Below, piece by piece: positions 1 to 64,000 of a stretch of 64,000 nt of DNA; positions within the stretch are counted from its first letter, which is position 1; every line of letters starts with the position of its first letter. The translations under genes were made by a program, and so were the position numbers. The notes under the pieces were generated by a model. It did no database searches, had not been told where the DNA came from, and worked only from the letters and a program-made list of their open reading frames with translations. This stretch comes from Anaerocolumna sp. AGMB13025 (GTDB lineage Bacteria; Bacillota; Clostridia; Lachnospirales; Lachnospiraceae), in assembly GCF_029689925.1 (NCBI RefSeq), contig NZ_CP121445.1, forward strand, positions 2,411,001-2,475,000, in the 5' to 3' direction.

Positions 1-2
1 TA

Positions 3-629
3 TATCTTAATAACTATCCGATTGTTACCATAGACAAATATTATGAAAGTTTACCGATTAGTTATGTGGTAAGTGACAATTTTTCGGGGTCATATGAGGC
101 TGTTAATTATCTGATTAAATTAGGACATAAAAAGATAGCTTTCCTATCCGATAACAAAATCGAAGATGCCACCTCTATAAGAAACCGTTATTTTGGTTAC
201 TGCAAGGCGTTAAATGAAAATAATATCCCTATTGATGACCAGCTGGTTAAGATGGGGATTATGGAAGCTGACAGTGATTACAACCTGGTATACAAAGAGG
301 TTTTAAAAGAACTGATTCATAACGGTACAACAGGTATCTGTGGAATAAATGATTATCTGGCCAGCGCTTTGATAAAAGTAGCATCAGAACTTGGAATAAC
401 GGTTCCTGGGCAGCTATCTGTCATTGGTTTTGATAACCTGGAATTTGGTAAGTACCTCTCAGTGCCATTAACGACAGTCCAGCAGAATTTTTATCAAATA
501 GGAAAAGTGGCGGCACAGTTACTGCTTGACCGCATAGAAAACGGCAGTCATGAGTATTTTAAAAGTATAATTCCAACCAAACTAATTGAACGGGATTCCT
601 GCGGTGTTGCTATAAAAGGAAGGATTTAA
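3..629 (+). CDS. LacI/GntR-family sugar regulator, C-terminal ligand-binding part (5' end outside window)
   Basis: The reading frame is open from base 3 with no start in the window, so this is the tail of a gene. It encodes the periplasmic-binding-protein-like effector domain of LacI or AraR/GntR-type regulators: VSDNFSGSYEAVNYLIKLGH, an ICGINDYLASALIKV stretch and the conserved IGFDN (residues counted from the visible part). The helix-turn-helix lies upstream and is not visible, so the subfamily cannot be decided. It is followed after about 150 bp by an alpha-mannosidase gene on the same strand, so it may sense a mannoside or a related sugar and control that gene; this is inferred from position only. 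Confidence 0.85.
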   Translation, partial: YLNNYPIVTIDKYYESLPISYVVSDNFSGSYEAVNYLIKLGHKKIAFLSDNKIEDATSIRNRYFGYCKALNENNIPIDDQLVKMGIMEADSDYNLVYKEVLKELIHNGTTGICGINDYLASALIKVASELGITVPGQLSVIGFDNLEFGKYLSVPLTTVQQNFYQIGKVAAQLLLDRIENGSHEYFKSIIPTKLIERDSCGVAIKGRI

Positions 630-686
630 TTCCAAAAATACCATAAGTTGATATATCAAATTGATTGCTTGTTTATTATGTATCCA

Positions 687-735
687 GTCAGGTAGTAAAA
701 ACCTACTGACCGTCAGGAAGTAAAAACTTACTGTC
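687..735. promoter_or_regulatory. Tandem near-palindromes upstream of the alpha-mannosidase gene
   Basis: Two copies of a 22-24 bp motif, GTCAGGTAGTAAAAACCTAC and GTCAGGAAGTAAAAACTTAC, sit 25 bp apart, 47-95 bp before the mannosidase start. Each is a small dyad (GTAG/CTAC, AAGT/ACTT). A 25-bp period is close to but not exactly two helical turns. They could be operators for the LacI/GntR-type regulator just upstream, or an RNA structure in the leader. No T-run follows, so they are not a terminator. Confidence 0.4.
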
Positions 736-781
736 TGGAATACTTAAGATATTATATAGCCCTAATATAAGGAGAAAAAGA

Positions 782-3700
782 ATGCTAAACGAAAAACAGA
801 TTGAAAGAATGTTAGCGAAGCTAAGGCGTTTTGAAAATACCATAGCTCCTATGATGTTTGAAAAAATTGATGAAGTATCCACTGTGAAGTTCCCTACACC
901 AGAGCAGTATCATGAAATTCCGGATCAAAAGCTATTTACACCCTGCAATAAAGGAGACAGATGGGGTGGAGAAGGTACTTATTGCTGGTTTAAAGGACAA
1001 TATAAAGTGCCGGAGGAATTTGAAGGAAAATCACTTTTCCTTTATCCTAAAATCGAAGGGTATGAAGCACTTTTATGGGTAAATGGAGTTCCCTTTGGTA
1101 CTTTTTGTACAAAAATCGTAATTACTGGACATGGCAATCATTATTGCGATATGTTAAAACAAAACGTAAAAGCCGGTGAGATCATTGACATTGCAGTGGA
1201 ATATTATGCGGGTCATTATGTAATGGGCTGTGAGCCATTTGCAGAAGATCCGAGAAACTCCTATGATTTTTCCTTTAACTCCATGGATATCTGTCTGAAA
1301 AATGAAAGTATTTGCGATTTTTACTTTGATTTAAGAACCTTAAATCAGATGGTAGAAGTATTGGATCATAATAGTTTCCGCCGTGCCGATATTATCAATA
1401 CCCTTTCAAGAGTTCATGAAATTTTGTATTATTCCTATGAGGACATTGATAAAGAAACCTTTATGTCAGCCATGAAGGAAGCAGGGATGTTAATAAAGGA
1501 AAAACTGGTTCAGACCAATTCTGCAACCGCACCTTATGCCGGTTTTATCGGACACTCCCATATGGATACTGCCTGGCTCTGGCACAGAGGGGAAACCGTT
1601 AAAAAATGTGCAAGAACCTATGCAAACCAGACCAATCTAATGGAGCAGTACCCGGAATATAAGTTTATACAAAGTTCTGCCTTTCATAGTGAGGTCATCA
1701 GAAAGAATTATCCTAAGCTGTTTGAAAAACTGGTGGAAAGAGTAGCAGAAGGCAGATATGAGCCAAATGGCGGTGTATGGATTGAATGTGACTGTAATAT
1801 ACCAAGCGGCGAATCTATGATCAGGCAGTTTTTATGGGGGCAGCGCTTTACCAGACAATATTTTAATTATACGGCGGATACCTTCTGGCTTCCGGATACC
1901 TTTGGCTACAGCTCCTCCATACCTCAGATTATGAAAGGCTGCGGTGTAGACTATTTCCTGACAACGAAGATGGCCTGGAATGATACTACGGTTTTCCCCT
2001 ATGATACCTTTTACTGGCAGGGGCTTGACGGCACCAGAGTTTTAACACATTTAAATAAGACCCACATCTGGCCGGATGCAGAAGCACTGATGGAATATGT
2101 AGTGGACGGTAATGACTCCATTAAAGAAAGAACCGTATCCAATATGAGATTATTATCCTACGGTTTTGGAGACGGCGGCGGTGGTCCTCAGTTTGAAATG
2201 ATAGAAATGTCAAGGCGTATTAAGGATTTGGAAGGGCTTCCAAGAACTGGTCATACTACCGTAAGTGAGTTTATGCAGCAGCTGGAAAAAACAGTGATAA
2301 ATCCTTCTGTATATGCAGGAGAGTTATATCTGGAATTACACCGAGGAACCTTAACAAACCAGCATACCATTAAGAGAAATAATCGTCTGGCAGAAATTAA
2401 TTTAAGAAACCTGGAATTTTTAACAGTAAGAGATGCTGTAGAACGTAACATTACCGCTTCCCATGAAAAAATTCATCCTCTGTTAGAAACCCTGTTAATA
2501 AACCAGTTCCACGATATCCTTCCTGGAACCTCTATACCTAGAGTACATGAAGAATCTATAGCAGAAACCACTGAGATAATTAATAAATCCAATGATTATA
2601 TTATGGACTATATTAAAACAGAGCAGAACACAGATATGGTATCAGTGATCAATACACTTTCTTTTGAAAGAAATGATGTTATATACCTGGATTATAAAGA
2701 AGGTTATGTGGTGGAGGGAGCGTATAAACAGCAGATTACCTCTGATGTAAAAGGTAATAAGAAGCTAGCCGTAGCAGGAATAGTGATACCTGCATTTTCC
2801 TCTGTAACATTACAGCTTGTAAAAGGAACCCTTAAGGAAGAATCTGCCTTTATAATAAAGGGAGAAACGGTTACCACCCCTAATGCGAAAGTAGCCTTTG
2901 ACGAAAGAGGTTTTATCACTTCCTTTGTTGACCGAACCATTGACAGGGAATTAAAAGGCGAAGGTTATGCCTTTAATACCTTCCTTATGGCAGAAGATGT
3001 GCCTAATGCCTGGGATAACTGGGATATTGATGCAGATATTGAATTGAAATTTAAAGATTCCGCGGTTTTACTGGGCAGTGAGGTTGTATCTGACGGACCG
3101 GTGGAATTAAGAATACGAAGTGAATATAGACTTAGTGAAAAATCTCTGTTAAAGCAGGATATGATTTTCTTTGCCGACAGCACAGAGGTAAGATTTGAAA
3201 CTATTATGGACTGGCAGGATGACCACAGATTCTTAAAGACAGCCTTTGATACCACCATATTCTCAGACTTTGCAAGACAGGAAGTACAGTTTGGATATAT
3301 CAAGAGACCTACAACCCGTAATACTCCGGAAGAAAAAGCAAAATTCGAAGTATCCAATCATAAATATACGGATTTATCTGAAAATAAATACGGTGTTGCA
3401 ATATTAAATGACTGCAAGTACGGTATCTCTGTGAAAGAATCCAGTTTAAGACTGTCCTTGCATAAAGGCGGCAATAGACCGGATTATAAAGGAGATAAAG
3501 GAATACATGAATGTACGTATTCCTTCTATCCTCATAATGAAGGCTTTGGAGCAGAATCTGTTATAAAACCTGCTTATGAGCTGAATTATAAACCAATCGC
3601 AGTGAAGGGAGTATGGAATAAGGAATCCTTTGCTTCCACCAACCGCAGCAATATTATAATCGAGGCAGTAAAACCTTGCGAAGACGAAGAAAAAGCATAC

Positions 3701-3883
3701 ATTCTTAGATTATATGATGCGGAAGGAACCTATACAAACGTAACTTTGAATATAAATGGTAAGGTAAAAGAAGCTGCTCTTACCAATATGCTGGAGGAAA
3801 CTCTGGAAATCTTACCGGTTTCTAATGGCATTAACCTGGTATTTAAGCCATTTGAAATTAAAACCATTAAGATTAAGTATTAA
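782..3883 (+). CDS. Alpha-mannosidase, glycoside hydrolase family 38
   Basis: A 1033-aa cytoplasmic enzyme expected to release alpha-linked mannose from oligosaccharides or glycans. The GH38 catalytic domain starts near residue 255 with the metal-binding GHSHMDTAWLWHRGET and continues with the nucleophile motif FWLPDTFGYSS (Asp372) and a DGGGGP loop near residue 465. The helical linker contains NQFHDILPGTS near residue 578, also typical. Residues from about 650 on form the beta-sandwich domains. Length fits the bacterial Ams1/MngB type. No signal peptide. AAGGAG lies 7 bases before the ATG. It stands alone between a sugar regulator and a strong terminator. Substrate linkage cannot be read from sequence. 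Confidence 0.95.
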   Translation: MLNEKQIERMLAKLRRFENTIAPMMFEKIDEVSTVKFPTPEQYHEIPDQKLFTPCNKGDRWGGEGTYCWFKGQYKVPEEFEGKSLFLYPKIEGYEALLWVNGVPFGTFCTKIVITGHGNHYCDMLKQNVKAGEIIDIAVEYYAGHYVMGCEPFAEDPRNSYDFSFNSMDICLKNESICDFYFDLRTLNQMVEVLDHNSFRRADIINTLSRVHEILYYSYEDIDKETFMSAMKEAGMLIKEKLVQTNSATAPYAGFIGHSHMDTAWLWHRGETVKKCARTYANQTNLMEQYPEYKFIQSSAFHSEVIRKNYPKLFEKLVERVAEGRYEPNGGVWIECDCNIPSGESMIRQFLWGQRFTRQYFNYTADTFWLPDTFGYSSSIPQIMKGCGVDYFLTTKMAWNDTTVFPYDTFYWQGLDGTRVLTHLNKTHIWPDAEALMEYVVDGNDSIKERTVSNMRLLSYGFGDGGGGPQFEMIEMSRRIKDLEGLPRTGHTTVSEFMQQLEKTVINPSVYAGELYLELHRGTLTNQHTIKRNNRLAEINLRNLEFLTVRDAVERNITASHEKIHPLLETLLINQFHDILPGTSIPRVHEESIAETTEIINKSNDYIMDYIKTEQNTDMVSVINTLSFERNDVIYLDYKEGYVVEGAYKQQITSDVKGNKKLAVAGIVIPAFSSVTLQLVKGTLKEESAFIIKGETVTTPNAKVAFDERGFITSFVDRTIDRELKGEGYAFNTFLMAEDVPNAWDNWDIDADIELKFKDSAVLLGSEVVSDGPVELRIRSEYRLSEKSLLKQDMIFFADSTEVRFETIMDWQDDHRFLKTAFDTTIFSDFARQEVQFGYIKRPTTRNTPEEKAKFEVSNHKYTDLSENKYGVAILNDCKYGISVKESSLRLSLHKGGNRPDYKGDKGIHECTYSFYPHNEGFGAESVIKPAYELNYKPIAVKGVWNKESFASTNRSNIIIEAVKPCEDEEKAYILRLYDAEGTYTNVTLNINGKVKEAALTNMLEETLEILPVSNGINLVFKPFEIKTIKIKY

Positions 3884-3920
3884 ATATGATTATTAATAAC
3901 TGTCCAGTCAGTAATTAATG

Positions 3921-3960
3921 AAAAAGGGAAGCCAAACGAATATAGAGCTTCCCTTTTTAT
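3921..3960 (+). terminator. Rho-independent terminator of the alpha-mannosidase gene
   Basis: Perfect stem AAAGGGAAGC / GCTTCCCTTT with a 14-nt loop followed by TTTTTATT. A run of A's on the left arm means it could also act on the other strand. Confidence 0.9.
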
Positions 3961-4130
3961 TATCTGCTCTTTACTCATGGATATCCATCGTGATTGTTAT
4001 AGCAAAACTCAAAAGATTTGACCGGTCACCGCATACCTGGGCTTTTCAACTTTAAATAAGCGTAATGAAAAACAACTAATCAAAATATGACATGCAGCTG
4101 TCAAATTATATGTGTTATCTTATTAGAAAA

Positions 4131-4270
4131 GGTATAAATAAAGGTATGGAAAAGGTATAAATAAAGGTATGGAAAAGGTATAAATAAAGGTATGGAAAAG
4201 GTATAAATAAAGGTATTAGAAAAAGGCATAAATAAAGGTATTAGAAATAAAAAAAGGTATAAAAAAAGGT
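4131..4270 (+). repeat. 23-bp tandem repeat directly upstream of the GyrI-like gene
   Basis: The unit GGTATAAATAAAGGTATGG plus AAAA repeats with a strict 23-bp period at 4131, 4154, 4177 and 4200, then decays into shorter A-rich AGGTATAAA variants up to about 4270. The array occupies the promoter/leader region of the gene starting at 4314. A 76-aa frame on the opposite strand (FIYTFSIPLFIPF-type repeats) is only a by-product of this low-complexity DNA. Confidence 0.9.
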
Positions 4271-4313
4271 ATAAAACAGATATAGAAAAGGAATAGAAAG
4301 GAAGACTAGGTAT

Positions 4314-4982
4314 ATGAAGAATGCAGATCATAAAATAGATTATAAAAAAGAATATAAGGATTTATATCTGCCAAAGCCAGAGCCGGCAAAAATCTATGTA
4401 CCGGCTATGAATTTTATTATGATTGACGGAAAAGGTGATCCTAATAGTAAGGGTGGAGAATATGAAAAGACCTTAGAAATTTTGTATGCTTTGACCTTTA
4501 CAATCAAGATGAGCATAAAAAGCGGACAGGAACCCAAGGGTTATTTTGAATATGTGGTGCCGCCGCTGGAAGGCTTATGGTGGATGGAGGAGGATGATCT
4601 GATGGATTTTACCAGAAAGGATAAATATTGTTTTACCTCCATGATAAGGCAGCCAAAATTCGTTACGAAGGATGTGTTCTCCTGGGCACTACAGGAAGTG
4701 GGCAGAAAAAGACAAGATTTAAATTTAAGCAAGGCAAGGTTTGAAACCTTTGAAGAGGGCTTGTGTGTTCAGATTTTACATATTGGACCTTATGAAACAG
4801 AAGCCCAGTCAGTTGCTAAGATGGAAGCTTACATCAAGGAACATCATTTAAAAGACGACATTATGGCAGTTCTTCCGGACGGGAATATCAGAAGACATCA
4901 TGAAATCTATTTATCAGACCCCAGAAAATCCTTACCGGATAGACGTAAAACAGTAATAAGGCATCCGGTAAGCACACTCTAA
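4314..4982 (+). CDS. GyrI-like small-molecule-binding domain protein
   Basis: A 222-aa soluble protein of the GyrI-like/SHS2 small-molecule-binding class (COG4832-type conserved proteins). Visible hallmarks are VPAMNFIMIDGKGDPN near residue 30, the LEGLWWMEE block near 85, and VQILHIGPYETEAQSVAKM near 155, followed by HEIYLSDPRKS near the C terminus. Relatives are stand-alone domains that bind hydrophobic or aromatic ligands; the ligand here is unknown. A GAAAGGAAG ribosome binding site lies 12-15 bases before ATG. The 23-bp array precedes it. Confidence 0.85.
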   Translation: MKNADHKIDYKKEYKDLYLPKPEPAKIYVPAMNFIMIDGKGDPNSKGGEYEKTLEILYALTFTIKMSIKSGQEPKGYFEYVVPPLEGLWWMEEDDLMDFTRKDKYCFTSMIRQPKFVTKDVFSWALQEVGRKRQDLNLSKARFETFEEGLCVQILHIGPYETEAQSVAKMEAYIKEHHLKDDIMAVLPDGNIRRHHEIYLSDPRKSLPDRRKTVIRHPVSTL

Positions 4983-5015
4983 CTTGTTAAATAAATTATT
5001 CTAATCGGTAAATTA

Positions 5016-5396
5016 TTATTTCGTGGCGTCATAAGGACAGTAATGAGGGATTTTTGACTGAAATTCTTTTAGATTAATAATACGGTTATTCGGGTTGAAT
5101 TCAATTATGGACACACCGTCAAATTCGCTGGTCACACCATCATATTCGCATTTGAAATACCAATTGACGGCGGTGAAATTCCCCTGGTGTATAAACTGCG
5201 TAATATCCCAAGCCAAAACTGACCCGCGTTTCTGCCAGTCCTCAAACCATGTTTCAATCATTGCAAGCCCGTAATAGATCGGTCCGTAACACTCGCTGTA
5301 AATAGCTTCCGGGTCAAAGGTAGTACTTAATATGCTGCTGTTTTTAGAAATCCAACATTGGAAATAATTATGAATTAGATGTTCGCGTTCGGTCAT
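5016..5396 (-). CDS. SnoaL-like / NTF2-fold protein
   Basis: A 126-aa protein with the small cone-fold pattern of SnoaL-like/nuclear transport factor 2 proteins: N-terminal helices (MTEREHLIHNYFQCWISK), a DPEAIYSECYGP segment, then AVNWYFKCEYDG and FDGVSIIEFNPNNRI strands and a C-terminal LKEFQSK. Members bind or transform small molecules; no function can be assigned. The frame is open 11 codons further upstream, but AGGAGG sits directly before the internal ATG at 5396, so that start is preferred. It is convergent with the GyrI-like gene. Confidence 0.75.
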   Translation of the reverse strand: MTEREHLIHNYFQCWISKNSSILSTTFDPEAIYSECYGPIYYGLAMIETWFEDWQKRGSVLAWDITQFIHQGNFTAVNWYFKCEYDGVTSEFDGVSIIEFNPNNRIINLKEFQSKIPHYCPYDATK

Positions 5397-5759
5397 AAAA
5401 CCTCCTTCTATAAAGCATAGTTCATGCATTAATTAGTAATCACTGTATGCTTGTTACAAATAATCAGTAAATATATAAAAAAGAAATTTCAGGGTAAAGA
5501 ATGAATGGTAGCATACTGATTTTAGCATAATAATAAAAAGTTTACAAATACTACATTTTTTCGTTTATAAATCACATCGTGTTATTTTAAAGCATTAATA
5601 ATAATGATTTGATATTTGATATTAAATATTATAGTATTTAAGATTCCCTTAATTGTCCGCTTATTCATTTAAATCCCAGTATGATTTATATTTAATTGTG
5701 CAAATTAAATATAAATACTAAAAAAATTAAAATTAAACGGTTTGATTACGGAGGAGAGA
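5397..5759. other. AT-rich spacer
   Basis: Divergent promoter region between the SnoaL-like gene and the small gene at 5760. I see no repeat or stable hairpin and no recognisable small gene in it. Confidence 0.5.
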
Positions 5760-6029
5760 ATGGAAGAGTTATATTTAGAAACAAAAGAGGGTAAGGTTAA
5801 GATCGATGACAGGATCGCTCAGAAATACGATTTAAAAAAAGGAACGGTTTCCCCTTTTACGCAAAATCATATTGTAGATAAAGCGGGAGAGTTTAAGCGG
5901 GAAGAGCCACCCAAGAAACGAGATTCGATAAATCAGGGGGATGATGAAATCGAAGAAATGGAAAATGGCTTTTATTTATCCACATCAGAAATGCTTGATA
6001 TTGCCCAGGGAGTAGACTCTGATTTTTAA
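5760..6029 (+). CDS. Small acidic protein of unknown function
   Basis: An 89-aa hydrophilic, charged protein, not recognised. N-terminal half MEELYLETKEGKVKIDDRIA, a basic-acidic middle (REEPPKKRDS) and a C-terminal FYLSTSEMLDIAQGVDSDF. No signal peptide or membrane segment. The frame is open from 5742, but GGAGGAG just upstream of the ATG at 5760 fixes the start there. It is monocistronic: a long AT-rich region precedes it and a long stem-loop follows. Real gene likely because of the ideal ribosome binding site. Confidence 0.65.
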   Translation: MEELYLETKEGKVKIDDRIAQKYDLKKGTVSPFTQNHIVDKAGEFKREEPPKKRDSINQGDDEIEEMENGFYLSTSEMLDIAQGVDSDF

Positions 6030-6038
6030 CACTCATCA

Positions 6039-6113
6039 AGGGACTGCCACAAAGTTATAGAATATAGAACCTTAAGTACAGGTAATTTATTCTACAGCTT
6101 TGCGACAGTCCCT
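6039..6113. repeat. 75-bp long stem-loop / miniature inverted repeat
   Basis: 26-nt arms (6039-6064 and 6088-6113) pair with only a few mismatches. Ends are AGGGACTGCCACAAAG and its complement CTTTGCGACAGTCCCT. No clear T-run follows. The ends resemble GGGACTGTCGCAAA-type ends common on insertion sequences and MITEs, so it may be a miniature element now serving as a terminator for the small gene. Confidence 0.6.
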
Positions 6114-6141
6114 ATATTATCTTTTAACCTACCTTGACGCC

Positions 6142-6169
6142 GCATATCACAAGAAATTTGTGATACTGC
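6142..6169 (-). repeat. GCAGTATC/GATATGC hairpin, copy 1 (minus orientation)
   Basis: Read on the minus strand: GCAGTATCACAAA, short loop, TTGTGATATGC. The same closing sequence with a different upper stem occurs at 30149-30177 and 43227-43255. Confidence 0.6.
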
Positions 6170-6193
6170 TGAGAATAAATATCCTCCCAAGAC

Positions 6194-6222
6194 TTGCATT
6201 TATTTCCTGTACAACTTATAAT
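6194..6222 (+). promoter_or_regulatory. SigA-type promoter for the TPR lipoprotein-hflX operon
   Basis: TTGCAT (6194-6199) and TATAAT (6217-6222) with a 17-bp spacer, about 75 bp before the TPR lipoprotein start. Confidence 0.65.
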
Positions 6223-6296
6223 AGCAGTAGTGTTCCTATAAGGTGGAAGGCAGATTAATTAGTACGTGAAATAAAAATTTGGACAGGAGTCGGGGA

Positions 6297-7499
6297 ATGA
6301 ATAAAAAAAGATTAATAAGTGCGATGCTTCTAATTATGGCTGTTTTATTACTTGGCGGCTGTGGTTCGAAATCAGCTGGCAGTTATCATAAAGAAGGATT
6401 GGAATATTTCTCTAACGGTAATTATGAAAAGGCAGAAGCCAGTTTGGCAAAAGCAATCCAAATGAACGGTGACCGTGCAGATTATTATATTGATTATGCA
6501 ATGACTTTAGTACAGCTTAAGCGGTATGAAGAAGCCTTACAAAATCTAAACCGGGCAATCCTAGATAAAGATAACAGTATCGTTAATAAAAATAATAAAT
6601 TAGCTTACAGAGCAAAGGGTATTACATATTTTAAATCCCATGACTATAAAAAAGCAATAGAACAGTTTGATAAAGCACTGGCAATTAATGAATTAAGAGA
6701 TTTAGATATGGATATCTTAAGCTATAAAGGAAATTCCCAAGCAAAATCAGGTCTTTTTGATGAGGCGGTCAAAACCTATACGGACCTCTTAAAGAGCAAC
6801 CCATCGGATGCTTATACCTATTACAGCAGGGCTTATGGGTACCGGATGCTTAAAAGTTATGATAAAAGTCAGGCAGATTATGATAAAGCTATAAAACTGG
6901 ATAACAAAAATTATGATTATTATTTCGGAAAATATTTTCTGCTGATAGAAAAAGGTGATAAAGACAATGCTGAAGCTGTTTTAAAAATGGCCTCCAACAT
7001 AAAAGGCACCAATCAGGAGGACAACTTCAATCTTGCGAAAGTTCATTACTATATGGGCAACTATGAGGATGCAATCAGAGAATTCAGTGAAGCCTTTAAG
7101 AATGGATTTGCAGAAAGCTATTTTTTCCTGGGCAGTATTTATGAACAGAAAGAGGATTACGATAATGCGGTATATAATTACAGCATGTATATAAAAGAAG
7201 CAGCCTATATACCTTCTGCCGCTGTTTATAATCAGATTGCCTACAGCCTGATTAAAGTTAAAAACTACGATGAAGCTCTGTCCTATCTACAGACAGGCTT
7301 AAAATACAACGATATTGAATATGAACAGTCAATGAAACGGAATGAAATTGTAGTATATGAGAATATGGGTGATTATGAAAAAGCCAATGCTCTCATGAAA
7401 GATTACTTAAAAGTGTATACTGAGGATGAGGAAGCCAAGACGGAAAGTGTATTTATTAAGAACAGGCTACCGGAAGCTAGTACGCCGCATAAAGAATAA
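6297..7499 (+). CDS. TPR-repeat lipoprotein
   Basis: A 400-aa lipoprotein: signal peptide MNKKRLISAMLLIMAVLLL and lipobox LLGGC (Cys22), then at least eight tetratricopeptide-type repeats (for example NGNYEKAEASLAKAIQMN, LKRYEEALQNLNRAILD, HDYKKAIEQFDKALAIN). It is expected outside the membrane as a protein-protein interaction scaffold; the partner is unknown. The frame opens 18 bases earlier at a TTG, but AGGAG upstream of the ATG at 6297 and the signal peptide fix the start. hflX follows after 23 bp, so the two are probably co-transcribed. Confidence 0.85.
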   Translation: MNKKRLISAMLLIMAVLLLGGCGSKSAGSYHKEGLEYFSNGNYEKAEASLAKAIQMNGDRADYYIDYAMTLVQLKRYEEALQNLNRAILDKDNSIVNKNNKLAYRAKGITYFKSHDYKKAIEQFDKALAINELRDLDMDILSYKGNSQAKSGLFDEAVKTYTDLLKSNPSDAYTYYSRAYGYRMLKSYDKSQADYDKAIKLDNKNYDYYFGKYFLLIEKGDKDNAEAVLKMASNIKGTNQEDNFNLAKVHYYMGNYEDAIREFSEAFKNGFAESYFFLGSIYEQKEDYDNAVYNYSMYIKEAAYIPSAAVYNQIAYSLIKVKNYDEALSYLQTGLKYNDIEYEQSMKRNEIVVYENMGDYEKANALMKDYLKVYTEDEEAKTESVFIKNRLPEASTPHKE

Positions 7500-7522
7500 T
7501 TAAGAATTGATAGGAGTTTTAA

Positions 7523-8767
7523 ATGGGTGAACTGTATGAAATAAAGGAAAAGGAAGAACGTCTTGTCCTGGTAGGAGTAGCAGTCAATGATGGAGATGAT
7601 ACGGCTGAATCATTGGATGAATTAGAGGAGTTAGCAAAAACAGCCGGAGCAATAACCGTGGCTAAAGTGATACAAAACCGGGAAAGTGTTCACCCTGGAA
7701 CCTATATTGGTAAAGGTAAAATTGAGGAAATAAAGGAATTATTGTTTAAACTAGAGGCTACCGGTGTTGTCTGTGATGATGAGTTATCACCAGCCCAGCT
7801 TAAAAATCTGGAGGATGCACTGGAAGCAAAGGTAATGGACAGGACGATATTAATTCTTGATATTTTTGCACAGCATGCAACTACGAAAGAAGGCAAAATT
7901 CAGGTGGAACTAGCACAATTAAAATACCGTTCCACCAGACTGGTAGGTATGCGCAACTCTATGTCCAGACTTGGCGGTGGTATCGGAACTAGAGGACCTG
8001 GTGAAAAGAAACTGGAAGTGGACCGAAGATTAATCAGGGACCGAATCTCCCAATTAAATAAAGAGCTGTCAGAAGTGAAGCAGTACAGGGAGACTTCAAG
8101 GGAATTACGAAGTAAAGGTGCTATTCCAATTGCTGCTATTGTAGGTTATACCAATGCCGGAAAGTCTACCTTGTTAAACCAGCTAACCAGCGCCGGAGTG
8201 TTAGAAGAGGATAAGCTGTTTGCAACCCTTGACCCAACAACCAGAAATCTGGTACTGCCAAGCGGGCAGCAGATTTTATTAACGGATACGGTAGGGTTTA
8301 TCAGAAAGCTCCCGCATCATTTAATTGAAGCTTTTAGAAGTACCCTGGAAGAAGCTAAATATGCAGATATAATCCTTCATGTGGTGGACAGCGCAAATCC
8401 TGCAGCATATAAACAGATGCATGTGGTATATGAAACCTTAGCTAATCTTGGTGTGAAAGATAAACCTGTAATCACAGCATTTAACAAACAGGATTTGTTA
8501 GTAACGGAACTTATCATAAAAGACTTTAAAGCCGATAAAGTAGTTAAGATTTCTGCTAAACAGAAAAAAGGTCTGGAGGAGCTTCAGGAAATCTTTGAAG
8601 AGATTCTGAGGGAACGTAAGATTCTTGTGGAACGAGTATTTTCTTATCAGGATGCCGGCAAGATTCAGATTATAAGAAAATATGGACAGCTGCTGGAAGA
8701 AGAATATCAGTCAGAAGGTATCTATGTAAAAGCTTATGTGCCGAAAGATATTTATAATCAAATATAA
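7523..8767 (+). CDS. hflX: GTPase HflX, ribosome-associated
   Basis: A 414-aa HflX GTPase, the ribosome-splitting/rescue factor of the Obg-HflX class. N-terminal HflX domain with VHPGTYIGKGKIEEIK (about residue 57) and GVVCDDELSPAQLKNLE; coiled linker with GGGIGTRGPGEKKLEVDRR; G domain from about 205 with GYTNAGKST (residues 208-216, G1), the LFATLDPTTR switch I region, DTVGF (G3), NKQD (G4) and SAK (G5). Length is normal. Ribosome binding site ATAGGAG. It ends before a terminator at 8845. Confidence 0.97.
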   Translation: MGELYEIKEKEERLVLVGVAVNDGDDTAESLDELEELAKTAGAITVAKVIQNRESVHPGTYIGKGKIEEIKELLFKLEATGVVCDDELSPAQLKNLEDALEAKVMDRTILILDIFAQHATTKEGKIQVELAQLKYRSTRLVGMRNSMSRLGGGIGTRGPGEKKLEVDRRLIRDRISQLNKELSEVKQYRETSRELRSKGAIPIAAIVGYTNAGKSTLLNQLTSAGVLEEDKLFATLDPTTRNLVLPSGQQILLTDTVGFIRKLPHHLIEAFRSTLEEAKYADIILHVVDSANPAAYKQMHVVYETLANLGVKDKPVITAFNKQDLLVTELIIKDFKADKVVKISAKQKKGLEELQEIFEEILRERKILVERVFSYQDAGKIQIIRKYGQLLEEEYQSEGIYVKAYVPKDIYNQI

Positions 8768-8844
8768 GAAGCAAAAAAAGCAGAGAAGTGAAAAATCCGG
8801 TATTCATAACGTTCCAAATAAATTTTAATATATAATTAGCCGCA

Positions 8845-8915
8845 AGAGGGCCGCTGATAATAAGTGTAAGGTTTACGTCTGATAACTTAGTATCTGCGGT
8901 CCTTTTGTTTAATAT
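8845..8915 (+). terminator. Terminator after hflX
   Basis: Imperfect stem AGAGGGCCGCTGATAATAAG / CTTAGTATCTGCGGTCCTTT with a roughly 25-nt loop and a TTTTGTTT tail. The remaining stretch to the NrdR boxes at 9296 is very AT-rich and I see nothing else in it. Confidence 0.65.
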
Positions 8916-9295
8916 CCAGACGGAGGATTGGATTTTTAACTATAATGAGAAGTATTTTTTTTTTTAACCAGAAAGAGAGGTATATTTTTAATAAGAAAGA
9001 TCAATACCATTTTTATCTATTGACAAAGCTCCTTAAAAGGTATAAAAAAGTAAATGGAATATTATGGTAATTGTATGTATTTATAATAAGATTACAAGTA
9101 TAAATATTTTATTTTATTAATTGATTATAAAATTAACAACTTAAGATGAAATTACATAAATTGAATTAATTATTTTAATATTTTAGATATTTATGCTATT
9201 TCATAAAAAGAAGGTATAGTGTTTTGAATTGGCTCTATTTTTAACTAAATTTCAGAATTCAGGAAAGTAAATGGGTATTAAGGACTAGAATAAAA

Positions 9296-9342
9296 CCACA
9301 ATATATAGTGGTATAAAAATAGTTCAAATATATATGTTGTAT
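9296..9342. promoter_or_regulatory. Pair of NrdR boxes
   Basis: CCACAATATATAGTGG (9296-9311) is an almost exact match to the known NrdR consensus acaCwAtATaTwGtgt. A second, weaker box (AATATATATGTTGTAT, 9327-9342, 11 of 16 by eye) starts exactly 31 bp downstream, the usual three-turn spacing. They lie just upstream of the nrdD promoter, so the deoxynucleotide-sensing repressor NrdR probably controls nrdD. Confidence 0.8.
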
Positions 9343-9349
9343 CATGCTC

Positions 9350-9378
9350 TTGACGTGACTTGAAAAATCTGCTAATAT
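9350..9378 (+). promoter_or_regulatory. SigA-type promoter of nrdD
   Basis: TTGACG (9350-9355), 17-bp spacer, TAATAT (9373-9378), next to the NrdR boxes and 64 bp before the nrdD ATG. Confidence 0.75.
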
Positions 9379-9441
9379 ATGATTTGTGAGAACTCTGCGA
9401 AAGACAAGAGCGATAATAGAATAAGAAGGGGGATTCAACTC

Positions 9442-11856
9442 ATGATCCAAGTAGTAAAAAGAGACGGGGAAGTTGCAGATTTTAATCTGGCTAAAATTAC
9501 GGAGGCAATTACCAAAGCTTTTAAGGCGACGGAAAAGAGTTATACAGAGGATATAGTTAATTTATTGTCCTTAAGAGTTACGGCAGATTTCCAGACTAAG
9601 GTGAAAGAGGGATTGGTTAGTGTTGAAGACATTCAAGACAGTGTGGAACATGTCTTGGAACAGACGGGTTATACGGATGTAGCTAAGGCGTATATTTTGT
9701 ACCGCAAGAACAGGGAACGCATCCGTAACATGAAATCAACCATCCTTGATTATAAAGAGATTGTTAACAGCTATGTAAAGGAAGAAGACTGGCGAGTAAA
9801 AGAGAATTCTACTGTTACGTATTCCGTAGGCGGTCTGATCTTGCATAACTCCGGTTCCATTACGGCAAATTACTGGCTGTCCGAAATATACGACGAAGAG
9901 GTAGCAAGTGCCCACCGGAATGCGGACATCCATTTACATGACTTGTCTATGTTGACCGGTTATTGTGCAGGCTGGTCTTTAAAGCAATTGATTACCGAAG
10001 GTCTTGGCGGAATACCGGGTAAAATCACCTCCTCTCCCGCAGGTCATCTATCCACCCTCTGCAACCAGATGGTCAACTTCCTTGGAATCATGCAGAATGA
10101 ATGGGCAGGTGCTCAGGCATTTTCTTCTTTTGATACCTACTTGGCTCCTTTTGTAAAAATAGATGATTTATCTTACCGTGAAGTAAAGCAATGTATCCAA
10201 TCCTTTATTTATGGTGTGAATACACCAAGCCGCTGGGGAACACAGGCTCCTTTCTCAAATATAACCCTGGATTGGACTGTCCCGAATGATCTGGCAGAAC
10301 TTAACTGTATTGTAGGCGGTAAGGAAGTGGATTTTAAATATAAAGACTGTAAAAAAGAGATGGATATGGTCAATAAAGCATTTATTGAAATCATGATTGA
10401 AGGGGATGCTAACGGAAGAGGTTTCCAATATCCAATTCCTACCTATTCCATTACAAACAATTTTGACTGGTCCGATACCGAGAATAACCGTTTATTATTT
10501 GAAATGACCTCAAAATACGGTACCCCTTACTTCTCAAATTATATTAACAGTGATATGGAACCCAGTGATGTACGTTCCATGTGCTGCAGGCTCCGTCTTG
10601 ATTTAAGGGAACTTAGAAAGAAGACCGGCGGATTCTTTGGTTCTGGTGAAAGTACCGGTTCCGTTGGAGTTGTTACCATTAATATGCCCCGTATTGCTTA
10701 TCAGGCCGTTAATGAAGAGGATTTCTTCAAACGCCTTGACCGTATGATGGATATTTCCGCCCGTTCCTTAAAAGTAAAAAGAGATGTTATATCAAAACTT
10801 CTGAATGAAGGATTATACCCATATACGAAACGTTATTTGGGAACCTTTGAGAATCATTTCTCAACCATTGGCTTACTGGGAATGAATGAGGTTGGGTTAA
10901 ATGCAAACTGGCTTGGAAAAGACATGACAGATGCTGCAACGCAAGCCTTTAGTGTAAAGGTATTAAATCATATGAGAGAACGTTTATCCGACTATCAGGA
11001 AGAATATGGTGATTTATATAACCTGGAAGCGACACCAGCCGAATCTACCAGCTATCGTCTGGCTAAACATGACAGAAAGCGCTGGCCCATGATAAAGACT
11101 GCCGGAAAAGAAGGAGATACACCATACTATACCAACAGTTCCCATTTGCCGGTAGGTTATACGGAAGATATCTTTGAAGCTCTGGATGTACAGGATCAGC
11201 TTCAGACCCTTTATACCTCCGGAACAGTTTTCCATGCATTTTTAGGGGAAAAGTTACCGGATTGGAAGGCTGCGGCTAAGTTAGTCCGCACTATTGCCGA
11301 GAATTATAAGCTCCCTTACTATACCCTGTCACCTACTTACTCCATCTGTAAGGATCATGGTTATCTAAATGGTGAGCAGTTCAAATGTCCGGAATGCGGA
11401 CAGAATGCAGAAGTTTACAGCCGTATTACAGGCTATTACCGTCCAGTACAGAACTGGAACGAAGGCAAGACTCAGGAATATAAGAACAGAAAGCTATATG
11501 AGATGGAACACTCCAGATATATGCCGGTGAGCGGCAGCTGTGACCGTGAGGAGAGGGCAGAGGATTCTAAAAAGGCTTCTTCTTATATGGATGAAGTGGC
11601 AGCAGCAGATACCCGTCATAATGCAGCCTATCTTTTTACAACAAAAACCTGTCCGAACTGTAAAGCAGCGAAAGAATATTTAAGGGATTATCCTTATGTT
11701 ACGGTAGATGCGGAGGATAACCCGGAACTAACCAGAGAATACGGAGTTATGCAGGCACCGACACTGGTAATCGTGGAAAACGGACAGTTTAAAAAATACG
11801 CCAATGCCTCCAATATCAAAGGGTTTGCCGAAGGACAGTTTGCTGGGGTAAGATAA
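9442..11856 (+). CDS. nrdD: Class III anaerobic ribonucleoside-triphosphate reductase with fused thioredoxin-like tail
   Basis: An 804-aa glycyl-radical enzyme making deoxynucleotides under anaerobiosis. N-terminal ATP-cone (MIQVVKRDGEVADFNLAKI...), the catalytic barrel with MCCRLRLDLRELRKKTGGFF, a zinc site (Cys636, His639, Cys649, Cys652) and the radical motif SRITGYYRP (Gly664). After the usual end, residues about 725-804 form an extra redoxin-like domain with a CPNC motif (Cys737, Cys740) and QAPTLVIVENG. The glycyl motif fits the thioredoxin/glutaredoxin-dependent NrdD group, so the tail may be the in-cis reductant. AAGGGGG before ATG 9442 sets the start over an upstream in-frame TTG. 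No nrdG activase gene follows. Confidence 0.95.
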   Translation: MIQVVKRDGEVADFNLAKITEAITKAFKATEKSYTEDIVNLLSLRVTADFQTKVKEGLVSVEDIQDSVEHVLEQTGYTDVAKAYILYRKNRERIRNMKSTILDYKEIVNSYVKEEDWRVKENSTVTYSVGGLILHNSGSITANYWLSEIYDEEVASAHRNADIHLHDLSMLTGYCAGWSLKQLITEGLGGIPGKITSSPAGHLSTLCNQMVNFLGIMQNEWAGAQAFSSFDTYLAPFVKIDDLSYREVKQCIQSFIYGVNTPSRWGTQAPFSNITLDWTVPNDLAELNCIVGGKEVDFKYKDCKKEMDMVNKAFIEIMIEGDANGRGFQYPIPTYSITNNFDWSDTENNRLLFEMTSKYGTPYFSNYINSDMEPSDVRSMCCRLRLDLRELRKKTGGFFGSGESTGSVGVVTINMPRIAYQAVNEEDFFKRLDRMMDISARSLKVKRDVISKLLNEGLYPYTKRYLGTFENHFSTIGLLGMNEVGLNANWLGKDMTDAATQAFSVKVLNHMRERLSDYQEEYGDLYNLEATPAESTSYRLAKHDRKRWPMIKTAGKEGDTPYYTNSSHLPVGYTEDIFEALDVQDQLQTLYTSGTVFHAFLGEKLPDWKAAAKLVRTIAENYKLPYYTLSPTYSICKDHGYLNGEQFKCPECGQNAEVYSRITGYYRPVQNWNEGKTQEYKNRKLYEMEHSRYMPVSGSCDREERAEDSKKASSYMDEVAAADTRHNAAYLFTTKTCPNCKAAKEYLRDYPYVTVDAEDNPELTREYGVMQAPTLVIVENGQFKKYANASNIKGFAEGQFAGVR

Positions 11857-12034
11857 ACGTTAGAGTAGTTCTACTACAGAACTGAAGTATGTGGAAGAAA
11901 TAAATGATAAAAATAAACGATAAAAATAAATAAAAGAAATAAAAGAAAAAAAGAAGTAAAAGCAAAAGAAGTAAAAGAATAATTATAAGATTAAAAAGTG
12001 TAATTACAGAATTAATAATATACGAAATAAAGAT

Positions 12035-12095
12035 AAGCACCCCTTTGGGTTAAGTGACTAAAATAAACTTAAAACAGTAAGGAGGTGCTTTTCGT
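12035..12095 (+). terminator. Probable terminator after nrdD
   Basis: AAGCACCCC pairs with GGAGGTGCTT across a long loop, followed by TTCGTTATCTTATT. The 180 bp before it (11857-12034) is an A-rich low-complexity tract of AAATAAA/AAAGAAGTAAA repeats with no gene. Confidence 0.45.
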
Positions 12096-12106
12096 TATCT
12101 TATTAT

Positions 12107-12135
12107 TTGACGGTCATCCGGTTGGATGTTATAAT
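12107..12135 (+). promoter_or_regulatory. SigA-type promoter of thyA-folA
   Basis: TTGACG (12107-12112), 17-bp spacer, TATAAT (12130-12135), about 70 bp before thyA. Confidence 0.75.
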
Positions 12136-12203
12136 TGCCTAGGGAAAACGGTGCTGTAAACTAAGTATCAGTACCTGATATAACAGTGGAAGGAGTGTTG
12201 ATT

Positions 12204-13052
12204 ATGAGCTTGGCGGATAAAATATTTATAGATATGTGTAAGGAGGTCTTGGCAAATGGCGTCAGTACAGAAGGAGAAAAAGTGCGACCAAAATGGGAAG
12301 ATGGGACAAGTGCTTATACAATAAAGAAATTCGGTGTCATAAATCGATATGACTTATCTAAGGAATTCCCAGCCATCACCTTGCGCAGAACTGCAATTAA
12401 AAGCTGTATCGATGAAATTCTTTGGATATGGCAGAAAAAATCCAATAATGTAAAGGACTTAATCAGTCATATCTGGGATAGCTGGGCCGACGAAACCGGT
12501 TCGATTGGAAAAGCGTATGGTTATCAGTTGGGAGTAAAGCATAAATACAAAGAAGGGGAAATGGACCAGGTTGACCGGGTAATCTATGATTTGAAAAATA
12601 ATCCTTACAGCCGCCGTATCATGACGAATATTTATGTCCATCAGGACCTTCACGAGATGAATCTCTATCCCTGTGCCTACAGTATGACTTTTAACGTAAC
12701 CAAAGCGAAGGACAGTGATAAACTTAAATTAAATGCCGTATTGAATCAGCGTTCCCAGGATATCCTGGCGGCAAATAACTGGAATGTATGCCAATATGCG
12801 GTATTAATCCATATGCTGGCCCAGGTCTGCGATATGGAAGTCGGAGAATTGGTACATGTTATAGCAGATGCCCATATTTATGACCGCCATATTCCAATCA
12901 TTGAAGAGATGATCACACGGCCGGTCTACGATGCACCGGAATTATGGATAAATCCAGACATCAAGGATTTTTACAAATTTAAGGTGGAAGATTTCAGACT
13001 GGATCATTATGTGACCGGTCCTAAAATTGAAAATATACCCGTAGCGGTTTAA
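12204..13052 (+). CDS. thyA: Thymidylate synthase
   Basis: 282 aa, ThyA of the Bacillus subtilis thyA/phage phi3T type: methylates dUMP to dTMP with methylene-tetrahydrofolate, yielding dihydrofolate that the next gene's product recycles. Visible motifs: ILWIWQKKSNNVKDL, HIWDSWADETGSIGKAYGYQ, the active-site Cys157 in LYPCAYS (this branch has PCA or PCV instead of PPCH), RSQDILAANNWNVCQYA and ADAHIYDRHI. A GTG start at 12186 is open in frame, but GAAGGAG with good spacing supports ATG 12204. folA follows about 100 bp later; a good promoter precedes. Confidence 0.95.
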   Translation: MSLADKIFIDMCKEVLANGVSTEGEKVRPKWEDGTSAYTIKKFGVINRYDLSKEFPAITLRRTAIKSCIDEILWIWQKKSNNVKDLISHIWDSWADETGSIGKAYGYQLGVKHKYKEGEMDQVDRVIYDLKNNPYSRRIMTNIYVHQDLHEMNLYPCAYSMTFNVTKAKDSDKLKLNAVLNQRSQDILAANNWNVCQYAVLIHMLAQVCDMEVGELVHVIADAHIYDRHIPIIEEMITRPVYDAPELWINPDIKDFYKFKVEDFRLDHYVTGPKIENIPVAV

Positions 13053-13125
13053 GGATAAGTAAAACCTAAGAGAATATTTTATGCTTTAAGCAGGCATATT
13101 AGGGTACATATCTTAACTATGTCTG

Positions 13126-13151
13126 TTTGAAACACAGAGAGGAGTTTCAAA
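13126..13151 (+). promoter_or_regulatory. Hairpin presenting the folA ribosome binding site
   Basis: TTTGAAAC (13126-13133) is perfectly complementary to GTTTCAAA (13144-13151). The 10-nt loop ACAGAGAGGA holds the Shine-Dalgarno sequence, and the right arm ends on the A of the start codon. It could modulate folA translation; this is inferred from sequence only. Confidence 0.5.
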
Positions 13152-13642
13152 TGAATTTAATTGTTGCGGTAGATAAAAACTGGGCAATCGGATATCAGAA
13201 TAAGTTACTGATTAGTATTCCAGAGGACATGCGTTTTTTTAGGGATGAAACCACGAATAAGGTAGTAATCATGGGAAGGAATACCCTGGAAACTTTTCCG
13301 GGGGGAAGACCGCTTAAAAACCGGTTAAATGTTGTAATAACCTCGAAACCGGATTTTGCCGTAAATGATGCGGTGGTGGTTCATAGTGTTAAGGAAGCCC
13401 TGGAGGCTGTAAAGGATTATAAATCAGAGAATGTTTATATAATAGGCGGTGCCAGTATCTATGAACAAATGCTTGAATATTGCGATGTTGCCCATGTTAC
13501 AAAGATTGATTATGCCTACCATGCTGATACCTATTTTCCGAATCTTGATGAGAATCCCCAATGGATGATTGAGGCGGAATCCGATGAACGTACTTACTAT
13601 GATATAGAGTACGCTTTTTATAAATATATAAGAAAAAAATAA
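13151..13642 (+). CDS. folA: Dihydrofolate reductase
   Basis: 163 aa, NADPH-dependent reduction of dihydrofolate to tetrahydrofolate. Starts MNLIVAVDKNWAIGYQNKLL, has IPEDMRFFRDETTNKVVIMGRNTLE (substrate and NADPH binding), NRLNVVITS, and VYIIGGASIYEQML; ends with the usual TYFP...YYDIEYAFYKY. Normal length. GAGAGGAG precedes ATG 13151. An in-frame upstream TTG (13127) would place the ribosome binding site inside the gene and is rejected. Pairs functionally with thyA just upstream. Confidence 0.95.
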   Translation: MNLIVAVDKNWAIGYQNKLLISIPEDMRFFRDETTNKVVIMGRNTLETFPGGRPLKNRLNVVITSKPDFAVNDAVVVHSVKEALEAVKDYKSENVYIIGGASIYEQMLEYCDVAHVTKIDYAYHADTYFPNLDENPQWMIEAESDERTYYDIEYAFYKYIRKK

Positions 13643-13757
13643 AGCTACTTGTACCAGGTTCTAAATTATTTTTGAACAGATTAGTTAATAACTAGGGATG
13701 AACTCTATATTTGTATTAAACTTTCCTTGTTGATAATTAAGAATAATGGGAGATTAC

Positions 13758-14429
13758 ATGATTGATAAAATAAAAGATAATATACTTTTTAAGAACTTAA
13801 ATCAGGAAGATATTGAGCTGTGTTTAAGCTGCTCTAATGCCAAATTAAAAGATTATGAGAAAAACCAGATCATATTCAGTCAGATGGATCCCCCTAAAGC
13901 ACTGTATGTTTTAATCAATGGTTCTGTATCCGTTTGTAAAGATACTCCTGATGGAAGAAAATATATCGTTACGAATATAGAAGAAGGAGATATCTTTGGT
14001 GAAGTATATGTATTCCTTCAAAAAGCGGATTATAATTACTATGTAGTAGCTAATGGGAATACTACCGTACTTGCAATCCCAAAGGAATATTTTTTTAACA
14101 CCTGTGATAAGTCCTGCAATGCTCATTCTTTAATTATTCAGAATATGTTAGGTATTCTGGCGGGGAAAGCATACTATTTAAACAATAAACTCCAGCTTTT
14201 AACCAGCGGAAGTTTAAGACAGAAAATAGCTAAATATCTTATGGATAACTGTAATAATACTAAGTATGTAAAGCTGACCATGAATCGGGAACAGCTTTCT
14301 GCCTATCTAAATGTTACAAGACCGTCCCTTTCCAGAGAACTGATTAAAATGCAGGAGGATGGTTTCATTGAGGTTGACAGGGATATGGTAAAAATTATTG
14401 ATCTGAATAAACTAAATTCTGCTTTATAA
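13758..14429 (+). CDS. Crp/Fnr-family transcriptional regulator
   Basis: 223 aa. N-terminal cyclic-nucleotide-binding-type barrel (residues about 10-125: LYVLINGSVSVCKDTPDGR, EGDIFGEVYVF) and a C-terminal winged helix-turn-helix (LTMNREQLSAYLNVTRPSLS then RELIKMQEDGFIEV). Cysteines are scattered and do not form an obvious FNR cluster. GGGAG five bases before the ATG at 13758 supports that start over ATG 13746, which lacks a ribosome binding site. In clostridia, members of this family (HcpR type) activate hcp; a matching palindrome lies before hcp 6 kb downstream, so this may be its regulator, which is inference. Confidence 0.88.
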   Translation: MIDKIKDNILFKNLNQEDIELCLSCSNAKLKDYEKNQIIFSQMDPPKALYVLINGSVSVCKDTPDGRKYIVTNIEEGDIFGEVYVFLQKADYNYYVVANGNTTVLAIPKEYFFNTCDKSCNAHSLIIQNMLGILAGKAYYLNNKLQLLTSGSLRQKIAKYLMDNCNNTKYVKLTMNREQLSAYLNVTRPSLSRELIKMQEDGFIEVDRDMVKIIDLNKLNSAL

Positions 14430-14524
14430 GAAGTTTATAAGCATCTGTTCGCAGAGTTTCATGGGCAATTTACATCTTCATGGACAGTATAAACGAAACG
14501 AAAAGATTAAGTTAAAATAGATAG

Positions 14525-14636
14525 AATAAGGATTATTTTATGAAAATTTATTGAAGTTGCAAGTAATGGCTGCAGGAAGACAATGTAGCCGCTACCTAGG
14601 GAACTTAATAAAGCTTTTATAAATATAATCCTTATT
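14525..14636. mobile_element. Palindromic mini-element, copy 1 (112 bp)
   Basis: Begins AATAAGGATTAT and ends ATAATCCTTATT (perfect 12-bp terminal inverted repeats), with an internal GGCTGCAGG / TGTAGCCGC hairpin. Shares ends, length and central GGCTGC..GCAGCC structure with copies at 20262 and 61888. No open frame, so nonautonomous. Lies upstream of the secreted phosphoesterase gene. A TTGCAACAGC sequence resembling the repeat unit around copy 2 occurs 145 bp downstream at 14781. Confidence 0.8.
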
Positions 14637-14967
14637 TTTATGCACGAATTTATACCATAGCAGTACTACAAAATAAAATAAGTAGTTTAAAGAAACAATA
14701 GGTAGCAAATTAAAATTTATTTCTTCCCAATTTGCGAAATAGCTGCCCTGACAGCCGCAAATGACCTTCAAATTCATAAGTTGCAACAGCCTGGCCTTAG
14801 ATTTTGGGGAAGAACGAAAAGACAGACGAAAAGGAAAAATTTAACAAAACATTACCGAGAGCTTATCCATAATTTACAATTTAAGTATATAAAGTAAATG
14901 TTAAAAAGGTTTTTCCTTTTTAAATAATACTTTTATGTGCGTAGATAGGGGTTAAGGAGGATAATTT

Positions 14968-17900
14968 ATGTTTAGAAAACACCTATTTTACAAAAGAGGG
15001 ATTTCAATTATATTAATCGGTGTAATTACCCTATGTTCAATACTTGGCATAGAACCCGTAGTTTCTGCAATGGCTTACAGAGCAGTCCAGGTAACGAACC
15101 AAAATGATGAAACGGCTATGAAAGAATTAACAAAAGAGAGAGAAAATGAAACTGAAAATACAGAGATACCTGCTGTCGTTACAGGTTCAGCAATAACAGC
15201 AAAGGCAAAGGGATTATTTATTACAGAACTATATTTTAATAATTCAGACAACGGGATTGGTTCTGGTACAGCGAAACCAATGGAGTATGTCGAATTATAT
15301 AATAGTACAGATGAGGATATTCATTTTAAGGATAACTATAAGATCAGTTGTGTAACAGGTTCGGCTATCTCATTCCAAGAGCTGACCATGGACGGGATGT
15401 ACGGGGAAGATATCATAATACCGGAAAATACGGCAGCAATTTTATGGCTAAACGGACAGGAATATTTACGTGAAGAAGGGATGGCGGCACTACAAGAGTT
15501 CAGGGATGCAAATCACATTGATTTGGCAGTACCGGTATATTCTTTGACAGGTTTAAAAGAACTGGATAAAACCGGAGAAATATCCTTGGAGAAAGACGGT
15601 AAACCACTATCGGTTGTCCGTTATAGCCAAAATCAGTCTTCACCCGGTAAAAGTATACATTTTAAAGTACCGGTTTCCGGCAGTACTATGTCTGTTTATA
15701 AACTAAACTCCCTCCCCACACCTGGTGTTGTAGAGGAGGAGCAGCTGCTCTATCATAAAGAGCCAGCTGCGGATACCGTGCCGCCAAGACTCACCTGGGA
15801 AGAGCCGGTACAACAGATTCAGCTTGGCGATACCTTATCCGTCCAGGTTACTGCAGATGAGCTGCTTTCTGATGCCAAAATGACTTACCAATTGATAACA
15901 GAGGCATTAACAGGAACTGCAACGGATATACTTATGGATTTTAAAGGTGAAACAAACGGAGGTTTTTCTTATGAGGTCAATTTTAAACCAGAGGAATTAG
16001 GTCAGTACCGGATACAGATCTTTGCCAGAGACCTTGCAGGCAATGAGGCTGTTCTGCCGGCGGAGGGAACCGGTTATATGATAACCGTAGTGATTCGGGA
16101 TACAAAGAATGCACCGGTACTTACCTGTCTGGATGAGTCCATAACAAGTGTTGACGAAGGGCAGGAGCTTAATATTCCCTATTCCTATGAGGATGATATG
16201 GGAATACAGAAAATATCCATATATTATAAGACTTCATCTGCCACGGACTATCAATTTATTGAAACAACCTCTTTTCGGATAGCTGGTAAATATTTTGCTA
16301 AAATACCTGCAGATAAATTATTAAATCAGGAGTATGTAGATTATTATCTGGAAGGGACTAATTTATACCGCAGTACAATAACACCTGTGAAGCGGATAAA
16401 AGTAAATAAAATCGATGATTTTACCGGAATCCGGACTAACATAAAAGAAGGGGACAGCTTATCGGGGAATGTGCTGATTACGGCAAAAGCGAAATCGGAT
16501 AAGGAAACGGTCTCAATAAAAATTGATAATACCAAAATGAAGCAGGTCAATCTATTGGAAAAAGGAGCTTTTTTTACCTTTAGTTTTAGCGGAAATGACA
16601 GCTATTTTAAGAATGCGGTATCAATTGGGGATAACATCTTGACCTATTTGGCTAAATGGTCAAATGTAATGTCCTCGAAAGCGGTATTTGTGGATCAATC
16701 CTATTTTACCTACAGGGAGGACGGCAGCGGTGTAATTACAGTTTCTTTATGGGCGGGTACTCAGGGAAGTGCTTTTGAAATCGGCAATGCAAATAATAAT
16801 GATGATTATAAGGCTACCGGCTTCCATCTTGTGTTAACAGACGGCACAGTCCTGAATCCGGATAACGGAATTGATCCGGACACGGTTTATAAAATGGGAG
16901 ATAGTAAAGGCATGATTGAACGGCTGGACATAGAATTTATGGTTCCGGCTGATAAGGTCGACGCCTTGGGTTATGTTTGGGATACCACCCTGGAAAAGGA
17001 CGGACTCCATGAAGTAACCATTTCCTCGGTTAAGGATAGTAAGAAAATACAGATCCGGGTAGATAATACAGCACCTCTTATTGCAACTGAGATAAAGACC
17101 AATGTAATGTTAGATAATTTATGCAGTGCGAAGTTTAATTTTACTGATGATACGGGGGTTAATGAGAATTCTCTGGAAGTGTATCTAAACGGCAGGATTT
17201 TAAAAGCACCGTATGCCTTTAAAGGTTCAGAACTAAGAGAGGGAAATAACAAACTGGTAGTTAAAATTATGGACTTAAATGATAATCAGGGTGTTCAGAC
17301 AGTAGACTTTACTTATCTAAACGGTAAGATTGCAGTAAACAGCATGACCCAGACCGGAGGAAAAAAAGACAGCATATTGCTGAAAGCTATGCTGGGGGAA
17401 TCCGTCCTGGATAATACAAAAGTGACCTTTAATGAAGGCAGGCAGCTTAAGCCTGGTAAGGAAATCAGTATATGGCAGGGAAGCGGAGATTACACTGGCA
17501 GCAGGATGCCTGGGGCGCTTGGGACGGTGGTATCAGAAAACGGGGAATATCCATATCAGATTTATGAAATTCAGGCAGAAGGTGAACCCACTGACATCTT
17601 GCAGGTAAAGATAGGTGCAGAGGTTTCCTATAACAAACCGGTTCAGCTCTATGTTTACAAGATAAGTACTAATAGCTGGGAACTTCTTACTATTAATGAA
17701 GAAGAGGGCATAAAAAAGACGGAGTTTGTATTGGAAGATCATGTACAAAACGGGGTGGCAAGAGTTTTGGTACAGGCAAGGGGAACAGAAACCACACCTT
17801 CTGCCGGAATAAAGGAAAAAGGAACTTTTAAAAATGATTACAAGTGGGATGGGACAGGAATTCCAAGACAATATGATTTTTCCTTTGCCTGGATTACGGA

Positions 17901-19842
17901 TACCCAGTATTATACAGAAAGCTGGCCAGAAACCTTCACCACGATGAATCAATGGATTGTAAGTGAAAAGGAAAATCAAAAAATAAAATATGCAATTCAT
18001 ACAGGGGATTTAGTAGATGAATTTGAACAAGATTATCAGTGGCAATGTGCCGATAAAAATATGAAGTACTTTGAGGCTGCCAATCTGCCTTACGGCGTAC
18101 TAGCCGGTAATCATGATGTGGCCGCCGGAAATGAGTTGTATGAGAATTACTTAAAATATTTTGGTGAAAACCGGTTTAAAGACAGCCAGGTCTATGGCGG
18201 TTCCTATAAGAATAATTTAGGTCACTATGATTTACTGACAGTTGATGGTGTTGAATTGATTGTCGTATACATGGGGTGGGACATTTTTAAAAATGAGGTG
18301 GCCTGGATGGATAAAGTACTGAAGCAGTACAGTGACCGCAAAGCTATTTTGTGTTTACACCGCTATATTACCGAAGCCGGCGCGCTGGATTATACCGGTA
18401 ATTTGGTTCAGAAAGAGGTCGTAGCTAAAAACCCCAATGTTTTTGCAGTTTTAAATGGACACTATCATGGAGCAGCAATTAATATTACGGCATTTGATGA
18501 CAATTATGATGGAGTAAAGGAACGTACGGTATATCAGATCTGTACCGATTATCAGTCCGCAGAAAAAGGCGGTACTGGTTATGTTAAAATGCTTTATTTT
18601 GACCTGGCTAACGGAAAAATCTATATGAATTCCTACTCGGAGGAATTAAAGGATTATAATTATTTTGATTCCGATAAACTTACTTCTTACGAGGCTGGCG
18701 TAATTGCCTCACAACAGGATATTTATGAATTAAAAGTCGATTTCAACAGAACCCCAAGGTCTCTGACCACTACCTTTATGGAAGCTGCTTTGTTTACCGG
18801 TAAAACCATAGGCAGCACACAAAGCATTCATAAAACAGCAGAAATTGAATGGAAAGGATTGTCTAAGGATGTGCTGTACGGCTGGTATACGGTTATGGAA
18901 AACTCAGCAGGTTTACTAATCCGCAGTGATGTGAATGAATTTGTATTTCTGCCTACCGAGGAACCAGTGCCGACTCCGGAGCCTACTAAGATACCAGAGC
19001 CCACAAAAATACCGGAACCTACAAAGACCCCAGATCCGACTCAAAATCCAGAACCAACCCAGTCCCCAGACACAGTGAAAGAAAAAATGAATCCAAATAT
19101 CACAATACCAACCGGATTGACAGCGGTTTATGGAGATACCTTGGCAGATGTTATTCTACCCGAAGGCTTTACCTTTAAAGAAAAGTTAACAACCTCTGTC
19201 GGTGATGCCGGAATACATAACTTTTCACTGATTTACACACCAAAAAATACCTCAAAATATAATGTAATAAGGAATATTACGGTATATATAACCGTAAACA
19301 AAGCCTCCCAAAAGTTTGTAACCTCTGCAAAAACTTCCTATACAAAGGCTTATGGTGATAAACCATTTTCGGTTAAAGCGAAAACGAACAGAAATAAACG
19401 CATAAAGTATCAGTCTGATAATACAAAGGTAGCGGTAGTTGGTAAAGATGGAACAGTAACGGTTAAAGGCTGCGGTATTGCAGTTATTACCCTTAGAGCA
19501 GCAGAAGACAAGAATTTTAATGCTAATGAAAAAAGAATAAGAATAACGGTTACCCCCAAACAGGTGACCGAAATTAAAATTAAGAGTGTAGCACCCGGCA
19601 CTTTAACATTGGCATGGAAAAGTACAAAAGACATAACAGGTTATGAAATTACCTATGCTGCCGACAAAAAGTTTACGAAAGATAAAAAAACAGTAATAAT
19701 AAAGAATAGCAAGATTGTTTCAAAAAGTATTCAAAAAATGAAAAAAGACAATATTTATTATGCCAGGGTACGGGCTTATAAAACATCTGGGAAAGAAAAA
19801 ATATACGGTGCTTATAGTGCTGTAAAGAAAATTGTGCTATAA
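14968..19842 (+). CDS. Large secreted metallophosphoesterase with lamin-tail, Ig-like and Fn3-like domains
   Basis: 1624 aa. Residues 1-35 are a signal peptide. Then a lamin-tail-like domain (GLFITELYFNNS ... MEYVELYNSTDE), several Ig-like beta domains (about 270-800), and a calcineurin-type metallophosphoesterase from about 970: WITDTQYY (Asp978), IHTGDLVDE (Asp1014), LAGNHDV (Asn1048, His1049), LNGHYHG near 1162. A Pro-Thr-Glu linker with PEPTKI repeats (about 1334-1370) leads to a bacterial Ig-like repeat region and a C-terminal Fn3-like module. Probably an extracellular, wall-associated hydrolase of phosphoesters (nucleotides, phospholipid or teichoic acid); the substrate is unknown. No LPXTG or SLH anchor seen. 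AAGGAGG ribosome binding site. Confidence 0.85.
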   Translation: MFRKHLFYKRGISIILIGVITLCSILGIEPVVSAMAYRAVQVTNQNDETAMKELTKERENETENTEIPAVVTGSAITAKAKGLFITELYFNNSDNGIGSGTAKPMEYVELYNSTDEDIHFKDNYKISCVTGSAISFQELTMDGMYGEDIIIPENTAAILWLNGQEYLREEGMAALQEFRDANHIDLAVPVYSLTGLKELDKTGEISLEKDGKPLSVVRYSQNQSSPGKSIHFKVPVSGSTMSVYKLNSLPTPGVVEEEQLLYHKEPAADTVPPRLTWEEPVQQIQLGDTLSVQVTADELLSDAKMTYQLITEALTGTATDILMDFKGETNGGFSYEVNFKPEELGQYRIQIFARDLAGNEAVLPAEGTGYMITVVIRDTKNAPVLTCLDESITSVDEGQELNIPYSYEDDMGIQKISIYYKTSSATDYQFIETTSFRIAGKYFAKIPADKLLNQEYVDYYLEGTNLYRSTITPVKRIKVNKIDDFTGIRTNIKEGDSLSGNVLITAKAKSDKETVSIKIDNTKMKQVNLLEKGAFFTFSFSGNDSYFKNAVSIGDNILTYLAKWSNVMSSKAVFVDQSYFTYREDGSGVITVSLWAGTQGSAFEIGNANNNDDYKATGFHLVLTDGTVLNPDNGIDPDTVYKMGDSKGMIERLDIEFMVPADKVDALGYVWDTTLEKDGLHEVTISSVKDSKKIQIRVDNTAPLIATEIKTNVMLDNLCSAKFNFTDDTGVNENSLEVYLNGRILKAPYAFKGSELREGNNKLVVKIMDLNDNQGVQTVDFTYLNGKIAVNSMTQTGGKKDSILLKAMLGESVLDNTKVTFNEGRQLKPGKEISIWQGSGDYTGSRMPGALGTVVSENGEYPYQIYEIQAEGEPTDILQVKIGAEVSYNKPVQLYVYKISTNSWELLTINEEEGIKKTEFVLEDHVQNGVARVLVQARGTETTPSAGIKEKGTFKNDYKWDGTGIPRQYDFSFAWITDTQYYTESWPETFTTMNQWIVSEKENQKIKYAIHTGDLVDEFEQDYQWQCADKNMKYFEAANLPYGVLAGNHDVAAGNELYENYLKYFGENRFKDSQVYGGSYKNNLGHYDLLTVDGVELIVVYMGWDIFKNEVAWMDKVLKQYSDRKAILCLHRYITEAGALDYTGNLVQKEVVAKNPNVFAVLNGHYHGAAINITAFDDNYDGVKERTVYQICTDYQSAEKGGTGYVKMLYFDLANGKIYMNSYSEELKDYNYFDSDKLTSYEAGVIASQQDIYELKVDFNRTPRSLTTTFMEAALFTGKTIGSTQSIHKTAEIEWKGLSKDVLYGWYTVMENSAGLLIRSDVNEFVFLPTEEPVPTPEPTKIPEPTKIPEPTKTPDPTQNPEPTQSPDTVKEKMNPNITIPTGLTAVYGDTLADVILPEGFTFKEKLTTSVGDAGIHNFSLIYTPKNTSKYNVIRNITVYITVNKASQKFVTSAKTSYTKAYGDKPFSVKAKTNRNKRIKYQSDNTKVAVVGKDGTVTVKGCGIAVITLRAAEDKNFNANEKRIRITVTPKQVTEIKIKSVAPGTLTLAWKSTKDITGYEITYAADKKFTKDKKTVIIKNSKIVSKSIQKMKKDNIYYARVRAYKTSGKEKIYGAYSAVKKIVL

Positions 19843-19890
19843 GAAAATGAATTTAAAAAGATATATCCTTGAAATTTAAGGTTAACATGT

Positions 19891-20261
19891 GAAGCTGTTG
19901 CAAACCCAAAGACTAGATACCTGGGAGAGAAGGAACTGTTGTAAATTCAAAGACTAGATTACCTGGGAGAGAAGGAACTGTTGTAAATTCAAAGACTAGA
20001 TTACCTGGGAGAGAAGGAACTGTTGCAAATTCAAAGACTAGATTACCTGGGAGAGAAGGAGTGTTGCATTTCAAAGACTAAATTACCTGGGGGAGAAGGA
20101 GCTGTTGCAAATTCAAAGACTAGATTACCTGGGAGAGAAGGAACTGTTGCAAATTCAAAGACTAGATTACCTGGGAGAGAAGGAGCTGTTGCATTTCAAA
20201 GACTAAATTACCTGGGAGAGAAGGGGCTGTTGCATTTCAAAGACTAAATTACCTGGGAGAG
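19891..20261 (+). repeat. Left tandem array, nine 40-42 bp units
   Basis: Nine direct copies of a unit of the form AGGAACTGTTGCAAATTCAA followed by AGACTAGATTACCTGGGAGAGA. Four are 42 bp; shorter variants carry GTTGCATTTCAAAG. The last copy abuts the mobile element at 20262 with no gap. There are no unique spacers, so this is not CRISPR. The short open frame across it is periodic and is not a gene. Confidence 0.95.
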
Positions 20262-20383
20262 AATAAGGATTATATTTTGTAAAAATTTTGTGGAAAGTAT
20301 GCGCGAATGGCTGCAAGAAAGAGAATGCAGCCGCATATTCGCGCAATCTTGGAACAAAATTTTTACAAAATATAATCCTTATT
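20262..20383. mobile_element. Palindromic mini-element, copy 2 (122 bp), centre of the inverted array
   Basis: AATAAGGATTATATTTTGTA at the left end and its near-complement at the right; subterminal AAAAATTTTGT / ACAAAATTTTT and a strong central GCGCGAATGGCTGC / GCAGCCGCATATTCGCGC hairpin. The whole element can fold into one long stem. Flanked on both sides by inverted arrays of the same repeat unit. Confidence 0.85.
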
Positions 20384-20601
20384 CTAAGCCCAGGTTCAAT
20401 AAACTATAATTTGCAACAGCTCCTTCTAAGCCCAGGTCAATAATCTATAATTTGCAACAGCTCCTTCTAAGCCCAGGTCAATAATCTATATTTTGCAACA
20501 GCTCCTTCTAAGCCCAGGTCTACAATCTATATTTTGCAACAGCTCCTTCTAAGCCCAGGTTCAATAATCTATATTTAAAACAACTCCTTCTATGCCCAGG
20601 T
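20384..20601 (-). repeat. Right tandem array, five to six 41-42 bp units in opposite orientation
   Basis: Units of the form CTAAGCCCAGGTTCAATAAT...TTTGCAACAGCTCCTT. The complement starts AAGGAGCTGTTGCAAA and ends ACCTGGGCTTAG, matching the start and end of the left-array unit, while the middle has diverged. Five full units and a partial sixth. Left and right arrays face each other across copy 2. Confidence 0.9.
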
Positions 20602-20630
20602 TTTCCTTAATTACGATATATTTATCTAAT

Positions 20631-20646
20631 CGTAACATATGTTACG
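20631..20646. promoter_or_regulatory. Perfect palindromic Crp/Fnr-type operator upstream of hcp
   Basis: CGTAACATATGTTACG, 16 bp, perfect dyad. A TATTAT -10 candidate at 20668-20673 would put the start near 20680 and the dyad centre at about -41.5, the classic class II activator position. Likely bound by a Crp/Fnr-family activator such as the gene product at 13758. Confidence 0.65.
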
Positions 20647-20731
20647 GAAAAAGAATTGATAATGTTTTATTATTAACTCATCAAGAGCAACAAAACAATA
20701 AAACAAGAATTCAAATCGGAGGAAAAGTTAA

Positions 20732-22369
20732 ATGGAAAATGCAATGTTTTGTTATCAATGTCAGGAAACCGCAGGATGTTCAGGCTGCACCAAAGTCGGT
20801 GTATGTGGTAAGTCCCCTGACCTTGCAAGAATGCAGGATTTATTAGTATATGTTACCAAAGGTCTTTCCGAGGTAACCACTAAATTAAGAGAAGAAGGAA
20901 AAACAGTTGGCGGCGATATCAACCATTTAGTAACCCTTAACTTGTTTACCACTATTACTAACGCTAACTTTGACGACAAGGTCTTTTATGACCGTGTTAC
21001 TATGACTTTAGCTGCAAAAAGAGAATTATTAGGAAACTTAAATAATAAAGAGGATTTATCAGAAGCAGCACTTTGGGATGCAGTAACAGCTTCTGAACTG
21101 GATGCCAAATCAGTTACTGTTGGCGTACTGGCTACTAAGAATGAAGATGTAAGAAGTCTTAGAGAATTAATCACTTATGGATTAAAAGGACTTTCCGCTT
21201 ATGTAAAACATGCGCTTGCCTTAGGTTTTGACAATGAATCCATTCATGAATTCATGCAGAGTACTTTAGCAAAAATGTTAAATGATAACTTAAGTGCAGA
21301 CGAATTAGTTGCTCTTACTCTTGAAACCGGTAAAGTAGGGGTAGATGGTATGGCATTACTGGATACCGCTAATACAACTACTTACGGAAACCCAGAAATT
21401 ACAAAAGTAAATATCGGAGTAGGCAAAAACCCTGGAATCTTAATCTCCGGACATGATCTTAAGGATATGGAAGAGTTACTTAAGCAGACAGAAGGAACCG
21501 GAGTAGATGTATACACCCATTCAGAAATGCTTCCGGCCCACTATTATCCTGCCTTTAAGAAATACAGTCATTTTGTAGGTAACTATGGTAATGCCTGGTG
21601 GAAACAAACGGAAGAATTCGAATCCTTTAACGGCCCCATCTTAATGACCACCAACTGTATTGTACCTCCAAAAGCCAGCTATAAAGACAGACTCTACACA
21701 ACTGGTGCAGCTGGATTTGCAGGATGCACTCATATCCCTGGCGAGAACGGTGATAAAAAAGACTTCTCCCAGATTATTGAACACGCGAAAAAATGCGCAG
21801 CTCCTACAGAGATTGAAACCGGAGAAATCATCGGTGGATTTGCTCATAATCAGGTACTTGCCTTGGCAGATAAAGTAGTTGACGCAGTAAAAGCAGGACA
21901 AATCAAGAAATTCTTTGTAATGGCCGGCTGTGATGGTAGAGCAAAATCCAGAAACTATTACACAGACTTTGCGAAAGCTCTGCCAAAAGATACCGTAATA
22001 TTAACAGCAGGCTGTGCAAAATACAAATATAACAAACTGGAATTAGGTGATATCGGCGGAATTCCCAGAGTATTAGATGCCGGACAATGTAACGATTCCT
22101 ACTCCCTGGCATTAATCGCCCTTAAGTTAAAAGAAGTATTCGGTCTGGAGGATATCAATGAATTACCTCTTGCCTTTAACATTGCCTGGTATGAGCAAAA
22201 AGCAGTAATCGTATTACTTTCCCTGTTATACCTTGGTGTTAAAAACATCCACTTAGGACCTACCCTGCCTGCCTTCTTATCACCGAATGTAGCTAAAGTA
22301 TTAGTTGAAAACTTTGGTATTGCAGGAATTGGAACAGTAGAAGATGATATTAATTTATTTATGGCCTAA
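20732..22369 (+). CDS. hcp: Hybrid cluster protein (hydroxylamine reductase / NO detoxification)
   Basis: 545 aa, class I Hcp. N-terminal cluster ligands in [20 protein letters not shown] (Cys7, Cys10, Cys19, then Cys25 in GVCGK), spacing C-x2-C-x8-C-x5-C as in the [4Fe-4S] type. The hybrid-cluster half has NCIVPP, the persulfide-bearing [34 protein letters not shown] and [11 protein letters not shown]. Known role: reduction of hydroxylamine/NO-derived species in anaerobes. GGAGGAAAAG ribosome binding site. Monocistronic, between a palindromic operator and a strong terminator. Confidence 0.97.
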
Positions 22370-22458
22370 TAATTAAGATTAAGATTTCAATTTATTACTA
22401 CCTAAATAATTATGGCAGTATAAATTGATAATAAAAATTTGATAATAGTATATGCGAA

Positions 22459-22506
22459 AAGAAGAGCCAGCATAAAATCCACCGGATTTATGCTGGCTCT
22501 TCTTTT
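22459..22506 (+). terminator. Terminator of hcp, followed by a second perfect hairpin
   Basis: AAGAGCCAGCATAAAATCC / GGATTTATGCTGGCTCTT with loop ACC and a TCTTTT tail. Overlapping it at 22502-22550 is a second, perfect 15-bp stem CTTTTCATTTTACGA / TCGTAAAATGAAAAG. Confidence 0.9.
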
Positions 22507-22545
22507 CATTTTACGATAAGTTTTCTGAACTATCCTCGTAAAATG

Positions 22546-22632
22546 AAAAGCACTCTGTGCAGAATGGTGCATGACGCTTAATAGGAAGGTGTCACTGATG
22601 TGACAGCACGTCAGCGCAAGAGTCTGGCGAGA
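22546..22632 (+). ncRNA. Multi-hairpin repeat, copy A (possible structured RNA)
   Basis: Successive small stem-loops: GCAC-TCT-GTGC, GTG-CATGA-CGC, TGTCAC-TGAT-GTGACA, then GCACGTCAGCGC and AGAGTCTGGC. A second copy at 41781 keeps the order and loops while the first stem changes on both sides to GCCT-TCC-AGGC, a compensatory change. Both copies follow an operon terminator. Could be a small RNA, a leader or a structured DNA repeat. Confidence 0.5.
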
Positions 22633-22636
22633 AAAG

Positions 22637-22700
22637 GTATTACCAGAAAATACTATTTATGTATTACCAAAAAATACTATTTATGGTTGACAAATCAACC
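22637..22700. repeat. 24-bp direct repeat and palindrome upstream of cfa
   Basis: GTATTACCAGAAAATACTAT (22637) recurs at 22661 with one base changed, period 24. It is followed at once by the palindrome GGTTGACAAATCAACC (22685-22700), which also contains a TTGACA -35-like hexamer. Probable control region of cfa. Confidence 0.6.
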
Positions 22701-22892
22701 AACTTGCACTAAAATAAGTAGAAAATTTTATTGCTGATACCCCGTTGACAGAAATGAGTAAAAAAAAACGAAAATTAATAGATTACAAAAGAATTTAGAT
22801 ACAATTGTATAACTGCCGTCAGCGAAGTGAATACAATAAAAAGGATAATATGTCCAAATTAAATTATAAAAAGAAAAGAGAGGTGTAAAAGC

Positions 22893-24053
22893 ATGTTTGA
22901 TCATTTCTTTATTGATTATATGTCAAATATAATTCCAGTGGCATTTAATCTGAAATCAGACAAAGAAATTAAAAAGATAGGAAGCGGTGAGGCACAGTTT
23001 ACCGTCACCTTAAATAAGCCCATCAGCAAAAGTGAACTGTTAACCAGTACATCCCTTGCCCTTGGAGAAGCTTATATGCGTGGAGACCTGGAAGTAGACA
23101 AGGATTTATATGAGGTTCTGAATCTGTTCTTAGGTCAGATGGGCAAGTTTACAACGAACAAATCCAAACTCCACAGCCTGTTGTTTTCAGCTACCAGTAA
23201 AGGAAACCAAAAGAAAGAAGTAACGGCCCATTATGATATAGGAAATGAATTCTATAGTCTTTGGTTAGATGAGACCTTAAGTTATTCCTGTGCTTATTTT
23301 AAAGATGAAAATAATACACTATATGAAGCACAAATGAACAAAATACACCATACCCTGGACAAACTGTTCTTAAAGCCCGGAATGACCCTGCTAGATATCG
23401 GCTGTGGCTGGGGGGCGCTATTAATTGAAGCCGCTAAAAAATATCAAGTGAAAGGTACCGGTATTACCTTAAGCCAGGAACAATATAATAAATTTAAAGA
23501 ACGGATTAAAGAAGAAAACCTGGAGGAGTTTTTGAATGTCGAGATTATGGATTACCGGGATTTGGAAAAGTCCAACCTTTTGTTTGACAGAGTAGTAAGT
23601 GTAGGTATGTTAGAACATGTCGGCAGGGACAATTATGAATTATTCATTAAAAGTGTATATCATGTTTTGAAGGACAAGGGTGTATTCCTGCTCCATTCTA
23701 TTACGGCTCAAAAAGAACATCCCGGAGATGCCTGGATTAAAAAATATATCTTTCCCGGTGGAACTGTTCCAAGCTTAAGAGAGCTGATTCATATATTACC
23801 GGAATATCAACTATATACATTAGATGTGGAAAGCCTGCGAAGACACTATAACCGTACTCTGTTGTGGTGGAGAAAACGTTTTCTGGAACACCGGGACGAA
23901 ATTGTGACAATGATGGGAGAAGAGTTCACCAGAATGTGGGAACTGTACCTGTCCTCCTGTGCAGCAACGTTTAATAACGGTATTATCGATATCCATCAGA
24001 TTCTGATGTCCAAAGGAGCAGCAAACGACCTGCCTATGATTCGAGTCGTATAG
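22893..24053 (+). CDS. cfa: Cyclopropane-fatty-acyl-phospholipid synthase
   Basis: 386 aa. Transfers a methylene group from S-adenosylmethionine to unsaturated acyl chains of membrane phospholipids. N-terminal lipid-binding part (residues 1-105), then VTAHYDIGNEFYSLWLDETL, SYSCAYF, the SAM site LLDIGCGWGALL near residue 166, VSVGMLEHVG, and a C-terminal HYNRTLLWWRKRF. GAGAGGTG before ATG. It stands alone; a stem-loop follows at 24102. Confidence 0.95.
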   Translation: MFDHFFIDYMSNIIPVAFNLKSDKEIKKIGSGEAQFTVTLNKPISKSELLTSTSLALGEAYMRGDLEVDKDLYEVLNLFLGQMGKFTTNKSKLHSLLFSATSKGNQKKEVTAHYDIGNEFYSLWLDETLSYSCAYFKDENNTLYEAQMNKIHHTLDKLFLKPGMTLLDIGCGWGALLIEAAKKYQVKGTGITLSQEQYNKFKERIKEENLEEFLNVEIMDYRDLEKSNLLFDRVVSVGMLEHVGRDNYELFIKSVYHVLKDKGVFLLHSITAQKEHPGDAWIKKYIFPGGTVPSLRELIHILPEYQLYTLDVESLRRHYNRTLLWWRKRFLEHRDEIVTMMGEEFTRMWELYLSSCAATFNNGIIDIHQILMSKGAANDLPMIRVV

Positions 24054-24101
24054 GTATCATCAAGCCAGTATCTATAAACTGAACATTGAATATTGATAAA
24101 T

Positions 24102-24160
24102 AATAGGGGCTGCTGAAAAGCCAATATGAAACAGAATTGATTTTTCAGTCAGTCTCTATT
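24102..24160 (+). terminator. Stem-loop after cfa
   Basis: AATAGGGGCTGCTGAAAA pairs imperfectly with TTTTCAGTCAGTCTCTATT. No long T-run. Resembles the GGGACTG-type stem at 6039. Confidence 0.5.
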
Positions 24161-24221
24161 GACATAATAATCTATATAAAATATAAGCTGCAGTTAAAAG
24201 AGATATTCTGAAATTTTAGTT

Positions 24222-24274
24222 GTGCAAGGGATATTACATAAAATTTAGTGCAAGGGATATTACATAAAATTTAG
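24222..24274 (+). repeat. 26-bp direct repeat before degV
   Basis: GTGCAAGGGATATTACATAA with AATTTAGT occurs at 24222 and again at 24248. A TTGTGT / TATAAT promoter-like pair (24275-24302, 16-bp spacer) follows. Confidence 0.7.
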
Positions 24275-24311
24275 TTGTGTACCAGTATAATTATGTTATA
24301 ATAATAGGAAT

Positions 24312-24368
24312 TATATAAAAGGAAGACAAGTATATAAAAGGAAGACAAGTATATAAAAGGAAGACAAG
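24312..24368 (+). repeat. Three tandem 19-bp units each holding a ribosome binding site
   Basis: TATATAAAAGGAAGACAAG repeated three times without gaps (24312, 24331, 24350), ending 4 bases before the degV ATG. Every copy contains AAGGAAG; only the last is at working distance from the start. Confidence 0.9.
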
Positions 24369-24371
24369 TTT

Positions 24372-25250
24372 ATGATTAAAATTATAGTAGACAGTACCTG
24401 TGATTTGCCGGAGGAAGATATAAAAAAATATGATATTTCGGTGCTGCCCCTGAAGGTTTTATTGGAAGATAAGGAATATCTGGATAAGAAAACAATAACA
24501 GTTGATGAAGTTTATGGAGCCATGCGAAAAGGAATTATGCCAAAGACCTCACAGCCAAGTCCAGAAACAATCTATAATTTATTTAGCGAATATGCTGTGG
24601 CAGGCTGGGAGTTCATATATCTGTCATTTTCCCAGGCATTATCCGGAACTTATCAGCTGGCAAACAGTGTCTTAGGTGAAGTTAAGGAAAAATATCCGGA
24701 AGTGAATATGGAAGTAGTTGATTCCAAAGGAGGTTCTACTGCGACTGGCTTGATTGCATTACAGGCAGCAAGGATGGCATTTGGCGGTAATCTGGAGTTT
24801 AAAAGAATATCAGACTATGTGAAAGAATTAATTAATTGTGTTGAGCACATCTTTACCATTCCTGATTTGAGCTGGCTTATCAAAGGCGGAAGAATAGGCA
24901 GAACGCAAGGCATGATTGGCAATATCTTAAATATTAATCCGATTCTTGATGTAAAGAACGGAGAGATGGAAGTGATACATAAAGTCAGAGGCAGAAAAAA
25001 AGCCTTGAATACGGTTGTTGATTTACTGGAGGAAAGGGCAAAAAGCCTGACCAACCAGATCATCGGCATCAGCCATGCCGATGATCCGGAAATTGCAGAA
25101 GCACTGATGGAATTGATTAAATCAAGGTTAGGCTGTACACGGTTTATCGTTAATAAAATCGGAAGCGTTCTTGGCAGCCATTTAGGAATCGGGGGAGTAG
25201 GAATCTTTTTTTTCAATGAAGATGCAAAAGATGTTATAAAAAACACTTGA
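24372..25250 (+). CDS. DegV-family fatty-acid-binding protein
   Basis: 292 aa, full-length DegV protein (FakB-like fold). N-terminal MIKIIVDSTCDLPEEDI, KTSQPSPETIYNLF near residue 57, a VVDSKGGSTATGL segment near 116, LSWLIKGGRIG near 172, and a C-terminal GSVLGSHLGIGGVGIFFF. Family members bind a fatty acid and hand it to the FakA kinase; the exact role of this paralogue is not known. No FakA gene in the window. Unusual tandem ribosome-binding-site repeat upstream. Confidence 0.92.
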   Translation: MIKIIVDSTCDLPEEDIKKYDISVLPLKVLLEDKEYLDKKTITVDEVYGAMRKGIMPKTSQPSPETIYNLFSEYAVAGWEFIYLSFSQALSGTYQLANSVLGEVKEKYPEVNMEVVDSKGGSTATGLIALQAARMAFGGNLEFKRISDYVKELINCVEHIFTIPDLSWLIKGGRIGRTQGMIGNILNINPILDVKNGEMEVIHKVRGRKKALNTVVDLLEERAKSLTNQIIGISHADDPEIAEALMELIKSRLGCTRFIVNKIGSVLGSHLGIGGVGIFFFNEDAKDVIKNT

Positions 25251-25324
25251 AAATTAAATACAGTAAGTCTAATATAGTAACTATATTGAAAACTTTGAAT
25301 AATTATGAAAGAAGGATGAACATC

Positions 25325-26395
25325 ATGTTAGATATCAGAATCGAAAAAACAAAAACCCCAAAGGAACTTCCTGGTGCAGAGAATCCCTTAAAATTCGGAA
25401 CCATATTTACAGATCACATGTTTTTAATGAACTATGAAACCGGCAAGGGATGGCATGATGCAAGAATCGAACCTTATAAACCAATAAGTCTGGAACCATC
25501 TGCTATGGTATTTCATTACGGTCAGGAAATGTTCGAAGGTTTAAAAGCATATAAAGCTGAGGATGGCAGGGTATTGTTATTCCGTCCTGACAAAAACATT
25601 GAAAGAGCCAATAAGACCAACCGCAGAATCTGTATTCCTGAAATCCCGGAGGAAGACTTTTTACAGGCTTTACAGGCTGTAGTTAAGATAGATGAAGCCT
25701 GGATTCCATGTAAACCAGGTACCTCTTTATATATTAGACCTTTTGTAATTGCAACGGATCCTTTCTTGGGAGTTAGACCCTCGGATACGTATTTGTTTAT
25801 GATTATATTATCGCCTGTAGGAGCATATTATCCGGAAGGATTAAATCCGGTTAAAATCTGGATCGAGGATGAATATGTCAGAGCCGTTAAAGGCGGTATC
25901 GGTGAAGCTAAAACCGGTGGTAACTATGTAGCCTCCTTAAGATCACAGGTAAAAGCTCATGAAGAAGGTTATTCCCAGGTATTATGGATAGATGGAGTGG
26001 AACGAAAATATATAGAAGAAGTTGGCGCTATGAATATTTTCTTTAAAATAAATGGAACAATTGTTACCCCTAAATTAAACGGCAGTATTTTACCCGGTGT
26101 AACCAGAGATTCGGTTATTAGTCTCAGTAAATCCTGGGGGCTGCCGGTAGAAGAGAGAAAAATCTCTATTGATGAAATTTTTGAAGCCCATAAAAACGGT
26201 TCTCTGGAAGAAGTTTTTGGGACCGGAACTGCTGCAGTTATCTCACCAGTAGGTCAATTAAGGTGGGAAGACCACATTATGAAAGTTCAGGACGGTGGAA
26301 TCGGTGAGTTCAGTCAGAAATTCTATGATACTATTACCGGAATCCAGTTAGGTAAACTAGAAGACCAGTTCAATTGGACAATAGAAGTAGAATAG
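25325..26395 (+). CDS. ilvE: Branched-chain amino acid aminotransferase
   Basis: 356 aa, class IV PLP aminotransferase. Last step of valine, leucine and isoleucine synthesis, using glutamate. Motifs: MVFHYGQEMFEGLKAYK, RPDKNIERANKTNRR, LYIRPFVIATDPFLGV, the PLP lysine in AKTGGNYVASLRSQ (Lys196), QVLWIDGVERKYIEEVGAMN and GTGTAAVISPVG. The frame is open 26 codons upstream, overlapping the degV end, but AAGGA 8 bases before ATG 25325 and family length favour this start. Its own terminator follows. Confidence 0.95.
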   Translation: MLDIRIEKTKTPKELPGAENPLKFGTIFTDHMFLMNYETGKGWHDARIEPYKPISLEPSAMVFHYGQEMFEGLKAYKAEDGRVLLFRPDKNIERANKTNRRICIPEIPEEDFLQALQAVVKIDEAWIPCKPGTSLYIRPFVIATDPFLGVRPSDTYLFMIILSPVGAYYPEGLNPVKIWIEDEYVRAVKGGIGEAKTGGNYVASLRSQVKAHEEGYSQVLWIDGVERKYIEEVGAMNIFFKINGTIVTPKLNGSILPGVTRDSVISLSKSWGLPVEERKISIDEIFEAHKNGSLEEVFGTGTAAVISPVGQLRWEDHIMKVQDGGIGEFSQKFYDTITGIQLGKLEDQFNWTIEVE

Positions 26396-26404
26396 TATTT
26401 TGTG

Positions 26405-26450
26405 TAAGAGTCAATCCTGTAAAGGGTCGGCTCTTATTTTTTTCTCATCA
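26405..26450 (+). terminator. Terminator of ilvE
   Basis: TAAGAGTCAATCCT / AGGGTCGGCTCTTA (G-T pairs inside) with a 4-nt loop and a TTTTTTT tail. Confidence 0.85.
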
Positions 26451-26763
26451 GGATGAATTCAGTAACTTTTATGTGGACAAACTGCTAATAAATTTCAGTT
26501 ATAATGGAAAGCTTATTTAAAGGAGGCTAGCATTTCCCGGCGTGTATACTGTAAATTATATAAAAAATACAAGAAATCCGGTTCAATTTTTTCTTGTAAA
26601 AATAGACGAAGCACAATAAAACCTATAGTTAAAATGCATAAATAATATGGAATTGAACCCTTTGTTATTGTACAAATATTATATTGACGTTATGAAGATA
26701 AATGAGTAAAATTAGTTGAAATTTGCTTGAAACATAGCACTTAACTTTAAGGAGAAGATTGTA
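26451..26763 (+). other. Leader region of the KimA-like gene
   Basis: About 310 bp without a gene. It contains GGTTCAATT (26580) complementary to AATTGAACC (26651) around a 62-nt loop. I looked for the ydaO/yuaA-type c-di-AMP riboswitch expected upstream of kimA-like genes and see no match to its conserved blocks. Confidence 0.4.
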
Positions 26764-28644
26764 ATGAACATAAAAGATGTTATACTTGGAAAACCTTTGA
26801 AAAATAATGAGCTCAGTCATGAAAAGCTGACCAGACTATGGGGTTTGCCAATTATGGCAAGTGATGCAGTATCTTCTGTCGCATACGCAATCGAAGAAAT
26901 ATTACTCATATTAGTACCGGCAATCGGACTGTTATCTTTTCATACCCTGCCATTTATTATCATTCCTATTTTATTATTATTAATAATTCTGGTAGTATCC
27001 TATTCCCAGATTATTGACCATTATCCCAATGGAGGCGGTGCTTATGCCGTAGCGAAAGAAAATATCGGTAAAACAGCTGCTTTACTTTCCGCTGCGGCTT
27101 TAACTATAGATTATATTATGACCGTTGCAGTTAGTATATCCTCATCAACAGCAGCTTTAGTTTCTGCGTTTCCATCTCTGCACAGTTACAAAGTGCCGAT
27201 TTCATTAATTTGCGTAGCTATTATAACATTGATTAACTTAAGAGGTGTCAGGGAAGCTTCTAAAGTATTTGGTCTTCCAACCTATATTTTTATTATTTCC
27301 ATGGCAATTTTAATTTTAGGTGGTTTTATTAAGCTAATAAATGGAACCTTAAACCCGTTAGAGTATACCACTCCCATTCTTTCTGATGAAACCTTACAGG
27401 GAATTGGTCTGCTGATTTTGTTAAAAGCTTTTTCCTCAGGCTGTTCAGCCATGTCAGGAGTAGAAGCAGTAAGCAATGCTGTGCCAAGTTTTAAAGCACC
27501 CTCTACAAGGAACGCAAAACACATCCTATTTATGCTGGGTGCTATTATCGTCTTTATATTTGGAGGTACGTCCATAATAGCAATTCATCTTCAGGTACTT
27601 CCTGTTGAAGGACATACCGTATTGTCACAGATTTCTGCCGCAGTATTCGGGCATACGTTTATGTATTATGTGATTCAGGTATTTACGTCCCTGATTTTAA
27701 TCCTGGCAGCAAACACAGCTTATAATGGCTTGCCGCAGTTATTATATATCCTTGCACATGACGGGTATGTTCCCAGACAATTTTCTTCAAGAGGAACGAA
27801 ACTTAGTTTTTCAAACGGTATTTTATTCATATTTATAGCGGCCTCACTTCTGATCATTGGATTTAAAAGTGAAACCCATAGATTAATACCGCTTTATTCG
27901 GTGGGGGTTTTTATCTCCTTTACTATCGCCCAATATGGTATGTTCAAAAAATGGAGGGTAATTAAAGAAAAGAACTGGCAGCATAAGTCCTGGATTAACG
28001 GGTTTGGTGCAATTGTTACTTTAGTTGTATCCGTTATTGTTTTTTCAACAAAGTTTATGGACGGCGCCTGGATACTGGCAATTGCAATACCTGCTATTAT
28101 GATGGGAATGTATTGTATCCATAAACATTATTCCGCAATAAGCAAAGAACTTCAGCTGGAGAAGTTTAATCCTTATTATGATAAGGATGGGGTCACCTCA
28201 ACTCAGTGTATTCTCTTAGTACATGATATAAATAAACCCTTTTTAAAAGCAATCAATTATGCCAATTCCATATCAAATAATATTACAGCCCTCCATGTAT
28301 GCCGCCATACAGACCATGCACAGCAGCTAAGAAAACAGTGGGAAAGCCTTGAGATTCCAATAGAACTTAAAATTATTGAAACACCTTACCGTGACATAAT
28401 AAAGCCTATGGATGATTATTTATGGCAGAGAGAGCGGGAGCTTAACCATGGTGAAAATATTTCGGTTATAATTATTAAATTTATTACCGCTCATTGGTAT
28501 GATAATTTTCTGCATAATCAGACTGCGCATTTCTTTAGTCAGCATTTAAGCAAGCATAAAAATATTTCAACTGTTATTGTACCGTTTCATTATATGCTGG
28601 ATGGCAGGAATTCCTGTAATAAGCATCTGGAAAACAAGGAATGA
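26764..28644 (+). CDS. APC-superfamily transporter, KimA (YdaO)-like, probable potassium importer
   Basis: 626 aa. Starts MNIKDVILGKPLKNNELSHE, WGLPIMASDAVSSVAYAIEE, then about 12 hydrophobic segments to residue ~455 with DHYPNGGGAYAVAKENIG and SSGCSAMSGVEAVSNAVPSF. The last ~170 residues are a soluble domain like the USP-like tail of KimA (TQCILLVHDINKPFLKAINY, ISVIIIKFITAHWYDNFLHN). B. subtilis KimA (607 aa) is a high-affinity K+ importer controlled by c-di-AMP; the match in order and length supports that role, but an amino-acid substrate cannot be excluded. AAGGAGAAG ribosome binding site. Confidence 0.8.
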   Translation: MNIKDVILGKPLKNNELSHEKLTRLWGLPIMASDAVSSVAYAIEEILLILVPAIGLLSFHTLPFIIIPILLLLIILVVSYSQIIDHYPNGGGAYAVAKENIGKTAALLSAAALTIDYIMTVAVSISSSTAALVSAFPSLHSYKVPISLICVAIITLINLRGVREASKVFGLPTYIFIISMAILILGGFIKLINGTLNPLEYTTPILSDETLQGIGLLILLKAFSSGCSAMSGVEAVSNAVPSFKAPSTRNAKHILFMLGAIIVFIFGGTSIIAIHLQVLPVEGHTVLSQISAAVFGHTFMYYVIQVFTSLILILAANTAYNGLPQLLYILAHDGYVPRQFSSRGTKLSFSNGILFIFIAASLLIIGFKSETHRLIPLYSVGVFISFTIAQYGMFKKWRVIKEKNWQHKSWINGFGAIVTLVVSVIVFSTKFMDGAWILAIAIPAIMMGMYCIHKHYSAISKELQLEKFNPYYDKDGVTSTQCILLVHDINKPFLKAINYANSISNNITALHVCRHTDHAQQLRKQWESLEIPIELKIIETPYRDIIKPMDDYLWQRERELNHGENISVIIIKFITAHWYDNFLHNQTAHFFSQHLSKHKNISTVIVPFHYMLDGRNSCNKHLENKE

Positions 28645-28680
28645 AACAGCAGTAAGGGATAAGAATGTAATTACAGATCA

Positions 28681-28735
28681 AAAAGACGCAAAATAGCTGT
28701 AAACCAATAGGTCAGTGTATTTTACGTCTTTTCTG
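28681..28735 (+). terminator. Terminator of the KimA-like gene
   Basis: AAAAGACGCAAAATA / TATTTTACGTCTTTT, one mismatch, 22-nt loop, followed by CTGTTAAAATATAAT. Near-symmetric, so it may also serve the convergent ligase-like gene. Confidence 0.75.
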
Positions 28736-28787
28736 TTAAAATATAATATATTCAAACTTCCCTGTTATGCTCGAATCAGACTTTAAT

Positions 28788-29717
28788 CTATGAAAGGCTG
28801 GGAGGCTTCTTGTTATTCCTGATTTCTTTAAAAACCGGTTTCCGTAAGAAGCCTTTTTCACTTGGGGTATACTGCACTTGGCATACCAGGGTAGGTTCCA
28901 GCCATACCACATCTTCGTTCCCAGAGGGCATTAAATGAAAGGGAGATTCGGCTCTTCTTACACAGGGATACTCTTTTTCAAAATCAGAGCACCCGTTAAA
29001 AGTAACATGACCTTTATAGAATAAATTATTTCCCCGGTACTCTCCTAAAATAAGGCTTGTGGCATTGGGTTTTTTTGCAATAAACCCGCATATGATAAAA
29101 TCCTTATCCGTTAGATATTTGAACTTAATCCATTCTTTTGAAGTTTTATCAGGATAATATTTACTGGCTTTATCCTTGGCTATCACGCCTTTTAAATTTT
29201 GCCGCTTCGTCAGATTGAATAACTCTAAACCTCGTTCAGGGACATATCTGGAGACTGACAATTTTTCGGTCTCATTTACTGTTTCTTCTAATAGTTTTTT
29301 TCGGTTTATAAGGGGTAAATCCGTTATCAGTTTATTATTAATATACAATATATCATAGGCTACGAAACATGCGGGATAACGGGCAGAAGCTAACTGTATT
29401 TTTAAATACTCATTTAACAGGGAGCGGCGTTGTACTTCCATACTATCCGGTATTCCCTGTTTAATTACGATTAATTCTCCGTCCAATATACATTTCCCTT
29501 TGACATATGCATTAAGGTCTGAGAGTTCAGGAAATGCAGCCAACAGGCAGTGATTACGATCGTTTCGTATATCTGTACTGGTTTCGTCCAGATAGATGAG
29601 ACATCTTATTCCGTCTAGTTCTAATTCATAGATGTAGTCCGGAGAATTAAAGGGATCAGTCATTTCTTTGATTTGCATGGGACGTATAGACTTATCCTCA
29701 AATATATCCATAGGCAC
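28788..29717 (-). CDS. ATP-dependent DNA ligase-like protein with altered catalytic motifs
   Basis: 309 aa, nucleotidyltransferase plus OB-fold part of LigD-type ligases (residues about 10-190 and 205-300). Motif III FVAYDILYI and motif V EWIKFKYL are present. Motif I, normally K-x-D-G, reads YELELDGIR: the AMP-accepting lysine is Glu33. Motif IV, normally EGxVxK, reads LKGVIAKDK: its Glu is Lys176. Each is a single G/A transition from the usual codon. The protein may therefore be unable to self-adenylate: a decaying gene, a pseudoenzyme or a charge swap. Start at ATG 29717 or 29711; neither has a good ribosome binding site. A 31-codon frame with a strong GAGGTGA site starts at 29796 and overlaps this start out of frame. 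Confidence 0.75.
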   Translation of the reverse strand: MPMDIFEDKSIRPMQIKEMTDPFNSPDYIYELELDGIRCLIYLDETSTDIRNDRNHCLLAAFPELSDLNAYVKGKCILDGELIVIKQGIPDSMEVQRRSLLNEYLKIQLASARYPACFVAYDILYINNKLITDLPLINRKKLLEETVNETEKLSVSRYVPERGLELFNLTKRQNLKGVIAKDKASKYYPDKTSKEWIKFKYLTDKDFIICGFIAKKPNATSLILGEYRGNNLFYKGHVTFNGCSDFEKEYPCVRRAESPFHLMPSGNEDVVWLEPTLVCQVQYTPSEKGFLRKPVFKEIRNNKKPPSLS

Positions 29718-30100
29718 TACCGTTTAGTCTGTCAGTTCTACTGCTATCCGAACTCTTTAGCAAGGTTATTATCAAAATTTTGTGTGTAACCGGCATAAAA
29801 ATCACCTCATTTTTTATATTTAGTATGCTGCTTTTAAACGGATATTATGAAATCTGCAGATATACTCTGTCCTGAATCAAAAATAGATTACATTTGGTAT
29901 ATTATATTAACAATAATAAAAATAGTAATAGGGAGACCTGGAATATTTTTATAAAAATAAATTCTGTAACAGAGACCTTTCCCGTATTCTTTCTTTACAT
30001 TCTCTCAATAAGTGGTTAAAATATATATCATTACTACTACCCCTCCAACACTTTCCAGGAACCAATAGGTGGAAGGTGCATAAAGTGAAAGAAATTTATA

Positions 30101-30226
30101 ATGAGAAAGGTTGCCATACTCAGAATCTTTCCCGCATTCTTATTTGTGGCAGTATCCCAGATCAGTCTGGGATATGCATTGGGTGTATATGATGAAATGA
30201 TAAAGGAGAATCAGATAAATGAATGA
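30101..30226 (+). CDS. Candidate 41-aa small protein overlapping the mgtC start
   Basis: ATG at 30101, stop TGA at 30224-30226, overlapping the mgtC start codon by 8 bases. Product begins MRKVAILRIFPAFLFVAVSQ and continues ISLGYALGVYDEMIKE: a hydrophobic N-terminal segment that could be a membrane or signal-like peptide, then a charged tail. The ribosome binding site is weak. The overlap suggests translational coupling, as in a leader peptide. The sequence also contains the GCAGTATC/GATATGC hairpin, so the coding reading may be coincidental. Confidence 0.35.
   Translation: MRKVAILRIFPAFLFVAVSQISLGYALGVYDEMIKENQINE
30149..30177 (+). repeat. GCAGTATC/GATATGC hairpin, copy 2
   Basis: GCAGTATCCCAGA-TCAG-TCTGGGATATGC, one mismatch in the stem. 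Flanking bases (AGAATCTTTC before, GGTGTA after) also resemble those around copy 3 at 43227. Confidence 0.7.
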
Positions 30227-30908
30227 TTTTACACTAAATTTACGGGAAGTAAATACACTATCAATTATAATACGTTTAAGTCTTGCAGCCATCTGCGGAG
30301 GTTTAATTGGATATGACAGAGGGAGAAAAAAAAGACCGGCCGGTTTCCGTACTCATATATTGGTGTGTATTGGTTCCGCTTTAGTTATGGTAACCAATCA
30401 ATATATTATTGATGTCATGAAATACAATTCTGACGCTACCAGGTTAGGGGCACAGGTAATCAGTGGAATCGGTTTTCTGGGCGCTGGAACAATTTTAATC
30501 ACAGGTAAACAGCAGGTAAAAGGACTTACAACGGCGGCTGGTCTCTGGGCATCGGCTTGTATGGGGCTTGCAATTGGTATCGGTTTTTATGAAGGAGCAC
30601 TGATTGGATGTATTTTTATATTGGGAAGTATGACACTACTCCATCGGTTTGACGCTTATTTCATGTCAAAAACGAAACTGGTGGAATTATATGTTGAACT
30701 GCAGTCTGTAAAAAGCATTAGCAAATTCTTTGATTTTATTCGGAGTAACAATATGGAACTTACAAATGTGGAGATAATAAAATCGAAAACTGCAGAAGAT
30801 ATGGTTGGATTATTTGTAACAATTAAACAGAAAGAAAAACACGATCATATGAAGGTTATTACTATGCTCAGTTCCATGGAGGATGTTGTCGTAGTCGAAG
30901 AAATATAG
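30219..30908 (+). CDS. MgtC/SapB-family membrane protein
   Basis: 229 aa. N-terminal domain with four to five membrane helices and the MgtC hallmarks: LSLAAICGGLIGYDRGRKKR, PAGFRTHILVCIGSALVM, RLGAQVISGIGFLGAGTIL, GLTTAAGLWASACMGLAIG. Residues about 150-229 form the cytoplasmic ACT-like tail. Linked in other bacteria to magnesium limitation and membrane-potential or ATP-synthase control; the role here is unknown. AAAGGAGA ribosome binding site. thpR follows after 19 bp. I see no M-box riboswitch upstream. Confidence 0.93.
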   Translation: MNDFTLNLREVNTLSIIIRLSLAAICGGLIGYDRGRKKRPAGFRTHILVCIGSALVMVTNQYIIDVMKYNSDATRLGAQVISGIGFLGAGTILITGKQQVKGLTTAAGLWASACMGLAIGIGFYEGALIGCIFILGSMTLLHRFDAYFMSKTKLVELYVELQSVKSISKFFDFIRSNNMELTNVEIIKSKTAEDMVGLFVTIKQKEKHDHMKVITMLSSMEDVVVVEEI

Positions 30909-30927
30909 TAAGAAGGAGCGTTAATTT

Positions 30928-31485
30928 ATGAAAGAACTTATGAGGCTGTTTATTGCAATTAACTTCAATGAGAAAATAAAGACCAATTTATATGAACTAA
31001 CACAAGAACTTAAGGGGAATATAACTCATGGGCATGTCACGCATAAGGATAATTTTCATCTGACACTGGTCTTTATCGGGGAAACAAAAGATTATGAACA
31101 TGCCAGACAGGCGATGGAACAAGCAGTATCAAGCAGAGAGATACCATCCTTTTTGTTGAATTTCGGTGGTTTTGGCCGGTTTAAAGGCAGGAGCGGAGAT
31201 ATATACTGGGTTGGTGTCGAGCCAAATCCTGTTTTAACGGAATTAAATCAGGTACTGGTGAAGGAATTAAGAAAATTTGAGTTTTATATAGAAGAAAGGG
31301 AATATAAGCCACATCTGACTCTTGGAAGGGATATTAAACTTAAGCAGGGGTTTTCTGTGAATGATTTTGAAAAACTGGTACCAGAGATGTCCATGTCCGT
31401 CAGGGAAATCGGACTAATGAAGTCAGAGCGGATCAATGGAAAATTAGTATATACAGAAATCTATAAAAAAAATCTGATGGTTTGA
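30928..31485 (+). CDS. thpR: RNA 2',3'-cyclic phosphodiesterase (2H family)
   Basis: 185 aa, LigT/ThpR-type 2H phosphoesterase. Two HxT catalytic motifs: NFHLTLVFIG (His44) and KPHLTLGR (His129), with FGRFKGRSGDIYWVGVE between them. Opens 2',3'-cyclic phosphate ends of RNA; the physiological target is uncertain. AGAAGGAG before ATG. Probably co-transcribed with mgtC. It ends facing the unknown gene at 31568; a weak CGGGCG/CGCCCG hairpin lies between them (31494-31546). Confidence 0.93.
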   Translation: MKELMRLFIAINFNEKIKTNLYELTQELKGNITHGHVTHKDNFHLTLVFIGETKDYEHARQAMEQAVSSREIPSFLLNFGGFGRFKGRSGDIYWVGVEPNPVLTELNQVLVKELRKFEFYIEEREYKPHLTLGRDIKLKQGFSVNDFEKLVPEMSMSVREIGLMKSERINGKLVYTEIYKKNLMV

Positions 31486-31567
31486 TCTATTACGGGCGAT
31501 CTTACATTTACCTTTATTCTCAGGATAATATGGAAAACCGCCCGATTAATTTTGCTATTAATTCGTT

Positions 31568-32122
31568 TTATTCCTGCAGAATTTTGTTATAACTAAAATC
31601 CAACAGCCTATGATAGTAGCCGCCCATTTGATCAAATGTAAAGCAGTATTTGAATTTATCCACTGTGTTGTCTTTAAAGTAAATCACATACTGAAATTCT
31701 GAATTATCGATTTCTTCGCAAATATAATCCTCAGAATAACGTCGAAAGACGTCAAGGATATCTAAAAGGGTAAAGGAGTGGGTATTCACTGTTTGTATTA
31801 ACTCCTTTAGAAAAAGATTATTCTCGTTCTTTCTATATATATATGAAATTCCTTCCCAGGGCACTGTAACCCTAAAACGTTTTCTCTCCAGGTCTATTCT
31901 TAGATTAACATACCGCTCATTTACAAAAGTAATAAATCCCTTCAAGTAATTTAAGCATTCTTCATTGGTTTCGAAGGAAGTACCCAGTAGGTAATTTAAT
32001 AAATCTAAGTCATAGTATATACTAAAACTTTCGTTGTTTTGATAACCTAACTTTAATAAGCCTTCATAAATGGTAGTTTCTATATTCTCTTCCAGGTCTT
32101 TAAAACCAGTTGTATCAGCCAT
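31568..32122 (-). CDS. Conserved protein of unknown function (possibly DUF3877)
   Basis: 184 aa, soluble and acidic, no signal peptide. Contains EGLLKLGYQNNESFSIYYDL, LDLLNYLLG, RFRVTVPWEGISYIY and a C-terminal YCFTFDQMGGYYHRLLDFSY. It resembles, from memory, DUF3877 proteins of Lachnospiraceae; I cannot confirm this without a profile search. It has its own promoter on the minus strand (32174-32202). No function inferred. Confidence 0.7.
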   Translation of the reverse strand: MADTTGFKDLEENIETTIYEGLLKLGYQNNESFSIYYDLDLLNYLLGTSFETNEECLNYLKGFITFVNERYVNLRIDLERKRFRVTVPWEGISYIYRKNENNLFLKELIQTVNTHSFTLLDILDVFRRYSEDYICEEIDNSEFQYVIYFKDNTVDKFKYCFTFDQMGGYYHRLLDFSYNKILQE

Positions 32123-32173
32123 AAGTATTACTCCTATTCTATAATGAAGCCAAAGGTATAATGAAGCATACTT

Positions 32174-32202
32174 ATTGTAATATAGAAAATTAAGCCTGTC
32201 AA
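32174..32202 (-). promoter_or_regulatory. SigA-type promoter of the unknown gene at 31568
   Basis: On the minus strand TTGACA (32202-32197), 17-bp spacer, TACAAT (32179-32174), about 50 bp before the ATG at 32122. Confidence 0.75.
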
Positions 32203-32245
32203 CGACAAAAGGGTATTAAGGAAAGACACGACAAAAGGTGTTAAA

Positions 32246-34750
32246 TTACCAGGGCTGTTTATTAATTAAGAGCAGTCTGATTTCCTGAGGCTTTAAATTG
32301 GCATAGTAATTTAGACTGTTATTGGTAACGTCATTGCTGATTTTTGTAAGTTTTGGCAGGGAATGCCCTTTTAAGATAGTTATCTCTTCTTCGGTGGTAA
32401 GTGGCAGAGCACCCATGCGGACCCATTCATCAAAAGCGCTTCCATACTCTCTGTTTACAATCTGTTCCGTAAGGATATAGCTGCCATTCTCAATACCTGA
32501 AAGGACAAAATCAAACTCCAGGGAATTGGTATCAATGATGGCATTATACCGTTCGATAAAAGTAACATTAAACAAAACGCCCTGTGCATACAAAGGAGAT
32601 ACATGGGAGTAATTATATAATAGAACGGCGTAATCACCTTTTTGATTGGCTGTGACAAAATAGCCAGGCCCTTTTTCAATTAATGTATCCATTAACTTAT
32701 TTAAAAAGGTAAAAGCATAAAAAGCTGGTTTTTTGATGCCGTTATAAGTGAATAAGCCTAATTCACCATGAAATTCGTCATTGGAAAAAGGAAGCTCTTC
32801 CATAGTATCGGACAGACACCAGTTTCCGAAACTGTCAACTGTATCATAGTTCTCCAGTATATTCTTAATAATATAAGCCGACCGGTAACAGGTATCATTA
32901 AGCCAGTCACGGTGGGAAGCGGTTGAAGCCCATTCAGTTATATAGGTAGGAAGTTTCGGATATTTTGCTATATTCTTTTTAAAGCATTCAAGAGTGTGGG
33001 TTATATAATCCGGGTCATCGGATAAAATAATCCGGTCGTTTTCGCAATTTTCGCCGGTAGACTCCCCTAAGGTGGCCAAATCTTTTGTTGTGGAAGTCTT
33101 AACAGGGTAGCAATGGATATTATAAAAATCAGGGTAGCAATTGTTTACTTTACAGTAATCAAGAAAGTTGTAAAATTCCATGTTGGAAAAATTCAGTGAT
33201 CCATAGGAAGGGTTGCCAAAACGCAGAAGAGGATCACATTCCTTTACGCATTTTCTGGTAATGCGGTATAATTCATACGCTATTTCATCACTGTCAAAAG
33301 CAAAGGCATAGGACTTAAAAGGGGAATTCCAAAAGGAGAAAAGCCAGGTCCTTACTTCTGCATGACCGTACCGCTTTATGAAATGTTTCGTAAGTTCCGT
33401 TATAATAAATTCCCATTTGGAGTAATCGTTAGGTTCGCTTAATATAACGGGATTGTAAAAAATTGTAAGTTCAGGATTTTTGGCAAGTAGTTTTGGCATA
33501 AAGGAAAGCTGTATCAGTGGTTTTAAATTGATGGAAAGTAAGAAATCAATGACTTCATCTACATAATGAAAGGCAAGGTAGGGATTGCCGTATTTGTCTT
33601 CATTGTAAAGCATCATGGAATCATCCAGAATACCATGGAATTTAATATATTTAAAACCGATTTCTTTTTGTAAGGTAATAAGCTCCGTTCGAACCCGGTG
33701 TAAAAGAAGTTCCTTGGCTCTGCCGACGCCGGTAAAGGTTTTAAAAGCGTGGTGGAGAGTGCCTTTTGTATGTTCGGCATTAACATTAAGAATATTAATT
33801 ACAGAAGAAGAAGCCTCGCTTTTTTGCTTTGCTGGTGTACCGGTATCCAGATATTCACCTAATTTATTAAGGAAATCATGCTGTTCAATTAACAAATAAT
33901 CATTGAACTTCTGTGCTTTGGCAGCGTTTGCGGTACCTTCTTTTCTATGTTCCTTCTGATATTGTTTCGGCAGCATCCCGTATTCCTTTTTAAAACAGCT
34001 GACAAAATACCTGTTATTAGCGAAACCGTTATCGGCGGCAATCTGCTCAATGGTCAGATTGGTATTCAGTAAGTCATTGACTGCATGGTTCATCCGAATT
34101 CCTGTAAGAAAATTAAAAAAACTGATACCCATATTTTTTTCGAAAAAATGAGATAAATAGGAGGCTGACAAATACTCCCGTTCTGCCACGGAATTAAGGG
34201 TTATGTTCTCTGTATAGTTATCGTTTAAATATTCTATGATTCCTTTTAATCTCTTTAAGTTCTTGGATTTTTTACCGGCTGATTTGATATCTGTGGATTT
34301 AAAGTTCTTAACCAGTTCATGAAGCAGATGATAGGAATGTGAGATGCAGAGCAGATCGTCACAATCGGTATTATTATAGTTTAAGTAAATAAGTTGTGCT
34401 ATTAGCTTCTTTAGTTGAAGAAATCTTGATTTGTTGTGATAAACAGAAGAGTTGCATTGAAAATAGGTTGATTCATTGATCCATTGTTTAAAGTAGCTGT
34501 GTTTAATCTGTAATACTGCTACCACATTTTCGGAACTGTGGATTTCATGTAATTGGTTGCTGTTAATTAGCAGGATATCATCCTCGAACAGATGATAGGT
34601 TTCTGATTCCAGCATAACAGTTATCTCACCGCTTAATACCAGATAAATTTCTATACTGCCGTGCCAGTGTCTGGTTGTATTATCTAGTTTCTGAATACTG
34701 ATTTTTACCGGAACATCGTTTGCATACTCAATGATTTCATGTTTGTACAT
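32246..34750 (-). CDS. AraC-family regulator fused to a GH39 (beta-xylosidase-like) domain
   Basis: 834 aa. Residues 1-90: cupin sugar-sensing barrel (RHWHGSIEIYLVLSGEITVM, LFEDDILLINSNQLHEIHS). About 168-270: AraC double helix-turn-helix (IIEYLNDNYTENITLNSVAE; IEQIAADNGFANNRYF). About 310-830: GH39-like barrel and sandwich domain. In active GH39 the acid/base is the Glu of WNEP; here it is FWNSP (Ser476), while the nucleophile Glu606 in YITEW remains. The domain is thus probably a ligand sensor or an altered enzyme. GAGGAGGAG ribosome binding site. Divergent from the Opp-type operon at 35509, which it may control in response to xylosides or similar oligosaccharides (inference). Confidence 0.88.
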   Translation of the reverse strand: MYKHEIIEYANDVPVKISIQKLDNTTRHWHGSIEIYLVLSGEITVMLESETYHLFEDDILLINSNQLHEIHSSENVVAVLQIKHSYFKQWINESTYFQCNSSVYHNKSRFLQLKKLIAQLIYLNYNNTDCDDLLCISHSYHLLHELVKNFKSTDIKSAGKKSKNLKRLKGIIEYLNDNYTENITLNSVAEREYLSASYLSHFFEKNMGISFFNFLTGIRMNHAVNDLLNTNLTIEQIAADNGFANNRYFVSCFKKEYGMLPKQYQKEHRKEGTANAAKAQKFNDYLLIEQHDFLNKLGEYLDTGTPAKQKSEASSSVINILNVNAEHTKGTLHHAFKTFTGVGRAKELLLHRVRTELITLQKEIGFKYIKFHGILDDSMMLYNEDKYGNPYLAFHYVDEVIDFLLSINLKPLIQLSFMPKLLAKNPELTIFYNPVILSEPNDYSKWEFIITELTKHFIKRYGHAEVRTWLFSFWNSPFKSYAFAFDSDEIAYELYRITRKCVKECDPLLRFGNPSYGSLNFSNMEFYNFLDYCKVNNCYPDFYNIHCYPVKTSTTKDLATLGESTGENCENDRIILSDDPDYITHTLECFKKNIAKYPKLPTYITEWASTASHRDWLNDTCYRSAYIIKNILENYDTVDSFGNWCLSDTMEELPFSNDEFHGELGLFTYNGIKKPAFYAFTFLNKLMDTLIEKGPGYFVTANQKGDYAVLLYNYSHVSPLYAQGVLFNVTFIERYNAIIDTNSLEFDFVLSGIENGSYILTEQIVNREYGSAFDEWVRMGALPLTTEEEITILKGHSLPKLTKISNDVTNNSLNYYANLKPQEIRLLLINKQPW

Positions 34751-35508
34751 TTTTTTCTCCTCCTCATCAACTGATTTTATATATACATTATATATAAAAA
34801 GTTAAGTTAAAAAAACGTTTTTTAAGTTAGAAATCCTAAAAATGAAAAAATGTATTAATCTTTATTAAATATCAACAAAATCATGTATTATATTTGGATT
34901 AAATTAATTGATACAAGATAGATAATTACAATTGCAGCGAAATAATGTATAAAAAATATACAAAATAAATATAAATCAGCATGGATTTATTCTACAATAT
35001 ATATTAAGATATGTAAATAGATAGATTGATGATTTTGTTGGTTTTATAGGATAAAATCATATATCTAAGGTTAAAATTTATGAAAAGAGGTGAAAATTCG
35101 ACAAATTACTTTATTTTATTATACATAAATTCATCGATTCAAGCAGGAATAAATTCTATTTAGAAGAAAAAAGCTGATTATTAAGAGTGTATAAAATGCA
35201 CAATTAACAAAAAATAAAAAGCATATAAATGGACATAAAGCATTAGTGTTGTAACCGAACATGCAAAAAAAATATTAAAAAATATATAAAACTGTTGCAA
35301 AAACATTTTAAATTAGTTAAAATGTATAACATAACATAATATATTAAAAGACACGAAATGCTGCCAATTTAGTAAAAAAAACGGTTTTATAAAGACCCAG
35401 TAATGTTTTTTTATTAAGAATTAAATATAAAACGGGACGGCACCTACACTCTTGTATTTATATTTAATATAAAAGGCTGGAGAAGCCTAATTTTTAAGGA
35501 GGGTAAAA
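34751..35508. other. Divergent control region between the AraC-GH39 gene and the ABC operon
   Basis: About 760 bp, very AT-rich, no gene recognised. Contains the palindrome AAAAAACGTTTTTT (34810-34823) close to the AraC-GH39 start, and AAAAAAAACGGTTTTATAAA near 35380, both candidate operators. A short AGGCTGGAGAAGCCT hairpin (35474-35488) precedes the binding-protein ribosome binding site. Confidence 0.4.
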
Positions 35509-37434
35509 ATGAGAAAAATGAAAAAGATAACCGCTCTCTTCCTGGCTATGCTGTTTGTAATGACAACTGTATTAGCCGGATGTGGCAAAAGCAACACAAA
35601 GGATACTACTACGGATACTGCATCCACAGATACTACTGAGGCTACTGTTGAACCGACAGCAACCGAAACACCAACTCCTGAAGCTACTGCAGAACCAACA
35701 TCCAGTGAACCTGCAGATCCCAATCAGCTTCCAAGAAATGAAACCTTGTATTACGGCGGACAGCAGTGGGGTGCTGTTAATGGATGGAATCCTCTTTCTG
35801 ACGATATGAACAATGCCTTAGTTCTGGCACAAGCCGCAGGCGGTTCACGTACACTTATGTATGAAACCTTATATATGTATAACATGCTTGATGGTTCCAT
35901 GACTCCTTTATTAGCAGATGGAGACTACTCCTGGAATGATGCAAAAACCGAAATGACAGTTAAAATAAAAGGTGCTGCAAAATGGAGCGACGGAACTCCT
36001 GTTACTGCAGACGATGTTGCCTATACGTTTGATTCCAATGTTAAGTATCAGACAGCTCAGGGCGTAGGTCTTGCTCCTTATATTGAATCCGTAACGGCTG
36101 TAGATCCTTCCACAGTACTTATTAAAGCTAAACTGACTGATGACGGCAAACCGGTTAACCCTCTGATGCTTATCAGTTATTTAGGTCAGACCTATGTAAT
36201 CCAAAAAGCTTGGATCCAGACTTTGGAAGCACGCTGCGACAGCGACGCTGCTAAGGTTAAAAAAGATCCGGCAGACGATGTTGTTTACTCCGGTCCTTAT
36301 CACAAATATTATGCAGATGATCAGAAAGTTATTTTAATCCGTGATGATAATTATTGGGGTAAAGATGCTTCCATGTGGGGAAGTCTTCCTGCACCGAAGT
36401 ATATCGCACATACAATCTATGCTGATAATGCTGCAACTGAAACTGCATTTAAAAAAGGTGAAGTTGACGTTGACCAGCAGTTTATACCTAATATCCAGGA
36501 TCTCTGGTTAAAAGACGGACTGCCTATTTCTACTTATCTTCAAGACGCTCCTTATGGAGTTTGTGTAAATATGCCTACAGCATGGTTTAACTTTGATGTA
36601 CCTGGTCTTGATAATGTAGCTGTCCGCAAGGCAATCGCTATGGCAGTTGACTATGATGCAATCATCGCAAATGCTGTAACTGGTCAATCTCCATCCTTTA
36701 AAGATGTTCCTCGTTCCGTAATGAATCCTACTGCTGGTGAGCAGGCTACTTTTGACCATGACGCAGTTAAGGATCTTCAATGGGTTGGTAATGACATTGA
36801 AGGTGCTAAGAAGTTACTTGACGATGCCGGAATTAAAGATACGAATGGTGATGGTATCCGTGAGATAAAAGGTAAGAATCTTTCCTTTAATGCATGCGCT
36901 CCTAACGGCTGGACCGACTGGATGGCAGCTATGGAAATCGTTGCAGCAGCAGGTAAGAATATCGGTATCGATATTACTACTGAATACCCTGAATGGTCTG
37001 TATACCAGACTGTTGTAACCGCAGCGAAACAAACCGATTATGATATCTTTATGATGTGGACTGACAGTGCTACACCGGTACAGCCTTGGGGACGTATCCG
37101 TATGTTAATGAGTTCAGAATACAACGGTATCGAAGGTAACTGGTCCGGTAACTGGGGTCATTACAGCAACAAAAAAATTGATGAGCTGATTAAAAAGATT
37201 CCTACCGAATCCGATGCAGCTAAATTAAAATCATACTATACAGAAGCAGTTAAGATTTACTTAACTGATGTACCTTCCTTCTCACTGATGTACAGACCTG
37301 ATAAATTCCACGCTGTGAATGAATCTGTTTGGACCAATTATCCTGAGAACGGTGACGGAAATAACATTCCACCTATGGATTTATCTGATGGTTATGGTAT
37401 TGCCGGTCTCTATAAGATTACTTTGGTTCAATAA
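35509..37434 (+). CDS. ABC transporter substrate-binding lipoprotein (family 5, peptide/oligosaccharide)
   Basis: 641 aa. Signal peptide and lipobox VLAGC (Cys25), a Thr/Pro/Glu-rich linker to about residue 65, then an OppA/DppA-type domain: [65 protein letters not shown] and a C-terminal [16 protein letters not shown]. It captures peptides or oligosaccharides at the cell surface for the permeases and ATPases downstream. AAGGAGG ribosome binding site. In plant-polysaccharide-degrading clostridia and thermophiles such transporters often carry oligosaccharides; the neighbouring AraC-GH39 gene favours that here (inference). Confidence 0.9.
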
Positions 37435-37490
37435 GACTTATATCATACACATAATAGTGAGGTAAAAGTATCACCTGAATACTAATAGTC

Positions 37491-37521
37491 AGCCATGTTT
37501 CGGGAGTTTTGAAACATGGCT
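37491..37521 (+). promoter_or_regulatory. Intercistronic hairpin after the binding-protein gene
   Basis: Perfect 11-bp stem AGCCATGTTTC / GAAACATGGCT with a 9-nt loop, followed by GTCTTCG, not a T-run. Probably protects the binding-protein mRNA end or partly terminates, giving more binding protein than permease. Confidence 0.7.
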
Positions 37522-37546
37522 GTCTTCGAATACGTGGAGGTAATAG

Positions 37547-38551
37547 ATGAAAGGCTATCGTAAATATTTCGGCAAGAAAATCGTGTGGTTTCTCATTACA
37601 TTTCTAATTGCAGTTCTGCTTAATTTCATACTTCCCCGATTAATGCCGGGAGATCCTGTTGCGGTCATCACTGCTAAATCGGCTAAGGGAATTTCAGACA
37701 CCTCTGCAGTGAAACAGATTTATGAGACTTACGCCAAGCAGTTTGGTATAGACAAACCCATGTATGTTCAGTTCTTTACTTATATTAAGAATGCTTTTAC
37801 AGGGGATTTCGGGCTTTCGTTCAGTCAATATCCTAGAGAGGTATCTAATATTATATCCAATGCCATCTGGTGGACTATTGGACTACAGCTTCCAGCAATT
37901 GTAGTAGGATGGCTGTTAGGTAACATTCTCGGTGCTCTGGCTGCTTACATACGTAAAGGATTCGATAAGGTGCTTATGCCTGTCAGTCTTTTTGTCAGCA
38001 GTCTTCCTGCATTTGGTTTAGCTGTAATTTTACTTGTTGTTTTTGCAATAAAGCTTAATATTGCACCAATTTCAGGTGGGTATGGATATGATATGATACC
38101 TAATTTCAGCTGGAATTTTATTAAATCTGTAGTTTCACATTATCAGCTTCCGTTCTGGTCTATTGTTGCGATTAATATCGGCGGTCAGGCCATTGGTATG
38201 CGTTCCATGTCAATCTATGAATTAAATGCGGATTATGTTAAATACAGCCGTTTCCTTGGAATTAAGGATAGTAAAATCGTAGGGTATGTATTCAGAAATG
38301 CCATGCTGCCCCAGGTTACAGGTCTTGCATTATCCTTAGGTACCATGGTAGGCGGTGCTTTGGTTGCCGAGATTATATTCAGTTATCCGGGTCTTGGAAC
38401 TACCATGCTGCAGGCGATTACAATGTCTGATTATCCGCTGTTATCGGCAACTACACTTATTATTACATTAATGGTGCTGTTTGCAACGTTCGCGATTGAT
38501 ATTATATACGGATTTATTGATCCCCGTGTCAAAGCGGCGCAGTTTGATTAA
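37547..38551 (+). CDS. ABC transporter permease, OppB/DppB type
   Basis: 334 aa, six membrane segments. N-terminal [26 protein letters not shown] signature of OppB-like proteins, [11 protein letters not shown], and the cytoplasmic ATPase-contact loop [20 protein letters not shown] followed by [17 protein letters not shown]. Forms the channel with the next gene product. Second gene of the five-gene operon; GGAGG ribosome binding site. Confidence 0.92.
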
Positions 38552-38568
38552 GGAGGGAAGAGGTAAAG

Positions 38569-39819
38569 ATGAAGAATACAATACGGCAGGTGTTTCGCTC
38601 TCCCAGATTTGTAATAGGATTTACGATATTTTCTTTTATTCTGTTAACAGTTTTGATATATCCACTGATTTTTAGAGGAAATCCATTGCAAATGGTAGGT
38701 CTGGGCTCTTTCTTTAAGCCCGGAACTTATGTATCTACTTATGATGCAGTTGGTACAGAAGCAAAAACCATGAAATTACCGGATGCAGAGCAAAAGCGTT
38801 TATTAACCAAATTAAATGATGAAGACCGCGTATCCATGGTTCAATGGCTGACAGCTGCAGGCGTTTCTGCGGATCAGATTGATATGCAGGATACACAAGC
38901 GCTCTTAAAGTTATGGGAAGATACCTATGACCCTTCTATTAAGCCCAAAGGCATGACCATGGCTCAGCGTAATTATTATAAACGTCTGAATAGTAACTTG
39001 GAGAATGCAATCAATAATAATCAGATCATCATAGCCCAAAATAATGAGGAAACCAATACATTAGAGCAAAGTAAGGTAATTGCAGATACTGATTATGTGA
39101 ATATTAAGGATATTGCCAATGTAAAACGGTTACCATTAGGTACGGATAATTTTGGGCGTGATGTATTAAAAGAACTTGTTTCTGCCACCGGCACTTCTAT
39201 ACTGATTGGTCTGATAGCAGGTGTTATTGCAACTTTTATTGGGTTGTCCTTAGGTCTTCTAGCCGGTTATCTAGGCGGAATCGTTGATGACATTATTATG
39301 TTTATTACCAATATCTTTACGGTAATTCCTTCCTTTGTACTTTTAATACTGATTTCCTACAGTATCAGTCAGGATCAAAGAGGTGCCACGACGGTAGCAA
39401 TTGTAATTGGTATGACTTCCTGGGTATGGACCACAAGGTCTGTACGTTCCCAGGTTATCTCCTTAAGAAACAGGGATCACGTAAATTTGAGTAAACTTTC
39501 TGGTCATAGTTTAATAAGAATTATTATAACGGATATTCTTCCGTATATTGCTTCTTATGTGGTTATGGCATTGATTTTACAGATATCCACAGCTATACTT
39601 GCTGAGGCACAGCTTTCCATGCTCGGCCTTGGACCAAAAACAACAGAGATACCGACGTTAGGACTTATGATGAACTGGGCTATGCTCTATTCCGCTCATT
39701 TAAATGGTTCCTGGTGGGCATATTTCCCGGTAATTCTTACCATTGCCCTGGTATCATTCTCACTTAATTTGATGAATACCGGTCTCGATCAGGTGTTCAA
39801 TCCCACTTTAAGAGACTAG
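38569..39819 (+). CDS. ABC transporter permease, OppC/DppC type, with large external insert
   Basis: 416 aa, about 100 more than a standard OppC. The first membrane segment (residues 12-34) is followed by a ~150-residue hydrophilic insert ([20 protein letters not shown], ...[20 protein letters not shown]) before [16 protein letters not shown] and five further helices. The ATPase-contact loop is [15 protein letters not shown]. The insert should lie outside the membrane and may contact the binding protein. 17 bp after the OppB-type gene; GGAGGGAAGAGG ribosome binding site. Confidence 0.9.
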
Positions 39820-39829
39820 GAGGCCGGTT

Positions 39830-40837
39830 ATGGGAAAGAAAATTCTTGAGGTTAAAGAACTTACAACAAAATATATTACAAGGTTCGGTGAGGATGTTTA
39901 CGCCGTTGACCATGTATCCCTTGCCATTGAGGAAGGAAAGTCATTAGGTATTGCAGGTGAATCCGGCTGCGGCAAATCCACCCTGGCACTTAGTCTGATG
40001 GGGTATTATTTTCCGCCCCTTCATTATACCAGCGGAGATATTATAGTTGATGGCAAGAATATATCCACCATGAAGCCGGACGCGATCCGTAAATCGGTAC
40101 TTGGTACGGAGATTGCGTATATTCCCCAGGCTGCTATGAATGCTCTGAATCCGACACAAAAAATAATCCGGTTTATTGAGGATGTTGTTCGGGTGCATCA
40201 CCCAAAGATGCCCAAAAAAGAAATTTATGATAGTGCCAGAAAGCGTTTTGAAGAGCTTGGTTTACCGGCTTCGGTGCTGGAAAAGCATGCGGTGGAACTT
40301 TCAGGTGGTATGAAACAGCGTACGGTAATTGCGATCTCTACCATACTTTCTCCGAAGGTTTTAATTGCAGATGAACCTTCCAGTGCTCTTGACGTAACCA
40401 GCCAGAAGATGGTTATCAAGATGCTTCGTAACTTAATGGATAAAGGCTATATTAAGTCTATGATATTTATTACACATGAGCTGCCGCTGCTTTATAATGT
40501 TACCGATGACATTATGGTAATGTATGCCGGGCAGATTGTTGAAAAAGGAACGGCAAAAGAAATGGTATTTGAGCCTGTCCATCCCTATTCCCAGGGGCTT
40601 ATGGGATCTATTATAGTTCCGGAGGCAGGAACCCGCGATGTAAAACTTACTGCAATACCGGGCACTCCGCCAAACTTAAAGAAGCCGCCGTCAGGCTGCC
40701 GTTTTGCCGAACGCTGCAAGTATGTGACTAATGAATGCAGAGCGATTTCGGTAGGTTTAAAAGAATTTGGAGACGACCGCAGTTACCGTTGTATCATGGA
40801 CGTTGATAAACTGAGGGAGGGCTATAAACATGAATAA
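39830..40837 (+). CDS. ABC transporter ATPase, OppD/DppD type
   Basis: 335 aa nucleotide-binding subunit. Walker [10 protein letters not shown] (about residues 43-51), Q-loop [12 protein letters not shown], signature LSGGMKQRT, Walker [14 protein letters not shown]-loop FITHEL, and the OppD-type C-terminal tail with a four-cysteine-like [16 protein letters not shown] segment near 295. 10 bp after the OppC-type gene; overlaps the next gene by 8 bases, so translation is probably coupled. Confidence 0.95.
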
Positions 40838-41654
40838 TGCAAAACCTGATAAAAGACCTTTATGTTTAAGCGGAAAAGGGGTAACGAAGATTTTTGGTTT
40901 TGGTGATAAGAAAACCGTTGCAGTAGATCATGTGGATTTTGAATTTCATGTAGGGGAACTGATATCCATCGTAGGAGAGTCCGGCAGCGGCAAGACCACT
41001 CTTAGTAAAATGCTCCTCGCTCTTAGTAATGAATCAGAAGGGCAGATATTTTTCCAGGGAAAACCCCGGGATGTCCATACCCGTAAAAGTAAGAAAAAAT
41101 ACTGGCAGGATATCCAGGCTATATTCCAGGATCCCTTTTCGTCCTATAATGTATTTGCCAAGATAGATACCGTACTTCTAGACTGCATTAATATGCGCGG
41201 TGGAAAAGGGCTATCTATGGACAAAAAAATTGAGATGATGACCGAAGCCTGCAGCTTTGTTAATCTTAAGTTTGCAGAGCTGACCAATAAGTATCCCTTT
41301 GAATTATCCGGAGGGCAGATGCAGCGTCTAATGATAGCACGTATTTTCCTTCTAAAACCTAAAATCCTTCTGGCAGATGAACCCACCTCCATGATCGATG
41401 CTTGTTCCAGAGCTACCATTCTTGATATGCTTTTGCACTTACGGGATGAAATCGGTATGACCATCATATTTATTACCCATGACATTGGTCTTGCTTATTA
41501 TATTTCAGACAGCGTATATATTATGGAGCATGGTAAATTTGTGGAGAGCGGTACGGCAGATGAGGTAATACTACATCCGAAAGCAGAATATACCAAACGC
41601 TTAATCAGCGATGTTCCTAAGATTTATGAGGAATGGGATTTAACAACCGTTTAA
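40830..41654 (+). CDS. ABC transporter ATPase, OppF/DppF type
   Basis: 274 aa. Walker [10 protein letters not shown] near residue 50, [12 protein letters not shown]-loop, signature [10 protein letters not shown], Walker [18 protein letters not shown]-loop FITHDI. Slightly shorter than typical OppF because it lacks the long C-terminal cysteine tail. Last gene of the operon: binding protein, two permeases, two ATPases, then a terminator. Confidence 0.94.
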
Positions 41655-41692
41655 CCTGCACATAACGAAAACTGCCCACCTAGCAGTTTCCC

Positions 41693-41738
41693 AGGATCTG
41701 GTCCTTGCATATATTGCGAGAGACCAGATCCTTTTTTT
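41693..41738 (+). terminator. Terminator of the Opp-type operon
   Basis: AGGATCTGGTC / GACCAGATCCT perfect 11-bp stem, 18-nt loop, TTTTTTT tail. Confidence 0.93.
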
Positions 41739-41780
41739 AATTTATAAAATAACTACTTGACATAGTTAGTCTATAAATTA

Positions 41781-41880
41781 AAAAGCCTTCCAGGCAGGAT
41801 GCGCATGACGCACTTAAGGAAGATTGTCACTGTCGTGACAGCGCTTCAGTGCTAGAGTCTGGCTCGCCAGACTCTTTGCT
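41781..41880 (+). ncRNA. Multi-hairpin repeat, copy B (possible structured RNA)
   Basis: GCCT-TCC-AGGC, GCG-CATGA-CGC, TGTCAC-TGTC-GTGACA, GCGC-TTCA-GTGC, ending in a perfect AGAGTCTGGC-TC-GCCAGACTCT stem and TTT. Same order and loops as copy A at 22546, with a compensatory change in the first stem. Follows an operon terminator, as copy A does. The rest of the spacer to 42199 contains a GCCTC/GAGGC hairpin near 42040 and no gene. Confidence 0.5.
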
Positions 41881-42199
41881 CTGAAATAGGGAAATACGTC
41901 TCTTTACATAAAAAAACGCTCCGCTATGGATGCGCAACTTGTGGAAAGGATGTTATTGCTGGCAAACCACTCGGGCACGAATGCATCAGTTTACTAGTAA
42001 AAATGCCCAGTTACAAAAAGCCTCTGTAGCAGAAAGGCTGCGAGGAGGCACATGCTTTAATAGAACGTAGAGAAACGGTCAGTCTGGCTGTGGATCAGAC
42101 AAAGCATACATGGTAACAGGCTGTATCCATGTATTGGTTACCCCGGTCCTGCATATTATAATAGAAAAAGACAGTGGCGGATTACAGATAAGGATTAAG

Positions 42200-43093
42200 A
42201 TGAGGGAGAAAAAGTGTAAATTCATTCTGTTTGGCATATTGATGGTTTTAACCTTAAGATTATGTTTTATAAATTACAAAGCCGTAACCGGCGTAACGAT
42301 TGAGGAAAAAGGAAACGAGCCGGTGACTGTCTGGAATACGGATTCTGATGCACAACGCAAGGCGATTGTGGAAAATGAAAGAATAAGAGTGGATGTTGAT
42401 ACGAAGAAAAGCTATATGAAACTCTATCCGGATTTATATGTGGAAAGTATAAAACCTGTTATTTCTCTGGAGAAGAAAAAGATAGCTTATCTTTCTTTTG
42501 ATGACGGTCCCAGCCATATAACAAGTGAAATATTGGATACCCTAAGTAACTATCAAGTAAAAGCTACTTTTTTCGTATTAGGCTGTACTATAACAGCAGA
42601 AGGGGAAGAATGCTTAAAAGAGATGGTAGAACAGGGTCATGCAATCGGAATACATACCTATTCCCATAATTATAAAAACATATACTCCTCCGTGGAAGCG
42701 TTTCTTAAGGACTTTTATCAGGATTATTTACTGATTTATGAAACAACAGGGATAAAGGTTAATATTTTCCGCTTTCCCTGGGGAAGTTATAATACTTATA
42801 ACAAGGGTATTAGGGATGAATTGATTGCAGAAATGGAGCGCAGGGGGTTTACTTACTATGACTGGAACATAAGCGCGGAAGACTCTGTCGGCACCCCATC
42901 CGAATACCGGATTAAGAGTAATGTCCTTAAGGATCTGGATAGTTATCGTAATCCTATAATTTTGATGCATGATTCCTCTGTGAACAAGTTGACAGCAAAA
43001 ACCTTGCCGGATATTTTGAAATCAATTCAGGAAAAGGGATATGTTTTTGATACCTTGAATCACCGAGAGCCCTATCAGTTTGGAAGGCATTAA
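42200..43093 (+). CDS. Polysaccharide deacetylase (NodB-type, membrane-anchored)
   Basis: 297 aa. N-terminal membrane anchor (residues 7-22, FILFGILMVLTLRLCF), then a NodB domain: LSFDDGPSH (Asp101, Asp102), metal-binding IGIHTYSHNY, FRFPWGSYN, WNISAEDS and ILMHDSS. Typical of peptidoglycan N-acetylglucosamine or N-acetylmuramic acid deacetylases acting on the outer side of the membrane. The frame is open to 42110, but AAGG before ATG 42200 and the anchor position support this start. A PdaA-like spore-cortex role is possible given sleC next door, but not shown. Confidence 0.88.
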   Translation: MREKKCKFILFGILMVLTLRLCFINYKAVTGVTIEEKGNEPVTVWNTDSDAQRKAIVENERIRVDVDTKKSYMKLYPDLYVESIKPVISLEKKKIAYLSFDDGPSHITSEILDTLSNYQVKATFFVLGCTITAEGEECLKEMVEQGHAIGIHTYSHNYKNIYSSVEAFLKDFYQDYLLIYETTGIKVNIFRFPWGSYNTYNKGIRDELIAEMERRGFTYYDWNISAEDSVGTPSEYRIKSNVLKDLDSYRNPIILMHDSSVNKLTAKTLPDILKSIQEKGYVFDTLNHREPYQFGRH

Positions 43094-43226
43094 CTTAAAG
43101 TGTAATCACTTTCTATATATAACGGCATATATTAAAAGTGATAATATTTTTTAGGATAAAAGCTGAATGAAAATATAATAAGGAAAAGGAGTGCCCAGTC
43201 AAGATTCTTTCAGCTGTTTATTTTAG

Positions 43227-43255
43227 GCAGTATCACAGGTGAAACTGTGATATGC
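43227..43255 (+). repeat. GCAGTATC/GATATGC hairpin, copy 3
   Basis: GCAGTATCACAG-GTGAAA-CTGTGATATGC, just upstream of the sleC ribosome binding site (AAAAGGTG). Same closing sequence and similar flanks as copy 2. Confidence 0.7.
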
Positions 43256-43268
43256 AAAAGGTGTAAAT

Positions 43269-44252
43269 ATGAATATAAAAGAATATTATATGAACAACGC
43301 AAAGTCCTTCTCATATTCGGATGCAAGGCAATTTCCAGGGGTCGGTCAAAGTTTTCGCACAAGCCCCAGAATATATCCGGCACAGATGGAAACCCAGTCA
43401 CTTGGCAGCCTGCAGGTGAATTGTGTAACCCAGAATGGTTTCAGGCCGATCCCCGGTGCTACGGTAAGCATTGCTTATACCGGTGATCCCACCTCTGCGA
43501 TAGAACAATTGACTACGGATGAGTTAGGACGTACTGAGCCCGTTGAGTTACCGGCACCTCCGTTGGAATACAGTCTGGATCAGACCATTTTCGAACAGCC
43601 TTATTCGGAATATACGGTAACAGTAACTGCGCCGGGGTATGAAACAGTTCAAGTATCCGGTACAGAGTTATTACCTACGGTAAATGCAGTTCAGCCAATA
43701 CAGATGATTCCGGCTCCGGAAACTACCAGAGGGGAGCGTTTTGTAATACCGCCTCATACGCTTTATGGTGATTATCCCCCTAAAATAGCAGAGGCAGAGA
43801 TCAAGCCAACGAATGAAACCGGTGAAATTGTATTAAGAGAAGTAGTGGTACCGGAGTTTGTTATTGTTCACGATGGACCGCCTACGGATACCTCAGCAGG
43901 AAATTACTATGAACGTTACAGAGATTATATCAAAAATGTTGCCTCCAGTGAAATCTATGCAACCTGGCCGGAATCAACCATAACTGCGAATATTTTAGCT
44001 ATTATGTCCTTTACTTTGAACCGGGTATATACAGAATGGTATCGAAACCAAGGTTATAATTTTACCATTACCTCCTCCACTGCCTTTGACCATAAATGGA
44101 TGAGGGGAAGAAATATCTACAGCAATATCGGTACGGCAGTGGATCAGGTATTTAATAATTATTTATCAAGGCCTAATGTACGGCAGCCTATTCTGACCCA
44201 GTACTGTGACGGCAGGAATGTAACCTGCCCGGGGTGGATGACCTTATGGTAA
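43269..44252 (+). CDS. sleC: Spore cortex-lytic enzyme SleC, 5' part, interrupted by the element at 44236
   Basis: 327 codons, of which 323-325 belong to SleC. N-terminal prepro region and beta-domain (LGSLQVNCVTQNGFRPIPGA), then VPEFVIVHDGPP and the SpoIID-like lytic transglycosylase core YIKNVASSEIYATWPES (catalytic Glu228 expected), SFTLNRVYTEWYRNQGYNFT, TAFDHKWMRGRNIYS and LTQYCDG. It stops at CPGWMTLW where intact SleC continues GWMTQWGSKDLGDQG (the SpoIID GMSQWG-type motif). The missing part is in frame at 46842. In Clostridium perfringens and C. difficile SleC degrades spore cortex during germination after Csp cleavage. As it stands the fragment lacks the end of the catalytic domain. 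Confidence 0.9.
   Translation: MNIKEYYMNNAKSFSYSDARQFPGVGQSFRTSPRIYPAQMETQSLGSLQVNCVTQNGFRPIPGATVSIAYTGDPTSAIEQLTTDELGRTEPVELPAPPLEYSLDQTIFEQPYSEYTVTVTAPGYETVQVSGTELLPTVNAVQPIQMIPAPETTRGERFVIPPHTLYGDYPPKIAEAEIKPTNETGEIVLREVVVPEFVIVHDGPPTDTSAGNYYERYRDYIKNVASSEIYATWPESTITANILAIMSFTLNRVYTEWYRNQGYNFTITSSTAFDHKWMRGRNIYSNIGTAVDQVFNNYLSRPNVRQPILTQYCDGRNVTCPGWMTLW
44236..44243. other. Left attachment core (attL)
   Basis: GGATGACC, codons 323-325 of the sleC 5' part. Chromosomal arm on the left, element arm (TTATGGTAACAGGGTA) on the right. Confidence 0.8.
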
Positions 44253-44271
44253 CAGGGTAGGGTTTTGCTGT

Positions 44272-45741
44272 TTATTTGAAATAAATATCAAGTGTACCCT
44301 CCTGTCTGTTGATTACTATTTTTTCTATGATTGCTTTTAAGGCTTTATTCTTTGTCTGATTAGCCGCTTTGTCAGAAGTAAAAAGCTCATAAGCCGTTAG
44401 GATATGGCTGGAAGGGGTTACCTTGTCTTCAGCTTCATAAGTTTTTTCTAAGAGTTTTATTCGTTCTGTTAAGGCTTTCTGCTCTTTTTTTAGGTTGGAT
44501 TTGCTTTCTTCGTATTCCTCTAAGGTATCGCTGCCGTTTATATAAGCGCTTTTAATTTTAGTTTCCTTAACAATTAATTTATCGAGCTGCTGTTTCAGCA
44601 AATCAAGCTCACCGGATTCTTTCCATATTCTTTTTTCAGCCCTGAACCATTCCAGGGTGTCTTGCATATAGGTCTGACCCAATACTTTTTCAAGAGTTTC
44701 TCTCATTACCGGCATAAGCATATTTTCTGATATGCTGTTGCTTACCGGGCATTTTCCCTTGGTATAACCGTTGCAGCAAAAGTTTAAGTACCTGGAATTT
44801 TTAACTTTAGAGGCGGTCATACTCTGTCCGCAGTTACTGCATTTTAATAGTCCTGATAACCAGTGCTTATATTCCGTAATGGGTCTTGCCTTACGTTTAC
44901 TGGATCCTTCTGACTCCATTCTTGTCTGGGCAAGATCATATAATTCTTCTGAGATAATGGGTTTATGCTGTCCTTTTACAAGAATCCAATCTGAGGGATT
45001 CCTATTGGTCTTTGTGGCAGAACGGTTCTGATTCCAGCGGATATAACCCTTGTACATGGGGTTTTTTAGTATATATTCCACGGATCTGCGTTCAAAAGAG
45101 TTATTCTGTCTTGTTTTAAACCCATAAAGATTTAAAAATTTTGCTATCTGAAAGCAGCTCAGACCATCATAAGTATATTTTTCAAAAATTATTTTTATAA
45201 TAGCTGCTTCTTCGGAGACAACAACAGGCAATTCCCCGGAATGCAGGATTTTGTATCCTAAAGGCGGATTAGCCTGATAACCACCTCGAAGGGCTTTTTC
45301 AGTCATACCCTTAATGACTTCATCGGCAAGGTTTAAAGAATAATATTCTGCCATAGCTTCCAGCATAGCTTCTAAAATTACACTGAATTTGTCGTCTTCG
45401 AGCTGCTCGGTAATGGATATTACCTTAATATCGCATTCCTTGCGCAGCAGGGATTTATACACGATGCTGTCTTCTCTGGACCGGCTGAATCTGTCGAACC
45501 GGTGGACTAAGATAATGTCAAAGGGCTTTGGCTTTTTTCTGGCAGCAGTTATCATCCTCATAAATTCCGGTCTTTTTTCCGCTTTTCGCCCTGATATTCC
45601 CTCATCTATAAAGATATGTTCATTTTTAACGGCTATCGTATTGGTTTTTGCATATTCAAGTAGTAATCGTTTCTGGGCATCGGGAGAATATTCCGCCTGA
45701 TCTTCTGTACTGACACGGATATAGAGTGCCGCAGTCTGCAT
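44272..45741 (-). CDS. Large serine recombinase (SpoIVCA-like)
   Basis: 489 aa. Resolvase catalytic domain (residues 1-150) with AALYIRVSTEDQAE (nucleophile Ser11), DEGISGRKAEKRPEF, VHRFDRFSRSREDS and a FSVILEAMLEAMAEY stretch; recombinase domain with PPLGYKI and YILKNPMYKGYIRWN; zinc ribbon LLKCSNCGQSM ... YLNFCCNGYTKGKCP (about 295-335); coiled coil (about 370-425). Size and layout match SpoIVCA, the mother-cell recombinase that excises skin from sigK. AGGAGCTG ribosome binding site. Transcribed against sleC, its stop lying 28 bases inside the left core. Confidence 0.95.
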   Translation of the reverse strand: MQTAALYIRVSTEDQAEYSPDAQKRLLLEYAKTNTIAVKNEHIFIDEGISGRKAEKRPEFMRMITAARKKPKPFDIILVHRFDRFSRSREDSIVYKSLLRKECDIKVISITEQLEDDKFSVILEAMLEAMAEYYSLNLADEVIKGMTEKALRGGYQANPPLGYKILHSGELPVVVSEEAAIIKIIFEKYTYDGLSCFQIAKFLNLYGFKTRQNNSFERRSVEYILKNPMYKGYIRWNQNRSATKTNRNPSDWILVKGQHKPIISEELYDLAQTRMESEGSSKRKARPITEYKHWLSGLLKCSNCGQSMTASKVKNSRYLNFCCNGYTKGKCPVSNSISENMLMPVMRETLEKVLGQTYMQDTLEWFRAEKRIWKESGELDLLKQQLDKLIVKETKIKSAYINGSDTLEEYEESKSNLKKEQKALTERIKLLEKTYEAEDKVTPSSHILTAYELFTSDKAANQTKNKALKAIIEKIVINRQEGTLDIYFK

Positions 45742-45838
45742 TTTTATCAGCTCCTTAGTTGATTATATTTTATGAAAACTGTAAAAATGCCCGTTTTAGC
45801 AATATGTACAAGTCCTGGGACATAAATTAGATCAGGAG

Positions 45839-46027
45839 GTGATAAGTATTAAGAAGGATATAAAAGGTAGGATTTATGTTAATATGGACGGGGAAATAAA
45901 ATCCTGGGATACCTTATCAGAAGAAGTAAAAAAGGAAAAAGCAACTGCTCTTAATGATAGGGCACTAAGAGCAGCTGGTTATCTCCCGGTACAAAAACCA
46001 CCTGAAACTACGAAACAGCCGGAGTAA
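45839..46027 (+). CDS. Small unknown protein of the sleC element
   Basis: About 60 aa, charged: KDIKGRIYVNMDGEIKSWDT, EEVKKEKATALNDRALRAAG, proline-rich end. Not recognised; could be DNA-binding (a recombination directionality factor would be this size), but no motif proves it. The frame opens at GTG 45839, which overlaps AGGAGG (45833-45838). The codon at normal distance from that site is ATT at 45848 (IKKDIKGR), so a rare ATT start is possible. Confidence 0.5.
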   Translation: MISIKKDIKGRIYVNMDGEIKSWDTLSEEVKKEKATALNDRALRAAGYLPVQKPPETTKQPE

Positions 46028-46033
46028 GCCTGG

Positions 46034-46327
46034 TTATTGATTTTCTAGAGCCCATAAATGCTGGTTAATAAAATACGTTAAATTGATTCGTCTCTGGAGA
46101 ATATCGGAGTTATATAAACAGCAATAAGTCATACAACCGTTCCCGGGCTTTGTAGAGCTTATAGAATCAATTCTGACCTTGCACACATTACCGTATAAAT
46201 CCATAAGTCCCATGTATACCGGCAGGATTTTACCTTCGATATTAAACATTGCAATTACAGAAACCGGCTGATATTTTGAATAATCAATTGTTACATTTGG
46301 TGTATTGTTTGTTTCGAAAAATGGCAT
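46034..46327 (-). CDS. Unknown protein of the sleC element
   Basis: 97 aa, MPFFETNNTPNVTIDYSKYQ then PVSVIAMFNIEGKILPVYMG and a cysteine-containing NGCMTYCCLYNSD. No known domain recognised; compact beta-rich look. GAGGTG seven bases before ATG 46327 sets the start, over the longer frame from 46357. Confidence 0.6.
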   Translation of the reverse strand: MPFFETNNTPNVTIDYSKYQPVSVIAMFNIEGKILPVYMGLMDLYGNVCKVRIDSISSTKPGNGCMTYCCLYNSDILQRRINLTYFINQHLWALENQ

Positions 46328-46415
46328 AAGCATCACCTCATTCTTAAAGTATAACAAACAAATGTTCGATAATCAATGGAAAGATAATACATTTTATAAG
46401 GAAAGCAGGTGATAT

Positions 46416-46814
46416 ATGATCAAAAAATCAAAAAAGAGAAGAGCAAGCACTAATTTTCTGCCATTTAGTAAAAAACTATTAGAGTATTCACGGTTTGAAT
46501 GCTGGGTAATGACAGTGGCACTATTTTTCATGCAGGGGTTTGGGATTGACACCGGTAATCTCTATCAGGTCTGTTTAGCAGGTTGGGGCGGATATGCCGT
46601 TGCAAAGGCTTTATATTATAATATGGCCAAATCAGACCATCAGATTCAGCTGCTAAAGAAAATCGAGCCGGATGCCGCGGGTAAAATTAAGGATATAATA
46701 ATTGAAAATACGGAAAAAATATTAAAAAGCAATATTGAAGAAGATATTGAGGATACGGAAAATTCAGGTATAGGAAAAATGGAAGTGAAGACGAATGAAG
46801 AGAAAACCAATTAA
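46416..46814 (+). CDS. Small membrane protein of the sleC element
   Basis: 132 aa. Basic N terminus (MIKKSKKRRASTNF), one or two hydrophobic segments (ECWVMTVALFFMQGFGI; VCLAGWGGYAVAKALYY, about residues 28-72), then a charged, acidic tail (KNIEEDIEDTENS-type). Resembles small membrane proteins carried by phages and integrative elements but no family is certain. AGCAGGTGATAT ribosome binding site. It ends 25 bases before the right core. Confidence 0.6.
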   Translation: MIKKSKKRRASTNFLPFSKKLLEYSRFECWVMTVALFFMQGFGIDTGNLYQVCLAGWGGYAVAKALYYNMAKSDHQIQLLKKIEPDAAGKIKDIIIENTEKILKSNIEEDIEDTENSGIGKMEVKTNEEKTN

Positions 46815-46839
46815 TAGAATACATACCCTGTTGCGATAC

Positions 46840-46847
46840 GGATGACC
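46840..46847. other. Right attachment core (attR)
   Basis: GGATGACC with the element arm (TACCCTGTTGCGATAC) on the left and sleC sequence (CAATGGGGTTC) on the right. Confidence 0.8.
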
Positions 46848-47228
46848 CAATGGGGTTCAAAAGATCTTGGTGATCAGGGACTTACGCCAATACAGATTCT
46901 TCGGAACTTTTACGGTTCCAATATGTATATTAATTCTGCCAATGAAGTTGCAGGAGTACCCTCCTCCTGGCCGGGTGCCAATTTAACAATTGGTTCCAGG
47001 GGTGACAGCGTAAGACAGATGCAGGAACAATTAAATGCTATTGCAAATGTATATACTGTAATACCCAAAGTTGCTGTAGATGGGGTCTTCGGTCCACAGA
47101 CAGAAGAAGCGGTAAAAGCATTCCAACAGACCTTTGGTCTTCCCGCTAACGGAATTGTGGATTTACCAACCTGGTATCGGATTTCAGAACTTTATGTAGC
47201 GGTTACCAGAATAGCAGAATTACAATAA
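46842..47228 (+). pseudogene. sleC: Spore cortex-lytic enzyme SleC, 3' part (separated by the element)
   Basis: 128 codons. Starts in the right core with MTQWGSKDLGDQGLTPIQIL and RNFYG, the end of the SpoIID-like domain, then a C-terminal PG_binding_1 domain: LTIGSRGDSVRQMQEQLNAI, VDGVFGPQTEEAVKAFQQTF, GIVDLPTWYRISELYVAVT. No ribosome binding site precedes the ATG, so it is unlikely to be translated on its own. Joined to codons 1-323 of the 5' part it gives a 451-aa SleC, close to the roughly 440 aa of clostridial SleC. Listed as a gene fragment; it may be reversible rather than dead. Confidence 0.88.
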
Positions 47229-47390
47229 GCAATTAAAGCAAGACCCAAAAAGCGCAAATTCCTTGCTAGACTCGTCAAACAGTGTGCATTTTGAGTCTGA
47301 ACCACCTGAAAAAGTCATAAGTGAATGATCAGACTCAGAATAAAGCACTTATGAAACATAGCATAATCATGCTTCAATTTGGCTTTAGGG

Positions 47391-47434
47391 CTGATTTTAT
47401 CAAGTGTTTCTAAGTTTGTTAACTGCGAAGTTTG
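47391..47434 (+). repeat. 44-bp direct repeat, copy upstream of carA
   Basis: CTGATTTTATCAAGTGTTTC ... AACTGCGAAGTTTG. Differs from the copy at 52442 (downstream of carB) at three of 44 positions by eye, same orientation. Confidence 0.85.
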
Positions 47435-47509
47435 AGTGAGTAATAGGAATAATTGTAGGAAGCAGCCCTTGGCTATTGTGACTTAAAATGTGAGCTTACA
47501 AATACAGCG

Positions 47510-47565
47510 GACTTAATAATTTAAGGTATAGATTTATATATCTTAGATTATTAAGTCTTTATTTA
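47510..47565 (+). terminator. Terminator after sleC
   Basis: GACTTAATAATTTAAG / CTTAGATTATTAAGTC with one mismatch, 16-nt loop and TTTATTTATTT tail. The surrounding spacer (47229-48000) otherwise holds the 44-bp repeat and the carA promoter; no PyrR-type attenuator recognised. Confidence 0.75.
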
Positions 47566-47819
47566 TTTGCATAAAAATCTTCTTATATTTATACAAACCA
47601 AGGGATAATATCATGGAGAATCCGCCTTTCACACGATTTACTTCAACAGAACCGTCTTAACTAGAAAGAAAAGGCAGGTAAACGAATTTTCACCTTTTTT
47701 CTCACGGTAAGGTCACTTTGAAAAAACCGAACATTTTGCTTGATTAAATTCTATTAATATCTTATAATTATAAACAAAAAGTGAATAATAATTAATTTGA
47801 ATTAAATTGAAAATAAGTG

Positions 47820-47848
47820 TTGCATTTTAAATAAAGATATGATAGAAT
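47820..47848 (+). promoter_or_regulatory. Probable promoter of carAB
   Basis: TTGCAT (47820-47825), 17-bp spacer, TAGAAT (47843-47848), leaving a leader of about 145 nt. Confidence 0.5.
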
Positions 47849-48000
47849 TTTGACAATTTGGGTATCAGTAGACTTGGCAGGTGAATAAAGTTATAAAGCA
47901 CAGGATGAATACTTGATTATGCGGGTAATATAACTTCACACGACCAGGCAGCAGTTACTTTAAAATGCACTACATTATTTGAAAGGGACAGGTGGAAGTT

Positions 48001-49137
48001 ATGAAAGCTTTTCTAATACTGGAAGACGGTAATGTTTTCACAGGTAAAAGTATTGGTTCAACTAGGGATATGATTAGTGAAATAGTGTTCAACACCTCAA
48101 TGACAGGATATCTGGAGGTGTTAACAGATCCCTCTTATGCAGGTCAGGCAGTTGTGATGACTTACCCGTTAATTGGAAATTACGGTATCTGCTATGAGGA
48201 TATGGAATCAAAAAGACCATGGGTGGACGGATATATTGTAAGAGAAATTGCAAGGCGCCCAAGTAACTTCCGAAGTGAGGACAGCATTGAAACTTTTTTA
48301 ACGGAAAAAGACATACCGGGAATCTCAGGAATCGATACCAGAGCCTTAACCAAGATTTTAAGGGAAAAAGGTACTATGAACGGTATGATTACGACCAATG
48401 AGAATTTTGTATTAGAGGAAGTCATTCAGAAGTTAAAAGGTCATCAGGTAACAAAGGTTGTTGAGAAGGTAACCTGCAAAGAGAAAAAGACTTATTATGC
48501 CAAGGAATTTGTACCAACCGATGCGGATAATGCAAGAAGCGGACTGAAAATTCATCCTTATAGAAAAGGTGATTTTAAAGTGGCATTACTGGATTACGGT
48601 TCCAAAGATAATATCAAAGACTGCTTATTAAAAAGAGGCTGTGATGTTACGATTTATCCAGCGCTTACCAAAGCAGAAGAAATCCTTGCAGAAAACCCGG
48701 ACGGAATCATGTTGTCCAATGGCCCCGGAGATCCGAAGGAATGTGTGGAAATAATCGAAGAAATCAAAAAAATGTATGCAAGTAACGTCCCTATCTTTGC
48801 AATCTGTCTGGGTCATCAGTTAATGGCACTGGCCAATGGCGGGGATACCAAGAAACTAAAGTACGGACACAGAGGTGCCAATCATCCGGTGAAAGACTTA
48901 AAATCAGGCAGGGTATATATCTCCTCCCAGAATCACGGTTATGTAGTAGAAGACGGCTCCATGAGTGATTCTGTTGCAGAAAAGAGTTTTATTAATGCCA
49001 ATGACGGAACAATAGAAGGATATCATTACTTAGGAAAGAATATATTTACGGTTCAGTTCCATCCAGAGGCCTGTGCAGGTCCCCAGGATTCAGAGTTCCT
49101 TTTCGATGAGTTTATTCAGATGATGGAGGTACAATAA
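48001..49137 (+). CDS. carA: Carbamoyl-phosphate synthase small subunit
   Basis: 378 aa glutaminase subunit: releases ammonia from glutamine for CarB, feeding pyrimidine and arginine synthesis. N-terminal domain [58 protein letters not shown]; class I amidotransferase half with [19 protein letters not shown] (Cys269) and FTVQFHPEA (His354, Glu356). The frame opens at 47992, but AGGTGG upstream of ATG 48001 and the family start favour 48001. Stop overlaps carB start (TAATG). Confidence 0.97.
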
Positions 49138-52100
49138 TGCCAAAGATTGAAAGCATCAAAAAAGTGTTGGTTATAGGCTCCGGTCCAATTATTATCGGAC
49201 AGGCGGCAGAATTTGATTATGCAGGCACTCAGGCCTGCCGTTCCTTAAAAGAGGAAGGTATCTGCGTTATATTGGTTAACTCAAATCCTGCAACAATTAT
49301 GACGGATAAAGATATTGCAGATATCGTATACATTGAACCCTTAACACCAGATATGGTAAAGAAGATCATATTAAAAGAAAAACCGGACAGTGTCCTTCCT
49401 ACCCTTGGTGGTCAGGCAGCTTTAAATATTGCAATGGAATTAGAAGAATCCGGTTTCTTAAAAGATAATGATGTAAGATTAATTGGTACCACTTCAGAAA
49501 CCATAAAAAAAGCAGAGGATCGTCTGGAATTTAAAACTACCATGGAAAAAATCGGTGAGCCTTGTGCGCCAAGTACAGTAGTAACAACGGTAGGGGAAGC
49601 GGTAGCCTTTGCAGAAACCATTGGTTATCCCGTAGTAGTACGTCCGGCTTATACCTTAGGGGGCAGCGGCGGCGGAATTGCTCAGAATGAAGAGCATTTA
49701 AAAGAAATCTGTACCAACGGACTTCGATTAAGCCGTGTTGGACAGTGCCTTATTGAACGCTGTATTGCAGGCTGGAAGGAAATCGAATATGAGGTAATGA
49801 GGGATAAACAAGGCAACTGCATCACCGTATGTAATATGGAAAATATTGATCCGGTAGGCGTACATACCGGTGACAGCATCGTTGTAGCACCTTCACAGAC
49901 CCTTTCTGATAAAGAATATCAGATGTTAAGATCCTCGGCACTAAATATTATAACTGAACTAAATATTACCGGCGGCTGTAATGTACAGTATGCCCTCCAT
50001 CCGGATACCTTTGAATATTGCGTAATTGAAGTTAATCCAAGGGTAAGCCGTTCTTCCGCTCTGGCTTCTAAAGCTACAGGCTACCCCATCGCCAAGGTTG
50101 CTGCCAAGATTGCACTTGGTTATAACCTGGATGAAATCCAGAATGTAATAACCGGCAAAACTTATGCCAGCTTTGAACCAGCCCTTGACTATGTGGTTGT
50201 TAAAATACCGAAATGGCCTTTTGATAAATTCATTATGGCAAAGAGAACCCTGACCACCCAGATGAAAGCTACCGGTGAGGTTATGAGTATCTGCACCAAT
50301 TTTGAAGGAGCTTTAATGAAGGCACTTCGTTCCCTGGAACAAAATATTTACAGCCTCTCTTATGGTAATTATGATCAATATCCCATTGATGAAATCCGAG
50401 AAAAATTATATCAGATCGATGACAGACGATTATTTGTTATAGCAGAAGCCCTTCGCAGGGGAATTTCCTATGATGAAATATTTGATATAACTAAAATAGA
50501 TAGATGGTTCTTAGATAAAATCGCTGTTTTAGTTGAGCTGGAACAGGATTTAAAGAACAAGCCTTTGACGAAAGAATTACTGGAAGAAGCGAAAAGACTG
50601 GAATTCCCGGATCGGGTTATCGCAGAATTTGCCGGTAAGACCTTAGAAGAAGTTAAGAATCTCCGTAAAAAAGAATACGGAATCATACCTGCATATAAGA
50701 TGGTGGATACCTGTGCGGCAGAATTTGAGGCCAGTACCCCTTATTATTACTCCTGCTTTGGCAGTGTTAATGAAGTAGAGCCAGTTAATAATAAGAAAAA
50801 AGTAATGGTTTTAGGTTCCGGTCCCATCCGTATCGGTCAGGGTATTGAATTTGACTATTGCTCCGTACACAGCGTATGGGCTTTAAGAAAAGCAGGCTAT
50901 GAAACCATAATTGTCAATAACAATCCGGAAACCGTGAGTACGGACTTTGATATAGCGGATAAGTTATATTTTGAACCTTTAACTCCAGAAGATGTGGAAA
51001 GCATTGTAGACTTAGAACATCCGGACGGTGCAGTTGTACAGTTTGGGGGACAGACAGCCATCAAATTAACGGAAGCCCTATTAAAAATGGGAGTTCCTAT
51101 CCTTGGAACCTCGGCTGAGAATGTAGATGCAGCAGAAGACAGGGAATTATTTGATGCTATCCTGGAAGAATGCTGTATTCCAAGACCTGCCGGTAAGACC
51201 GTATTTACTACGGAGGAAGCAATTGCAGTTGCGAATGAGTTAGGCTACCCCGTATTAGTAAGACCTTCTTATGTACTTGGAGGACAGGGAATGCAGATTG
51301 CCATCTCCGATGAAGATATCAGAGAGTTTATGGCAATTATTAATATCAATGTGCAGGAACATCCGATTCTGGTAGATAAGTATTTAATGGGCAAGGAAGT
51401 AGAAGTAGATGCCGTATGTGATGGTAAAGATATTTTAATCCCGGGAATCATGGAACACGTAGAGCGTGCCGGTATTCACTCCGGTGACAGTATCTCCGTA
51501 TATCCGGCTCAGAATATTACTGAACGGCTCACCAATGTAATTGTTGACTATACGAGAAAACTGGCAAAATCCCTGAATGTAATCGGCCTGATCAATATCC
51601 AGTTCATCCTGTATCAGGATGAAGTATATGTAATCGAGGTAAATCCCCGTTCCAGCCGTACGGTTCCTTATATCAGTAAAGTAACCGGTATCCCCATTGT
51701 AGGACTTGCTTCCCGCGTTATACTGGGTGAAAAGATTAAAGATTTAGGTTTTGGAACCGGACTGGCGCCAAGTGCGGATTATATTGCCATCAAGATGCCG
51801 GTATTCTCCTTTGAAAAATTACACGGCGCTGATATCAGCCTTGGACCGGAGATGAAGTCCACCGGCGAATGCTTAGGAATTGCCAAGACTTTTAATGAAG
51901 CATTATACAAAGCCTTTTTAGGTGCTGGCATCAATCTTCCTAAACACAAGAAGATGATTATGACCGTTAAAGATGCGGATAAATTGGAATCTGTGGAAGT
52001 CGGCAGAAGATTTAAGGCTCTTGGCTATGAAATCTATGCAACCAGAAGCACTGCAAAATTCTTAAATGAGAATGGAGTAGAAGCAATCCCGGTTAACAAG

Positions 52101-52337
52101 CTGGATAAAGAAGCACCAACCATTATTGATTTGATTCTTGGACATGAGATTGATCTGGTTATCGATACCCCGACACAGGGACGGGATAAATCAAGAGATG
52201 GTTTCTTAATCCGCCGTACCTCTATAGAAACCGGTGTAACCTGCTTAACCTCTCTGGATACAGCCAATGCCCTGCTAACCAGTTTAGAAAATGCAGATAT
52301 GGAGAATATTTCATTAATTGATATAGCAAAATTATAG
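49137..52337 (+). CDS. carB: Carbamoyl-phosphate synthase large subunit
   Basis: 1066 aa, full length. Two homologous carboxylate/carbamate kinase halves: first with [33 protein letters not shown] and [20 protein letters not shown]; second with [36 protein letters not shown] and [20 protein letters not shown]. The C-terminal MGS-like allosteric domain (about 930-1066) is complete. Makes carbamoyl phosphate from bicarbonate, two ATP and CarA-derived ammonia. Translationally coupled to carA. Confidence 0.98.
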
Positions 52338-52374
52338 ATTATTTATTCAACCTTCGCGGTTATTTTGTATTAAT

Positions 52375-52485
52375 ACTTGATAAAATCAGCACCTAAGTTA
52401 ACCTAGAAAGCATTGATTATGCTATCAATTTAGATTTAGACCTGATTTTATCAAGTGTTTTTAAGTTTATTTACTGCGAAGTTTG
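52375..52485 (+). repeat. Inverted repeat overlapping the 44-bp repeat downstream of carB
   Basis: ACTTGATAAAATCAG (52375-52389) is perfectly complementary to CTGATTTTATCAAGT (52442-52456); an inner ATTGAT/ATCAAT hairpin lies in the loop. The right arm is the start of the 44-bp repeat (52442-52485) also found before carA. Confidence 0.8.
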
Positions 52486-52524
52486 TGCATTGAAGACGTC
52501 ATTCTATATTAGGAATGATATGTG

Positions 52525-52590
52525 GAAAGCTGCTGTAATTCTAGCTTATTATCTTTATAGCCTGAATTTACAGCAGCTTTCTTATACAAT
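52525..52590. terminator. Bidirectional terminator between carB and the Csp-like gene
   Basis: Perfect 14-bp stem GAAAGCTGCTGTAA / TTACAGCAGCTTTC with a 29-nt loop, between convergent genes. Confidence 0.7.
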
Positions 52591-52657
52591 AGAGTCTGAC
52601 AAGCACAAACTCTTTGACATCTGTCCGGTAAATTAAATATATCCGTAAGGATTTTAC

Positions 52658-54373
52658 TTACCCGGCGGTCTCTCCTCTTAAACTGTTAAAGGAATTATAG
52701 ATATCCAGGATACCGTAACCCCATTCCCTGTTTGGATAGACGTTATTCGGGGCTCTTCTGGCCCCACGGATTAACAGATTTTTAATTTCCACGCTGTCAA
52801 GCTGGGTATAATTGCCCTCTACAATTCCCCATTCGAGTATCATAGCTGCGATACCTGCTGTGTGGGCAGCAGCCACACTGGTACCTGACATAGTAGTATA
52901 GGTATTGCCAGGGGCAGGACCAACAAGATTGACTCCCGGTGCAGCAAGGTCAGGACTTATATTTTCTGTTCTGGTAAAGCCTCTGCTGGCATTGATATAA
53001 AGGCTCTGATTCGTATAATCATATGCTGTTAATATAATTGGTACGATGGTATTGCCGGGTGAAGTAAGAGTAGTTTCCGGTGTTGCCTGGGTAAAATAAG
53101 TCTGGTCACTGATAAAATTTGATATAGGAAGCCAAATATTAAACCTTGAATCCAAATCAATGTTTGAATAGACCCGAAATCTCCAGATACCCTCCGTGGG
53201 AGCACGAAACCTCAGCAAAATAAGCTGATCGCCTGTTTGTGCTTCTACAATCTGGTAATCCACATAGATTACGGTTTCTTCGAAAATAAAACGGATTACC
53301 CTGGTTTCACCTATTCTGGCCGGAATTCTCGGAATGAATTCACCGGTGGGTGAAAGGATATCTATGGAAAAGGTGCTGGGGGCATTACCCCATAATTCCA
53401 TTGAAAATCCGGTTTCATTTGGTCCGACCCTTAACTCTACAGTTTGGTATTCACTGCCTCTGGTAATAGTCCCCTGAAAATGGTGACCCCGATTTCCTTC
53501 ATTACCCCCTGCGATGGATACGCCAATCCCGCTTAAATCTGCAACTGCAGAAAGGTAAGTACTTAATACGCCTCTTTCGTCATGGGCACCCTGGGAAGTA
53601 CCAAATCCAATACAGATGGATAAAGGTCTCATTAACCGGTTCGCCACAGCCAGCAGATAATTAATGCCTAACATGATGTCGGTTTCCTGATAGCACACCG
53701 CATCCTGAGGAATAAAAAAGAAATTTCGGATGAACTGCTTTGCCTGCCTTAATTTTACTACTACAATATCGGCAAAGGGAACAACTCCCGCGAAATTATT
53801 TTCCAAACTATCGGTACCAGCAACGATACCGGTTAAAAAAGTACCATGGCCATTCTCATCGGTAGTTGGTACTACGGAGAGAGGATCGGAATTTTGGAGG
53901 GCAAGGTTTATCTGTTCCTGAGTATATTCAGACCCATAATAAAAGCCCTCCGGCGACTGTCCAGTCTGGATTGTCTGATCCCATATGGAATATATTTTGG
54001 TGGTGCCGTCTGCATTTTTAAAGGCATTATGTGTATAATCAATACCCGTATCGATCATGCCTACTAACACACCTTCTCCGCGAAGATTGAAACCAGGTAC
54101 ATTTCGAATTCTCGTAACCCCGGAAGCTTCCAGACTACCGGTATCCATTAAACCAAAGCAACTTGGAAAAATGCCGTAGCCATGTGTCTGAATCAGATTA
54201 TCAGGAACACTGCCAATTGGGACATAAACAACAGCATGAGTCGTATTAAGGGCTGCAAAACAGGTATTTGGGATAGTCGTTAGCTGATTCAGTGACTGCC
54301 CAAACTCTACAATAAATTCTGCATAATCTTCACTGGTGGCATATTCCCTGCAATTTTGATCCAAGGTCATCAT
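52658..54373 (-). CDS. Csp-like subtilisin-family (S8) serine protease
   Basis: 571 aa, no signal peptide. N-terminal prodomain-like part, then subtilase with an intact triad: VGMIDTGIDY (Asp108), DENGHGTFLTG (His176) and TMSGTSVAAAH (Ser499), plus IAGGNEGNRGHH (oxyanion region) and a large beta insert (about 290-420) as in clostridial Csp proteases and their many Lachnospiraceae relatives. Csp proteases convert pro-SleC to active SleC at germination; the sleC locus is 5 kb away. Catalytic residues are all present, unlike the pseudoproteases CspA and CspC. Start uncertain: AGGAG abuts ATG 54373; the TTG at 54364 (LDQNC) has better spacing. Confidence 0.88.
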   Translation of the reverse strand: MMTLDQNCREYATSEDYAEFIVEFGQSLNQLTTIPNTCFAALNTTHAVVYVPIGSVPDNLIQTHGYGIFPSCFGLMDTGSLEASGVTRIRNVPGFNLRGEGVLVGMIDTGIDYTHNAFKNADGTTKIYSIWDQTIQTGQSPEGFYYGSEYTQEQINLALQNSDPLSVVPTTDENGHGTFLTGIVAGTDSLENNFAGVVPFADIVVVKLRQAKQFIRNFFFIPQDAVCYQETDIMLGINYLLAVANRLMRPLSICIGFGTSQGAHDERGVLSTYLSAVADLSGIGVSIAGGNEGNRGHHFQGTITRGSEYQTVELRVGPNETGFSMELWGNAPSTFSIDILSPTGEFIPRIPARIGETRVIRFIFEETVIYVDYQIVEAQTGDQLILLRFRAPTEGIWRFRVYSNIDLDSRFNIWLPISNFISDQTYFTQATPETTLTSPGNTIVPIILTAYDYTNQSLYINASRGFTRTENISPDLAAPGVNLVGPAPGNTYTTMSGTSVAAAHTAGIAAMILEWGIVEGNYTQLDSVEIKNLLIRGARRAPNNVYPNREWGYGILDIYNSFNSLRGETAG

Positions 54374-54438
54374 CTCCTATATAGAATTCATTAATTAAAT
54401 ATATGAATAAATATCTTTATTATTCTAAATTACCGTAA

Positions 54439-54495
54439 GGCCGCGCTGTATAATAGGAGCTTGTGTTTACAGCCTGTATCAGCGGCGTTTTTTTT
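54439..54495 (+). terminator. Orphan terminator on the plus strand
   Basis: GGCCGCGCTGTAT / GTATCAGCGGCG (bulged stem) followed by eight T's. No plus-strand gene lies upstream before the convergent carB, more than 2 kb away, so it may end a small RNA or a leader transcript. Confidence 0.6.
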
Positions 54496-54507
54496 CGCTT
54501 TTTATGG

Positions 54508-54536
54508 TTGTCTGATAGTAAAATCCATGGTATAAT
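54508..54536 (+). promoter_or_regulatory. Promoter of the c-di-GMP protein gene
   Basis: TTGTCT (54508-54513), 17-bp spacer, TATAAT (54531-54536), 55 bp before the start codon. Confidence 0.7.
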
Positions 54537-54590
54537 TCATAATGATTCTACTTATAAAAGTACATCAGGGAAGATGGGAAAATACAAAGC

Positions 54591-57221
54591 ATGGATGGTA
54601 ACGATAAAATACTAAGGAAAAGAAATCTTTACACAAAAGATCAATTAATGGATTTTTTTTCGCATATTTCATTGCCGGATGGCGTGATTAGTAATTACAT
54701 AGAAAAAGATAATTATATTGAATTTGTTTATGAGAATACCATATACTCCGCTTTAATAGACGGAGCTAACTGGGAAGAGATTAAACAGGAGATGTTTCGT
54801 CAGAAAGAACGTAAGCTCATGGAGAGCTACCGTATAAAAGAGATGGAAAAACAGGATTCCCTGACGAAATTATTCAATAAAGAATATACCAGGCGTATTA
54901 TAGAAAAGTTTTTAATGACTTCCGAACAAAATTCCCATCACGCACTTATGATTGTTGACATAGATAATTTCCAGGTGGTGAATGAAAATCTGGGTTATTT
55001 ATTCGGAGATACGGTTTTGGTCAATATAGCAGAATCCTTACGAAAAATCTTTTACGATACGGATATTGCAGGTCGGATTGGCGGGGACGAATTCTTAATA
55101 TTTTTAAAGAATGTTGAAAGTCCGGAGCTTCTTAAAGACAAAGCAGAGGAGATCTACTCTGTCTTTCGTAATACCTATACCGGTGAGAATACGGATTATA
55201 CAATGTCCTGCAGTATAGGTATCGGAGTCTATCCCAATGACGGGCTGGATTTTATGCAGCTTTTTATGAAAGCAGATGCAGCATTAATACATACGAGAGA
55301 GCGCCACAAGAGATTTTACGGTTTCTATCAGGATATACAAAATACCAGCAATTATATAGACCATGACTGCTATGAGAAATATAAGATAACGAAGACAAGA
55401 GCCTATGGAAGTAATAATTTTGATAAAGAAATTACTGCTTTTGCCTTTGATATCATGTCACGGACAAAGGATGTAAACAGTGCAATCAATCTTTTGTTAA
55501 ACAAGGTTAGGGCACAATTTGATTGTAATCATATCTGTATATTAGAAAATTCTATATCAAATTCAAATTTAAACATTACATATCTAAGCTGTAAAGACGG
55601 CATAAAACCGGAGAAAGATAAACTTAATATATTTATTACAAAATTACAGGACAATGCCCGTAAGTTTAATGAGAATGGAATATTTTTAATTAGTAACGTA
55701 AACGAGGCCATATCAGATAAAGATAAGAATATTCTTGATTCTTTAGAAATCCAGGCATTACTTCAATGTGGTATATTTGAGAACGGCAATTTAAAAGGCT
55801 GTGTCAGCATTCATGACTGTGAAAAGCCAAGATATTGGACTCAGTATGAAATTGATTCCTTAGTTACCATTACCAAGATCATATCCTCGTATTTGTTAAA
55901 ATTAAGAGCTTCAGAACGGGCCAGTGCACAGTTGTACAAAATTAAGAATTATGATGTATTAACAGGTCTGCCAACCTTACATAAATTTAAGAAAGATGTA
56001 ATACAGCTATTAGCCGATCATCCAGAACAAAATTATGCAATTATTTATTCGGATATAACACAATTTAAATATATCAACGATACGCTGGGATATGACATAG
56101 GTGATAAGATATTATGTGACTTTGCTCAGCTTTTGACGGCGAATGGTACCAAAGATATAGGTTTTTCAAGAGTGTCGGAAGATAATTTTTTGGCTGCAGT
56201 CCCTATAAAGGAGGAAGAAGAACTTAATAGCCAAATTATGGCAATCAATGAACAATTCAATATCATGCAGCGGGCAAAGTATCCGGGCAATAAGTTTATT
56301 GTCGCTAGTGGTGTAGCTTTGATTGAACCTGGGGAAGATATAACCATTGCAATTGATAATGCGAATGTAGCCAGGAAAAGTATTAAGAACTCACCCAAAA
56401 CTGCCTGCAAGTTTTTTGACCACAATATGAAAATTCAGCTTCAAAGGGAAGCAGAAATTACCAACTCCATGGAACAGGCCTTAAAAAACGGAGAGTTTAT
56501 CGTTTATCTGCAGCCTAAAATAGGGCTGGAGGATAATAATTTAGTTGGAGCAGAAGCTTTAGTTAGATGGAAAAAGAAAGATGGTACACTGATTCCACCC
56601 AATGATTTTATACCATTGTTTGAGCGTAATGGATTTGTTGTAAATCTGGATTTTTATATATATGAAGAAGTATGCAAGTTAATCAGATCCTGGATTGATA
56701 CTGGTATGCCGGTAGTTCCCATATCTGTTAATGTGTCTAGAATTCATCTAAATGATGAGGATTTTGTCAATGAAATTAAAAAATTAGTGGATCACTATCA
56801 GATACCCTGCTATTTATTGGAATTGGAGCTTACGGAAAGCATTTTTTTGAGCAACGCAGAGGCTGCTCTAACCACAATGAAAAAGCTTCGAAATTTGGGC
56901 TTTGGTGTTTCTATAGATGACTTTGGAGCAGGTTATTCGTCTCTTAACTTATTAAAGAATATGGAGACCGATGTTATTAAGCTGGACAAGGAATTTTTTG
57001 GACAGGGTGATATGCTAAAAGAAGAACAGATTATTGTATCTAGTATTATCAGTATGGCAAAACAGCTGAATATGAAGGTTTTATCGGAAGGCGTGGAAAC
57101 CCAGACTCAATCGGACTTCTTAAAAACCGTATTGTGTGATATGGCCCAGGGATATTTGTATTCCAGACCGGTTCCGGTTGAGGAATTTGAGACTTTGATT
57201 AAAGAAATCTATAAAAAATAG
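54591..57221 (+). CDS. c-di-GMP signalling protein, GGDEF-GAF-GGDEF(degenerate)-EAL
   Basis: 876 aa, soluble. First diguanylate cyclase domain (about 85-250) with intact RIGGDEF (164-168) and DSLTKLFNKEY. A GAF-like domain (about 280-440). A second GGDEF domain (about 455-610) where the motif is SEDNF (529-533), so probably inactive. C-terminal EAL domain (about 625-870) with EALVRW (Glu655), VNVSRIHL, ELELTES, DDFGAGYSSL, IKLDKEFF, SEGVET and AQGYLYSRP, all expected for an active phosphodiesterase. It may both make and degrade c-di-GMP. No membrane segment. Weak ribosome binding site, own promoter. Confidence 0.92.
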   Translation: MDGNDKILRKRNLYTKDQLMDFFSHISLPDGVISNYIEKDNYIEFVYENTIYSALIDGANWEEIKQEMFRQKERKLMESYRIKEMEKQDSLTKLFNKEYTRRIIEKFLMTSEQNSHHALMIVDIDNFQVVNENLGYLFGDTVLVNIAESLRKIFYDTDIAGRIGGDEFLIFLKNVESPELLKDKAEEIYSVFRNTYTGENTDYTMSCSIGIGVYPNDGLDFMQLFMKADAALIHTRERHKRFYGFYQDIQNTSNYIDHDCYEKYKITKTRAYGSNNFDKEITAFAFDIMSRTKDVNSAINLLLNKVRAQFDCNHICILENSISNSNLNITYLSCKDGIKPEKDKLNIFITKLQDNARKFNENGIFLISNVNEAISDKDKNILDSLEIQALLQCGIFENGNLKGCVSIHDCEKPRYWTQYEIDSLVTITKIISSYLLKLRASERASAQLYKIKNYDVLTGLPTLHKFKKDVIQLLADHPEQNYAIIYSDITQFKYINDTLGYDIGDKILCDFAQLLTANGTKDIGFSRVSEDNFLAAVPIKEEEELNSQIMAINEQFNIMQRAKYPGNKFIVASGVALIEPGEDITIAIDNANVARKSIKNSPKTACKFFDHNMKIQLQREAEITNSMEQALKNGEFIVYLQPKIGLEDNNLVGAEALVRWKKKDGTLIPPNDFIPLFERNGFVVNLDFYIYEEVCKLIRSWIDTGMPVVPISVNVSRIHLNDEDFVNEIKKLVDHYQIPCYLLELELTESIFLSNAEAALTTMKKLRNLGFGVSIDDFGAGYSSLNLLKNMETDVIKLDKEFFGQGDMLKEEQIIVSSIISMAKQLNMKVLSEGVETQTQSDFLKTVLCDMAQGYLYSRPVPVEEFETLIKEIYKK

Positions 57222-57897
57222 AAAATATAAGTACCCTGTCAGTTTAATATAAGTATGGAATAAAGTTATCCCTCTTTAAGGTGTATCAAATGTTATTTTT
57301 CTGAAACACTTTATAGGGGGATAATTGTTTGTAAGCCACATTTAAGTAACAGGATACTAATTTCATTTACTAAGGAAGCTTGCCATGATACGCACCGCAC
57401 TAGAGGTAGTGACGGTTTGAGAGTTTCGTTCTGACCGAAAGTTTTAGTAACTAGAAACTTTGTGCCATAATAAAAATTAGCGTCGATTTGAATAAACGCC
57501 ATTATGAATGGGAGCATCTCTAAGAGGTAATTCCTTGCTGTCAGGATCACTGTAGCTCGAAAGTGCCAGTTTAACTGATAATTTGTTCTATTGTTTTGAT
57601 TAGTATAATTGTTAAACAAAATACATGGTCGTTATGATATAAAACATTGCCCAATTTTAAATTATTGATATAATAGAACTGATAAGAAAAATCAGATAGA
57701 CTTACGAAAAATCAGATATGTTTCGTAAGTTGCGAAACTATACAGGTTTTAGGGATTAACAATTCAGCTAAGCTTGTTTCAGGGTATGTCACTATGAGGG
57801 CAGGCTTTAACCTAAAATATTAATAATTGCATGAGAGCAGATAAATTATCAGTTTCGTTATTACCTAGTAAAATCAATTGCCTGAAAGGAGATATTT
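57222..57897. other. Long spacer with an operator-like inverted repeat before the alpha-xylosidase gene
   Basis: 676 bp. ACTTACGAAA (57700-57709) and TTTCGTAAGT (57721-57730) form a perfect dyad around 11 bp, 170 bp before the xylosidase start, and AAAAATCAGATA is repeated nearby; this is a candidate regulator site. A 102-codon frame on the minus strand (57311-57619) has a TTG start, no ribosome binding site and no recognised similarity, so I do not call it a gene. Confidence 0.45.
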
Positions 57898-60261
57898 ATG
57901 AAATTTAGTAATGGATGTTGGGTACAAAGAGAAGGAACCGAGTGCTTTAGCCCGGCTGAAGTATATGAGACAAGAAGATCGGATAACAGCATAACCTTTT
58001 GTGCTCCTACTCATAAAATTAACCATCGAGGAGATACACTCGGAGGACCAAATCTGACAATTAAGATTTCCGCACCAGCGCCGGAAGTTTTAAGAGTTCA
58101 GACTTTTCATTATATGGGAGTAGTTGACCACGGACCGAATTTTGAGTTGTCTATTGATGAAACTCAGAATTTAAATATTGAGGAAACAGACTCGAATTAT
58201 AAATTGTCAAGCGGTTCTTTAAATGTAACAATTAATAAACATAATGCAGCAATACAATTTAATCGGGACGATTATAAACTAACCGATAGTAAGTGGCGGG
58301 ATCTGGCATACATGAAGACAGCTTTTAAAGGACTTGCTTACGAAACCGACAATAAAGATGCTTATATGAGAGAGCAGTTAGGCTTATCCGTAGGAGAATT
58401 GATATACGGACTGGGGGAACGTTTTACACCTTTTATTAAAAACGGACAAACCATAGATATCTGGAATGAAGACGGTGGTACCTCTACGGAGTTATCTTAC
58501 AAAAATATTCCTTTTTATCTGTCAAACAGAGGCTATGGTGTATTTGTAAACCATACAGATAAGGTATCCTTTGAAGTTAGTTCTGAGATGGTGAAAAAGG
58601 TTGGTTTCTCTGTTCCTGGAGAAAGTTTGGATTACTTTATATTTAATGGGCCTACTATGAAAGAAGCGATTTCAAGGTATACGGATTTAACCGGTAAACC
58701 GGCACTTCCTGCACCCTGGACCTTCGGTTTATGGTTATCGACTTCCTTTACTACCAATTATGATGAAGCTACCGTAACCAGTTTTGTGGATGGTATGGCT
58801 GAAAGAGATATTCCATTAAGTGTATTCCATTTTGATTGTTTCTGGATGAAGGGCTTTAACTGGTCGGATTTCCAGTGGGATAAAGAAGTATTCCCAGATC
58901 CTGCCGGTATGTTAAAGCGTCTAAAAGAGAAAGGTCTTAAAATCTGTGTATGGATTAACTCCTATATTGCACAGGAATCCATTCTGTTTGAAGAAGGTAT
59001 GAAAAACGGATATTTTGTAAAGAGAACCAACGGTGATGTATGGCAGTGGGATATGTGGCAGCCCGGTATGGCGCTGGTGGACTTTACCAATCCGGCAGCC
59101 TGTGAATGGTTTGCCTCAAAACTGGAAGTGTTGATGGATATGGGTGTAGACTGTTTCAAAACAGATTTTGGTGAGAGAATCCCTACTAAGGACGTTGTAT
59201 ATTATAACGGAGCAGACCCCATAAGAATGCATAATTATTATACTTATCTCTATAATAAAACGGTATTCGGTCTTGTTGAGAGAAAGTGTGGAAAAGGCAA
59301 TGGAGTGGTATTCGCAAGAAGTGCGACTGCAGGTGGACAAAAATTCCCAGTACACTGGGGCGGAGACTGCTGGTCAGATTTTGAATCCATGTCTGAAAGT
59401 TTAAGGGGTGGATTATCTTTAACTATGTCTGGTTTTGGATTCTGGAGCCATGATATCGGAGGCTTTGAGGATACCTCCACCCCGGATGTTTATAAGAGAT
59501 GGGTTGCTTTTGGTTTAATGTCCTCCCACTCCAGATTACATGGAAGTTCCTCCTACCGTGTTCCCTGGGCTTATGATGAAGAATCCGTTGAAGTAGCACG
59601 TTTCTTTACAAAATTAAAAATTTCACTAATGCCTTATCTTTATAAAACTGCTATCGATACCAATAAAACCGGTATTCCTGCCATGAGAAGCATGGTTTTG
59701 GAATTCCAGAAGGATCCCACCTGTCAGTATCTGGATAAACAATATATGCTTGGTGACAATTTACTTGTTGCACCTATCTTTAACGAAGAAGGAATGGCAG
59801 AATATTATGTACCAGAGGGTAACTGGACTAATTTCCTTACAGGTAAGTCAGTAACTGGCGGCAGATGGGTGAGAGAACACCATGATTATTTAAGCATCCC
59901 TTGTCTGGTGAAAGAAAATTCCATTATAGCAGTAGGTGCTGTGGATTCCAAACCGGAATATGATTATGCAAAGGATGTAACTCTAAAAGTATATCAGTTA
60001 ACAGAAGGAACAGAAGCTAAAACTAACGTTTATAATATGTCGGCAGAACTTAAGTTAAGTGCAGGTGTAGTAAAGGAAGGCAATAAAATTACGATAAGTG
60101 TTCAGAACTTCGAGGAAGGAACGCCTTATAAGGTTTATTTACACGATGTGAAAAATGTAGATTCTGTTAGTGGGGCGGCAATCGAAGTAAATGAGACGGG
60201 AACCTTTATTATTCCTTCTGAGTATGGAAAAGATTCTGTTATTACCTGTATATTAAAATAA
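57898..60261 (+). CDS. Alpha-xylosidase, glycoside hydrolase family 31 (YicI-like)
   Basis: 787 aa. N-terminal beta-sandwich, then the GH31 barrel from about residue 265 (PAPWTFGLWLSTSFTTNYDE). Nucleophile in CFKTDFGERIP (Asp423) and acid/base in HWGGDCWSDFESM (Asp490); HSRLHGSSSYRVPW follows. The order and the KTDFGER motif match E. coli YicI, which removes alpha-linked xylose from xyloglucan oligosaccharides. Cytoplasmic, no signal peptide. AAAGGAGAT ribosome binding site. Followed 2 kb downstream by sugar ABC permeases that may import its substrate. Confidence 0.93.
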   Translation: MKFSNGCWVQREGTECFSPAEVYETRRSDNSITFCAPTHKINHRGDTLGGPNLTIKISAPAPEVLRVQTFHYMGVVDHGPNFELSIDETQNLNIEETDSNYKLSSGSLNVTINKHNAAIQFNRDDYKLTDSKWRDLAYMKTAFKGLAYETDNKDAYMREQLGLSVGELIYGLGERFTPFIKNGQTIDIWNEDGGTSTELSYKNIPFYLSNRGYGVFVNHTDKVSFEVSSEMVKKVGFSVPGESLDYFIFNGPTMKEAISRYTDLTGKPALPAPWTFGLWLSTSFTTNYDEATVTSFVDGMAERDIPLSVFHFDCFWMKGFNWSDFQWDKEVFPDPAGMLKRLKEKGLKICVWINSYIAQESILFEEGMKNGYFVKRTNGDVWQWDMWQPGMALVDFTNPAACEWFASKLEVLMDMGVDCFKTDFGERIPTKDVVYYNGADPIRMHNYYTYLYNKTVFGLVERKCGKGNGVVFARSATAGGQKFPVHWGGDCWSDFESMSESLRGGLSLTMSGFGFWSHDIGGFEDTSTPDVYKRWVAFGLMSSHSRLHGSSSYRVPWAYDEESVEVARFFTKLKISLMPYLYKTAIDTNKTGIPAMRSMVLEFQKDPTCQYLDKQYMLGDNLLVAPIFNEEGMAEYYVPEGNWTNFLTGKSVTGGRWVREHHDYLSIPCLVKENSIIAVGAVDSKPEYDYAKDVTLKVYQLTEGTEAKTNVYNMSAELKLSAGVVKEGNKITISVQNFEEGTPYKVYLHDVKNVDSVSGAAIEVNETGTFIIPSEYGKDSVITCILK

Positions 60262-60340
60262 CTCGCGTTTTTATTGAGCATCCGGCGAGTTACCTTAAAT
60301 AGATAATTCCCCTATTATCTCATAAATCTGGGATACTTAA

Positions 60341-60415
60341 AGACAGACAGCAACCGTCAATGGTAGGAAAAACGGCTTCATAAGCCACCTTTGACGGCTA
60401 GTGTCTGTTTTAATT
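60341..60415 (+). terminator. Terminator after the alpha-xylosidase gene
   Basis: AGACAGACAGCAACCGTCAA pairs with TTGACGGCTAGTGTCTGTTT in an interrupted stem; tail TTTTAATTTTG. The spacer up to 60584 holds no gene. Confidence 0.65.
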
Positions 60416-60584
60416 TTGTGTAATTGGTTGTAAGCACTAAAGCTTGCATTATCTAGTTTATTGACATTATGTGTATGATATCATAAACTTAGATAACAAA
60501 TTGTACGCTTAATGGAGGATTGTGATTATAAGCAGGGATATCTTTTAAAGTATTTTAACGGCACACAATCAGGTGTAATAAGGG

Positions 60585-61765
60585 TTGACTTCAAAGTTGG
60601 GGCTTAACAATCATAGAATGACAACAGATGATCAGGTTAGTTGGTATAGAAGGGAAGTGGAAGAGTTGAAAGGATTTAAGTATTTAACAAGTGGTAAAAT
60701 TAATTTTATTAAGATTTTGAAAATAGCTGCCGGAAGCAGTGCAGCCATACTGATTGCAGATCTGCTCGGGCTTAACTACAGCGCATCTGCGGGGATTATT
60801 ACTTTGTTAAGCATTCAGGATACGAAAAAGGAAACCTTACTGGTAGCCGGAAAGCGTCTTCTTGCATTTATACTGGCTTTGTTGACAGCATATGTTCTGT
60901 TTACCTCTTTGGGGTTTTATACTGTAACCTTCGGTATTTTCTTATTGGTGTTCATCTCATTAAGCTATTTACTAAAGCTTCAGGAAGGAATTGCCATGTG
61001 TTCCGTTCTGGTAACCCATTTTCTTATTGAAAAAATATGGAGCCGGTACTTATCTTTAATGAAAGTAAGCTGATGATACTAGGTATTCTCATTGGCATTA
61101 TTTTAAATCTGTATATGCCTGGTAATGTAAAGGCAGTTAAGGCAGACATGCGATTGATTGAGGAAGATATAAGAGTGGTTCTTTCTATATTATCCAAGGA
61201 TATGACCCATAACAGGAAACTGCCAAAGCAGACAGAACAAAGATTAAAAACGGAGGAATCAGAGCAGATAAAACTTACCTTGCAAACAGAGCAACTAGAC
61301 AGGGCAAAGCTATCGGAAAAGCTTAAAGAAATAGATATTCATCTAAGGGAAGCATTATCAAGAGCTTATGATAATATGAACAATACATTATTAAGGGATA
61401 CCAGATATTACCTTCAATACTTTATGATGAGGAGGAGTCAGTTTACTATATTAAGCCACATAGCGGAGCAGGTAAGTTTGCTAACAGCAATTCCGCCGCA
61501 GGCACAGGTGGTGGCTTTATATATGGACAAGATACGGGAGCAATTCCACGAGTATAATAATGCAGAGCGTTTATTGGAAGAGTTAAGACAAATAAAGGCG
61601 GCGTTTAAGGAAGAGCCCAACCCGTTGACCAGGGAAGAATTTGAGAACCGGGCAGTACTGTATTTATTACTGTATGATTTGGAGATATTTTTAAGTATAA
61701 AGAAGAATTTCGTGAATAATATCAGTTTGAACGATATTAATACTTACTGGAATATAGAGATATAG
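60585..61765 (+). pseudogene. Aromatic acid exporter family (ArAE) protein gene, frameshifted
   Basis: Two overlapping frames together give one ArAE-type protein. The first (60585-61073) encodes the membrane part: ILKIAAGSSAAILIADLLGL, SAGIITLLSIQDTKKETLLV and three further helices, to THFLIEK. The second (61037-61765) continues MEPVLIFNESKLMILGILIG and the cytoplasmic C-terminal domain with LNLYMPGN. The switch is at six A's (61030-61035): one more A would give EKNMEPVLIF in a single frame. This is a sequencing error, a real inactivating deletion, or slippage-dependent expression. The start is uncertain; the conserved part begins near 60675. Members export aromatic acids or similar compounds. 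Confidence 0.8.
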
Positions 61766-61887
61766 AGAAATAGAGATATAGAGAAACGGAGAAACAGATA
61801 GACGGTGAAACACACCTGTAGAACCCTAAAGTTTTACCTGTTCTAATTGTGGTGGTACAAATTCAAAGAAAAAACTACTTGGATGAA

Positions 61888-62008
61888 AATAAGGATTATA
61901 TTTTATGTAAAATTTGTGGAAAGTATGCTGAAAAGGCGGCAAGCAGGTAATCACAGCCGTATATTTGGGCGGACTTAAAACAAATTATTACAAAATATAA
62001 TCCTTATT
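61888..62008. mobile_element. Palindromic mini-element, copy 3 (121 bp)
   Basis: AATAAGGATTATATTTTATG at the left and ATAATCCTTATT at the right, with GTGGAAAGTATGC near the left as in copy 2. The outer left flank ACAAATTCAAAGA...ACTACTTGG resembles one unit of the array at copy 2, and the right flank TTCAGGTTTAATAA resembles the right-array unit. Short AGAGATATAGAGAAA repeats lie just upstream (61752-61800). Confidence 0.82.
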
Positions 62009-62198
62009 TTATGTTCAGGTTTAATAACCAACTTTAACAAAAAATGACAATAATTTCCAGTAAGTAATAAAAGTCAAATTACTACTATAATTCATCTAAA
62101 ATTTTTACAGTATAATTAGAAAAAGAAAAATGGTACTATTTATTCAGTCATTAAACATTATTACTTTTATGATCAGTACCGATTTCTGGAGGTTAAAC

Positions 62199-63149
62199 AT
62201 GCGAAAGTCAGCAACACAAACTAATCTGCATCAAAAAGTGAAGAAAAGGCAGAACCTGCAAGGGGTAAAGTTATTTTTATATGTATTGCCTTTTATATTA
62301 TTATCCTTTACCTTTTCTTACTTTCCTTTACATGGCTGGATATATGCCTTCTTTGATTATAAACCGCCTTTAAAACTTTCTCAGTGTGATTTTGTAGGTC
62401 TGCAATGGTTTAAAATGTTATTCAGCAATCCCATGCAGGTAAGTCAATTAATGAAGGTAATGATGAACACCTTTGCAATGAGTGGTCTGACCCTTGCTAC
62501 TTCGATATTCCCAGTAATTTTTGCCATTCTTCTTAGTGAAATAAAATGTAAATGGTTTAAAAATTTAGTACAGACCCTGACCACTTTACCAAACTTTATC
62601 AGCTGGGTCATGGTATTTTCAGTAGCCTTTAGTTTATTCTCGAATACGGGTCTTTTTAATACGGTTTTGCTTGACCTTGGATTAATTAAGGTACCGATTA
62701 AATTCTTAGACGGGGACTCCCATACCTGGCTTACGATGCTTTTATGGAACACCTGGAAAGGTCTTGGCTGGGGAGCGATTATGTATCTTGCAGCCATAGC
62801 CGGAGTTGACCAGGAGTTATATGAAGCGGCAAGAGTGGATGGTGCAAACCGCTTTAAGCTGATGCGTCACATTACCTTACCAGCTCTGATGCCTACCTTT
62901 TTTGTATTACTTATGCTGTCCATTGCCAATTTCTTAAACAATGGTCTGGATCAGTATTATGTGTTTCAGAATTCCTTTAACAAAGAACATATCCAGGTAC
63001 TTGACTTATATGTGTACAACATTGGTATGACTGGTGCAAGCCCGTCCCTGGCAACCGCCATCGGCATGCTAAAGAGTTTAGTCAGCATCACTTTACTGGC
63101 AGCGGTCAACTATGCATCTAAGAAAATACGTGGAGTATCCATTATCTAG
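62199..63149 (+). CDS. Sugar ABC transporter permease, LplB type
   Basis: 316 aa, six membrane helices. LFLYVLPFILLSFTFSYFPL, GWIYAFFDYKPP, and the ATPase-contact EAA loop YEAARVDGANRFKLMRHITL. Member of the LplB/YtcP carbohydrate-importer group (CUT1), which typically takes oligosaccharides. GGAGG seven bases before ATG 62199 sets the start; the upstream in-frame ATG (62130) has no such site. The next permease gene starts 17 bp downstream. The binding protein and ATPase are not in the window. Confidence 0.93.
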   Translation: MRKSATQTNLHQKVKKRQNLQGVKLFLYVLPFILLSFTFSYFPLHGWIYAFFDYKPPLKLSQCDFVGLQWFKMLFSNPMQVSQLMKVMMNTFAMSGLTLATSIFPVIFAILLSEIKCKWFKNLVQTLTTLPNFISWVMVFSVAFSLFSNTGLFNTVLLDLGLIKVPIKFLDGDSHTWLTMLLWNTWKGLGWGAIMYLAAIAGVDQELYEAARVDGANRFKLMRHITLPALMPTFFVLLMLSIANFLNNGLDQYYVFQNSFNKEHIQVLDLYVYNIGMTGASPSLATAIGMLKSLVSITLLAAVNYASKKIRGVSII

Positions 63150-63165
63150 CAGAAAGGAGTTCAAA

Positions 63166-64000
63166 ATGGAACACAGAGTGAAGTTAAAAAAGAAAAAGTA
63201 TACCAAACAGGATATTCTGTTTCAAATCTTTAATTATACTGGATTTGCCCTGATTACCTTGATTTGCGTCTATCCGTTTTATTATCTGGCGATTAATACA
63301 ATCAGTGCCAATGATTTAAGTGCCAAAGGATTAATTCGATTATTGCCGGAACAGATCCATCTTAAGAACTACATAGAAGTATTAAAATTAAAAGGTCTGC
63401 CGGCAGCAGTTAAAATTTCCTTGGCCAGAACTGCCGTTGGAACCAGCCTAACCGTACTTGCTTCTGCCTTTTTAGGGTTTATGTTTACACAGCAGAAGAT
63501 GTGGGGGAGAAAGTTCTGGTATCGGTTTATTGTAATTACCATGTATTTTAATGCAGGCTTAATTCCTTTATTTATTACCATGAAAACCCTGGGGCTTACT
63601 AACTCCTTCTGGGTATATATTATTCCGGTAATTGTACAGCCCTTTAATATTATTCTGGTAAAGACTTATGTAGAATCCATTCCGGCTTCTTTGCAGGAAG
63701 CGGCAGAAATTGACGGTGCAAGTATTATTAAAATCTTTGCAAAAATTATCCTACCTACCAGTAAGCCTATTTTGGCAACGATAGCCATATTTGCCGCAGT
63801 GGCACAGTGGAACTCCTTTCAGGATACCCTCATATATGTGACGGACCAGAAATTATATTCCCTGCAATATTTACTGTATACTTATATAAACCAGGCTAGT
63901 TCCTTAGCTACCCTGATTAAAAACAGTGCGGGAACTGCTACCAATGTTATGGCACTTGCAACCAAACAGACTCCGACTTCGGTTCGTATGACGGTAACCG
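63166..64000 (+). CDS. Sugar ABC transporter permease, LplC/YtcP type (3' end outside window)
   Basis: Open from ATG 63166 to the window end (278 codons visible, no stop). Starts MEHRVKLKKKKYTKQDILFQ, with FALITLICVYPFYYLAINTI, a mid-protein ITMYFNAGLIPLFITMKTLG, and the EAA loop LQEAAEIDGASIIKIFAKII. About 15-20 residues of a typical ~295-aa protein are missing. AAAGGAG ribosome binding site. It pairs with the preceding permease; an extracellular binding protein gene probably follows outside the window. Confidence 0.92.
   Translation, partial: MEHRVKLKKKKYTKQDILFQIFNYTGFALITLICVYPFYYLAINTISANDLSAKGLIRLLPEQIHLKNYIEVLKLKGLPAAVKISLARTAVGTSLTVLASAFLGFMFTQQKMWGRKFWYRFIVITMYFNAGLIPLFITMKTLGLTNSFWVYIIPVIVQPFNIILVKTYVESIPASLQEAAEIDGASIIKIFAKIILPTSKPILATIAIFAAVAQWNSFQDTLIYVTDQKLYSLQYLLYTYINQASSLATLIKNSAGTATNVMALATKQTPTSVRMTVT

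Follow-up and report, generated by a model that had tools for sequence, protein, structure and literature searches.

A putative skin-like intervening element in the germination gene sleC of Anaerocolumna sp. AGMB13025

Introduction

The sleC gene of Anaerocolumna sp. AGMB13025 is interrupted by a 2,604-bp element lying between TG 44239-44240 and TG 46843-46844 of the window (the whole stretch of DNA analysed, 64,000 nucleotides). So far, only a handful of isolated split sporulation genes have been described. As the original prediction proposed, the element is very probably a skin-like intervening element, which would be excised in the mother cell; the comparative support comes from an empty site, elements of the same layout, purifying selection, recurrent insertion at the TG dinucleotide and sigma-K-type sleC promoters. 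The alternative, in which sleC is simply inactivated by the insertion, is kept as a rival only.

Structure of the split locus

The locus is composed of the following features:

43108..43134, + strand: predicted sigma-K-type promoter upstream of sleC, AC-N16-CATATATTA, from its sequence pattern
43269..44252, + strand: sleC 5' part, with 324 codons before the crossover and a short extension translated from element sequence; matches PDB 9h68_A residues 61-353, E 5.9e-85
44236..44259, + strand: attL, core GGATGACC, crossover TG 44239-44240, right element arm ending AACAGGGTA
44241..46844, no strand: intervening element, 2604 bp TG to TG, absent in the same-genus genome G345
44272..45741, - strand: large serine recombinase, 489 aa, with Resolvase, Recombinase and Zn_ribbon_recom domains; phrog_95 integrase, 7.2e-109; placed in recombinase trees
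45802..45829, + strand: possible mother-cell-type promoter and SpoIIID-like box before the 62-aa frame, ATATGTACAAG...CATAAATTA, a pattern chosen after viewing and only suggestive
45839..46027, + strand: 62-aa protein, a candidate directionality factor of the recombination, having relatives in further elements whose recombinases belong to the family
46034..46357, - strand: 107-aa protein of unknown function, with a relative, among the elements compared, in A. sedimenticola only
46416..46814, + strand: 132-aa protein of unknown function, with relatives in both Anaerocolumna elements
46824..46847, + strand: attR, left element arm TACCCTGTT, crossover TG 46843-46844, core GGATGACC
46842..47228, + strand: sleC 3' part, peptidoglycan-binding domain; matches PDB 9h68_A residues 350-476, E 2.3e-42

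The open reading frames confirm the split gene, the recombinase and the three small frames that had been described earlier, and the spacing of 2604 bp and the junction repeat are likewise found, with GGATGACC at 44236 and 46840. The identity of the gene is given by homology along the structurally solved SleC (PDB 9h68), of which the two parts together cover residues 61-476 of 480, meeting at residues 350-353; the split divides the MTQWG motif in two. Joining the parts at TG gives, by arithmetic, 324 + 127 = 451 residues, the length previously claimed for the restored protein, and the att sites are positioned so that excision would restore the reading frame (TG to TG, with contiguous flanks in G345).

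By itself, the 8-bp repeat is weak evidence, because 55 direct-repeat families occur in the window. It is regarded as more than chance due to the inverted arms formed by the element ends (44242-44259 and 46824-46841, 83% complementary over 18 nt), a TG crossover consistent with every relative whose junctions were read, and the contiguous flanks of the same-genus genome. On the opposing side, neither a junction left by excision nor a circular form came to light, and the attP pattern had no match in viral contigs. A loose form of the pattern had none in the window, as expected of an integrated element.

In the window, the att core gives the 3' frame an ATG, and this part could be read as a separate gene encoding a peptidoglycan-binding protein, with the 5' part as a truncated enzyme and no need of rejoining. 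However, no Shine-Dalgarno sequence was seen by eye ahead of the 3' part, the ATG is replaced by GTG, CTG or TTG at several other attR junctions, as the base left of TG derives from the element, and the MTQWG motif is shared out between the two parts, so that this explanation has a practically negligible probability.

Regarding the genes inside the element, the recombinase is full-length with all three Pfam domains, its function being predicted from sequence. The 62-aa protein, which had no Pfam or NCBIfam match and a best PHROG E of 0.016 to a family of unknown function, is probably the directionality factor; its start may be an ATT at 45848, behind AGGAGG. The 107-aa protein had no Pfam, NCBIfam or PHROG match, the 132-aa protein had no Pfam or NCBIfam match and a best PHROG E of 0.032, and no phage structural genes were recognised among the small frames in these three collections.

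Empty site and maintenance of both halves

Comparison with an uninterrupted sleC in a close relative, suggested as a check, revealed a precise empty site: in G345 the locus is unsplit, the two flanks adjoining each other and overlapping by 7 bp, and synteny is kept. In Anaerocolumna MB42-C2 and A. sedimenticola, sleC is split at the same place by an element that shares both layout and arms with that of the window. The carA+carB tree groups the window with these two genomes and places G345 next (forks 91/93 and 80/83, a moderate support for G345 lying outside the three split genomes), and the recombinase trees also group the three elements. On the other hand, the SleC of the window is closest in identity to that of G345 (84%), and the three elements may be separate insertions.

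Between the split copies of the three genomes, dN/dS is 0.04 for the 3' half and 0.08-0.11 for the 5' half, values that are only rough because dS is near saturation, and these sequence comparisons indicate that both halves are under purifying selection. Independent decay of the halves in relatives, which had been named as evidence against excision, was not found, as both halves are open in 17/17 TG-site copies having both in hand. In the eighteenth copy (G059), the 3' piece is complete, and the TG site marks the end of the 5' piece.

These observations bear on the possibility of a selfish integrative element, such as a phage remnant, that targets the conserved motif of sleC for insertion and inactivates a gene whose loss the host tolerates through paralogues and SleB/CwlJ. 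The genome of the window does possess two more SleC-like genes, both unsplit (frames of 445 and 431 aa, with identities of 53% and 50%), together with three SleB/CwlJ-domain matches (1-3 in the other split-sleC genomes tested), Hydrolase_2 proteins occur in 20/20 genomes tested, and the relatives of the element include a prophage (G024) and one whose recombinase is cut (G047). Nevertheless, a purely selfish insertion has a very slim probability, as the open and selected halves, as well as a 3' half without an evident start of its own, argue against it.

The paralogues and SleB/CwlJ proteins could make the split tolerable, and they make a failure of germination without excision less compelling; the expectation that germination by the SleC route should fail with the element fixed is thus weakened. 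A second intact sleC with the same role had also been named as contrary evidence, and two unsplit SleC-like genes are indeed present, at the identities given above. Among the TG-site genomes, the split gene is the sole SleC-like match in 9/12 (assemblies 87-100% complete), the exceptions being G024, G164 and the genome of the window.

Recurrence of the recombinase family

In 200 Lachnospiraceae genomes, at least 36 recombinases of the family were found: 12 lie within sleC, 22 next to a piece of a cut cotJC and 2 elsewhere. At least 30 of the 200 genomes carry one at sleC or cotJC; at most seven candidates per genome were scored, and the counts are lower bounds. In a control recombinase group with 44 matches, the 30 that had loci were examined, and none was in sleC and 2 were at cotJC, compared to 11 in sleC and 17 at cotJC for 30 loci of the family with the same flanks. 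The insertion recurs at the same sleC TG dinucleotide among relatives, and a second position in sleC is split by elements of a further recombinase group.

Lachnospiraceae and neighbouring Clostridia likely harbour a recombinase lineage specialised on the mother-cell-line spore genes sleC and cotJC, with about five switches between them. Most of its members would now be developmentally excised, riding through every spore since their removal is confined to the doomed mother cell, and some would be reduced to little beyond the recombinase and its directionality factor, the second recombinase group having converged on sleC at another site.

A shared DNA target motif for the two genes (LTQYGG at locus L037 and MTQWGS in sleC) was considered and dropped, because the cotJC junctions lie elsewhere and are variable. 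In Petroclostridium (L035), the cotJC 5' piece was not found within about 60 kb upstream. The G024 element is a 24-kb prophage carrying tail and lysis genes, and the G047 recombinase keeps 294 aa, the remainder not being found nearby.

Promoters and proposed mode of action

As described in part of PMC3789822, sleC of C. difficile is under sigma-K, with a mapped promoter. The pattern AC-N14..17-CATANNNTA occurs upstream of sleC in 21/49 rows, compared to a mean of 1.2 and a maximum of 5 after shuffling (one gene, from G057, was entered twice, both misses). By their sequence, the sleC promoters look sigma-K type, that is, of the mother cell.

A mother-cell-type promoter before the candidate factor is seen in 7/10 sleC elements examined, by a pattern chosen afterwards, and is missing in A. 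sedimenticola, G016, G095 and both cotJC elements tested. This count used 15 of 22 small-protein matches; L064 was set aside as almost a duplicate of L039, and L085, L038, L066, L063, L043 and L050 as weak matches. In C. difficile, the skin factor CD1234 is controlled by sigma-E and SpoIIID (PMC5025042), an arrangement to which the putative promoters are similar. A mother-cell promoter was also looked for ahead of the recombinase, and none was convincing.

From these data, we infer an order of events in which the 489-aa recombinase would have integrated the element at TG within the conserved codons for W-M-T-Q-W-G-S. In sporulating cells, and there solely in the mother cell, an element-encoded factor, probably the 62-aa protein, would be made from a sigma-E/sigma-K-type promoter and would switch the recombinase towards excision between attL and attR. 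Once rejoined, sleC would be transcribed from its sigma-K promoter and SleC packed into the spore; the rearranged mother-cell chromosome would die, whereas the spore would retain the element.

Another mode of action would be a phage-type regulatory switch, excising and re-integrating in any growth phase and in part of the population, like yin of yabG, which the cited part of PMC10747680 describes as excised at all culture time points. The full-length recombinase and the palindromic attP arms are compatible with it; however, sleC looks like a sigma-K gene, and the location of 34/36 family recombinases at two spore genes points to the sporulation programme, leaving this alternative a slim chance.

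Comparison with known intervening elements

The developmental excision proposed here is similar to that of the skin element of sigK in Bacillus subtilis and Clostridioides difficile, where a serine recombinase element lies in a mother-cell sporulation gene and its excision restores the frame. In C. difficile skin, a small directionality factor is under mother-cell control (PMC5025042, in part), whereas its counterpart in the sleC element is a candidate only. Unlike skin, the target is the gene of a germination enzyme rather than of a sigma factor, and the element has 2.6 kb and four frames, with no phage gene recognised. Other sporulation-gene intervening elements with site-specific recombinases are gin (gerE), vfbin (spoVFB), SP-beta (spsM) and yin (yabG), of which, in the parts of PMC5595907 and PMC10747680 drawn on, gin is given as 28.6 kb, SP-beta and yin are called prophages, and neither sleC nor cotJC is mentioned among the split genes. 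The sleC element, by comparison, has 2.6 kb and a recombinase family that recurs in many genera.

No report of a split sleC or split cotJC was found in the open-licence PMC literature, in agreement with the earlier statement that no described skin-like element in sleC was known. With a single recombinase family at either of two spore genes in at least 30/200 genomes, and with two recombinase groups striking sleC at separate sites, the persistence of such elements becomes a testable question: they may gain safe passage, their loss being limited to the doomed mother cell, or serve as a useful lock on a cortex-lysing enzyme. Gene finders will call sleC and cotJC broken in genomes that may well germinate, and the family supplies many recombinase/att sets for comparing directionality control.

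The recombinase belongs to the same large serine recombinase superfamily as the cassette chromosome recombinases CcrB and CcrC and the fdxN element recombinase XisF, scoring 166, 151.5 and 116.8 bits against the respective NCBIfam equivalog cut-offs of 900, 900 and 375, which places it far below all three.

Identity of the split gene and anatomy of the element

Homology identifies the split gene as sleC, the name given in the original prediction: its 5' part aligns with chain residues 61-353 of PDB entry 9h68, 'Spore cortex-lytic enzyme pre-pro-form' (E 5.9e-85), its 3' part aligns with residues 350-476 (E 2.3e-42), and an unsplit sleC copy of the same genus also matches the entry (E 1.6e-131). 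Renewed frame and repeat analysis of the window recovered the GGATGACC repeat and the frames first described, with the following features:

44239-44240 to 46843-46844: element, from TG to TG, 2604 bp
43365-44242 and 46840-47232: window blocks contiguous in the unsplit copy of G345, a genome of the same genus, with a 7-bp overlap
45839-45850: GTG start of the small protein, overlapping AGGAGG
45848: ATT, better spaced from AGGAGG, which may be the small protein's real start

The recombinase of the element has Resolvase, Recombinase and zinc-ribbon domains, as seen by domain search, and matches PHROG 95 (integrase) with an E value of 7.2e-109. Inverted arms, TACCCTGTT ... AACAGGGTA, are found at the element ends, as is typical of attP sites of large serine integrases. 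The point of strand exchange is put at the TG, inside an ATG codon, because the letters left of it agree with sleC at the attL junctions (window and relatives whose junctions were compared) and those right of it at the attR junctions, where the letter left of TG can be A, C, G or T. The ATG of sleC is consequently turned into GTG, CTG or TTG in several attR junctions, making it unlikely that the 3' half is a gene of its own.

The anatomical features of the skin-like class are present in the window element, judging from its sequence. The element, observed in its integrated form only, has a high probability of working like skin, the sigK element, and would likewise be excised in the mother cell during sporulation. 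The skin-like part of the original prediction is well supported by comparison with relatives, while its consequence, a failure of germination with the insertion fixed, was weakened: SleB/CwlJ-domain proteins occur in 20/20 genomes tested, so germination may proceed without SleC, and the own genome has two further, unsplit SleC-like genes (53% and 50% identity). The novelty lies in the targets, sleC and, found by the way, cotJC, in the very small size of the element and in one recombinase family having spread over the two genes.

Empty site, age and selection

The comparison with uninterrupted sleC proposed at the outset is provided by G345, where the frame is unsplit (445 aa), the flanks are contiguous and the gene order is kept, with the deacetylase gene upstream and carA downstream. 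TGGATGA is present at the crossover region in 17/17 unsplit sleC copies carrying the protein motif, unsplit frames without the motif being left out.

Elements of the same layout occupy the same sleC position in Anaerocolumna sp. MB42-C2 (2654 bp) and A. sedimenticola (3325 bp). These two and the window group together in the carA+carB tree, where G345 branches next (forks 91/93 and 80/83); they also do so in the recombinase trees and in the SleC tree (89/91), despite the window SleC being most identical to that of G345. The 3' half has a dN/dS of 0.04 among the three split genomes and the 5' half one of 0.08-0.11 (Nei-Gojobori, dS near saturation), values not to be expected of a gene that has stayed broken from their common ancestor onwards; alternatively, sleC may have received separate later insertions in the window strain, MB42-C2 and A. 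sedimenticola. Both of the named genomes that come closest in recombinase sequence (63% identical) also have a split sleC.

Recurrence in sleC

A match to the 5' half of sleC was found in 131 of 200 family genomes, and 12 of the 200, own genome included, have sleC split at the TG site by a recombinase of the case family (relatives of the window recombinase). In nine of these 12, the 5'-half search gave no SleC-like match other than the split gene.

Genomes with split sleC
TG site, split gene the only SleC-like match: G016, G166, G194, G028, G047, G054, G057, G095, G059
TG site, one more, unsplit match: G024, G164
TG site, two more, unsplit: G000 (own genome)
Second site, both halves: G104, G188, G032
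Second site, 3' half and recombinase only: G143, G042
Larger 397-genome set, among matches listed, TG site: G210, G306, G256, G217, G225, G369
Larger 397-genome set, among matches listed, second site: G364

The second site (T-E-W-Y, about residues 252-260), split in five more of the 200 genomes, is used by a different recombinase group, with frames of 569-596 aa where the contig end does not cut (L048, L050, L055, L056, L083, L086) and a core near ACGGAGTGGTA in G104 and G188. G132 is consistent with the TG site, its 5' half stopping at the contig end; contig ends prevent site assignment in G074, G163, G098 and G076. A more distant member of the recombinase family splits sleC at the TG site in a Vallitaleaceae genome (L036). 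The G047 recombinase is truncated to 294 aa, and the missing remainder does not lie in its neighbourhood.

In G192 (L057, L058), sleC is broken near residue 198 and recombinase-like frames adjoin the 5' piece, which may represent a third site. As metabolic cargo, the sleC elements hold a family 3 glycoside hydrolase gene in G016 (L045 1133-3709) and a serine dehydratase alpha chain gene in G054 (L060 3524-4402). In G024, the 24-kb sleC element is itself a prophage, carrying genes for tail sheath, tape measure, baseplate and endolysin (L042 5567-18736, L065).

Putative promoters and candidate directionality factor

A putative sigma-K-type promoter, AC-N14..17-CATANNNTA, lies upstream of sleC in 21 of 49 rows (G057 entered twice, both misses), whereas shuffled sequences gave 1.2 on average and at most 5; the window promoter is AC-N16-CATATATTA. 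The sigma-K regulon of C. difficile includes sleC along with the cotCB and cotD operons (PMC3789822), whose products CotCB and CotD are the CotJC proteins (PMC11222575).

Elements with otherwise different cargo have in common a small protein, the candidate directionality factor, whose length in the first six examples is 49-67 aa. A SpoIIID-like box followed by CATA...T was found upstream of 7/15 small-protein frames, against 0.35 in shuffles. All seven are among the ten sleC elements (0/5 in others; one-sided chance about 0.02, by hand), but the pattern was selected afterwards, and two of the other five are cotJC elements, where one would expect it as well. This predicted arrangement would follow the logic of C. 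difficile skin, in which sigma-E and SpoIIID control the factor CD1234 and sigma-A the recombinase (PMC5025042).

cotJC and other targets

A recombinase-only search blind to sleC (200 genomes, E <= 1e-60, up to seven candidates scored in each genome) gave at least 36 matches in at least 31 genomes: 12 of the 36 in sleC, 22 beside a piece of cotJC, the spore coat manganese catalase gene, and two elsewhere (G082, G164:C9). This second spore gene with the same kind of split is represented by 12 recombinases with the 3' piece, nine with the 5' piece, which stops near codons 31-35, and one (G149) with both (loci L131, L132, L133, L125, L134, L110, L111, L143, L126, L136, L114, L137, L116, L138, L139, L128, L140, L141, L129, L142, L124, L130). 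Three 3' pieces aligning only partly (G164:C32, G111, G059:C21) may be decayed. Elements of both types are present in G028, G059, G164 and G194.

A control recombinase group of the same bacterial family gave 44 matches in 20/60 genomes; the 30 with loci include none at sleC and two at cotJC (from codons 52-59 on), against 11 and 17 for 30 case-family loci with equivalent flanks. On a tree of 50 recombinases, some found via sleC, the target labels require five changes between sleC and cotJC and are strongly clustered (0/500 shuffles as low).

In the own genome, another spore gene besides sleC is split: the two pieces of a cotJC are separated by about 7.4 kb, and a control-group recombinase sits between them (G000:C1:6186880-6194804, L159). 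The sigK of the own genome is unsplit (219-aa frame); in a survey of 19 genomes, all except G345 picked for split sleC, G024, G194, G217 and G032 had sigK divided into two pieces, with distances of about 4 to 25 kb, the first three having sleC split at the TG site and G032 at the second site. Distant family members also adjoin (L039, L064) or lie between (L040) pieces of another gene, which by eye resembles an ABC-type substrate-binding protein gene.
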